Source of the DNA: Calditrichota bacterium
Lineage (GTDB): Bacteria; Calditrichota; Calditrichia; RBG-13-44-9; J042
Reading direction: 5' to 3'
Length of the DNA: 38,822 nucleotides
NCBI GenBank assembly: GCA_013150955.1
Contig: JAADJD010000057.1
Span: forward strand, 1 to 38,822
The position numbers and the translations under genes were made by a program. Below the pieces are notes generated by a model that did not search any database, was not told where the DNA came from, and was given only the letters and a program-made list of their open reading frames with translations. Each line of letters begins with the position of its first letter. Position 1 is the stretch's first letter. Shown one piece after another: positions 1 through 38,822 of this stretch.

Positions 1-25
1 AATTATTGTTACTTTAGGAGTTGTC

Positions 26-89
26 CACCCAGATAAATCTGGGTGTTAATGAATGATAATTTCGATTAACTCCTGGCTTTAGCCAGGAG
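26..89. repeat. Inverted pair of REP/IS200-like hairpins
   Basis: Two perfect 9-bp inverted repeats, each with a 2-nt centre, lie at 26-45 (stem CACCCAGAT) and 70-89 (stem CTCCTGGCT). They are in opposite orientation. Read outward on its own strand, each is preceded by ATTAA and has a TTTA loop: minus strand ATTAAC-ACCCAGA-TTTA, plus strand ATTAAC-TCCTGGC-TTTA. This matches the architecture of REP/BIME palindromes or the subterminal hairpins of IS200/IS605-type single-strand transposons. No Y1 transposase gene is in the window; one could lie upstream of position 1. The structure is seen directly; the mobile-element origin is inferred. Confidence 0.55.
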
Positions 90-116
90 AATAGATGACG
101 TAACTGATTGATTATT

Positions 117-132
117 AACCGTTTTAACGGTT
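117..132. repeat. Third short palindrome, terminator-like on +
   Basis: AACCGTT-TT-AACGGTT is a perfect 7-bp inverted repeat followed by three further T residues at 133-135. It is also preceded by ATTA(TT)AA, like the two hairpins upstream. It could be a further REP-like unit or a weak intrinsic terminator for something transcribed from the left. The stem is short and AT-rich, so terminator strength is doubtful. Confidence 0.35.
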
Positions 133-429
133 TTTCAAAATATCTGCTTTATCCTGAATTAGCACAACGGGTAATACAAATAAACCCAGATGATGCAACG
201 GTGATATTTTTCCGTCGCGCAACCTGTGGCAATTTTGCCACAGGGAACACCGGCTTACTATGTTGGGATGCAGACACCATAACGGGAGCCGGGTTCATTC
301 CTGAGATAGGCCAACCATTGCAACATTCAGAAATTTCAATGGGTTACAGACACAGCGGTACACCCGGAATTTGGTAACATGATGGCATACGGGTTGTAGT
401 CAGCCAAATAAAAACAAGGGAGATTCAGC
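133..429. other. Gene-free leader region before the first lipoprotein gene
   Basis: Apart from the palindrome at 223-244 I see no convincing gene here. The longest open frame (108-377) uses a TTG start without a Shine-Dalgarno site and has no recognisable product. A Shine-Dalgarno sequence (AGGGAG, about 417-423) precedes the ATG at 430. No clear promoter was identified. Confidence 0.4.
223..244. repeat. Perfect 10-bp palindrome
   Basis: CCTGTGGCAA-TT-TTGCCACAGG is a perfect inverted repeat with a 2-nt centre. It is the fourth such palindrome in the first 250 bases. It has no T-tract, so it does not look like an intrinsic terminator. It could be a further mobile-element hairpin or a protein-binding site. 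Confidence 0.4.
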
Positions 430-768
430 ATGAAACGGGTACTCTTCTTTTTACTTGGATTTTTGTTATTCAGCTGTTCCACCGTTTCGTATGCACCGTT
501 AAGCGATCAGTCTTTCCCGGTTACCGACGCCTCCCGAATCCAGCTCTACCCGGAAGTCCCTGAAGACAAAGAATTTTTTGAGATTGGTTACATCGCCGTT
601 CAAAGCACGAACGGAGTGGATGAGGTGATGAGGTTGCTCAAAAAACTGGCGGCAGAGAAAGGGGCGGATGCGGTGGTGCGGTTTCGGGTGTCGGTTTCGG
701 CACGCAAAACCTCGCTGGGTGAAATCACCGAGTATTGTGTTCGGGGATTAGCGATCAAATTCAAATAA
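430..768 (+). CDS. Small lipoprotein, YbjQ/RcsF-like fold candidate
   Basis: A 112-residue protein with a short signal peptide and lipobox LFSC (Cys16), so probably a lipid-anchored envelope protein. The mature part has an alternating strand/helix pattern and a motif LAAEKGADAVVRFRV followed by a C-terminal GLAIKF strand. This resembles the pattern of small YbjQ/RcsF-like domains, in which GADAVV precedes a beta strand; that relationship is an inference. AGGGAG lies about 8 bases before the ATG. It is a clear paralogue of the next gene (shared PLS-Q-FP, Q-Y-x-x-P and GA-AV positions) and is separated from it by only 13 bases, so the two are probably co-transcribed. Function unknown. Confidence 0.75.
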   Translation: MKRVLFFLLGFLLFSCSTVSYAPLSDQSFPVTDASRIQLYPEVPEDKEFFEIGYIAVQSTNGVDEVMRLLKKLAAEKGADAVVRFRVSVSARKTSLGEITEYCVRGLAIKFK

Positions 769-781
769 AGGAGGGGATCAA

Positions 782-1117
782 ATGGGCGTCAGGAAACAAA
801 CCGTTCTGTGGACAATGCTGGTGGTGGTCACGCTTTGCCTGTCCTGTGCCCACTACGCCCAGGTGCCTCTGAGCAGCCAGGATTTTCCCGAGGCCGATTG
901 GCGATCGGTACAGGTTTACGGGACGATTCCAAAAGGGATGCGCTATCAGGTTGTGGGCGTGGTTTCTTATTATGGGTTGGGCAGTTTTGGTGAAACCGCA
1001 GTGGAGGAAATTAAAAAGCAGGCCGCAAAATTGGGGGCCACGGCGGTGATCAATTTCGAAATCAATCTGATTAACGGTCGGGTACAGGCCGAAGGCATTG
1101 CCGTCAGACAACAATGA
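782..1117 (+). CDS. Small lipoprotein, tandem paralogue of the preceding gene
   Basis: A 111-residue protein with a signal peptide ending in lipobox LCLSC (Cys22). The mature region aligns with the upstream protein: Y-x-x-V-PLSSQDFP, then VQVYGTIPKG, and a C-terminal AAKLGATAVINFEI segment followed by GIAV. A strong Shine-Dalgarno sequence AGGAGG (769-774) starts immediately after the upstream stop codon, which supports one transcript and a recent tandem duplication. Likely membrane-anchored on the periplasmic side; biochemical role unknown. A dispersed repeat starts 20 bases after its stop codon. Confidence 0.75.
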   Translation: MGVRKQTVLWTMLVVVTLCLSCAHYAQVPLSSQDFPEADWRSVQVYGTIPKGMRYQVVGVVSYYGLGSFGETAVEEIKKQAAKLGATAVINFEINLINGRVQAEGIAVRQQ

Positions 1118-1136
1118 ATCCGAATGGTTTCTTTAA

Positions 1137-1311
1137 CCCAGATTAAGCAATAGCCTACGAATGACACGAATTAACACGAATAAAACCAATAAAATACATT
1201 GGATTGTGTCCGGATGAAAATGTGTGAAAATGTGTTCCAGGGTTTATTCGCGATTTTGTAGATATTTTTTGGTTTCATTCGCGTGATTCGTGGTTTATTA
1301 CATAATTTGGG
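1137..1311 (+). mobile_element. MITE-like dispersed element, copy 1 (forward), TTTAA duplication
   Basis: A 175-bp element starting CCCAGATTAAGCAATAG and ending TTATTACATAATTTGGG. The ends form a long imperfect inverted repeat of about 35 bp containing ACGAAT-ACACGAAT and ATTCGCGTGATTCGT. TTTAA occurs directly before (1132-1136) and after (1312-1316) as a direct repeat, consistent with target-site duplication. It contains no gene; open frames inside it are repeat artefacts that recur at the other copies. It lies between two same-strand genes. Confidence 0.65.
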
Positions 1312-1384
1312 TTTAATCGCTGAGGGATACATAACTTTTAAACCCTTTAAAGCTTGATTGGAAATTGAAAGGAAAGGAACAATT

Positions 1385-1960
1385 ATGGAACGTTTATTAC
1401 GTTTGATTTTCCTGGTGATGCTTGGATTGGGGATCACCGGTTTGGCGCAGGAACATTCAGGAACCCGCTTCGGGGTGGGCATCGATCTCAGCGGGTTTGG
1501 GACGGAGAGTGGGATGGAAAATGTGTACGATAATTTTTATTTCCCCATTCAGATTGGCTCCAGTCTTTTGATTGAACCGGAACTGGGATTCAGCCGAAAG
1601 TCGGTAACCGAAGGTGTTCAAAAATCCAGCCGAATGTTTGTCCGTGCGGGATCGGGTTTCATGATTGTCTCTCAGAAGAACAATACCCAGCTCTACATTG
1701 GACTCCGCGGGTATCTACTACTGGATTCTTTTAAAATTGAAGGAGACGTATTATCCCGAAGCGAAAGCCTGCGAAGAATATTCCTTGGGCCCGTAACCGG
1801 TGCCTTTTATATGATCACTCCCAATCTGGCTATCGGTGGGGAAGTGCTGGTGGAATTTCGAGTGCATGAAGGTGGAGCCGTAAATGGGAGATCTGTGGAG
1901 CTGTCGGGCTCTTCCTTTTCCCGGACGGTGACCCGCGTTCTGTTGCGCTGGTTTTTCTAA
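1385..1960 (+). CDS. Small outer-membrane beta-barrel-type protein
   Basis: A 191-residue protein with a typical Sec signal (about residues 1-22, ending GLAQ). The remainder alternates short amphipathic strands and glycine/serine turns and ends RVLLRWFF. A terminal phenylalanine is the usual recognition signal for outer-membrane barrel insertion. The ATG at 1385 is chosen because AAAGGAAAGGAAC stands directly upstream and because it gives a clean signal peptide; a TTG at 1358 would only add nine charged residues. No family was recognised beyond a porin/OmpA-barrel-like look. The gene runs convergently to the histidine kinase gene, 24 bases away, with no visible terminator between them. Confidence 0.65.
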   Translation: MERLLRLIFLVMLGLGITGLAQEHSGTRFGVGIDLSGFGTESGMENVYDNFYFPIQIGSSLLIEPELGFSRKSVTEGVQKSSRMFVRAGSGFMIVSQKNNTQLYIGLRGYLLLDSFKIEGDVLSRSESLRRIFLGPVTGAFYMITPNLAIGGEVLVEFRVHEGGAVNGRSVELSGSSFSRTVTRVLLRWFF

Positions 1961-1984
1961 CTGGCGGGTTGAAGGGCCATTCCC

Positions 1985-3301
1985 TTAAACCGGGAAACTG
2001 AGCGTGACCGTGGTGCCCTTTCCGGGCTCGCTGTCAATGTGAATCTGTCCACCCATTTGCTCCGTTAATCGCCGGGTGATGGTCATCCCCAGACCGCTCC
2101 CGGTGGCACTCCTGCTAAAAAAGGGATCGAAAATGTGTTCCAACGTTTCCCGATCCATTCCGGTTCCATTATCCTGAACCCGAACCACATAACGAGGACG
2201 GCGGCCCCTGTGCATTTGGGTGTGGATTTGAATACGCCCGTCTTTTTCCGGGATGGCCTTCCGGGCATTGGAGATCACATTCAACAAAATTTGTTTGAAG
2301 GCATCGGCGTCCAGAAGCACGGCTTGATTGCCAGCCCCGGCGGTGAACTGGATGTGCGGATCGTTCAACTGCTGTACCATTTGCTGGATGAGCGTGTCGG
2401 GCACAATTTTTTGGGGCGTTAGTCGGGTGCGGCGGGCAAACTGTAAAAATTCGTTCACCAGCCGGTTCAATCGATCGATCTCTTCCGGGATGAAATTGAA
2501 CATTTCGTTTTGTTCAGAAGCATACTGGCGTTTGAGCACCTCTGCGGTTCCCTTAATGATGCTGAGGGGATTGCGAATTTCGTGGGCCACCATGGCGCTC
2601 ATCTGTCCCAGTTCCGCCAGCCGTTGTTGCTCCTGAAGTTGTCTTTCGGTATTCAGCAACTGCCGGATGGCCAGAACAATCACCGCGGAAAAGATGAGAA
2701 TCAATGCCATGGCCCCAACACCCAGCAGAAAGAGCCCCCGGCGAAAAAACTGCAGGGTCGCAAAAAAATGGGTGGGCATCTCGGCCACCAGCACCGCAGA
2801 AACGTTTCCGTACAGGGAATTAAAAATGGGCGTGTATCCAATTAAATAAAAATCGCCATCAAATTCGATCAGTTCCGGTTCAGGAAATTCTCCTTCCAGC
2901 GCCTGTAAAAAACGGGGATTCCGGGTGGGGAAGCGCTGCTGGGACGCCCCGATGGTAAAATCCACGCGATGATCGATCAAAATCCGGCCATCCAGGGTCA
3001 GAATCAGAATGTCGTTTAACCCGCTGTTCTGTTTTATTTCCCACAACAGTTGCTGGTAGTAAAGCACGCCGGGTCGGGTTTCGTCTCCGGGATGGATGGC
3101 TTCCAGTTCCTCTCCGTTGAACAGGCGGGTGGCAATTTGTTGCATATGTTTGAATTGGCCGTTAAGTTGCGAAAGGATCTCCCTTTCCAGGCGGTTCAGG
3201 AAAAAATATCCCCACAGGTTCAGACCCATCAGGACGGTTATGCCCAGAACAATGATGGCATACAGCGTTGGCTTGTGGGTAAGCCATTGCCTAAAGGTCA
3301 T
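1985..3301 (-). CDS. Orphan membrane sensor histidine kinase
   Basis: A 438-residue sensor kinase. Transmembrane segments at about residues 12-34 and 189-212 enclose a ~150-residue extracytoplasmic sensing domain. A helical linker (TERQLQEQQRLAELGQ) leads into the HisKA dimerisation box MVAHEIRNPLS with the phosphoacceptor at His240. The HATPase region has N-box (NVISNARKA), G1 (DNGTGMD), F-box (FDPFF) and G2 (GSGLGM). The start at 3301 follows GGGAAG and gives a normal N-terminus just before TM1. It overlaps the 3' end of the upstream NYN gene by 11 bases, indicating translational coupling. No response regulator is adjacent, so its partner is encoded elsewhere. Confidence 0.88.
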   Translation of the reverse strand: MTFRQWLTHKPTLYAIIVLGITVLMGLNLWGYFFLNRLEREILSQLNGQFKHMQQIATRLFNGEELEAIHPGDETRPGVLYYQQLLWEIKQNSGLNDILILTLDGRILIDHRVDFTIGASQQRFPTRNPRFLQALEGEFPEPELIEFDGDFYLIGYTPIFNSLYGNVSAVLVAEMPTHFFATLQFFRRGLFLLGVGAMALILIFSAVIVLAIRQLLNTERQLQEQQRLAELGQMSAMVAHEIRNPLSIIKGTAEVLKRQYASEQNEMFNFIPEEIDRLNRLVNEFLQFARRTRLTPQKIVPDTLIQQMVQQLNDPHIQFTAGAGNQAVLLDADAFKQILLNVISNARKAIPEKDGRIQIHTQMHRGRRPRYVVRVQDNGTGMDRETLEHIFDPFFSRSATGSGLGMTITRRLTEQMGGQIHIDSEPGKGTTVTLSFPV

Positions 3302-3806
3302 CGGTATCTTCCCGATTAAACAGATCCATCCATTCCTGTATTTCCTGATCGCTGAGATCGGGTTCGTACTTTCCGCGGGCTTTTTCCAGTTCACTGTCCG
3401 CGGGTTCGGCCGGGGTGGGTGGAGAAAACAGCTGGCGACAAAATTCCTCGCTGCTCCAGCTTCGGGCGCCGTGGTCACTGGCGGTAAAGCGAATGGCCTG
3501 GTCGGAGCTGACCACCACCAGGTGATGGGCGTTCTTCTCCTGGCGGATCAGCTGCCGAATCACATCGTCGGCTTCCTGATGAGGTGCGGAAAAGATCACC
3601 TTCACCCGTCGGGCCTGAAAACGACGATTGTTGGTCTGTAGCGAGCTGTCGAACACCACCACCACTTCCACTCCGTGCTGGTTGGCGTAACTGTACAGGA
3701 GCCGGATGAGGTGATCCCGCTGACCTTCCAGATCCAGATTCAGGGGAGTATGGAATGCCGGGGAGTGGAGTAGATTGTATCCATCGATGAGGATTTTTTC
3801 CTGCAT
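3291..3806 (-). CDS. NYN-domain (YacP/Rae1-like) endoribonuclease
   Basis: A 171-residue protein starting MQEKILIDGYNLLHS. It has the PIN-like NYN fold with acidic positions Asp8 (LIDGYN), Asp53 (VFDSS), Asp80/Asp81 (EADDVI) and Asp102 (SSDQAI), which are the expected metal-binding residues. The family includes Bacillus Rae1/YacP, a ribosome-dependent mRNA nuclease. The acidic ~40-residue C-terminal tail is extra. The ATG at 3806 is preceded by AGGAG at proper spacing; an upstream in-frame start at 3947 would add 47 residues of low-complexity, non-conserved sequence. First gene of a two-gene unit with the histidine kinase; the functional link between them is not obvious. Confidence 0.82.
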   Translation of the reverse strand: MQEKILIDGYNLLHSPAFHTPLNLDLEGQRDHLIRLLYSYANQHGVEVVVVFDSSLQTNNRRFQARRVKVIFSAPHQEADDVIRQLIRQEKNAHHLVVVSSDQAIRFTASDHGARSWSSEEFCRQLFSPPTPAEPADSELEKARGKYEPDLSDQEIQEWMDLFNREDTDDL

Positions 3807-4279
3807 GGCCCCGTCTCCTGTGTGTTTGGAAAAAAATACACGGCATCCCCTGGCTTTGCAAGCGCTTTTCTTTTCCGGCACGGTCCCCGAATGGGAAAGC
3901 GCCAGGTTCGGTATCCTTGCCTGGCAGGATATTCCCTTTATTTTCAATCGATTATGCCCACGAAAAATGAGTTCCGCGGGAACCTAAAATCCAGGCCGGT
4001 GTTGAAATCATAAAATTCTTTTATGCTCCGGACAGGTGGCCGGGGAAGGGGGTGGGGCCAGGATGGGGAGATTTTTCAGGAAAGGTTACGTCAGTCGGAA
4101 AATTTGCAAAATTCCGGTAACCCTGGTGGAATTCGGCGTATAATAGAGACACTGGAATGAAGGGGAGCGAAATGTCTGCGATTTCGGCAAAGTTAGCTGA
4201 TTTTCGTATGAAAATTTTATAAATTTGTGTATTATATGGATTCGAAAATAAAAACATAAAAATAGGAGGTGGTTCTTAT
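3807..4279. other. Divergent intergenic region with G-quadruplex motif and AT-rich promoter zone
   Basis: This 473-bp gap separates divergent genes and should carry both promoters. At 4042-4068 the plus strand has four runs of 4-5 guanines separated by 2, 1 and 7 bases, a textbook G-quadruplex motif. The stretch 4195-4262 is strongly AT-rich and contains -10-like TATTAT (4230-4235) before the metallopeptidase gene; another TATAAT lies at 4139-4144. Neither has a convincing -35 box. No ORF or RNA gene was recognised. Confidence 0.4.
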
Positions 4280-4963
4280 ATGTTTTTCTGGGACCCAACG
4301 TTCATTCTGCTGATTCCTGCATTAATTCTGGCGATTTACGCCCAGACCAAAGTGAAGAGTGCGTATCGGAAGTACAGTGCCGTGCGGAACGCTCACGGTT
4401 TGACCGGTTATCAGGCGGCCGTGGAGCTGTTGCGCATGAACGGGATATCCGATGTGGAGGTTGAAGAAGTTCCCGGAGAACTGTCCGACCACTACGACCC
4501 CCGCACAAAAACGGTGCGGCTGTCCAGTATGAACTATCACAGCGACTCCCTGGCAGCCGTGGCCGTGGCGGCTCATGAGGTGGGTCATGTAATACAACAT
4601 GCCACCGGATACGTCCCGCTGCAAATTCGCCATGCCATCCTGCCGGTTACCAATCTGGGGTCCTGGATGGCGTTCCCGCTGTTTTTTGTTGGGCTTATCT
4701 TCAGCTGGCCCCAGCTGATGGATCTGGGAATCCTCTTTTTTACCGGTGTGGTGTTGTTCCACGTGGTGACGTTGCCGGTGGAATTTAACGCCAGTCATCG
4801 GGCCTTGCTGCAACTCCAATCGCACGGATTTTTAACGGCTCAGGAGATTGGCGGCGCAAAGAAGGTGTTGAATGCCGCGGCGTTAACCTACGTGGCCGCT
4901 GCAACTATGGCGTTAATGAACCTGATCCGTCTGTTACTGTTACGAAACATGGCGGATGAGTAA
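4280..4963 (+). CDS. Membrane zinc metallopeptidase, YugP family
   Basis: A 227-residue integral membrane protein of the neutral zinc metallopeptidase family (Zn_peptidase_2, YugP-like). Hydrophobic segments lie near residues 5-20, in the central 125-165 region and at about 200-220. The catalytic HEVGH sits at residues 99-103 (AAHEVGHVIQHA); the conserved downstream PVEFNASHRAL segment supplies the family's third ligand region. Length is normal for the family. Shine-Dalgarno AGGAGGTGG lies about 8 bases before the ATG. The HtrA-type protease gene follows after 27 bases, so the pair probably forms an envelope protein-quality-control unit. Physiological substrates of the family are poorly known. 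Confidence 0.88.
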   Translation: MFFWDPTFILLIPALILAIYAQTKVKSAYRKYSAVRNAHGLTGYQAAVELLRMNGISDVEVEEVPGELSDHYDPRTKTVRLSSMNYHSDSLAAVAVAAHEVGHVIQHATGYVPLQIRHAILPVTNLGSWMAFPLFFVGLIFSWPQLMDLGILFFTGVVLFHVVTLPVEFNASHRALLQLQSHGFLTAQEIGGAKKVLNAAALTYVAAATMALMNLIRLLLLRNMADE

Positions 4964-4990
4964 GCTTAATCAAATAGAACGGATACATTC

Positions 4991-6649
4991 ATGGATACAT
5001 TAAAAAAAATTCTGGTGTTGCTCACCAGTCTGGCCATGATTGGCCTGGTTGTGTATGTGATTGTGGTATCCTCGGCAACTCAGCCGGTGAAGACAGAAGC
5101 CCCAACGCGAGACACGGTACGCATTGAAGTCCCGATTCCCACGGAACCCGAAAATCCCTTAACCATGGAACCCGATACCAGTTCGGTGGCGACGGTGCCC
5201 GGGCCATCTGCCCGGGCCTCCACCGATACCATCGGGTGGATGCGTGCCCCCAAGGTGACCCCGGAAGTACCCCCGCTCAGGCCAGAACAGCGGGTCTTCC
5301 CCTATCTGAATCCGAACCCATTTTTCACCGCGGCGGCAAAGCGGATTCTGCCAGCGGTGGTGTCCATCCACAGTACCCGCAAGGTGAAGGCACCACGGGG
5401 CGATTCCTTCCACTGGTTCCTGCCCCGTAAAGATAATGAAGAGGACGATTCCGAGGATGAAGAAGGCCAGGAGTTCTTTCATCCGGGAACCGGTTCGGGG
5501 ATCATTATCGGGCACAATGGGTATATCCTCACCAATTATCACGTGGTTGAGGGGGCCCAGGAGCTTCGGGTGAAATTGTATGACAAGCGGGAGTTCGAGG
5601 CCCGCTATGTGGGGGGCGATCCCACCACCGACGTGGCGCTCATTAAAATCGATGCGCACGATTTGCCGGTGGCGTACATCGGGAATTCGGACAGCGTGCA
5701 AATTGGCGAATGGGTAATGGCGGTGGGCAATCCGCTGAATTTTACGTCCACCGTAACTGCGGGTATTGTAAGCGCCATTGGACGCGATATTAGCATCATT
5801 GACGTGGATTACCGCATCGAGAATTTTATTCAAACCGACGCGGTAATCAATCCCGGAAACAGCGGTGGTGCTCTGGTGAATTTAAAAGGGGAAGTCATTG
5901 GAATTAATACTGCCATTGCCACCCGAACCGGGCTTTACCAGGGGTACGGGTTTGCCATCCCGATCAATCTGGCCAAAAAGGTGGCAGACGATTTGCTGCG
6001 CTACGGCCGGGTGCGTCGGGGATTCCTTGGGGTGAGCATCGAGAACGTGTCTGATGCCAACGCCAAGGGAGTGGGCCTGCCCCGACCGATCGGTGCCCTG
6101 GTGCAGGGGGTGCAGAAGGGCTTTCCTGCAGAAAAGGCTGGCATCCGCCAGGGGGATATCATCATTGCGGTGAATGGCCGCGAAGTCACCTCGGTGAATG
6201 ATCTGCAGTTGCGCATTGCTCAGCATTCTCCGGGGGATCGGGTGCGGATTACCATCTGGCGGGACGGTCGCGCCATTGATCTGGATGTGGTACTGGGAGA
6301 AGCACCCATTAATCAGGCACAGGCCGCAGTACCCCCACAAAACGAGCCCCTGAAGTATGAGCGTCTGGGATTGACCCTGCGGGAAATTACCGAGCAGGAC
6401 ATGGCCCATTTTAATGTGGATCGCGGGGTGTACATTGCACGGGTGGCGCCGGGTTCGCCAGCGGACGTGGGCAATATCTTCCCGGCCGAAATTTTACTGG
6501 AAATTAATGGCGAACCGGTAAACAGCGTGGCCGATTTTGATCGCATTCTGTCCCGGGCACGCCCTGGTGAGATCTTGAAAATGCTGCTGCGCACTCGCTC
6601 CACCGTCAATCGGGATCGGATTGTCTACGTGCAGGTGCCCGAGGATTAA
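4991..6649 (+). CDS. HtrA/Deg-family periplasmic serine protease with two PDZ domains
   Basis: A 552-residue membrane-anchored protease/chaperone. An N-terminal hydrophobic anchor (about residues 7-27) is followed by a ~80-residue proline/threonine-rich linker. The trypsin-like domain spans about 110-340 with catalytic triad His184 (TNYHVVEG), Asp214 (TTDVALIKID) and Ser291 (NPGNSGGAL). Two PDZ domains follow (about 345-440 and 460-545). A notable acidic insertion (residues 149-160, rich in Glu/Asp) lies in the LA-loop region that controls oligomerisation in DegP-type proteins. It probably degrades or refolds damaged envelope proteins. Its Shine-Dalgarno is weak, so translation may depend on the preceding metallopeptidase gene. 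Confidence 0.92.
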   Translation: MDTLKKILVLLTSLAMIGLVVYVIVVSSATQPVKTEAPTRDTVRIEVPIPTEPENPLTMEPDTSSVATVPGPSARASTDTIGWMRAPKVTPEVPPLRPEQRVFPYLNPNPFFTAAAKRILPAVVSIHSTRKVKAPRGDSFHWFLPRKDNEEDDSEDEEGQEFFHPGTGSGIIIGHNGYILTNYHVVEGAQELRVKLYDKREFEARYVGGDPTTDVALIKIDAHDLPVAYIGNSDSVQIGEWVMAVGNPLNFTSTVTAGIVSAIGRDISIIDVDYRIENFIQTDAVINPGNSGGALVNLKGEVIGINTAIATRTGLYQGYGFAIPINLAKKVADDLLRYGRVRRGFLGVSIENVSDANAKGVGLPRPIGALVQGVQKGFPAEKAGIRQGDIIIAVNGREVTSVNDLQLRIAQHSPGDRVRITIWRDGRAIDLDVVLGEAPINQAQAAVPPQNEPLKYERLGLTLREITEQDMAHFNVDRGVYIARVAPGSPADVGNIFPAEILLEINGEPVNSVADFDRILSRARPGEILKMLLRTRSTVNRDRIVYVQVPED

Positions 6650-6679
6650 CGGGCAGACGGGCAGGACGGTTCAGCGTGC

Positions 6680-6700
6680 CGGGTGGGCAAACCTCCCGGA
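6680..6700 (+). terminator. GC-rich hairpin after the HtrA gene
   Basis: CCGGG-T-GG...CC-T-CCCGG forms a stem with one mismatch and a loop of about 5 nt, 30 bases after the protease stop codon. There is no T-tract after it, so it may be a transcript-stabilising or Rho-associated hairpin rather than an intrinsic terminator. Confidence 0.25.
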
Positions 6701-6812
6701 CGGTTGCAGTAGGGAAAGGGCCAGTCTTTTGTTTTGAAATGTCCGGCAGACGAAATTTGCCATCCACGAAAACAGGCATCGTCTGCCATCAGGAATGGTT
6801 TCCAGATAGATC

Positions 6813-7487
6813 ATGAAAAACGACATTAAATGGTTTTTCCGCCGCAAATTTACCTTCCTGCGGGTAATGAATTACAAGCGCCTGCTGTGTTTTACACGGA
6901 ACAGCTACCTGGCACAAACTGGATGGACGGAAAGCCTCCGACGCGGGTATCCCTGCGATGCGGAAGGTCGTCCGTTGCCCTGGATGAATTATTCCTTCAT
7001 CGCGTTTATTAAGGAGCGTCTGCAGCCGGAGATGGTAGTGCTGGAGTTCGGCGCCGGGTATTCGTCCCTGTTCTGGGCAGCCCATGTAAAGCACGTATTC
7101 TCGGTGGAGCATGATGCGTTTTTCATCGAATTGCTAAAAGACGAATTGCCAGGAAATGTGACGGTATATCATGCGGCTCCTGGAAGTGAGCCTCCCTATT
7201 ATGCGTTTGGAGAATACATCTCTACCCGCAATGGCGGACTGAAATTTGATATAGTGGTCATTGATGGGTTGGCGCGGGTGCAGTGCGCCCGTCGGGCACC
7301 TGAACTGCTGACACACCGGGGGGTGATTATTCTGGATGATTCCCAGCGACCGGAATATCGGGAGGCTCATACGTTTCTGCAGAGATCGGGATTCAAGCAT
7401 CTGACGTTCGAGGGATTGAAACCGGCTGACCGTGGTGTCAACTGCACCACTATTTTTTACCGGGACGCCAATTGTCTGCAGATCTAA
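6813..7487 (+). CDS. SAM-dependent methyltransferase-like protein
   Basis: A 224-residue soluble protein with a Rossmann-type methyltransferase core. The glycine-rich motif I VVLEFGAGYSS is at about residues 75-85, the acidic end of strand 2 (SVEHD) at about 97-101, a post-motif VVIDGLAR at 148-155 and IILDDSQ at 172-178. The N-terminal ~60 residues are basic and aromatic. No substrate can be deduced; similar proteins occur near glycosylation and surface genes. The ATG at 6813 has no strong Shine-Dalgarno site. The gene stands alone and runs convergently toward uvrA across a repeat-filled gap. Confidence 0.7.
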   Translation: MKNDIKWFFRRKFTFLRVMNYKRLLCFTRNSYLAQTGWTESLRRGYPCDAEGRPLPWMNYSFIAFIKERLQPEMVVLEFGAGYSSLFWAAHVKHVFSVEHDAFFIELLKDELPGNVTVYHAAPGSEPPYYAFGEYISTRNGGLKFDIVVIDGLARVQCARRAPELLTHRGVIILDDSQRPEYREAHTFLQRSGFKHLTFEGLKPADRGVNCTTIFYRDANCLQI

Positions 7488-7509
7488 CGCGGCAATTCGA
7501 TGCGCTTAA

Positions 7510-7930
7510 CCCCGGATGATGCATTCGCCTACGAATTACGCCAATTCACGCGATAACCCCAAATTTTTCATTCGCCTACGAATTACACGGATTAACCCAG
7601 ATTATGCAATAGCCTACGAATGACACGAATTAACACGAATAAAAATAATAAACCCGGATTATGCATTAAACAACGAATTGCACGAATTAACACCAATAAA
7701 AATAATAGAATGCGCTTGATTCTATCTGGATGAAAATGTTTTCCTGGATATATTCGTTATTTTGTTGATTTTATTCGAATTCATTCGCGTGATTCGCGGT
7801 TTCATGCATTATTTGGGATAAAATTCATTGGATGATATCTGGATGAAAATGTGTTTTGTGGTTTATTCACGATTGTGTAGATATTTTTTGGTTTCATTCG
7901 TGTGATTCGTGGTTTATTGCATAATTTGGG
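7510..7930 (+). mobile_element. Composite cluster of the dispersed element (copy 2, nested ends)
   Basis: A 421-bp block built from several partial copies of the dispersed element. Left-end-like sequences (CCC..GATTATGCA followed by ACGAATT-ACACG) recur at about 7511, 7558, 7596 and 7655. Right-end-like sequences (CGTGATTCGyGGTTT..GCAT-ATTTGGG) end near 7828 and 7930. TTAA flanks both outer ends (7506-7509, 7931-7934); since TTAA is itself palindromic this is weak evidence for a duplication. The block fills the convergent gap between the methyltransferase gene and uvrA. Confidence 0.6.
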
Positions 7931-7944
7931 TTAAACGGCGTGTT

Positions 7945-10815
7945 TCAGGAAGCGTCTTCCAGGGTGGAGATGGATTTCTGGAGCAACTCCCACTGCTGCA
8001 ATTCACGTTTCAGGAATTGGCCGGTATAGGAATGGGGTGCATTGGCCGCCTCTTCAGGGGTTCCCTCAAAAATAATTTCGCCGCCCCGATCGCCCCCTTC
8101 CGGCCCCAGGTCGATGATCCAGTCCGCAGTCTTGATCACATCCATATTATGCTCGATCACGATCACCGTATTGCCCCTGTCCACCAGCTGGTTTAACACG
8201 TTCAGTAAATTGTTGATATCATCAAAATGGAGGCCGGTGGTGGGCTCGTCCAGGATGTACACCGTGCTGCCGGTACTGACTTTGGAGAGTTCGGTGGCCA
8301 GTTTGACGCGCTGGGCTTCGCCGCCACTGAGAGTGGGCGCCGGCTGCCCCAGCTGAATGTATCCCAGTCCCACATCGTACAGCGTTTGCAGTTTCCGCCG
8401 GATGGGAGGAATGTTTTCGAAAAATTCCAGTGCCTCGGCGACGGTCATGGCCAGCACATCGGCAATGGATTTGTCGCGATAACGGATTTCCAGCGTCTCC
8501 CGGTTGTAACGCTTCCCCTTGCAAACTTCACAGGTCACGTACACATCGGGAAGAAAGTGCATCTCAATTTTTTTAACGCCATCGCCCTGGCAAGCCTCGC
8601 AGCGCCCTCCCTTTACGTTGAAGCTAAACCGACCGGGCTTGTAACCGCGGATTTTGGCTTCCGGCAACTGCGAAAACAAATCCCGGATATGCGTAAACAA
8701 TCCCGTGTAGGTGGCGGGATTGGAGCGCGGCGTGCGTCCAATGGGCGACTGATCGATGTCAATCACCTTGTCCACATGTTCCAGCCCTTCAATGCGGTCG
8801 TAGGGCAGGGGGATCATCTTGCTGTTGTAAAAATGTCGCGAGAGGATGGGGTACAGCGTTTCGTTGACCAGCGTGCTTTTGCCAGAGCCGGACACGCCGG
8901 TCACGCAAATGAACATGCCCAGCGGAAACTTTACGGTGATGTTTTTCAGGTTGTTGCCGCGGGCGCCGTGGAGGGTCAGGAAGTGCCCGTTGCCTTTGCG
9001 CCGGCGCGAGGGGATGGGGATATATTTTTCGTAGCGAAGATATTTTCCGGTGATGGAATCGGGGTGGGAGGCAATGTCTTCCGGGCTGCCCGTGGCCACC
9101 ACCTCGCCGCCGTGTTTACCGGCTCCCGGCCCCAGATCAATGACAAAATCCGCACTCTCGATGGTCTCGCGGTCGTGTTCGACCACCAGCACCGTATTGC
9201 CCAGATCCCGCAGCTGGGTCAGGGTGCGAATCAATCGGCGATTGTCCCGCTGGTGCAACCCGATGGACGGTTCATCCAGCACGTACAGCACGCCTACCAG
9301 CTGGCTACCAATCTGGGTGGCCAGTCGGATGCGCTGGGCCTCGCCGCCGGACAAACTGCCCGCGGAACGATCCAGCGTCAAATAATCCAGCCCCACGTTC
9401 AGTAAAAATTGCAAGCGGGCTTTGATTTCCTTCAAAATCTGGTGCGCAATCTGATGCTCCTTTTCAGTCAGGGACAACTGGTCGAAAAACTGATAGGCCT
9501 TCTGAATGTTCAGCGCCGTAACCTGGGCAATGTTAAATCCGTTAATTTTCACCCCCAGCGCTTCCTTCCGCAATCGGGCGCCACCACAGGTGGGACAGGG
9601 GATGGGATTCATGAATTCCTCGATCCATTCCCGGATGGCCGTCGATGATGTTTGCCGGTAGCGGCGGTACAGATTGGGGATGATCCCCTCCCAGCGAGTG
9701 GTGAATTCAAATCGTGAATCGTGCCGCTGAAATTGAATGCGAATTTTTTTATCTCCAGAACCGTACAGGATCAGCCGTTGCACCGCTTCCGGCAGGTCTT
9801 TCCAGGGGGTCTCCAGATCAAAGCCAATGGCTTCCGCCAGTCCCTGAAGCATCTCGAAGTGCCAGCTGGCCCGTTGTTCCCCCAGCGGTGCCAGTGCCCC
9901 CTGCTTGATGGATCGGTTGGGATTGGGTACCACCAGTCGGGGATCAATCTCCCGTTTAATTCCCAGACCGTCGCAGTCCGGGCAGGCGCCGTAGGGACTG
10001 TTGAAGGAAAACATCCGCGGTTCCAGCTCTTCGAAACTGATGCCGCAGCGGGGACAGGCAAAATGTTCGCTGAACAGGTCTTCCCGCTGGTGATCCAGAT
10101 CCACTACAATGACCAGTCCCCCGGCCAGCTGAAGCGCTATTTCAACGGATTCGGTCAATCGCTGGCGGATGCCAGAACGCACCTTCAGGCGATCCACCAC
10201 CACTTCAATATCGTGTTTGATGTTTTTGTTTAACGCAATCTCCTGTTCCAGCAGGTGCAGGGTGCCATCAATGCGCACCCGCAGGAATCCCTCTTTGCGG
10301 ATCTCATCCAGCAAATCCCGATATTCCCCCTTGCGACCGCGCACCACCGGTGCCAGGATCATGATGCGCGTTTCTTCCGGAATTTGCAGGATGCGATCCA
10401 CGATTTGTTGCGGGGTTTGTCGGCTGATGGGATCGCCACATTGGTAGCAGTGGGGATGTCCAATGCGGGCGAATAACAATCGCAGGTAGTCGTAAATTTC
10501 GGTCACCGTCCCCACGGTGGAGCGGGGATTCTTGTGGGTGGTTTTTTGTTCGATGGAAATCGCCGGGGAGAGCCCGTCGATGTAATCCACGTCCGGTTTT
10601 TCCATCAATCCCAAAAACTGACGGGCATAGGCACTGAGCGATTCCACATAGCGTCGCTGCCCCTCGGCGTAGATGGTGTCGAACGCCAGACTGGACTTGC
10701 CGGAACCGGAAATGCCGGTGATGACCACCAATTGATCCCGCGGAATTTCCAGGTCAATGTTCTTAAGATTGTGCTCCCGTGCCCCTTTTATGATGATGGC
10801 ATCTTTTCGGCTCAT
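7945..10815 (-). CDS. uvrA: UvrABC excinuclease subunit A
   Basis: A 956-residue protein of normal UvrA length, the damage-recognition ATPase of nucleotide excision repair. Two ABC-type ATP-binding modules are visible: Walker [10 protein letters not shown] near residue 34 and GVSGSGKST in the second half; signature LSGGEAQRI and LSGGEAQRV; Walker [12 protein letters not shown] and [11 protein letters not shown]. Zinc-binding cysteine pairs are present (CPRCG with CPDCDG; CEACQG with CEVCKG). The insertion that contacts UvrB (about residues 120-250) is intact. The start [17 protein letters not shown] is typical. No obvious LexA/SOS box was seen upstream. It acts with UvrB and UvrC, which are not in this window. 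Confidence 0.98.
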
Positions 10816-11036
10816 GATCCGCTACCTGTTCCAAGTGAGTCAACCAAATGTTTCCTTTCGATCATTGGTTTTGCCCGGATGAAAACTGCAGCAAGTGAAA
10901 AGGAACGAAAGACTCCATATTTAACCGCCAATCCTCTTTGCATTATTTTCACGTTCCTTGTTTGCGGTTTTCAATCGGTTTTACGGCGCTTTTCGCGACA
11001 TTTCTCCGCCTTTTCCGGTCAAAACACCCGCATGAT

Positions 11037-12419
11037 TTAACGATGGTGCACTTCCTGCTCTTTTAATTGATTAAACAGATCCTGCAATTTTTTGCTGTAA
11101 CGGACGGGATAAGCGTCCGGTTGATCAAACCGTTTGAATCGATCGTCCAGCCGATCGAAATTTTCCAGAAAATAGGTGCGAATGGTTTCCAGGGCGGGCA
11201 GGTCGTACACCAGTTTCCCTTTCTCGATAACCGGCAGCAGCAGGGTAAAGTGATCTTCGGGAATGTCGTCGTCTTCCAGGCCAATTACGTCTTTCACGAA
11301 TTTTCCCTGATCGTCAATCAGCCGAAAGACCTGCTTTTTGCCGGGATAGGTGGCTTTGTTCTGGGAAAATTTTGCCCGGTAACGCACCTGTCCATCGATG
11401 ATCTGTTCCACCAGTTTGTAAATGCCCCCCAGGGAGGGCGCATCTTCCGAGGTGACCATCTGAGTCCCCACGCCAAACGCATCGATCGGTGCGCCATTTT
11501 CTACCAGCGCTTTGATGCGGTATTCGTTCAGGTCGCCACTGGCCACGATGATGGCCTTTTCCAGGCCGGCTGCATCCAGGATCTGGCGTACCTGCCTGCT
11601 GATGGTGAGCAGGTCCCCGCTATCGATGCGCACACCGCGGATGCCGGGCCCCAATCGCGTGGCCCGTCGCGCTCCTTCCAGCACGTCGTAGGTATCGATC
11701 AACAGAATGGTGGATTCAGGGAATACCCGATGATAAGCCCGGAAGGCGTCTTCTTCGGTGGGGAAGGCCATGGTCCAGGAATGGGCGGCGGTGCCGTAGA
11801 CCGGGATGCCGAACTTCATGCCGGCCAGGACGTTCGAGGTACCCATGCATCCGGCGATGTAGCTGGCGCGTGCGGCCAGCAGGCTGGCTTCCGGCCCGTG
11901 CGCCCGACGGGATCCAAACTCCATGATGCCCCGATTGCGACCATCCAGTCGCGCGGCATAAACCACCCGCGAGGCCTTGGTGGCAATCATGCTCTGAAAA
12001 TTAAAAGTGGACAACAAAAACGTTTCCACGATCTGCGCCTGAATGATGGGGGCCGAGATGCGCATCAGTGGCTCGCCGGGAAAATAAATCTGACCTTCCG
12101 GGATGGCCCAGACATCCCCGGTAAAACGAAACTCCGCCAGAAAATCAAAAAATTCCCGCGATACGTGCTTGAAGACCGGCAACTGACGTAAATAGTCAAT
12201 CTCTTCCGGTGTGAATCGCAGATGCAACAAATATTCCACCGCCTGCTGCAAACCGGCGCTAACCAGATACGACCGGTGCTTGGGCATTTCCCGAACAAAG
12301 ATTTCGAACGTGGACCAGGGATTGTAGTTGTTTTCAAAATATCCGGCGGCCATGGTGAGTTCGTAAAGATCCACAATCAGCGCCTGGTTATAAGGCGGTT
12401 GTTCCAGTTTCTCGGGCAT
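11037..12419 (-). CDS. pncB: Nicotinate phosphoribosyltransferase
   Basis: A 460-residue enzyme that converts nicotinate and PRPP to nicotinate mononucleotide in the Preiss-Handler NAD salvage pathway. Diagnostic segments: N-terminal DLYELTMAAGYF (17-28), FGSRRAHG (168-175), the GTAAHSW histidine region (209-215, His213 at the position of the regulatory phospho-histidine), and DSGDL (266-270) in the phosphate-binding barrel. GGIYKLVE follows in the C-terminal half. Length is normal. AGGATGG precedes the ATG. It lies downstream of the M3-like lipoprotein gene and upstream of uvrA on the same strand, with gaps of 106 and 221 bases, so operon membership is uncertain. Confidence 0.95.
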   Translation of the reverse strand: MPEKLEQPPYNQALIVDLYELTMAAGYFENNYNPWSTFEIFVREMPKHRSYLVSAGLQQAVEYLLHLRFTPEEIDYLRQLPVFKHVSREFFDFLAEFRFTGDVWAIPEGQIYFPGEPLMRISAPIIQAQIVETFLLSTFNFQSMIATKASRVVYAARLDGRNRGIMEFGSRRAHGPEASLLAARASYIAGCMGTSNVLAGMKFGIPVYGTAAHSWTMAFPTEEDAFRAYHRVFPESTILLIDTYDVLEGARRATRLGPGIRGVRIDSGDLLTISRQVRQILDAAGLEKAIIVASGDLNEYRIKALVENGAPIDAFGVGTQMVTSEDAPSLGGIYKLVEQIIDGQVRYRAKFSQNKATYPGKKQVFRLIDDQGKFVKDVIGLEDDDIPEDHFTLLLPVIEKGKLVYDLPALETIRTYFLENFDRLDDRFKRFDQPDAYPVRYSKKLQDLFNQLKEQEVHHR

Positions 12420-12525
12420 GTTTCCATCCTGAATTTTTGAAAAACAAAGTTAAAGTTTGCCCGCATGGGAAGCAAGCGGCAAAAATACCGTGCCGGTGGA
12501 TCCGGGGTGTGGAAATTGGCGGGAA

Positions 12526-14097
12526 TCAATAGGTTAACAGCTGTTCTATCCGGCGCTCCACGTGGTGGGGATTCAGTTCGGGGACGTCCAGCTTTTTCAG
12601 GATGGCCGCAAGGGGCAGGGAGTTGCCTTTCCACCAGAGGGATTTCAGGAACTTCCCGCTTCGGGGATTTTCGAACCAGTTGGTGCCAAAGTTTTTCTCC
12701 AGATGCTGTAGCAGGGCCTCGGTAAACAGCGCGGCCTGAAATTGTATGGCGGCATTCATGAAGGGATTCATGTCGATGAGGTACCAGTCCATCTCAAAAG
12801 CGTAATCCGGGAAGATCAGGATGGAGTTAACGAAGTTTTCCAGTCGCTGGGAATCCGGTGTGGCAGATTGAAAAATCTGGTGCCCATCGATGTAAATTTG
12901 CGCCCAGTGGCGGATGAAAAACAGTTTTCGGAATGCGATGTACTCCCAGTAATGTTTGCGATCGGGGTGATTCAACAGACCGGTTTGTTTCATCCAGTTG
13001 GGATTTTCCCACACTGTTTCGAACAGCTGCCCGAAAGCCTTTCGTACCGGTGTGGGTCCCAGGTGCTGAAACGCCCAGGTGTTGACCTCGGTGTGCAGAT
13101 ACTGCTGGGCCATTCCCAGGATGTGGAACAACTGAATAAAATCCTGAAAATTCCCGGAAGGTTTCACCGACAGGCGAACGTCTGTGGGAATGTCCACCGG
13201 AATACAGAGTGCGGGATAAATTTTTGCCGGATCGTCATCCAGATCCATTTTCAGGCCCGTTTGTTTTTTGATGTCGATTCCCAGACTGCGCAGCAGCTGG
13301 TTGTAGGAGGTTTGCAGGTATTCCGGTGGAAAGTATTCGCTGAATTCCCGACCGGAAAGCAACAGGGGATAGTCTGCCGGATGAATGGTGGCCGCGGCTT
13401 TCCCCAGCAACCGTCGGGAAACGCGCGTTTGCAGCGCCTGGAAGATGGAATCGGTTTCCTGAAGGGTTTGTTCGGCCAGGGAAAGCAAGAGCTCGGGGCT
13501 GAAGTAGTGGATTTCGGCGACGAAGGCGGTGTAGTCCGGAAAGCCCAGCTGCCGGGCCAGGATGCGGGACTTGTGGTATTTCTGAATGAACAATGGAACC
13601 ATGCGCTCTACCACCTGCAGCCCCCGGTTCCACAGCTGACGCCGCTTTTGTGCCGATCGTTCCCGACTGAGCAGGTACGGCAGATTACGAAAGTAAATGG
13701 CCTGCTTTCCTATTTGAATGGTGGAATAATCATACAAGTCGCGCAGGGAATCGTCCAGAGTAACGGTGTGCATTTCAACAAACTTTTGCAGCAGGTAGTT
13801 TTTGAAGTATCGAAGCTCCAGAGTTTTATTGGGATTTCGGGTTTCCTGAATGACGTCCACAATCAGCTGCAGGGTGGGAATGGAAAACAGTTCCTGATGA
13901 TTGCGATAGGTTTCCTCCAGATGCATGCGCGTCCCCTGGGTGCCGTGAAACCACAGCAGCAGCGCCTGCTGTTTGGCCAGCTTTTGAGCCTCCAGTTGTA
14001 GCTGTTCCACCCGTTCCAGATCTCTGGCCAATTTGGAAGTGCATTGAACCAGCAGGAGGGAAATGCCCGCAATGCAGAGGATAAACCAGGCTTTCAT
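12526..14097 (-). CDS. Peptidase-M3-like lipoprotein with degenerate active site
   Basis: A 523-residue protein with lipobox LLVQC (Cys19), so probably anchored in the envelope. The helical body matches the all-helical gluzincin fold of M2/M3-type peptidases, for example NLPYLLSRERSAQKRRQLW and ARQLGFPDYTAFVAEI. At the place where the zinc motif HExxH should be, the sequence is FHILGMAQQYLHT: His325 is kept, but the catalytic Glu is Ile326 and the second His is Met329. The expected third-ligand Glu (EGFA..LFE context) is replaced in RKAFGQLFE. The protein therefore looks catalytically dead, perhaps a binding or scaffold protein. The ATG at 14097 follows AAGGA; the longer frame to 14169 would bury the signal peptide. 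Confidence 0.75.
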   Translation of the reverse strand: MKAWFILCIAGISLLLVQCTSKLARDLERVEQLQLEAQKLAKQQALLLWFHGTQGTRMHLEETYRNHQELFSIPTLQLIVDVIQETRNPNKTLELRYFKNYLLQKFVEMHTVTLDDSLRDLYDYSTIQIGKQAIYFRNLPYLLSRERSAQKRRQLWNRGLQVVERMVPLFIQKYHKSRILARQLGFPDYTAFVAEIHYFSPELLLSLAEQTLQETDSIFQALQTRVSRRLLGKAAATIHPADYPLLLSGREFSEYFPPEYLQTSYNQLLRSLGIDIKKQTGLKMDLDDDPAKIYPALCIPVDIPTDVRLSVKPSGNFQDFIQLFHILGMAQQYLHTEVNTWAFQHLGPTPVRKAFGQLFETVWENPNWMKQTGLLNHPDRKHYWEYIAFRKLFFIRHWAQIYIDGHQIFQSATPDSQRLENFVNSILIFPDYAFEMDWYLIDMNPFMNAAIQFQAALFTEALLQHLEKNFGTNWFENPRSGKFLKSLWWKGNSLPLAAILKKLDVPELNPHHVERRIEQLLTY

Positions 14098-14260
14098 GAA
14101 CGATTCCTTACGTTTGAGCGATTGTGCCGGTAATTCATGTTGGACATCTGCCCCCATATTACCTGTCAAATATACGCTTTCTCGAGCATCATTTGCAAAC
14201 CGATCGCCGAGAAAATCAGGGAAACACCCGGCGGCCGGTGATCTGAACCGCCATTTTTAT
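14098..14260. other. Upstream region of the M3-like lipoprotein gene
   Basis: This 163-bp stretch carries the Shine-Dalgarno site (AAGGA in the minus-strand reading) and presumably the promoter of the lipoprotein gene. I see no clear -35/-10 pair and no gene. It is followed directly by the dispersed-repeat block at 14261. Confidence 0.3.
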
Positions 14261-14567
14261 CCCAGATTGTGCATGAAACCACGAATCACGCGAATGAACA
14301 CAAAAAATATCAATAAAATCACGAATAAACCTCGAAGCGAATTTTCATACAGATCTAAATCAATGGATTCTGCTAAATCAATGGATTCTGTTGTTTTTAT
14401 TTGTGTTAATTCGTGCAGTTCGTGGTTCAAAGCATAATCTGGGTTTATTGGTGTTAATTCGTGTAATTCGTAGGCGAATGCATAATCTGGGTTTATTCGT
14501 GCAATTCGTGGTCTAATACATAATTTGGGTTAACTCGTGTCATTTGTGGTTTAATGCATCATTCGGG
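14261..14567 (-). mobile_element. Composite dispersed element (copy 3, reverse, with extra right ends)
   Basis: A 307-bp block starting CCCAGATTGTGCATGAAACC and ending just before the stop codon (14569-14571) of the DUF92 fusion gene. After a near-full reverse-oriented unit (to about 14456) there are three additional end-like arms ending in CTGGGTTTATT, TTTGGGTTAAC and TTCGGG. Inside it, an 18-bp unit CTAAATCAATGGATTCTG is duplicated in perfect tandem (14355-14372, 14373-14390). No clean target duplication is visible at the outer borders (TTTAT before, ATTAA after). Confidence 0.6.
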
Positions 14568-14568
14568 A

Positions 14569-16092
14569 TTAAATGAACAGCCTTCCCACATACAGGAATC
14601 CCACAGCACTGACGGTGTTTAGAAAATTGACCATATCGTTGTTCATCCAGTTGACCCCGCTGTAGGGTGTGGTGGGAGTTCCATTGCAATGATGGGATTT
14701 TTCGGTGATTTTCTGGCAGACGGGACAGCGATACTGGATTTGCACGGTGGCCCCCAGGTAACTGTCCACCACATTCCCCAGAAATCCACTCCCGGTGATG
14801 AGCCCCAGCAGGACGGGAACGGAGCCCACCGTCGCTTCCAGAAAAGCGCTGCCACTAAGGGCCAGCACAAATGCCCCGGCAATGGCGCCCAGAGATCCAG
14901 CCAGAGTAATCCCGCCGGAAGTTCCCGGCATGACCGGTTTAAAATTTCGGATTAAGCGGGGTTGTTGGCCGATCATGACCCCAATTTCGGTGGCCCAGGT
15001 ATCCGCCGTTGCGGCAGCCAGGGCCGCCAGGTAAAACAGGTAAATTTCCGGCTGCGGGAAGAACATGTAGAGCACCATCAGGGCGCCGGCAACCCCTCCG
15101 TTGGCCAGAACCTGCGCGTAATCGCGCCGGCTACCTTTTTCGAACATCGGTTCATAAGCCGCTTTGCGACGTTTACCAATTTTGGACAGCAGGCTGGACA
15201 GGATGAAAAATGTGAGGATGGGAATGGTCCATTGCCAGCCGCCAAAACCAAAAATGCAGACCGCCAGCAGAAATGTGGCCACGGCACCACTGGCGTCCAG
15301 AAAACGGGCCCGGAACGACAGCAGCGCCACCAGCCCGCCCAGCAGGGTCCCCAAGGTTAGTTGCACGTTTGCGGCCAGATCGTGGTTTAGCAGGTAGTAC
15401 AGGATCAGGGCGGCAAAAAGCGGCACCGTCAGGTTGTCACTACCGCGGGTGCTGAGCGCTTCGGCGGCAGTCGCCACAATGGCCGTAAGTCCGGCAAACC
15501 ACAGGGCAATCCAGGGCGAATCCACCGGGAATGACGATTCGAACGGAAAGAACCACAGCGTCAGGAATACCACCAGGGTGCTGCTGATGAACATGGCGGC
15601 GGACCCTTCCAGGGATTTGGTTTCGCCGACCAGCCGAAAGGTATGAGGCCGTTTAACGGACTCGCCCACAATGGCTGCCATGGCATCCCCAATGGCCAGT
15701 ACCAGCATGGACGCAATCAGTACCACTTTCTGGTTCTCCCAGGTGAACAGCACCAGAATTAAAAAGGCCAGCGGATACAGCGTGGTACCATAGCTCTCCC
15801 GATCGCTTTCCATGCCTTTGAGCCAGCCTTTCTTCATGGCCAGATAATTGGTTACTGTAAAAAAACTGGCCATTAAAACCAGGGGCAGAGAGGCCTCCAG
15901 CAGAATGGGAGAGAAAAACATCAGCACCCCGACGGCAATGTGAACCAGCTTGCGGGTAAACTCCTGGGGCCAGTTCAATTTTTTTCGCAGGGCTTCGGCC
16001 AGACCAATAAAGATCACGATGCCTGCAAACAAAAGCAGCAGGGATAACCAATCCCTGGCGGGTACCGGACGCAACACGTGTGATATGTTCAT
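14569..16092 (-). CDS. Integral membrane protein: phytol/dolichol-kinase-like domain fused to DUF92
   Basis: A 507-residue polytopic membrane protein. The N-terminal half (about residues 1-230) has the CTP-dependent polyprenol/phytol kinase pattern: FTRKLVHIAVGVLMF, then SYGTTLYPLAFL, IGDAMAAIVGESVKRP and GETKSLEGSAAMF. The C-terminal half (about 235-507) is a DUF92 domain, with ATADTWATEIGVM, the late cysteine/histidine cluster CPVCQK..HHC and the family ending NNDMVNFLNT. Such fusions are known in several bacterial lineages; the substrate may be a prenol or another lipid alcohol, but this is not shown here. The ATG at 16092 is preceded by AGG. It is followed upstream by leuS on the same strand, 85 bases away. 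Confidence 0.82.
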   Translation of the reverse strand: MNISHVLRPVPARDWLSLLLLFAGIVIFIGLAEALRKKLNWPQEFTRKLVHIAVGVLMFFSPILLEASLPLVLMASFFTVTNYLAMKKGWLKGMESDRESYGTTLYPLAFLILVLFTWENQKVVLIASMLVLAIGDAMAAIVGESVKRPHTFRLVGETKSLEGSAAMFISSTLVVFLTLWFFPFESSFPVDSPWIALWFAGLTAIVATAAEALSTRGSDNLTVPLFAALILYYLLNHDLAANVQLTLGTLLGGLVALLSFRARFLDASGAVATFLLAVCIFGFGGWQWTIPILTFFILSSLLSKIGKRRKAAYEPMFEKGSRRDYAQVLANGGVAGALMVLYMFFPQPEIYLFYLAALAAATADTWATEIGVMIGQQPRLIRNFKPVMPGTSGGITLAGSLGAIAGAFVLALSGSAFLEATVGSVPVLLGLITGSGFLGNVVDSYLGATVQIQYRCPVCQKITEKSHHCNGTPTTPYSGVNWMNNDMVNFLNTVSAVGFLYVGRLFI

Positions 16093-16177
16093 GATCCCGG
16101 ATACCTGTTGATTGCCTGTTAAACGATGGTGCCGTTTTTACGAGGGTGATCCAACGCCGAAGCCATCGGTTTCCCCA

Positions 16178-18649
16178 TCATTTGACGACGATGTTCACCA
16201 GTTTATTTGGCACCACAATGGTCTTCACGATCTGCTTACCGTCCACCAGTTTGGGAATGCGGCCGGCCTGAAGGGCCATCTGAACAATTTCTTCCTGAGA
16301 AGCTTCCCGGGGCACCACGACCTTGTCCCGCACCTTGCCGTTAATTTGAATGGCGTATTCCACCGTCTCCTCTTCCAGCATTTTGGGATCGTATTCCGGC
16401 CAGCGCTGGTGGAACACGCTGTACGCATGACCGGTGCGTTCCCACAGTTCCTCGCCCAGATGAGGGGCAAAGGCCGACAGCATGATGTTGAATTGCTCCA
16501 GCACGCGTTTCAGAAGGCCGGCGTTTTGTTCCTCCCGGGGACGATTCCCCGTGTAGCGGTACAACTCGTTGGTCAATTCCATTAACCGGCTGATGGCCGT
16601 GTTGAAATGGAAACGTTCAACGTCAATGGTGGCACCTTTGATGGAGCGGTGCAGCGTTTTCAACAGTTTCTCTTCATCGGGGCCCATCTCCTGATAGTTG
16701 TTGCCTTCCTGAAAGACCCACAGGCAGTTTTCAAACAATCGCCAGACGCGGTTCAGGTAGCGATCCATGGAAGCAATGCCGCTGTCATCCCAGGGGCCGC
16801 CCATTTCGTAATCGAATCCGAACATCAGGTAGCAGCGGAAGACGTCAGAACCATATTTTTCCAGATAATCGTCGGGATTTACCACGTTACCCAGAGATTT
16901 GGACATTTTCTGCCCGTCGGGTCCCATGATGACGCCCTGGTGCCGGAGGGAAGTAAACGGTTCTTCAAACGCAATGTGTCCCAGATCGTACAGCACCATG
17001 TTGATGAATCGGGCATACAGCAGATGCATGGTGGCGTGTTCGGCACCTCCCACGTATTTGTCCACCGGACACCATCGATTGACGATGTCCGGGTCAAACG
17101 GTGCCTCGTTTAACTGAGGCGTGAAGTAACGCAGGAAGTACCAGGAAGAATCCACGAAGGTGTCCATGGTGTCCACTTCGCGGGTCGCCGGGCCCTGGCA
17201 TCGGGGACAGGTGGTTTTCTTGAACCCTTCGTGGTATTGCAGGGGGGATTCGCCGGTGGGCCGGAAGTCTACATCGTACGGCAGCTCCACCGGTAGCTGA
17301 TCTTCAGGCACCGGCACTTCTCCGCAGCGGTCGCAGTAGACGATGGGAATGGGAGCCCCCCAGTAGCGCTGGCGGGAGACCAGCCAGTCCCGCATGCGGT
17401 AGTTCACCTTTCGCCGCCCGATGCCCTTTTCTTCCAGCCATTGAATGATTTTTTCCCGTCCCTCCTGCGATGGCATTCCGCTGAACGGGCCGGATTGGAT
17501 CATGGTGCCTTCACCGGTGTAGGCCGCCGTAAGGGGGGCATCTTCTTCGGTGCCCGGTTCCAGAATGACTTTTCGGATGGGCAGCTCGAATTTAGTGGCA
17601 AATTCAAAATCGCGTTCGTCGTGCCCCGGAACCGCCATCACCGCACCGGTTCCATAGGTCATCAATACGTAATCTGCAATCCAGATGGGAACTTTTTCCC
17701 TGTTGACCGGATTGATGGCGAAAGCACCCGTAAATACGCCCGTCTTTTCCTTTTCGGTAAACAGGCGTTCAATTTCCGATTCGCGAAGGGTGGCTTCCAC
17801 ATATTGCTCTACTTCTGCCTTCTGGGTGGGGGTGGTGATTTCTTCCACCAGCGGGTGTTCCGGTGCCAGCACCATGTAGGTTACACCGAACAGTGTGTCC
17901 GGTCGGGTGGTAAAGACTTTGATTAACCGATCGGAGCCATCCGCCAGTCGAAAATCAATTTCGGCGCCCTCGCTGCGGCCAATCCAGTTGCGCTGCATGG
18001 TTTTGGTCTTTTCCGGCCAGTCCAGTTTGTCCAGGTTATTCAATAACCGATCCGCATAGGCGGTGATTTTAAAAAACCACTGGGTGAGATTGCGCTTGGT
18101 CACCGGTGTGTCGCAGCGTTCGCAGCGTCCATCGCCCACGACCTGCTCGTTGGCCAGCACGGTATTACAGGACGGGCACCAATTGACCGGGGCATTGGCC
18201 CGGTAGGCCAGTCCCGCTTTGTACAATTGCAAGAAGACCCATTGCGTCCACTTGTAATATTCCGGACGACTGGTGATGACTTCATGATCCCAGTCGTACA
18301 TGGCGCCAATTTGTTTTAGCTGCTCGCGAATGTAGCGGATGTTCTCTTCGGTAATGTCTTGGGGATGACCACCGGTTTTGATGGCGTAATTTTCGGCGGG
18401 CAGACCAAAGGAATCGAATCCCATGGGCTCGAATACATTATATCCCCTCAGGCGACGGAAGCGGGCCCAGGTATCGGTTGGACCGTAATTAAACCAGTGT
18501 CCCAGGTGCAGTTTATCTGAAGAAGGATAACTGAACATGACCAGGGTGTAGCACTTATTTTCGCTGCGGGAAAAGTCGGTTTTGTAGATCCGGGTTTCTT
18601 CCCAGCGTTTGCGCCATTTGCTCTCAATTTCTTTGAACGGATAACCCAT
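16178..18649 (-). CDS. leuS: Leucyl-tRNA synthetase
   Basis: An 823-residue class I aminoacyl-tRNA synthetase that charges tRNA-Leu. The HIGH-type motif is HLGH (48-51). The zinc-binding CPSC...CERC pair is at about 158-179. The CP1 editing domain spans about 220-410 and contains TTRPDT (247-252), needed for hydrolysis of mischarged tRNA. RQRYWGAPIP follows at about 427-436. KMSKS is at 581-585. The anticodon-binding and C-terminal domains are complete. The start at 18649 (MGYPFKEIESKWRKRWEE) matches the family's usual N-terminus; an ATG 24 bases upstream is possible. A good promoter lies about 110 bases upstream. Confidence 0.98.
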   Translation of the reverse strand: MGYPFKEIESKWRKRWEETRIYKTDFSRSENKCYTLVMFSYPSSDKLHLGHWFNYGPTDTWARFRRLRGYNVFEPMGFDSFGLPAENYAIKTGGHPQDITEENIRYIREQLKQIGAMYDWDHEVITSRPEYYKWTQWVFLQLYKAGLAYRANAPVNWCPSCNTVLANEQVVGDGRCERCDTPVTKRNLTQWFFKITAYADRLLNNLDKLDWPEKTKTMQRNWIGRSEGAEIDFRLADGSDRLIKVFTTRPDTLFGVTYMVLAPEHPLVEEITTPTQKAEVEQYVEATLRESEIERLFTEKEKTGVFTGAFAINPVNREKVPIWIADYVLMTYGTGAVMAVPGHDERDFEFATKFELPIRKVILEPGTEEDAPLTAAYTGEGTMIQSGPFSGMPSQEGREKIIQWLEEKGIGRRKVNYRMRDWLVSRQRYWGAPIPIVYCDRCGEVPVPEDQLPVELPYDVDFRPTGESPLQYHEGFKKTTCPRCQGPATREVDTMDTFVDSSWYFLRYFTPQLNEAPFDPDIVNRWCPVDKYVGGAEHATMHLLYARFINMVLYDLGHIAFEEPFTSLRHQGVIMGPDGQKMSKSLGNVVNPDDYLEKYGSDVFRCYLMFGFDYEMGGPWDDSGIASMDRYLNRVWRLFENCLWVFQEGNNYQEMGPDEEKLLKTLHRSIKGATIDVERFHFNTAISRLMELTNELYRYTGNRPREEQNAGLLKRVLEQFNIMLSAFAPHLGEELWERTGHAYSVFHQRWPEYDPKMLEEETVEYAIQINGKVRDKVVVPREASQEEIVQMALQAGRIPKLVDGKQIVKTIVVPNKLVNIVVK

Positions 18650-18687
18650 AATTCCAACCCCTGCGTTAATCATTCAGCAAACAGAAA

Positions 18688-18710
18688 CCCACCGGCAGAT
18701 TTCCAGTGGG
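18688..18710 (-). promoter_or_regulatory. Hairpin in the leuS leader
   Basis: On the minus strand CCCACTGG and CCGGTGGG pair (8 bp including one G-U) around a 7-nt loop, followed by TTTCTGTTT. It sits between the predicted promoter and the leuS start. It could be a leader structure or attenuator; no T-box consensus or leucine-rich leader peptide was seen. Confidence 0.3.
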
Positions 18711-18759
18711 CCAGAAAAATACATTTGTTTTCAAGAAAATACAATAATTTAGAATCTTA

Positions 18760-18788
18760 AATATAGGAAATCGATCTCCGATATTCAA
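18760..18788 (-). promoter_or_regulatory. Sigma-70-type promoter for leuS
   Basis: On the minus strand TTGAAT (18788-18783) and TATATT (18765-18760) are separated by exactly 17 bases in an AT-rich context. Transcription would start near 18753, leaving a leader of about 105 bases before the leuS ATG. Confidence 0.5.
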
Positions 18789-18815
18789 GTTTTTTGATGG
18801 TCGATTCAGGCACCC

Positions 18816-19841
18816 TCATTGCCAATCTCCGGGAAGAATGTGAATTTTCTCCGTAGCTACCCGCACGGATATCCAGATGAATCCCTTGTCCTGCCGCAGC
18901 AGCAGGTCCAGTTCCATCGGCGCAGCGGATTGTCGCGGAATGCGGCGAAATTTTAAGAATACCGGAAGGGAATCTCCCTGAAATTGCCCTTCCCGATAAC
19001 GTTCATAAGTGGAATCGGTTTCGTACAGGTGAAGCAAAAAATATCCCGAATTTTCATATTCCATCGTCAGAAAAACGTCTCTGTACGTCAGATGGTTAAG
19101 CTGGAAAAAATAGTCCTGTATTGTCTTCAGTCGCTGTCGGGCTTCTGTTGGGGTTAACCGGGTTTTTTCATAGGGTTCCTGGATCAAGGTAAAGGTATGA
19201 GGATCGTTTTGGTGAATGTAGGCAAATCCTTCTGCACCGCATAGTAAGCGGTGCCCCTGGTAGTGGTATTTCTCTTTTACGCCAATGAACTGCAGGTGTT
19301 GATCGATCCAGTCCCGGTAGGCCTGACGCTCCAGTTCACTTAGCACCTGTTCGGTGGTGCGAGGTGGCGGTTCCAGGAAAAGCAGCTGCCATAGTCTTTC
19401 GGCTTCCAGGTTGCCGGGGTAATTCAAAAGCGCGGTTTTTAAATAATTCCGGGCCTGGTTTAAATCGCCCCGTAAAATCTCCAGTTGCGCCCGCAGGATC
19501 AAATACACTCGCGAATGATGGGCTTTTTCGGGAAAATGGTTTAATGTAGTCGCCAGTTGATGAACATCCTGCTGGTGAAGGTAGATTCGGGCCAGTTGTT
19601 CCAGCGCCTGTTCATCCCGTGGCCGCAACCGCAGGTAACGGTGCAATTTGTCGATGGCCTGCCGGTAGCGCAGGGCATGTCTGTCCACCAGTGCGGAATA
19701 ATACAGCACCAGCGGGTCCAGGGGATATTCGGATTGCAAATTCTGAATCAGTGAATCTGCACCGGAAAGGGAGTTGAAATCTAAGTGCACTTCCAGTAAT
19801 TCCAGCCTTAACCAGTATAGATAATCGTCCACCTTTTTCAT
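18816..19841 (-). CDS. TPR-like hypothetical protein
   Basis: A 341-residue protein without signal peptide or membrane segment, so probably cytoplasmic. Residues 1-165 are helical with TPR-like spacing, for example LVLYYSALVDRHALRYRQAI, DEQALEQLARIYLHQ and YLKTALLNYPGNLEAERLW. The C-terminal half (about 185-341) is a separate mixed alpha/beta domain rich in aromatic residues (YHYQGHRLLCGAEGFAYI, FLTMEYENSGYFLLHLY) that I do not recognise. A purine-rich GAGGAAGAG site precedes the ATG by about 14 bases. It is between leuS and tRNA-Ser and appears to be a single-gene unit. Function unknown. Confidence 0.65.
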   Translation of the reverse strand: MKKVDDYLYWLRLELLEVHLDFNSLSGADSLIQNLQSEYPLDPLVLYYSALVDRHALRYRQAIDKLHRYLRLRPRDEQALEQLARIYLHQQDVHQLATTLNHFPEKAHHSRVYLILRAQLEILRGDLNQARNYLKTALLNYPGNLEAERLWQLLFLEPPPRTTEQVLSELERQAYRDWIDQHLQFIGVKEKYHYQGHRLLCGAEGFAYIHQNDPHTFTLIQEPYEKTRLTPTEARQRLKTIQDYFFQLNHLTYRDVFLTMEYENSGYFLLHLYETDSTYERYREGQFQGDSLPVFLKFRRIPRQSAAPMELDLLLRQDKGFIWISVRVATEKIHILPGDWQ

Positions 19842-20050
19842 GGTTTTGTGAAATCTCTTCCTCTGTTTCGGCCATATCGCCTTAATTTAGAACGGAATTT
19901 TCAGGAATACCAGCCATTTGCCCCGGATTTTTTAGAATGGGAGTTAAGGAGGTGGTGGCATTCGGGAGAGGTAAACCGGGATTTCCTGAAGTGCTGGAAG
20001 GGGATAAGCGGTGCCGTGCCGGTGCGTCTGGGGGGAAACTGACGGGTAAT

Positions 20051-20076
20051 GAAAAAGGGTAGCCACACGCTACCCC
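20051..20076 (-). terminator. Intrinsic terminator of tRNA-Ser
   Basis: On the minus strand GGGTAGC and GCTACCC form a perfect 7-bp stem (20075-20069, 20063-20057) around GTGTG, followed by TTTTTC. It begins six bases past the tRNA CCA end. Confidence 0.85.
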
Positions 20077-20078
20077 TG

Positions 20079-20176
<98 letters not shown>

Positions 20177-20203
20177 ATTCACTACCTCTGTTCACGGCGA
20201 CAA

Positions 20204-20232
20204 AAGTTAAAAAGTTCGACTCAGGGACGCAA
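20204..20232 (-). promoter_or_regulatory. Candidate promoter for tRNA-Ser
   Basis: On the minus strand TTGCGT (20232-20227) and TAACTT (20209-20204) are 17 bases apart. Transcription would start near 20197, about 20 bases before the mature tRNA 5' end. Confidence 0.4.
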
Positions 20233-20318
20233 GGGTTTTTTGATTCCCGGACCGGGGAAGACCGTTCACCGGGTAAACGTTGTTGACGGAAATGGGTTCC
20301 AGCGACAGGCAACCATTT

Positions 20319-21542
20319 TCAGGAAACGGTATTTTCCAGTGCGGACAGATAGCCCACCGAATAAATTCGATCCAGCTGCAAATGGTCCAGAAAGGCCGGG
20401 GTTAAACGGATCAGGTTAAATACCACACCGCGATTCCGGGGGGAGATGAAGTTGACCAGCTGGTTGTAGTGCCAGGAAAGCTTGTTCACCAGCGTTGCTT
20501 TGGGTCGACGCATTTTTTCGTAGGTTTGGAATGCGGCGGTGTGGTCGGGAAACTGTTTCAGGCAGTGGGCCAGCACATAGGCACTTTCGATGGCCTGAGC
20601 CGCGCCCTGGCCCAGATTGGGAGTGGTGGCATGCGCTGCATCCCCCAGCAGTGCCACCCGTCCGCTACACCAGCGATTCAGCGGCGGAAAATCGTACAGA
20701 TCGGTGTGAATTAATTGCTCCGGTTCAGTGGCTTCCAGCAGCTGCTGGACAAATGGCGGAAACAGCTGGTATTTTTTAAGTAAATACGGTTTCAATCGCT
20801 CCGCTTCCAGCTGTTTCCCCGGTTTTTGCTTTAACGTGAGGTAAAAATACACCCGCCCACCGTCCACATAACCCAGGCCCGCCCGCAAACCGGCTTCCGG
20901 TCCCCAGATCTCAAAGGTGCCGTCAGGGGGGATATCTGGACTACTGTACGGGATGGTGCCCCGCCAGCAGGTTTGTCCCGAATATCGTAGTGGGGTCTCC
21001 CCAAACAGCAAGCTACGCACGGTGGAGCGCAGTCCATCGGCGGCGATGAGCACCTCGCCACGGGCCTGGCTACCATCTGCAAACTCTGCATGGATTTCAT
21101 CCGGGTGAATGTGAAGGGCGGTCAGGCGCTTTCCGGTGTGAACACAGGCGTCATCCAGTTGCTGCAACAGCAGCTGATGCAGAGTGGCCCGATGGATGCC
21201 GTAGGTTCCAAAGCCAAACTTCTGAATCATGCGCTGGACGTCCAGTCGTTTCAGCAGGTTGCCGGTGAAATCCCGTAATTCCAGGGAGCGGTACAACACG
21301 GCATGCTGCTGAATCGCTTCGGCAATCTCCAGACGCTGAAAAATTTGCATGGCATTCGGCGGTAGCCAAAGTCCCGCACCCACGGGCTTGATTTCCGGAG
21401 CCGCTTCGAACAGCTGATAAGGTATCCCCAGCCGCTGAAGCGCCAGTGCGGTGGTCAAGCCGCCAATTCCTCCACCAATGATGAGAACGGACATATGCGG
21501 TGCCGTGATTTTTGAGTGAATTGGGTTTTGCACCCGGTTCAT
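20319..21542 (-). CDS. FAD-dependent monooxygenase (PF01494-type)
   Basis: A 407-residue flavoprotein aromatic-hydroxylase-like enzyme. The FAD dinucleotide-binding motif VLIIGGGIGGLTTALAL is at about residues 19-35; the middle ADGLRSTVR segment is the DG motif; and ALLGDAAHATTPNLGQGA is the GD motif that contacts the flavin ribityl chain. These three motifs place it with salicylate-hydroxylase/zeaxanthin-epoxidase-type monooxygenases; the substrate cannot be read from sequence. The start is uncertain: ATG at 21542 or ATG at 21494 (MSVLIIGGG), neither with a Shine-Dalgarno site. It is transcribed away from the metal-uptake operon; whether the operator in the shared gap also affects it is unknown. 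Confidence 0.85.
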   Translation of the reverse strand: MNRVQNPIHSKITAPHMSVLIIGGGIGGLTTALALQRLGIPYQLFEAAPEIKPVGAGLWLPPNAMQIFQRLEIAEAIQQHAVLYRSLELRDFTGNLLKRLDVQRMIQKFGFGTYGIHRATLHQLLLQQLDDACVHTGKRLTALHIHPDEIHAEFADGSQARGEVLIAADGLRSTVRSLLFGETPLRYSGQTCWRGTIPYSSPDIPPDGTFEIWGPEAGLRAGLGYVDGGRVYFYLTLKQKPGKQLEAERLKPYLLKKYQLFPPFVQQLLEATEPEQLIHTDLYDFPPLNRWCSGRVALLGDAAHATTPNLGQGAAQAIESAYVLAHCLKQFPDHTAAFQTYEKMRRPKATLVNKLSWHYNQLVNFISPRNRGVVFNLIRLTPAFLDHLQLDRIYSVGYLSALENTVS

Positions 21543-21681
21543 CGCGTTTACATAAACCGGGTGGGAAAGTGTTCCGGGAATTAGTTACCCTACATCCCGA
21601 AAAAAAACAATTAACAATGCAAAATACAACATATTTTTCGCCGGAAAAAGGACGATATGAATTAAAGGAATGAAAATAAAA

Positions 21682-21699
21682 TTTTAGGTATGCCTAAAA
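21682..21699. promoter_or_regulatory. DtxR/MntR-type operator palindrome
   Basis: TTTTAGG-TATG-CCTAAAA is an 18-bp palindrome with a single non-matching position per half. The TTAGG...CCTAA arms match the general form of DtxR/IdeR/SirR-family boxes. It lies 6 bases upstream of the predicted -35 of the adjacent DtxR-family gene, suggesting autoregulation of the whole operon by metal. Confidence 0.65.
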
Positions 21700-21705
21700 A
21701 ATTTA

Positions 21706-21734
21706 TTGCAGTAACAAAAATATTGTTTTAATAT
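21706..21734 (+). promoter_or_regulatory. Promoter of the metal-uptake operon
   Basis: TTGCAG (21706-21711) and TAATAT (21729-21734) are separated by 17 bases. Transcription would start near 21741, leaving only an 11- to 20-nt leader depending on which ATG (21752 or 21761) is used. Confidence 0.55.
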
Positions 21735-21751
21735 AGAAGCTCATTTAACAG

Positions 21752-22444
21752 ATGGGTGCCATGAAACGGGTGATTGAAGATTATTTGAAAACGATTTACG
21801 ATCTTTACACAACGGAAGGCAGGGTGACCACCACCGCACTGGCACAACGATTAAAAATTACCCCGGCATCGGTGACCGGGATGTTGAAAAAGCTGGCCCG
21901 GATGAATCTGGTGCAGTACGAGCGGTACCAGGGCGTGCGGTTGACCCCTGCCGGTGAACAGATCGCGCTGGAAGTCATTCGTCACCACCGGCTAATCGAA
22001 CTGTTTCTGGCGCAGGCATTGAATGTACCCTGGGATCAGGTGCACGAAGAGGCCGAAAAATGGGAGCATGTTCTGTCCGAAGAAATGGAGGACCGCATCG
22101 ACCGGTGGCTGGGATCGCCCAAAACGGATCCGCACGGCTCACCCATTCCCGATAAAAATGGTAAGATTGAAGAGCCACCCAAAGTGCGTTTAAGCGAGGT
22201 GGGTCCCTCCAGCCAGGCCGTGGTGGCCGAGGTGAGCGATCACGACCCGGAATTGTTGCGCTATCTGGGAAAGCTCAACATTTATCCGCAAACCCGGTTG
22301 ATTATTCTGGAAATCGAGCCGTTTGATCAATCCATGCACGTGCAGGTCGGTGAACAGACCCACGTGCTGAGTGCCCTGGTGACTCGATGCATCTGGGTAA
22401 CCGGGGTGGAATCCATTAATCGATCGAACGATGCAATTTCGTAA
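21752..22444 (+). CDS. DtxR/MntR-family metal-dependent transcriptional regulator
   Basis: A 230-residue repressor-type regulator. The N-terminal winged helix (about 1-70) has IEDYLKTIYDL, then TTTALAQRLKITPASVTGMLKKLA (recognition helix) and VQYERYQGVRLTPAGE. The metal-sensing/dimerisation region has HHRLIELFLAQALNVPWDQVHEEAEKWEHVLSEEMEDRI, which contains the usual His/Glu ligands. A C-terminal FeoA/SH3-like domain (about 150-220) completes the long form of the family. ATG at 21761 (MKRVIEDY) is an equally good start. The TTTTAGG palindrome just upstream is its likely binding site. It heads an operon for Mn/Zn/Fe uptake, which it probably represses when metal is sufficient. Confidence 0.88.
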   Translation: MGAMKRVIEDYLKTIYDLYTTEGRVTTTALAQRLKITPASVTGMLKKLARMNLVQYERYQGVRLTPAGEQIALEVIRHHRLIELFLAQALNVPWDQVHEEAEKWEHVLSEEMEDRIDRWLGSPKTDPHGSPIPDKNGKIEEPPKVRLSEVGPSSQAVVAEVSDHDPELLRYLGKLNIYPQTRLIILEIEPFDQSMHVQVGEQTHVLSALVTRCIWVTGVESINRSNDAIS

Positions 22445-22473
22445 CCCTTTCACATTAACCATGAGGTGTGATG

Positions 22474-23304
22474 ATGCGTAAACGTTTGCCGGTAGACCGG
22501 ACAACGCGTTCTGGGAAGGGATGGATGATCGGGACGCTGGTAGTGGCAATGATTTTCGCCATTCCGGGACACCCGACCTTGTGGGCCCAACAGGTGCCAC
22601 CGATTGTGGGGGAACGTCCCGGATACGGGGAAAGCACCCTGACGGTTCCACCGGGATTTGTTCAGGTGGAAATGGGATACACCTTCTTCCGTCAGGATCC
22701 GCTGGACCAGCAAACCATTGGGGAATTGTTGATTCGATTTCCCCTGACCGATCGGATTGAGCTGCGGCTGCTGGGGAATTCCTATCTGGTGCAGAAGACC
22801 AATCGAGGGAACCCGGTGGAGGGGATGGAAGATGCGGGTGTTGGAGTAAAGTTTCAGTTGAGCCGATCCACCGGGAGCCGCTTCGACCTGATGCATCCAC
22901 AAACGGTGTTGATTGTGGGAACGACCATTCCCACGGGAAATCGCGCCTTTCGTGCCGGTAAGCCGCAGCCATCGGTGAAGTTTGGGATTGAGTATCCGCT
23001 CAACGATCGCTTTTCGGTAAACGCGTTCTTTAACGGGGACTGGTCTGTGGACGGGGATCGTTATACCACGCAATGGTCCAGCAGCTTTTCGGTAGGTGCG
23101 AATTTGACCGAAACCCTCTCCTCCTTTGTGGAAGTTTACGGAATTTTTCCCATGGCGGAAGGGCTTGAGCAAACGGGATTTGTGGATGGCGGCGTGACCT
23201 ATTTGTTCAATGATAATCTGGCATGGGATGTCCATGCTGGCTGGCAGGTCCTGGGGGAGGGTAACGGATTTTTTATTGGCAGTGGTCTGATTGCCCGCTT
23301 TTAA
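22474..23304 (+). CDS. Outer-membrane beta-barrel protein of the metal-uptake operon
   Basis: A 276-residue protein with an N-terminal signal (hydrophobic stretch about 18-34, cleavage near LWAQ). The mature protein is a series of amphipathic strands: FVQVEMGYTFFRQD, LLIRFPLTDRIELRLLG, GVGVKFQLS, SVKFGIEYPLNDRFSVNAFF; the C-terminus is IGSGLIARF with the terminal Phe of outer-membrane barrels. It resembles the MetA-pathway/transporter barrel family (PF13557-like). It sits between the metal regulator and the binding-protein gene, so a role in metal passage through the outer membrane is an inference. GAGGTG (22463-22468) favours ATG 22474 over GTG 22468. Confidence 0.7.
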   Translation: MRKRLPVDRTTRSGKGWMIGTLVVAMIFAIPGHPTLWAQQVPPIVGERPGYGESTLTVPPGFVQVEMGYTFFRQDPLDQQTIGELLIRFPLTDRIELRLLGNSYLVQKTNRGNPVEGMEDAGVGVKFQLSRSTGSRFDLMHPQTVLIVGTTIPTGNRAFRAGKPQPSVKFGIEYPLNDRFSVNAFFNGDWSVDGDRYTTQWSSSFSVGANLTETLSSFVEVYGIFPMAEGLEQTGFVDGGVTYLFNDNLAWDVHAGWQVLGEGNGFFIGSGLIARF

Positions 23305-23331
23305 GCGGAGACTGCCGTTGGGAGAACGGGA

Positions 23332-24435
23332 ATGATGCCGGTTTGGAAAAATCAATATCCGGGAACCACAGGGATGATGGGACGCAGGCGGCTTAACCGG
23401 ACAAAGGTGCTCAGGGATTCCGCTCGCGTCCGTTTCATCGCAGTGGCCATTCTTTGCGGGCTTATCGTGATAGGCTTGATTGGGTGCAGCCGGACCCGGT
23501 TGGAGCGTGGGCAATGGCAGATCGAGCGGCCGGTTACCGAGGCCCATCCCATTAAGATTGTTACCACCACCGGGATGATTGCCGATGCGGCCAGCGAGGT
23601 GGGGGGGCGCTGGGTATCGGTAAAGGCGCTGATGGGTCCCGGTGTAGATCCCCACCTGTACAAAGCCCGCGAAGGGGATGTATTGCTGCTGGCGGATGCG
23701 GATCTGATTCTTTACAATGGGCTCCACCTGGAAGGCAAAATGACCGACATCCTGAAGCAGCTGGGAGACTACATCCCCACAGTAGCGGTAGCAGAGGCCA
23801 TTCCCGAAAGCCTGCTCATTGCACCGCCAGAATATGAAGGCAATTACGATCCCCACATCTGGTTTGATGTGCGCCTGTGGATGCGGGTGGTGGAAACGAT
23901 TCGGGATGTGCTGGTGGAGCTGGATCCATCGCATGCCGCGGATTACCGGGCCAATGCATCCCGGTACCTGCAGCAGCTGGAAGAACTGCATGAGTATGTC
24001 TGGAATCGGGCCCGCGAGGTCCCGGAAAGGATTCGGGTATTAATCACCGCGCACGATGCATTTAACTATTTCAGCCGGGCCTATCATTTTCCGGTGAGGG
24101 GGTTGCAGGGCATCAGTACCGCTGCGGAGGCGGGAATTTCGGATGTTCGCGAGCTGGCGGACTTCATTGTTTCGCGGCGCATTCCGGCAATCTTTGTGGA
24201 AACCTCGGTGCCCCCGCGTTATATCGAGGCGCTGCGGGAGGCCGTTCGTGCCCGCGGGTTCGACGTGAAAATAGGGGGAGCACTATATTCGGATGCCCTG
24301 GGAACTCCGGGAACGCCCGAAGGCACCTACCTGGGCATGGTCCGCTATAACATCGATACCATCGTTTCCGCGCTGTTGCAGCAACCCCTGTCGCAGTACG
24401 GGATCGAAAAACAATCGGGGAGAGCGTCCATATGA
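23332..24435 (+). CDS. Metal-binding lipoprotein of ABC importer, TroA/ZnuA-like
   Basis: A 367-residue cluster A-I solute-binding protein. A long N-region precedes a hydrophobic signal and lipobox LIGC (Cys52). Probable metal ligands are His108 (VDPHLYKA), His175 (YDPHIWFD), His241 (TAHDAFNYF) and Asp321 (LYSDALG). A His rather than Glu at the third site matches TroA/ZnuA-type proteins more than strictly Mn-type PsaA. No His-rich zinc loop is visible. The natural start could be later (Met15/16). The stop codon overlaps the ATPase start by ATGA. It captures Zn, Mn or Fe ions in the periplasm and delivers them to the permeases encoded downstream. Confidence 0.9.
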
Positions 24436-25193
24436 ATACAATGGAAAAATCCGGCCCGATGGCCATTGAAATAGAGGATCTGACCGTGGCCTATCAACAT
24501 CAGCCGGTGTTGTGGGATGTGGATTTAAACATCCCGCAGGGGGTGTTGATGGCCATTGTGGGACCCAATGGCGCCGGGAAGACCACCCTGATCAAGACGG
24601 TTCTGGGTCTGGTAAAACCACTGGCGGGAGAAGTGCGCATTTTCGGAAAGCCGTATGAACAGCAGCGACAGCGGGTGGCGTACGTGCCCCAACGCAGCAG
24701 TGTGGACTGGGACTTTCCGACCACCGTGTTGGATGTGGTGATGATGGGACGTTACGGACAGCTGGGCTGGTTTCGGCGTCCGGGGAAAAAGGAGCGGCAG
24801 CTGGCCATGGCGGCTCTGGAAAAACTGGGAATGGAGGCCTTTGCGCATCGGCAGATCAGTCAGCTATCCGGCGGACAGCAGCAACGCGTTTTCCTGGCCC
24901 GTGCACTGGTTCAGGATGCGGATATCTATTTAATGGATGAACCGTTCCAGGGAGTGGATGCCACCACCGAGCGGGCCATCGTGGCCCTGCTCCAGGAATT
25001 GAGCCGTCAGCAAAAAACCGTGGTAGTGGTGCATCATGACCTTCAGTCGGTACCGGACTATTTTAACTGGGTGGCACTGCTGAATGTGCGGGCCATTGCC
25101 AGTGGTCCCGTTGACGAGGTGTTCACGCTGGAAAATCTCAAGAAAACCTATGGCGGCCATCTGGTCTGGATTGATCGCGATGTGCTGGCCTGA
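24432..25193 (+). CDS. Metal ABC transporter ATP-binding protein
   Basis: A 253-residue ABC ATPase of the Mn/Zn/Fe importer family. Walker [10 protein letters not shown] is at about 44-52, Q-loop [13 protein letters not shown] near 85, signature LSGGQQQRV near 144, Walker [13 protein letters not shown] and the H-loop VVVHHDL follow. [20 protein letters not shown] is characteristic of manganese/zinc importers. Its ATG overlaps the stop codon of the binding-protein gene (ATGA), indicating coupled translation. It powers the two permeases, but a dispersed repeat separates it from them by 362 bases. Confidence 0.94.
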
Positions 25194-25249
25194 ACCATCT
25201 CCATTGAAAAATAATCATCACAGGCCGGGGAGTGCGTGGATGGAAAGGT

Positions 25250-25257
25250 GGGGGGGG
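25250..25257 (+). other. Run of eight guanines
   Basis: A G8 homopolymer lies 57 bases after the ATPase stop codon, in the gap before the permeases. It could be a slippage site or a sequencing weak point; it is outside any gene. Confidence 0.4.
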
Positions 25258-25313
25258 TGAAAACCTTGCGACCCTCAATTTGTAGCGGTTGGAAGAATCA
25301 CGAAGGGGGTATT

Positions 25314-25339
25314 ACCTGGCAAGCGATTCGGTGCCAGGT
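25314..25339 (+). terminator. Hairpin in the ATPase-permease gap
   Basis: ACCTGGCA and TGCCAGGT form a perfect 8-bp stem with a 10-nt loop, 120 bases after the ATPase stop. There is no T-tract, so this may be an mRNA-processing or partial termination structure that sets unequal expression of ATPase and permeases. Confidence 0.3.
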
Positions 25340-25359
25340 GGGTTTGGGTCTGCCTTAAA

Positions 25360-25524
25360 CCCAAATAAAGCGTTAAACCACGAATCACGCGAATGAATTC
25401 GTAAAAAAGTAACAAAATAGCGAATATATCCGGGAAAAGATTTTCATTCAGATAGAATCAAGTGCATTTTATTATTTTTATTGGTGTTCATTCGTGTAAT
25501 TCGTAGGCGAATGCATAATCTGGG
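25360..25524 (-). mobile_element. MITE-like dispersed element, copy 4 (reverse), inside the metal operon
   Basis: A 165-bp reverse-oriented copy starting CCCAAATAAAGCGTTAAACC and ending CATAATCTGGG. Flanks are TTAAA (25355-25359) and TTCAA (25525-25529), similar but not identical. It stands between the ATPase gene and the first permease gene, ending 31 bases before the permease start codon. Confidence 0.6.
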
Positions 25525-25555
25525 TTCAATATAAAGCATGGGATAAGAAAAGGCT

Positions 25556-26692
25556 ATGGAAGGGCTGGACATTTTGATTCATCTTTTTCGGGATTATACC
25601 CTGCGAAATGTGCTGCTGGGTGCCCTCATCCTGGGGGGTATCAGTGGTGTCCTGGGAGCACTGGCGCTTTTGCGACGGCAGAGCCTGCTGGGGGATACCA
25701 TTTCCCATGCCGCCCTGCCCGGCATTGCCCTGGCGTTTTTGTTCAGCGGGTCCAAGTCCTCGTTGATTTTATTGACCGGAGCGGCCCTGTCCGGCTGGTT
25801 GGCCACCCTGTTCATGCTTCAGGTCGTGCGCAGTTCGCGGATTAAGGACGACACCGCACTGGGGTTGGTCCTGTCGGTGTTTTTTGGTTTTGGTCTGGTG
25901 CTGTTAACCTTTATTCAGAAGCGACCGGATGCGGCTCAGGCCGGTCTGGATAAATTCCTCTTTGGTCAGGCCGCTACCCTCATGGCCGAAGACGTCCGCA
26001 TCATGGCGATTCTCAGCGGTCTGGTGTTTGCCGTGGTGCTGCTTCTGTGGAAGGAGTTCAAAGTCTTTTTGTTCGACACGGGATTTGCCGAAAGTCTGGG
26101 TTTCCCCACCCGACGCCTGGACGTGCTTCTGCTGTCCATGCTGGTTATTACCATTGTGATTGGTTTGCAGACGGTGGGGGTGGTGTTGATGAGTGCCATG
26201 GTGGTGGCACCGGCGGCGGCGGCACGTCAGTGGACGCATCGGCTGGAACGCATGGTATTGCTGTCCGGTGCTTTTGGGATGATCGCCGGTGTGGTGGGAT
26301 CGCTGGCCAGCAGTGTGGTGCCCCGCTTGCCCACCGGACCCACCATCGTCGTCGTGGCCACCATTCTGGTCCTGTTCTCTCTGCTTTTTGCTCCTGCACG
26401 GGGCATTCTGTGGAATTGGTTTATGCAGAAGCGAAATCAAAAAGAGATCCACGTGCAAATTGCTTTGCTGACCCTGCTGGAACTGGCCGAACATCATCAC
26501 GACTTTCGACATCAGCATTCCCTTCAGGTGATTCAGGCGGCCTTACCCCGGAACACCCACCTGAAGCGCACGCTTCAGGAATTGCGCGAAAGGGGATGGG
26601 TGGATGAACCCCGAAAGGGCTATCTTTCCCTGACCCCCGCCGGCGTGGAAGCGGCACGGAAATTTCGTCAATCGCGGGAGGGCAAAGCATGA
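25556..26692 (+). CDS. Metal ABC permease with C-terminal winged-helix domain (1)
   Basis: A 378-residue protein. Residues about 10-285 are a polytopic ABC-3 family permease: LRNVLLGALILGGISGVLGALALLRRQSLLGDTISHAALPGIAL is the classic start, with VGVVLMSAMVVAPAAAARQW near residue 215. Residues about 290-378 form an extra soluble domain (KEIHVQIALLTLLELAEHH..., LQELRERGWVDEPRKGYLSLTPAGVEAAR) with the helix-turn-helix-wing pattern of DtxR/MarR-like winged helices. The domain is at the cytoplasmic C-terminus. ATG 25556 follows AAGAAAAGG. The stop overlaps the second permease gene by ATGA. Confidence 0.9.
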   Translation: MEGLDILIHLFRDYTLRNVLLGALILGGISGVLGALALLRRQSLLGDTISHAALPGIALAFLFSGSKSSLILLTGAALSGWLATLFMLQVVRSSRIKDDTALGLVLSVFFGFGLVLLTFIQKRPDAAQAGLDKFLFGQAATLMAEDVRIMAILSGLVFAVVLLLWKEFKVFLFDTGFAESLGFPTRRLDVLLLSMLVITIVIGLQTVGVVLMSAMVVAPAAAARQWTHRLERMVLLSGAFGMIAGVVGSLASSVVPRLPTGPTIVVVATILVLFSLLFAPARGILWNWFMQKRNQKEIHVQIALLTLLELAEHHHDFRHQHSLQVIQAALPRNTHLKRTLQELRERGWVDEPRKGYLSLTPAGVEAARKFRQSREGKA

Positions 26693-27795
26693 ATATCCTG
26701 CAACTGGAAATCCAGCTGGTGGCTGTTGTTGTGGCCATTGCCTGTGCGTTACCGGGAACCTTTCTGGTGCTACGAAAAATGGCCATGATGAGCGACGCCA
26801 TTAGCCATTCGATTCTGTTCGGAATAGTGGTTGCATTTTTTTACACCCACGACCTGTCCTCCCCGCTGCTGGTGCTGGCAGCCACAGCAACCGGACTACT
26901 AACCGCCCTGTTCGTGGAATTGCTGTACAAATCCCGCAGAGTGGGAGAGGATGCCGCCATCGGCCTGGTGTTCCCCTTTTTGTTCAGCATCGGTGTTATC
27001 CTCATATCCCGATACGCCGGGAACATTCACCTGGACACCGATGCCGTTCTGCTGGGCGAAATTGCCTTTACCCCGTTTGAACGATTGACCATTGGTGGAC
27101 TGGACTGGGGTCCCAAGGCGCTGTACGTGATGGGAGGCATTTTGCTCCTGAACATTCTCTTTATTGGAGCCCTGTACAAGGAGTTAAAACTGGCCACATT
27201 TGATCCGGCGCTGGCTGCGGCGCTGGGCTTTTCCCCGGCATGGATTCATTATCTGTTGATGGGATTGGTTTCCCTGACGGCCGTGGGGGCCTTCGATGCG
27301 GTGGGATCCATCCTGGTGGTGGCGCTCATGATTGGCCCGCCGGCCGCAGCCTACCTGCTGACCGATCGCCTTTCCCACATGCTGCTGCTTAGTGCAGGCA
27401 TTGGCGTTCTGGGTTCCATTGGGGGATACTGGCTGGCACATGTTCTCAATGCTTCCATTGCCGGTTCGATGGCGACCATTATTGGAATCGTCTTCGTGCT
27501 GGTGTATTTGCTGGCACCGGAGCGGGGTGTGCTGGCGCTATACCGTCGTCGGCAGCAACAGCGCCTTGAAACCGCCGTGACCATGCTACTGGTGCATATT
27601 CGTAGCCATCAGCACCGTACCGAGGCGGAGGACGAATGTCATATCGATCATCTGTATTCCCATCTGAAATGGGATCCCCAGTATACCCGGCGCATCATCC
27701 AGCACTGCCAGAAGGAAGGGTGGCTTTACTTGAAGGACGATTTGCTGTACCTGACTGAAAAAGGAAAAGCCCATATCCAGCAGGTTGCAGAATGA
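26689..27795 (+). CDS. Metal ABC permease with C-terminal winged-helix domain (2)
   Basis: A 368-residue partner permease. The N-terminal ABC-3 part has VAIACALPGTFLVLRKMAMMSDAISHSILFGIVVAF and VGSILVVALMIGPPAAAYLL near residue 205. As in the first permease, residues about 285-368 are an added soluble domain ending HCQKEGWLYLKDDLLYLTEKGKAHI, again winged-helix-like (helix, then a wing strand, then a TEKG turn). The two proteins probably form a heterodimeric channel driven by the upstream ATPase. The start overlaps the previous stop codon (ATGA). It is the last gene of the operon; a dispersed repeat starts about 80 bases downstream. Confidence 0.9.
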   Translation: MNILQLEIQLVAVVVAIACALPGTFLVLRKMAMMSDAISHSILFGIVVAFFYTHDLSSPLLVLAATATGLLTALFVELLYKSRRVGEDAAIGLVFPFLFSIGVILISRYAGNIHLDTDAVLLGEIAFTPFERLTIGGLDWGPKALYVMGGILLLNILFIGALYKELKLATFDPALAAALGFSPAWIHYLLMGLVSLTAVGAFDAVGSILVVALMIGPPAAAYLLTDRLSHMLLLSAGIGVLGSIGGYWLAHVLNASIAGSMATIIGIVFVLVYLLAPERGVLALYRRRQQQRLETAVTMLLVHIRSHQHRTEAEDECHIDHLYSHLKWDPQYTRRIIQHCQKEGWLYLKDDLLYLTEKGKAHIQQVAE

Positions 27796-27873
27796 TTTCC
27801 ATCCTCACCAATCATTTTGATGGGGCAGGGAAAAACAGTGAATTCCGGTTTTCGTTTACTCCTGTGTTTTTAA

Positions 27874-28087
27874 CCCCGGATTATGCATTAGAACCACGAA
27901 TTACACGAATTAACACAAATAAAATTAATCAAATACCTTGGATTAGATCTGGATGAAAATGTGTTTCGGAGTTTATTCGCGATTTTGTAGATATTTTTGG
28001 GTTTCATTCGCGTGATTCGCTGTTTAATGCACTTTTTGGGTTTATTCGTGTTCATTCGTGTCATTCGTAGGCTAAAGCATAATCTGG
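27874..28087 (+). mobile_element. MITE-like dispersed element, copy 5 (forward) plus extra right arm
   Basis: A forward copy starts CCCCGGATTATGCATTAG (27874) and ends TTTTTGGG (28040). An additional right-end arm (TTTATTCGTG...GCATAATCTGG) follows to 28087. TTTAA precedes the left end (27869-27873) and TTTAT follows the inner right end. It fills the convergent gap between the second metal permease gene and the DUF5777 gene. Confidence 0.6.
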
Positions 28088-28115
28088 TTTTATTACCGAA
28101 TGAAATTCGCTGTGG

Positions 28116-28991
28116 CTACCACTTCGCGCCCAGGCTTAACAGTCGGGTGATGGTAAAACCCAGATGCCATTGGTCCATTCCAGATCCCTGAGCACCACTC
28201 CCGGCCAGAAATTGGACCGAATTCAAACGGGTGCTGTTGGTTAGAAAGATCTTAAAAAAGTGTCCACCGGTCTCGAATTCAATACCAACCGTCAGGGGAA
28301 AGTCTCCATCCTGAAATCCACTGATCACCGGTGCAGCTTCCGCCCACAAATTCCAGGACGGCGAGACATACACCTGAACATAACTGCCCAGGGCAAGGGT
28401 TTGCTGAACATCGGTGCTGAATAAATCGCTGTTGTACACCCATGCCGGGACGATTCCCAGCCCAACTTTTTTTGAAATCAGGGTGTTCACCATCAGTTGT
28501 CCAAAATACTGGAAGTTGCGGGGATGCCAGCGATTTCGGCCATAGATTTCCGGATTGAGCGGACTGACGGCAGCTCCCAGGCGCAGCCCCACCACCAGCG
28601 GCACCACTGGATGATCCTTCTGAAGCACTTTTGTTTTCAGGGTGAAATCCATGTTTCGCAGGCGATTGCTGCGTCCCAGCTCCACCATCAGCCGATTGGT
28701 AATGGCGTAGGCCAGTGAGAGGCGGTTGTAAGCGGGGCCATCCACACCCCACAGATTGTCGAATCCCGAGGAAAGTGCCGGGATGAACCGATGGGATACG
28801 ATGAATTCGAAGTTGCCCTGGCGCAGAGTTTCGGTGGTCGGCAGATTGGCCACAATGGTTGAATGAAACAGCTGCACATCCAGGGGCGGTTTGTGAACCC
28901 GCTTTTTCCATTTTACCCGCTGAGCATTCAGAGACTCCCCGCCAATCAGGCAAACGATTAACAGTCCCAAAATCAGCTTCTGCCAGCGCAA
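28116..28991 (-). CDS. DUF5777-family beta-barrel protein
   Basis: A 291-residue secreted protein with signal peptide (LILGLLIVCLIGGESLNAQ). The mature part contains LFHSTIVANLPTTETLRQGNFEF, HRFIPALSSGFDNLWGVDGPAYNRLSLAYAITNRL and GRSNRLRN, which is the pattern of the DUF5777 barrel family of Bacteroidota-like bacteria. A TTG start at 28991 is preferred: AGGAGG stands at correct distance before it, whereas the ATG at 29024 has no such site and would push the signal peptide inward. It is the third gene of the group with the YceI protein and the cytochrome-like lipoprotein, though a dispersed repeat separates it from YceI. Likely outer membrane; function unknown. Confidence 0.75.
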   Translation of the reverse strand: MRWQKLILGLLIVCLIGGESLNAQRVKWKKRVHKPPLDVQLFHSTIVANLPTTETLRQGNFEFIVSHRFIPALSSGFDNLWGVDGPAYNRLSLAYAITNRLMVELGRSNRLRNMDFTLKTKVLQKDHPVVPLVVGLRLGAAVSPLNPEIYGRNRWHPRNFQYFGQLMVNTLISKKVGLGIVPAWVYNSDLFSTDVQQTLALGSYVQVYVSPSWNLWAEAAPVISGFQDGDFPLTVGIEFETGGHFFKIFLTNSTRLNSVQFLAGSGAQGSGMDQWHLGFTITRLLSLGAKW

Positions 28992-29050
28992 GGTGGTTTC
29001 CTCCTGATTTATTCCCCTTTTCAATTGATCTATTTCAATCCGTGGTTTAA

Positions 29051-29214
29051 CCCAAATTATGCAATAAACCGCGAATCACACGAATGAAACAAAAAATATC
29101 TACAAAATCGCGAATAAACCCTGGAACACATTTTTATCCAGATATAATCCAATGTACTTTATTTGTTTTGTTTGTGTTAATTCGTGTCATTCGTAGGCTA
29201 ATGCATAATCTGGG
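29051..29214 (-). mobile_element. MITE-like dispersed element, copy 6 (reverse), TTTAA duplication
   Basis: A 164-bp reverse copy from CCCAAATTATGCAATAAACC to AATGCATAATCTGGG. TTTAA occurs on both sides as a direct repeat (29046-29050, 29215-29219). It separates the DUF5777 gene from the YceI gene. The remaining 29220-29324 shows no gene or clear signal. Confidence 0.65.
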
Positions 29215-29324
29215 TTTAAATCTTTCGTTCAGCAGAGTGTCCATTTCTTTCTGGTCAGACATTGCCACCAGGCGTATGGTAGTCTGAAGCGCCCTTCGCT
29301 TGCGCCTGCTTGGAGCACCATTCG

Positions 29325-29906
29325 CTAATCCGCTACTTTGACCAGAAAAAAATCCAGCTCCAGCTGGATGATCTCGTTTAATTTAAAAAACATAATGCGC
29401 GGAATCTTGATCCGGTAGTCGGTGAGTTTGACCTGAAATCGCACCTGAATCCGCATGCGATCGGTTTCCGGAAACAGGACCCGTCCTTCCACGCGGACGG
29501 TTCGATCCACCCCGTGAATGGATAATGTTCCGGTAGCGACTGCCCGGTAGGCCACCACCGAAGTGTCCAGCCGACTCACCTCCGTCACCTTCCCCTGAAA
29601 AACCGCGTAGGGCCAGCGATCGGTTTCCAGATAATTCTCCCGCATGTGACGGTTGCGCAGTCCAATCCCGGTGTCAATGGTGCGCAGATCCACTTCAAAG
29701 TACATTTCATTGGACCGGGAAAATACCGAATCGCCTTCCCAGTAAATGTAGCCATCAATATGGTTGGTGATGCCTTCAAATTCTTCCAGAGGGGCACGGG
29801 AGATGAACTTGACCAGGTTTTTTGCCTGAGTATCGACGTTCCATTCCACCGCCTGCGCCTGGAGGATTGGCAGCAGGATAACAACGAGAAAGCGTGCGAT
29901 TTTCAT
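29325..29906 (-). CDS. YceI-family periplasmic protein
   Basis: A 193-residue protein with a signal peptide (ending AQA) and one YceI domain. Family marks include VDTQAKNLVKFISRAP, EMYFEVDLRTIDTGIGLRNRHMRENYLETDRWPYAVF and TGTLSIHGVDRTVRVEG. YceI proteins are lipocalin-like barrels that bind isoprenoid-type lipids in the periplasm. GGGGG lies about 4-9 bases before the ATG. It follows the cytochrome-like lipoprotein gene by 11 bases and is very likely co-transcribed with it. YceI, cytochrome-type and DUF5777 genes often travel together, which suggests an envelope redox or lipid-handling function. Confidence 0.92.
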   Translation of the reverse strand: MKIARFLVVILLPILQAQAVEWNVDTQAKNLVKFISRAPLEEFEGITNHIDGYIYWEGDSVFSRSNEMYFEVDLRTIDTGIGLRNRHMRENYLETDRWPYAVFQGKVTEVSRLDTSVVAYRAVATGTLSIHGVDRTVRVEGRVLFPETDRMRIQVRFQVKLTDYRIKIPRIMFFKLNEIIQLELDFFLVKVAD

Positions 29907-29917
29907 GGTTCCCCCGG

Positions 29918-30355
29918 CTAATTGTTTTGTGCTCCGTCAGCAATCCATTGTCGAATCACGTCAATGGTGGCCTGGGGGAGCGGATTGCCGCTGGCCGGCA
30001 TGCGCACGCCCTGTGGGGGATTGTCCTGCTCCAGTTTGATGATCAGGTAGCTGTTGTTGGGATCTCCCGGCTTTACGCGGAATAGATCGTTGACCTGAGA
30101 GCTCCTCACGTTTACCAGATTGGAATACGCCTTGCCTGGGGATAAATCCAGTCCCGCCTGCTTATCTGCGCTATTGTGACATCCGGAAACCGCACATGTT
30201 TTGGAAAAAACGTTAGCCTGAATGGACGATAGCCGGGGTTCCAGACCGGTGTCCTCTTCCGGCGTTTCTTCGGTGGGGCTGCTACAGCCCAGTGCAAGGA
30301 GCAATGACAGGGAAAAACCAACTATATAAAACCGAATACGGGATTGAGTCAGCAT
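29918..30355 (-). CDS. Cytochrome c-like lipoprotein with CX4CH motif
   Basis: A 145-residue lipoprotein with lipobox ALGC (Cys24). The mature part has the pattern of a small c-type cytochrome domain: VFSKTCAVSGCHNSADKQAGLDL, then FRVKPGDPNNSYLIIKL, a distal Met in VRMPASG, and VIRQWIADGAQN at the end. The putative heme motif is CAVSGCH, with four residues between the cysteines rather than two; CX4CH sites are known in some cytochromes but heme attachment here is not proven. AAAGGAGG stands before the ATG. First annotated gene of the YceI/DUF5777 group; a possible 22-residue ORF and a promoter lie upstream. Confidence 0.82.
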   Translation of the reverse strand: MLTQSRIRFYIVGFSLSLLLALGCSSPTEETPEEDTGLEPRLSSIQANVFSKTCAVSGCHNSADKQAGLDLSPGKAYSNLVNVRSSQVNDLFRVKPGDPNNSYLIIKLEQDNPPQGVRMPASGNPLPQATIDVIRQWIADGAQNN

Positions 30356-30412
30356 AAATAGGCCTCCTTTAGTTTGTTTGAACGTTTCAGAAGTGTTTCC
30401 AGCGTTGACCGG

Positions 30413-30481
30413 TTAATGATTGGCAATAGGGGAAAGAATTGCAATACAGTGGATATCTATATGAATGGGCGCGGTGGTCAT
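30413..30481 (-). CDS. Possible 22-residue leader ORF
   Basis: A minus-strand ATG at 30481 is preceded by GGAGG (30494-30490) at good spacing and opens a 22-codon frame (MTTAPIHIDIHCIAI...) ending with TAA at 30413, 57 bases before the cytochrome-like lipoprotein gene. The site combination is better than expected for random DNA. No similarity was recognised; it may be a leader peptide or a chance ORF. Confidence 0.3.
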   Translation of the reverse strand: MTTAPIHIDIHCIAILSPIANH

Positions 30482-30513
30482 GGATCTGGCCTCCTGTAAT
30501 CAACTATGTTTAT

Positions 30514-30542
30514 TTTTTACTGTGTTAACTATTCAAATGCAA
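30514..30542 (-). promoter_or_regulatory. Candidate promoter for the cytochrome-like/YceI unit
   Basis: On the minus strand TTGCAT (30542-30537) and TAAAAA (30519-30514) are 17 bases apart. A start near 30507 would put the small ORF's Shine-Dalgarno about 13 bases into the transcript. Confidence 0.4.
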
Positions 30543-30643
30543 AGATCGTCATTTGGTTCCCAGACTGTCCGCAGAAATGTAGGCCAACGGGTGGAAAATT
30601 CCAAGACCGGCAATTTTCAAAATCAGATTTTACATTCACCTGC

Positions 30644-30751
30644 GAAGGACACGAATGAATCCACATGATGCATTAAACCGCGAATGACACGAATGAACAC
30701 GAATAAACCCCAATCATGCATTCGCGTGATTCGTGGTTCGTTACAAAATTT
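30644..30751. repeat. Short, degenerate copy of the dispersed element (copy 7)
   Basis: About 108 bp of element-like arms: ACACGAATGAAT, ATGATGCATTAAACCGCGAATGACACGAATGAACACGAAT (in two parts) and the facing ATGCATTCGCGTGATTCGTGGTT. The central AT-rich part is missing, leaving two arms back to back. No flanking duplication is seen. The stretch 30543-30643 between it and the promoter contains no recognised feature. Confidence 0.5.
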
Positions 30752-30783
30752 CAAAACATTCTCCCCGACATTCGGCCTTCCCT

Positions 30784-32451
30784 TTACCGGCAGAAGTGGA
30801 TGATTTCGTCAATGGTTTGCAAGATGCCGTCGGGAAGGGATTTGTGTTCCAGGTATTGCGTGATGTACAGGGCGGCGATTTCCCGAAATCGCTCTTGCGC
30901 CTCCTGATCGCTGACCGCACGGGCGGCCTCCAGCAGGGCCAGGGGATTGGCCAGGTGACCCAGCTGTGTGAGTAAATCTTTGGCGCGGAACTGGGCAAGC
31001 GTCAGGCTGCCATTCAGAATGGCTTCTGTTTGCTTTTCGACCCGCTGGAGCTGTTGGCGCAGTGCGGGGGTACCGGGAAAATCGCTCAGGGATTTTAGAA
31101 TCTGTCTGGCTTCCTCGAAAAATTGCCGGTGCACCTGTTTTTTGAGCATCACCTCCAGCATGTCCAGCGCCTGAATGTTGCTACTGCCCTCCCAGATGGG
31201 GGTGACCAGCGCCTCCCGATGCCAGCGGGCGATGGGGAACTCCTCCAGAAATCCGATGCCACCAAACAACTCCATGGCTTTTCTGGTGATGAGCGCGCTG
31301 GCTTCGGCAGTCATATTTTTCGTAATATGCCCCAGAAAGCGTGCGTAATGATAATCGGCATTGTAGGGGGGCGTCAGCCGGGCACACCGGTTGAATAGCG
31401 CCACCGTCTTCAGCGCCAGGGCCAGATTGGCCTCCAGCAGCACCTCCATTTCCAGCAGGTCTTTCTTGATCAGCGGATGGGCAATCAGCGGCTTTCCAAA
31501 GGTCATGCGGTGCTCGGTGTATTGAAGGGCTTCCAGGTAAGCTTTCCGGGAGAGTCCCATGGCCGCCACGCTGTTGGCTATTCGAGCCAGGGTCAGTACC
31601 TCCAGGGCGATGTAAATGCCCTGATCCGTTTTGCCCAGCGGATAGGCCAGGGCGCCTTCCAGTTCCACTTCACCGGTGGGAACGGCCCGTGTGCCCAGTT
31701 TATCCTTTAGCCGGCGAATGATGTAGTTGGGTTGGCCGTTTTCCAGATAAGCGGGAACAAAAAACAGGGCCAATCCTTTTGGCCCGGAAGGGGCTCCCCG
31801 TGGTCGGGCGGTGATCAGCGCCGCATCGGCAATTCCGGCATTGCTGGCAAAATATTTATCACGACTGTAGATTCGCCATTCGCCATTTTCCCTGACCGCC
31901 TCCGCGGTTGTGGCTCCCAGATCACTGCCCGCATGGGTTTCGGTGTAAAACGTGGCTCCAAACCAGGCCTCTCGATCATCCTCCGGAAGAAAACGGGGCA
32001 GATATTTCTGGCGAAGCTCCGGTGAACCGTATTTTTCCAGCGCATATACGGTTTGGTTGGTTACCGTAAGCGTGCAATAGATGCCGGCATCGGCAATCAG
32101 ATACCCCGCTGCGTAGTGGAATTGCCAGGGCGCCTGTTCCCGGAACGTTGCCGAGATGATGCCCTGGCGTAAAAGCGCTTCCAGCAGCTCCCGATGAGCC
32201 GGGTTCAAATGCACCCAGTCCAGACGTTCCCCCTTCACATCCCACATCTGAAGCAAGGGCGGGGAGCTCTTATCGATGTAATCCACCAGTTCCAGGAATT
32301 CGCGCCCCACAAATTCGCCCAGTTTTTCCAGGCGAGGTACATACGATTCCGGAAGACCAAAGGCTTCCAGCAACCAACGAAAGGGCGCATCGATGGTAAA
32401 GTGGTTCAGTCCGTAAGACAAATAAATGCGGGAGAGATGATTCCGCAGCAT
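30784..32451 (-). CDS. Acyl-CoA dehydrogenase, AidB-like
   Basis: A 555-residue flavoenzyme of the acyl-CoA dehydrogenase superfamily. The N-terminal helical domain is followed by the flavin-binding middle strand region (FGATFYTETHAGSDLGATTAEAV, KYFASNAGIADAALITARP), RLKDKLGTRAVPTGEVELEGA, and the C-terminal helical domain with EHRMTFGKPLIAHPLI and ELFGGIGFLEEFPIARWHREALVTPIWEGSSNIQALD (shown in parts). The extended C-terminus and the TPIWEGSSNIQ motif fit the AidB/isovaleryl-CoA-dehydrogenase-like group. AAAGGAG before ATG 32451 decides the start; the longer frame to 32502 would add unrelated sequence. A single-gene unit; the acyl substrate is not known. Confidence 0.9.
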   Translation of the reverse strand: MLRNHLSRIYLSYGLNHFTIDAPFRWLLEAFGLPESYVPRLEKLGEFVGREFLELVDYIDKSSPPLLQMWDVKGERLDWVHLNPAHRELLEALLRQGIISATFREQAPWQFHYAAGYLIADAGIYCTLTVTNQTVYALEKYGSPELRQKYLPRFLPEDDREAWFGATFYTETHAGSDLGATTAEAVRENGEWRIYSRDKYFASNAGIADAALITARPRGAPSGPKGLALFFVPAYLENGQPNYIIRRLKDKLGTRAVPTGEVELEGALAYPLGKTDQGIYIALEVLTLARIANSVAAMGLSRKAYLEALQYTEHRMTFGKPLIAHPLIKKDLLEMEVLLEANLALALKTVALFNRCARLTPPYNADYHYARFLGHITKNMTAEASALITRKAMELFGGIGFLEEFPIARWHREALVTPIWEGSSNIQALDMLEVMLKKQVHRQFFEEARQILKSLSDFPGTPALRQQLQRVEKQTEAILNGSLTLAQFRAKDLLTQLGHLANPLALLEAARAVSDQEAQERFREIAALYITQYLEHKSLPDGILQTIDEIIHFCR

Positions 32452-32587
32452 GATGGACTCCTTTTGCCTGATGGCACCTGATTCGGTAGTAAAATACAAC
32501 AATAAGTGGCCATTCTCAATGAATACCTGATGAGGGTCGAGAGATTTTTCGTTTTGTGAATGATCCGGTGTACAGGAAACCGTTCAA

Positions 32588-32752
32588 CCCAGATTATGCA
32601 TTCAACCACGAATTGCACGAATTAACACAAATAAAAATAATCAGATACATTGGATTAGATCTGAATGAAAATTTGTTTCGAGGTATATTCGTTATTTTGT
32701 GGATATGGTTTGGTTTCATTTGCGTGATTATCGGTTTAAAGCATTATTTGGG
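32588..32752 (+). mobile_element. MITE-like dispersed element, copy 8 (forward), TTCAA duplication
   Basis: A 165-bp forward copy from CCCAGATTATGCATTCAACC to AAAGCATTATTTGGG. It is flanked by a perfect 5-bp direct repeat TTCAA (32583-32587, 32753-32757). Because TTCAA is not self-complementary and the repeat is direct, this is the clearest target-site duplication in the window. It lies between the acyl-CoA dehydrogenase gene start and the membrane glycosyltransferase 3' end; the remaining bases of this gap hold no recognised feature. Confidence 0.7.
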
Positions 32753-32820
32753 TTCAATGAATTTTCATTTCAATCCGGGCAGATGAATTGTAAGTATTGG
32801 CATGGTCACCTGCCGGAATA

Positions 32821-34596
32821 CTAGGGCGATGCATTCTCTCCGTTGGCCGGGGATAATCGATAAATCCGGATTTCTGGCCCTGGTGTTTTCCAGTCTGGAC
32901 GAAACACCCGTATGGGTTGAAGGTTCCGAAAAACGGCTTCGTAAAATTGGCGTTTGGCCACAAAAAGATGGCGCAGTGGGTTGTTTTCCGGAGGTTCGGG
33001 ATTCAGCAGATATTTCTGGAAGGTTTCGCTGTTCAGGATCAGCCATTGAACGCCTTCTTCCTGCAAATCTTTCAGCGATTTGAAGGGATGGGAAAATTGT
33101 TCCACCAGAAATGGATTTCGGGAATGGCGAATGCTATCCGCGGTTGTGGGCCAGCGGGGACGATTCAGGCGGTGACGGGGTGAAACCAGTCGGTAACGAT
33201 TGGGTAGTCCTTCCAGTTGACGTAGCCGGGCTTTCAAAGTTGGCGATAAAAATCGTGAGCCGGCACCGTATTCCGCAAATCGATCGATGTCAATGAGGTT
33301 CAGATCATAATGGTAGTGATCGTAGCACAGGGTGCTTTCCGGTGGAATGTGCTTCACAATCCATTGGGTGGCCTGCTGGCGGGTGTCTGTCCGGGTGAAG
33401 CGAAATTTCAAATAGGCCACGTGAAGAACGGACGGCAAAAGCAGTGCAATGGCCAGACCCACCACCAGCCGCCGTGGCCAACGTCCTTTTATATGTTCCG
33501 CATAAATAAATCCGGCCTGTAAGGTCAGCAGCGGAAAGATGATCAACAGATAATCCAGACCTTTTTTCTCCCAGCTGCCCACGATTAAGAAAGTGGGATA
33601 AACCACCAGCAGGAACGGCCAGTATTTTTTCTGAGGACGAATGATGCTCCAGAAAAATACCAGCAATAGTACCAGTCCCCACAGCCATTCGGTTTTAACC
33701 ATTTCCAGCATTTCCCAAACATACGGCAGGCCGGTAGTAATATTGTAGTCGTATTCCGATTGCGCCCAGATGGTCAAAAATCCCTCGCGAAAACGATGGA
33801 AAGCCAGCAGTGCGTAGGGTGTGCCCAACAGGAATCCCAGTCCAATGCCCCCTACTGCGAATGCAAGGTGGCGGAGCAGCGGTTTCCCACGACGGGGTTG
33901 CGTTTCCAGGAAAACGGCTCCCAGCAAACCCAGGGTTAAGAATCCGGCATTGTATTTGGCAGACAGGGTCAACCCACAAATCAGGCCAGCCCAGAGCACC
34001 TCCCGCGTGCGTACTCCCATTTTCTGCCATTTCAGAATGTAGTAGAAAACCACCAGCGTGCCCGTAAACAGTAGCGCATCCGGTACCATCCAGAATGTGT
34101 AGAACTGCAGGTTGTAGGAAAATAGCAGCATCAGGGTGAAAAACAGGGCACTGCGCGGTTCCAGAAACAGGCGAAGCGCCCGATAGGCGTAAAATAATCC
34201 CAGAATGAAAATAACCGCGACCACCAGCCGTCCCAGCAGATAAAAATTGCCCGGTTGAATCAGAAACTCCAGCGCAAAGTCTTCAGGACTGTGAAACCGG
34301 CCACCAAGCAGGCCGGCAAAAAAATACATCCCATAGGTAATGGCCATCAGATAAGTGAATAGGGTGGGATAAATAAAATAGAGCGGCTCCAGTGTGTGGC
34401 GGGCGCCCATGCTTAAGGCATGTTTGGCAATAAAATATTCGGTGGAATTGTACGTTACAGGTAATCCGTAAGTAATGCCAATCAGACGAACCGCCAGCGC
34501 TGTGCCGAATAATACCAGAAGGTAGGGCGTTTCCTTCCGAAGGGTTTTCTGCTCAAACAAATACTCACTGAACTGATCACGAAAAGAACGGGTCAT
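32821..34596 (-). CDS. Membrane glycosyltransferase, GT39/PMT-like
   Basis: A 591-residue protein with about ten hydrophobic segments and a ~170-residue soluble C-terminal part, the layout of GT-C glycosyltransferases that use polyprenyl-phosphate sugars. The first periplasmic loop has LPVTYNSTEYFIAKHALSM; in typical members this loop has an Asp-Glu pair, whereas here it is Thr-Glu (NSTEYF), so activity may be altered. HPEDF-like FHSPEDFALEF is in the next loop. It has no Shine-Dalgarno and starts 6 bases after the stop codon of the GT4 gene, suggesting translational coupling. Likely role: transfer of a sugar to lipid or protein in the envelope. Confidence 0.72.
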   Translation of the reverse strand: MTRSFRDQFSEYLFEQKTLRKETPYLLVLFGTALAVRLIGITYGLPVTYNSTEYFIAKHALSMGARHTLEPLYFIYPTLFTYLMAITYGMYFFAGLLGGRFHSPEDFALEFLIQPGNFYLLGRLVVAVIFILGLFYAYRALRLFLEPRSALFFTLMLLFSYNLQFYTFWMVPDALLFTGTLVVFYYILKWQKMGVRTREVLWAGLICGLTLSAKYNAGFLTLGLLGAVFLETQPRRGKPLLRHLAFAVGGIGLGFLLGTPYALLAFHRFREGFLTIWAQSEYDYNITTGLPYVWEMLEMVKTEWLWGLVLLLVFFWSIIRPQKKYWPFLLVVYPTFLIVGSWEKKGLDYLLIIFPLLTLQAGFIYAEHIKGRWPRRLVVGLAIALLLPSVLHVAYLKFRFTRTDTRQQATQWIVKHIPPESTLCYDHYHYDLNLIDIDRFAEYGAGSRFLSPTLKARLRQLEGLPNRYRLVSPRHRLNRPRWPTTADSIRHSRNPFLVEQFSHPFKSLKDLQEEGVQWLILNSETFQKYLLNPEPPENNPLRHLFVAKRQFYEAVFRNLQPIRVFRPDWKTPGPEIRIYRLSPANGENASP

Positions 34597-34602
34597 AAAT
34601 TT

Positions 34603-35724
34603 TCACAAACTGAGTTGTTGATAGATAATTTGCAATTGCTTCTCCTGCTGTTCCCAATTCCAGACGTTTCGAGCCTGCATACATTGCTGATGCAATCGCG
34701 TCCACACCTGTGCGTCCCTCAATAATGTACGAATTGCACGGGAAATTTCCATGGGATTATTGGGATCGACCAGCAGGGCCACTTCAAATTGCTGGTTGAA
34801 GGCCTCGAACGGGGGAATGCGCGATGCGACGAGGGGGGTGCCGGCGTGGACGTATTCAAAAAATTTATTGGGGGATGCATAGCGATAGTTGATGCTGGTT
34901 GGTTCGAACAAAACCAGCCCCGCGCGGGCACTTCGGGTATAGTGTGGAATGTCTTCCAGAGGTAGTTTCCCCAGTAGTCGGATGTGTGAACGTCTGGAGT
35001 GATCGCTTAATTGTTTCTGGATGATGGGTTCCAGCTCACCGAAGCCGATCAACCAGATTTCTTCTTCGTCTTCTAAATGCTCCGCGGCAGCCAGCAGGGA
35101 CAGCAAGCCCCGTCCGGGTTTAAATATGCCCTGAAACACCGCGCAATTCTGGCGCTGTTCGAATGGGGGCGGATCCGCTTCTGTTGATTGGGACTTGCGG
35201 GGAAAGTTGTGCAGCACCCAGCCCTGTTTCAGCTGCGGAAAGTCCTGCTGATACAATTTAAGCTGGTGGGTGTTGATTGCGATGAGCGCATCCACTCGGG
35301 AAATCAACAATTTTTGCGTCCAGAGCCATACCGTGCGGGAAAGGCGTTTGTGTAGAAAGATTTCCAGACCCGCATAATATTCATGGGCATCGTACACCAG
35401 TTTTCGAGAACGCAAACGGGCAGCCAGGGCTGAGGCCGGTAACACCCACAGATCGTGACAGTGTAGCAGATCGAATTTTGTAAACAACAGTCGAATAAAG
35501 AGGCGCAAATTAAACAATAGAAACTTCAGCGGCCCGCCCCGCCAGAACGGGATCCACAACCGCTGGATGCAGAATCCCCGACGGGTTTCTTCTTTCGGCA
35601 CATCCGGGGTCTTCAATGCCAGAATAACCACTCGATAACCCGCCGCCACGCCGGTTTCGGCTTCATGGAAGATGCGCCGCTCGTTGTCGCAGGGACTGAT
35701 CGTGGTGTGAACGATTGTCTTCAT
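34603..35724 (-). CDS. Glycosyltransferase family 4
   Basis: A 373-residue GT-B cytoplasmic glycosyltransferase. N-domain: HTTISPCDNERRIFHEAETGVAAGYRVVIL, LLHCHDLWVLPASALAARLR and LVYDAHEYYAGLE. C-domain: CAVFQGIFKPGRGLLSLLAAAEHL, IRLLGKLPLEDIPHYTRSARAGLVLFEP and the donor-binding YASPNKFFEYVHAGTPLVAS, with the E-x7-E-like pair in PNKFFEY. It likely uses a nucleotide-sugar donor in surface polysaccharide or glycolipid synthesis. GGGAAGG lies upstream of the ATG. It is adjacent to the membrane glycosyltransferase (6 bases) and follows the deacetylase-like gene (70 bases) on the same strand, forming a likely surface-glycan unit. Confidence 0.9.
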   Translation of the reverse strand: MKTIVHTTISPCDNERRIFHEAETGVAAGYRVVILALKTPDVPKEETRRGFCIQRLWIPFWRGGPLKFLLFNLRLFIRLLFTKFDLLHCHDLWVLPASALAARLRSRKLVYDAHEYYAGLEIFLHKRLSRTVWLWTQKLLISRVDALIAINTHQLKLYQQDFPQLKQGWVLHNFPRKSQSTEADPPPFEQRQNCAVFQGIFKPGRGLLSLLAAAEHLEDEEEIWLIGFGELEPIIQKQLSDHSRRSHIRLLGKLPLEDIPHYTRSARAGLVLFEPTSINYRYASPNKFFEYVHAGTPLVASRIPPFEAFNQQFEVALLVDPNNPMEISRAIRTLLRDAQVWTRLHQQCMQARNVWNWEQQEKQLQIIYQQLSL

Positions 35725-35794
35725 GCCGCCTTCCCGTTAGCCTGTCAATCTATCCGATTTCCACCATTTTCAAATTTAATCCCTGGTACCCCTT

Positions 35795-37216
35795 TTAACC
35801 ATGGCTTTTTCTGGAAGCTGGGTGTAATGTCAGCGTGGACTCTCCGGCCGGCAGCTCAGGTAAAATCATTAGACAGCGGTCTTTTTCAACCTGTTGTAAC
35901 CTGTACGCCCGATTGAATGGCTGCAGGCGATGGGTACAAAAAATTTCCAGCGTAAGGCCATGAACGGGGGCCGGTGTTTTTAATACGATCCGGTATTGAT
36001 CATCCGTTCTCTGCAGGGACACCAGATCAATTTGATTTCGGAGACGCCACCAGCTGGCGATTTGTTGCAGGGGAGCCAGAAAGGCTGTCTGGGGATCAGC
36101 CCACTGCACCAGGCGTTCCCACAATGGACGAAACACACTTTCTGCCAGATTACTGGGGTGCCACAGGATGCAGAGATGTCCATGGGTATCCTGAATGGAT
36201 TGAGTCAGGGAGACGAATGCAGTGCCCCTGTTCGTCGAGCGTTCCAAAGCATGCCAGGGATAATCCATTATGGCAAAGGGAATTTCCAGCAGGGGAGGCG
36301 CTTCGGAATGCCGTGGATCCGGGAAATAAGGGAACGATGTTCCGGCCAGCAAACCAATGCCCCGGTTTAATCCCACACTGGAATCGTACAGAAATCCCGC
36401 CCGGTGAAAGTGCGTCCAGCCTTCAGGGAAAGGTACCCGCAGGTAATGCTGACGCACGCCATAAAGCGGGTGACCAATCACGCCTTCCAATCGCTTTTTT
36501 TCCCGGGGGATACGTTCAGGATGAGAAAACGCATGCAGGCTGGTGTGCAATCCAATTTCGTGACCTTCCTGTTCGATTTGCGCCAGTAACCGGCGGAATT
36601 TTCGGGAGCGAATGTTATACCGATACGCCAGGCCTTCCCGGCTTCGGGCCAGGAAAAAGAACGTGGCCGCCATCCCGCGGTCTCGATAAAATGCCAGCAG
36701 CTCCGGGTAGACCCAGTAGGGATCCTGACCGGAGCGAATGGTGCGAATGGCCTGGATGGTCGGGGCAAATCTCCCCTGAATCCCATCCCGCAGTAAGCGC
36801 TTGAGCCCGTACTTTCGAGTAAGATCCACATCGTGGGTAAATGAGATGGCCAGGGATTTTGCAAACGGCCAGGGCCATTTGCGAACATAAAAGCGGATTT
36901 GTGGCAGAAGCTCTCGTACCTGCTGGTAAAACTGACGCTGCATGTGTAGATCGAGATCGGGTAGCGCAAGGAGTTCCGTGGTCGGGGACTGGGGATTAGG
37001 GTACCGGAGCCGGTGCGAGCAGCGACTGGCCATCTCGGAAGAAAGGTGCCATTCCCACTGTTCGCCAGAACGAGGAATCATTCGAAAGCCAGTCTGTTCC
37101 GATTCTGGCTGAATGGATACAATCGAATGGCGAAAAATGCCCAGCGTGGTGAACAGCCATTCGCCAAAATAGCGCATTTCTTCCGAAAGCAATTCTGCCC
37201 GATAGTCATTCGCCAT
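35795..37216 (-). CDS. Polysaccharide deacetylase-like (NodB fold) protein
   Basis: A 473-residue protein with a NodB-type domain in the middle. Motif 1 SFTHDVDLT has the Asp pair (Asp129, Asp131); motif 2 HEIGLHTSLHAF has the metal-binding His224 and His228. Further NodB features follow (RQHYLRVPF, LYDSSVGLNRGIG). The N-terminal ~110 residues and C-terminal ~150 residues are extra, the latter perhaps a beta-rich carbohydrate-binding part. No signal peptide, so probably cytoplasmic, as in some surface-glycan gene clusters. The start is uncertain: ATG 37216 is used here; a TTG at 37297 would extend it by 27 residues, but neither has a strong Shine-Dalgarno. Likely removes acetyl groups from a glycan or its precursor. 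Confidence 0.78.
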   Translation of the reverse strand: MANDYRAELLSEEMRYFGEWLFTTLGIFRHSIVSIQPESEQTGFRMIPRSGEQWEWHLSSEMASRCSHRLRYPNPQSPTTELLALPDLDLHMQRQFYQQVRELLPQIRFYVRKWPWPFAKSLAISFTHDVDLTRKYGLKRLLRDGIQGRFAPTIQAIRTIRSGQDPYWVYPELLAFYRDRGMAATFFFLARSREGLAYRYNIRSRKFRRLLAQIEQEGHEIGLHTSLHAFSHPERIPREKKRLEGVIGHPLYGVRQHYLRVPFPEGWTHFHRAGFLYDSSVGLNRGIGLLAGTSFPYFPDPRHSEAPPLLEIPFAIMDYPWHALERSTNRGTAFVSLTQSIQDTHGHLCILWHPSNLAESVFRPLWERLVQWADPQTAFLAPLQQIASWWRLRNQIDLVSLQRTDDQYRIVLKTPAPVHGLTLEIFCTHRLQPFNRAYRLQQVEKDRCLMILPELPAGESTLTLHPASRKSHG

Positions 37217-37454
37217 GCCTGCTTGTATCCCCTCGCCAACATTTTGGTTGAATAGATAGTATACATCGGTGGGGAAAAAATCCACAGGAAAAAGCAATTT
37301 GCATTTAAAAATTGTGTTTCGCTGAAAATTTTCGTTTTTTAATGACGCGCAGGTATGATCGATAGTTGGAGGAAAGACCCGTCACCGATGCCCGTGGGGG
37401 TTATCTCTGGCCGGGATTGGTGAACGGCTTCGACAATATCTGGAGAATCGGAAC

Positions 37455-38258
37455 ATGGAATACCGAATTGGCACATCCGGGTACAGTTATGACGATTGGC
37501 GCGGGGTATTTTATCCGCCAGATCTTCCCCGTGGAGAGATGTTGACCTATTACGCCCGCTTTTTCAATGCGGTGGAGATCAACTCCACCTATTATCGTAT
37601 TCCCCATAGCGCGGTGTTTTATCATCTGGGACAGAAAACACCGGCGGATTTTGAGTTTATCGTGAAAACGCATCAGGAGACCACCCATGTGCGCCAGGAT
37701 AACGAGACAGCCATGCGACAGCTGATTGAAAGCATCCGTCCTCTGGACGAAATGGGCAAATTTTATGGATTCCTGGCGCAATTTCCCTACTCGTTTAAGA
37801 ATACGCCGGAGAACCGGGATTATCTGGTGAAGACTCGGGAATTGGCCGGGGTGTATCCGCTGTTTGTTGAATTTCGAAACTGGACCTGGAATCGGCCAGA
37901 AATATTTGCTTTTCTGCAGGAAAATGACATTGGCTACGTGAATGTGGATCAGCCGCGTTTGCGGGGATTGCTGCCGCCGCAGGAGGTGGTGACCACCCGG
38001 ATGAGCTACATCCGTTTTCATGGCCGGAATAAAAAGGACTGGTGGGAAGGAACCAACGAAACCCGCTACAATTACCTGTACACCCGCCAGGAACTGGAAG
38101 AATGGATGATACGGATTGCTCATGTGTTAAAAAAGTCTTACAAAACCTACATCTTCTTCAACAACCATCCTCAGGGCAAGGCAGTACAGAATGCCCGCAT
38201 GTTGAAGGAAATGCTGGATTCCCAGTTAAGTTTTTTGCAGGAAGAAACCGGCGAATGA
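37455..38258 (+). CDS. DUF72-family protein
   Basis: A 267-residue TIM-barrel-like DUF72 protein. Diagnostic parts: YRIGTSGYSYDDWRGVFYPPDLP at the N-terminus, FNAVEINSTYYRIP, FEFIVKTHQETTH, LAQFPYSFKNTPENRDYL, VEFRNWTWNR and YIRFHGRNKKDWW...ETRYNYLYT followed by KTYIFFNNHPQGKAVQNA. Length is normal. The function of the family is not established. GGAG stands before the ATG. It is transcribed divergently from the deacetylase-like gene across a 238-bp gap with no recognised promoter; downstream lies a dispersed repeat. Confidence 0.92.
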   Translation: MEYRIGTSGYSYDDWRGVFYPPDLPRGEMLTYYARFFNAVEINSTYYRIPHSAVFYHLGQKTPADFEFIVKTHQETTHVRQDNETAMRQLIESIRPLDEMGKFYGFLAQFPYSFKNTPENRDYLVKTRELAGVYPLFVEFRNWTWNRPEIFAFLQENDIGYVNVDQPRLRGLLPPQEVVTTRMSYIRFHGRNKKDWWEGTNETRYNYLYTRQELEEWMIRIAHVLKKSYKTYIFFNNHPQGKAVQNARMLKEMLDSQLSFLQEETGE

Positions 38259-38309
38259 TTCCGTATTCCCGGTCCCGCCCGGTGTTTGTGGAAAATCCCC
38301 GGGGATAAA

Positions 38310-38474
38310 CCCACGTAATACATTAACCGCGAATCACGCGAATGAAGTCAGAAAATATCTGTAAAATCGCGAATAAACCCTGGAACACATTTTCATTCAA
38401 ATATCATCAAATGGATTTTATTGTTTTTTATTCGCTTTACTTCGTGTCATTCGTAGGCTATTGCACCATCTGGG
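38310..38474 (-). mobile_element. MITE-like dispersed element, copy 9 (reverse)
   Basis: A 165-bp reverse copy from CCCACGTAATACATTAACCG to ATTGCACCATCTGGGG. TAAA flanks both sides in direct orientation (38306-38309, 38476-38479), consistent with a slightly decayed duplication. It lies between the DUF72 gene and the Hsp20 gene. Confidence 0.6.
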
Positions 38475-38679
38475 GTAAAATACAAAGGGATCATCGGATG
38501 GGCCCTGGCGTGCCGGTGTTGGCAATGGCAGAGGTTGGGAAATATCTTCAGTCCGGCTGATCCAGTCTGCAGACCCTTTGCCACTTTTTCTGCCGCATCG
38601 GTAAAAATTTCAGTTTTGCCCACCTTCAAGTTTTAATGTAAATTGTTGAAAAATAATGAATAAGTGAATTTGTTCGAAT

Positions 38680-38696
38680 TTGGCACACCGCTTGTA
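38680..38696 (+). promoter_or_regulatory. Sigma-54-like promoter for the Hsp20 gene
   Basis: TTGGCAC-ACCGC-TTGTA resembles the -24/-12 sigma-54 consensus (TGGCAC, five bases, TTGC). The -24 GG is perfect; the -12 element has GT instead of GC. The start would be near 38706, about 50 bases before the Hsp20 ATG. The rest of 38481-38679 shows no recognised feature. Confidence 0.35.
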
Positions 38697-38755
38697 AATA
38701 AAAGGGGTGGAAGTTGAAGGAAAGAAAAATTAAATAAAGAAAGGAGGTGTGAGTT

Positions 38756-38822
38756 ATGGCACTGGTTCGTTGGCGTCCATTGCGGGATTTGATGAGCATT
38801 CAGGAAGAAATGGATCGCATTT
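38756..38822 (+). CDS. Small heat-shock protein (Hsp20/alpha-crystallin), 5' end only
   Basis: The gene begins ATG (38756) after a strong AAGGAGGTG Shine-Dalgarno (38741-38749). Only 22 codons are in the window: MALVRWRPLRDLMSIQEEMDRI. The opening RWRPLRDLMSIQEEMDR is the hallmark N-terminus of bacterial Hsp20 chaperones, before the alpha-crystallin domain. The rest lies beyond the window end. Confidence 0.85.
   Translation, partial: MALVRWRPLRDLMSIQEEMDRI

Follow-up and report, generated by a model that had tools for sequence, protein, structure and literature searches.

Both permeases of a metal ABC importer encoded in a Calditrichota genome continue past their membrane domains into soluble tails that resemble winged helices, and a DtxR-type regulator is encoded upstream of them. 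What such tails do on a transporter, and whether they have to do with the regulator, is the question raised by the locus. The window referred to below is the whole stretch of DNA analysed (38,822 nucleotides, contig JAADJD010000057.1).

The gene cluster and its permeases

The window contains the following features of the metal import locus.

21684..21697, no strand assigned: likely MntR/DtxR operator, TTAGGTATGCCTAA, 54 bp upstream of the regulator gene
21752..22444, plus strand: standalone MntR/DtxR-type regulator with helix-turn-helix, metal/dimerisation and FeoA domains (Pfam Fe_dep_repress 3.7e-19, Fe_dep_repr_C 3.7e-31, FeoA 3.4e-12)
22468..23304, plus strand: outer-membrane barrel-like protein (PF13557, E 2e-14)
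23332..24435, plus strand: ZnuA/MntC-type metal-binding lipoprotein (PF01297, E 2.6e-77)
24432..25193, plus strand: ABC ATPase of Mn/Zn importer type (PF00005, E 4.4e-32; best NCBIfam match MntA-type, below cut-off)
25355..25540, no strand assigned: interspersed repeat with inverted-repeat ends in the gap between the ATPase gene and permease 1 (arms 25355-25418 and 25466-25529)
25556-26692, plus strand: permease 1 (p1), ORF of 378 aa (ABC-3 domain, E 2.2e-72)
25556..26404, plus strand: p1 membrane domain, residues 1-283 (ABC-3, E 2.2e-72)
26405..26692, plus strand: p1 tail, residues 284-378, winged helix by AlphaFold2 and fold match (H314 at 26495-26497, H321 at 26516-26518)
26689-27795, plus strand: permease 2 (p2), ORF of 368 aa (ABC-3 domain, E 3e-45)
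26689..27528, plus strand: p2 membrane domain, residues 1-280 (ABC-3, E 3e-45)
27529..27795, plus strand: p2 tail, residues 281-368, winged helix by AlphaFold2 and fold match (H303 at 27595-27597, H307 at 27607-27609, E316 at 27634-27636, W328 at 27670-27672)

The NCBIfam scores of the importer genes all lie below cut-off and are divided between Mn and Zn types; the best NCBIfam match of the regulator is MntR, also at a score below cut-off. The ATPase comprises 253 aa, with no added Pfam domain among the 25 matches listed. The stop codon of p1 and the start codon of p2 overlap (ATGA). The regulator gene had been assigned to the permease operon by the first-pass annotation; it is indeed present about 3 kb upstream, but the ATPase gene and p1 are separated by a repeat-bearing gap of 362 bp, so that a single transcript of all six genes is at most presumptive. 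The AT-rich repeat, of a MITE- or REP-like kind, occurs in the window at 25355-25540, 27869-28092 and 29046-29220 and has at least 61 matches in its own genome, a floor obtained with 40 of 737 candidates fully scored. The barrel-like protein, placed as it is in a metal gene cluster, is possibly an outer-membrane metal channel, and homologues of it adjoin the same importer system in loci L037, L086, L091 and L092.

Membership of both permeases in the ABC-3 family (PF00950) is supported by 244.1 bits for p1 and 155.2 bits for p2 against a gathering score of 20.1, with the Pfam domain ending around residue 278 in p1 and 274 in p2. Residues D47, H51 and D99 of p1 are invariant across 16 aligned relatives, as are D36, H40 and D88 of p2 across 15; they are matched, by residue numbers in PMC8487065 and not by structure, to the metal residues reported there as D47/H51/D94 of Bacillus anthracis MntC. 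The same paper reports that cutting the cytoplasmic C-terminal helix of MntC abolished Mn activity while membrane expression was normal (PMC8487065), hence the point at which the tails are attached is one that matters. The manganese importers PsaBC and MntBC have permeases of the same family (for p2 the top fold match is PsaB, at Z 30.8) and share the D-H-D residues and the cytoplasmic C-terminal helix with the window proteins; they are described as homodimeric, however, in PMC11779740, whereas the window encodes two unlike permeases, both tailed.

The fold of the tails

That each permease has an additional domain of about 85 residues with a helix-turn-helix and a wing-like end, as first proposed from the open reading frames, is borne out: both reading frames and both motifs quoted for them are present, and the tails measure 85-95 residues. 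AlphaFold2 models of the single chains (alignments of 16 and 15 sequences, mean pLDDT 72.0 for p1 and 83.4 for p2) give both tails the element order helix-helix-helix-strand-strand-helix of a winged helix, at block pLDDT values of ∼65-82 for p1 (residues 284-377) and ∼81-91 for p2 (residues 281-367), and have the first tail helix directly follow the last transmembrane helix in both permeases. Structure prediction compared with the DtxR/MntR N-domain, the check suggested by the first-pass annotation, thus returned winged helices of DtxR/MntR likeness, that of p2 above all. Against PDB chains preselected with Foldseek (996 for p1, 1000 for p2) and with VIA-align rows within one Z unit taken as tied, the best soluble match of p2 283-368 is E. 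coli MntR (2h09; Z 12.5, rmsd 2.2, 83 residues), above rows for CggR (Z 12.0), MarR-type proteins (at most 11.6) and DtxR (10.8). The p1 tail, from about residue 290 to 378, matches AF1382/MarR-type winged helices at Z ∼9-10, and MarR folds fit it as well as DtxR does. These models make each tail an in-frame C-terminal extension of its permease with a DtxR-type winged helix, DtxR being favoured over MarR for p2 only.

The sequence links are faint in comparison. Searches of PDB and Pfam with the tail sequences returned weak winged-helix matches only: the p2 tail reaches MntR at E 0.046, and the p1 tail reaches AdcR/ZitR, in first place, and a DtxR-type regulator at E ∼0.01. The profiles of the two tails match each other (hhalign, 90%). 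The metal-binding/dimerisation domain of DtxR (PF02742) is absent, by Pfam, from both window tails.

A third ABC-3 permease of the genome (L003 1027-2286, in G000:C6) has a different C-terminal extension, composed of an extra hydrophobic stretch, a His-rich linker and a domain of about 90 aa with an FGY-like motif, for which Pfam returned no further match at 0.01. Tails like this one are found in other genomes of the phylum (L016-L025).

Distribution and selection

The permease pair is present in 10 of 40 genomes of the window's phylum, and both tails are intact in nine of these, the p1 frame being interrupted in the other (G035). Chloroflexota contribute at least 54 of 301 genomes in which the p2 match runs unbroken to residue 360 or beyond, plus one (G333) in which it is split. 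For 246 genomes of Actinomycetota, the phylum of Gleimia, seven among the matches listed begin in the N-terminal part, reach at least residue 360 and have an identity of no less than 46%, and additional loci are tailed by frame reading. Deinococcus plasmids have p2 tails only, Paracoccus aestuarii has both tails and Halomonas has a p1 tail only; one Clostridia locus and one Gleimia locus have neither. In a sample gathered by similarity to the window permeases, and therefore not a census, tails of at least 75 aa are found on 72 of 74 distinct p2-type proteins and on 40 of 75 distinct p1-type proteins, the p1 tail being absent from the other 35 (L094, with a broken p1 frame, and L096, with a 53-aa tail, entered as short; the tail alignment did not include G014). 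The idea that one tail always requires the other is rejected on account of the many p2-only loci and the one that is p1-only.

Compared with its close relative L037, the window shows a p2 dN/dS of 0.047 for the membrane domain and 0.18 for the tail. The p1 membrane domain gives 0.053; for the p1 tail dN/dS is not computable, pN being 0.227 against a saturated pS of 0.752. The MntR N-domain gives 0.058. Judged from these codon comparisons, the tails are kept under purifying selection that is looser than on the membrane domains. Wide occurrence among p1- and p2-type proteins and purifying selection together argue that the tails are not a product of chance.

Conserved histidines and glutamate

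The p2 tails have H303, H307 and E316 together in 71 of 81 aligned rows, and W328 in all 81. The 10 exceptions, seven loci from the Actinomycetota search (L141-L147) and three from Deinococcus, retain the tail and W328; H303 is lost in 10 of them, H307 in 9 and E316 in 8, and the loop is shortened. H314 and H321 of the p1 tail occur together in 40 of 42. (L157, the DtxR-like tail of which is cut by the contig end, is labelled winged helix in these counts and in the tree below.) From the 27 loci that have MntR as well as both permeases, 14 same-genome sets of less than 90% identity were used, window included and G014 left out. In 13 of these sets (L158 has no p1 winged helix) the invariant residues are A283, R292, A296, L300, H303, H307, E316, W328, L353, L355, T356 and G359 in p2 tails, and W286, L307, H314, H321, L340, L343, L359, G363 and A367 in p1 tails. 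MntR of the same sets retains D10, H79, E83, H98, E105 and H106, among others, which we take to be its likely metal ligands. Metal sensing by the tails, as suggested earlier, is thus conceivable on a new basis: although without the DtxR metal domain, they have near-invariant His/Glu residues.

H303 and H307 are predicted to lie one turn apart in their helix, on the core side, a placement that would be compatible with a metal site or with hydrogen bonding in a buried network. The second option underlies the main rival to a module acting in cis on transport, namely that the tails do no more than stabilise the two permeases as a pair or the docking of this pair on the ATPase, with His, Glu and Trp in a buried network and no metal site. 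Helical periodicity, by which H303 and H307 would share a helix face with the core residues A296 and L300, is consistent with this structural role, as are the persistence of W328 even in rows that lack the His/Glu set and the essential tail-joined cytoplasmic helix of MntC (PMC8487065). The absence of the p1 tail from 35 of 75 distinct proteins means, on the other hand, that stability does not require it, and the joint loss of H303, H307 and E316 with a shortened loop looks like the loss of a site. We consider a purely structural role unlikely, if a serious contender.

DNA reading and the regulator

The first-pass annotation had also suggested that the tails could bind DNA at the membrane, and the comparison with MntR from the same genomes speaks against it. 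At five exposed recognition-helix positions, which from DtxR/IdeR work we assume to touch DNA, the mean entropy in the 14 sets is 1.00 bits for MntR compared to 2.04 for p1 tails and 1.97 for p2 tails, while entropies over the whole domain are close (1.33, 1.48 and 1.61). The mean net charge is +2.3 for the MntR N-domain and -1.0 and -2.2 for the tails; single proteins vary, with +4 for the window's own p1 tail and -2 for its p2 tail. DNA binding at the membrane is rejected in consideration of both the drift of contact positions and the negative mean charge. The tails therefore share the winged-helix fold with the DtxR/MntR N-domain but differ from it in lacking the metal/dimerisation domain, in DNA contacts that are not conserved and in new near-invariant His/Glu residues. 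Loss of DNA-contact and metal residues across homologues, named at the outset as evidence against a sensing or DNA-binding tail, is found for the former; the His/Glu residues are retained.

The site at window 21684-21697 is a likely operator, a near-perfect one of what is presumably the DtxR-family type. The sole exact copy of TTAGGNNNNCCTAA in the 4.07-Mb genome is this site, compared to 15 per strand for the reversed-pattern control, and the motif recurs in 18 other locus entries scanned, close to the gene for the regulator or for the binding protein (17 distinct places, L037 and L087 being one). A site with one mismatch allowed is not unusual in the window alone (43 of 100 shuffles), hence it is exactness, uniqueness and recurrence that carry the operator call. 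The regulon may perhaps consist of one site. A dedicated MntR operator would already explain transcription.

A different link to MntR would be by protein contact, with the tails binding or holding the standalone regulator and so coupling transporter state to transcription. Winged helices can serve as protein-contact modules, and an adjacent DtxR gene is found in 14 of 21 loci with a p1 tail compared to 5 of 29 without (Fisher p 0.0009, uncorrected; 50 loci with flanks of at least 3.5 kb and 2.5 kb, G014 counted as tailed, and L094 with its broken p1 frame, L046 at a contig end and L096 with its 53-aa tail left out). The raw association thus agrees with the flux-to-regulator link first proposed, but on the tree it reduces to one well-supported independent contrast (five on the best tree) without significance, too few to count. 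A DtxR gene is missing within 7 kb, or up to the locus end, from seven of the 21 loci with a tailed p1 and likewise from 24 of the 29 with an untailed p1, all but one of which have a tailed p2; moreover, the tails lack the DtxR dimerisation domain. We regard contact with MntR as improbable. A strict requirement for an adjacent DtxR gene is rejected, p2 tails persisting where there is none.

Other arrangements of regulator and permease were observed. In L128 (5971-7002, G051) p2 is directly followed by a gene for a DtxR-like protein of 344 aa that has two FeoA stretches, and a second DtxR gene is present as well. On Deinococcus plasmids short DtxR-type regulators of about 114-131 aa, annotated as metal-dependent regulators, directly follow the tailed p2 (L158 6016-6411, L160 6061-6405), L158 having a full-length one upstream as well.

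Ancestry of the tails

Longer fusions exist among the relatives. Both permeases of G014 (L086) end in a helix-turn-helix-like stretch followed by Fe_dep_repr_C (8.6e-15 and 1.1e-15), the p2 HxxxH being absent from these longer tails, and the cluster also has the operator motif. With its standalone regulator, it comprises three DtxR modules, one of them per permease (L086 5574-8174). The Actinomycetota search retrieved a permease with Fe_dep_repr_C and FeoA in one frame in L154 and L156; L148-L150 have p1 tails of similar length, with weak scores against the DtxR profile. In a quick, midpoint-rooted tree built from 115 membrane domains (43 of the 112 inner branches are drawn open), p1 and p2 separate into two clades, each with G014 close to its base. 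At least 16 changes are needed for the three tail states and 12 for the winged-helix label, five of the latter forced by starred branches (L046, cut by a contig end, and L094, with a broken p1 frame, labelled as none). Loss of DtxR domains from fusions fits the tree and the longer tails of G014, L154 and L156, and independent fusions remain compatible with them.

Such independence is the substance of a further alternative, in which MarR-like winged helices were fused separately to p1 and p2 and have no DtxR ancestry. The fit of the p1 tail to MarR folds, the first place of AdcR/ZitR for its profile and the 12 tree changes of the winged-helix label are points in its favour, opposed by the longer DtxR tails that occupy this position in G014 and other lineages, by the mutual match of the p1 and p2 tail profiles and by MntR as best soluble fold match of the p2 tail. 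A separate origin appears to us quite improbable.

The nearest known kind of the window tails is the permease-DtxR fusion, the window's being winged helix alone. As reported in PMC7755916 and PMC5599777, chlamydial YtgCR is a fusion of this kind from which cleavage frees the YtgR repressor, and orthologous fusions are spread over 11 phyla. Like YtgCR and the other ABC-3 permease fusions, the window proteins have an in-frame C-terminal DtxR-related domain in a metal-import operon; the YtgCR repressor, however, is cleaved off and binds DNA (PMC7755916, PMC5599777), whereas the window has winged helices alone, on both permeases, and a separate MntR. That the tails work likewise as DNA-binding repressors of the operon, cleaved off or tethered, has the chlamydial precedent and its wide occurrence behind it but is very unlikely, considering the missing metal/dimerisation domain, the drifted DNA contacts, the negative mean charge, and the intact MntR with its likely operator. 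The literature searched, of limited coverage, gave no description of winged-helix-only tails on ABC-3 permeases, and permease winged-helix fusions outside Chlamydia were not recognised in it.

A proposed cis-acting module on transport

The evidence from predicted folds, the p1-p2 profile link, the fusions of G014, L154 and L156, the drift of DNA contacts, the His/Glu residues, selection and the operator favours, in our tentative judgement at somewhat below even confidence, that the tails are eroded DtxR/MntR winged helices reused as cytosolic transport modules, most likely metal-responsive in a transinhibition-like manner. As to the direction of evolution, we infer that permease-DtxR fusions shed their metal-binding/dimerisation and FeoA-like domains and that DNA reading ceased. 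Each tail, hanging on the cytoplasmic helix that prolongs the last transmembrane helix, would act in cis on the importer as a cytosolic module. The His/Glu cluster, located where helix 1 ends and helix 2 begins, would most likely bind the imported metal once that metal is abundant, and the metal-loaded tail would then restrain the permease or the ATPase. Of the two tails, that of p2 would be the core module and that of p1 an optional partner; transcription would be left to the standalone MntR, acting at its one operator.

The transinhibition domain of MetN, we assume, sits on the ATPase. Cytosolic domains of ABC importers for methionine and molybdate bind the substrate and stop transport, according to PMC10710835, and it is these MetN- and ModC-like domains, together with the essential C-terminal helix of MntC (PMC8487065), that lead us to place the tails as cis-acting transport modules. 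The MetN C2 and ModC C-terminal domains are similar to the tails as small cytosolic domains fused to an importer, a likeness proposed in function only; their folds are different and the ModC domain belongs to the ATPase (PMC10710835), whereas the window tails are on the permeases. Several observations weaken the reading as an eroded DtxR module: the 10 p2 tails without the His/His/Glu set and the longer G014 tails without HxxxH; the weak sequence links, the MarR match of p1, the faster evolution of the tail (0.18 vs 0.05) and the 35 of 75 p1 proteins without one; and the association of p1 tail and adjacent DtxR gene, which fits a link to MntR as well.

The fullest form of the proposal, about which we are more doubtful, is that the DNA-reading half of a metal repressor, placed on both halves of an importer, now serves as a cytosolic sensor of metal and closes the importer directly, while a full-length relative still controls the genes. 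If true, it would constitute a class of transport switch, permease-borne transinhibition, without precedent in the literature searched. A conserved permease-borne domain with near-invariant histidines in several phyla provides named residues for studying the post-synthesis shut-off of Mn/Zn/Fe ABC importers. It also illustrates a likely route along which a repressor fused to its own transporter gives up its role on DNA and retains one as a protein.
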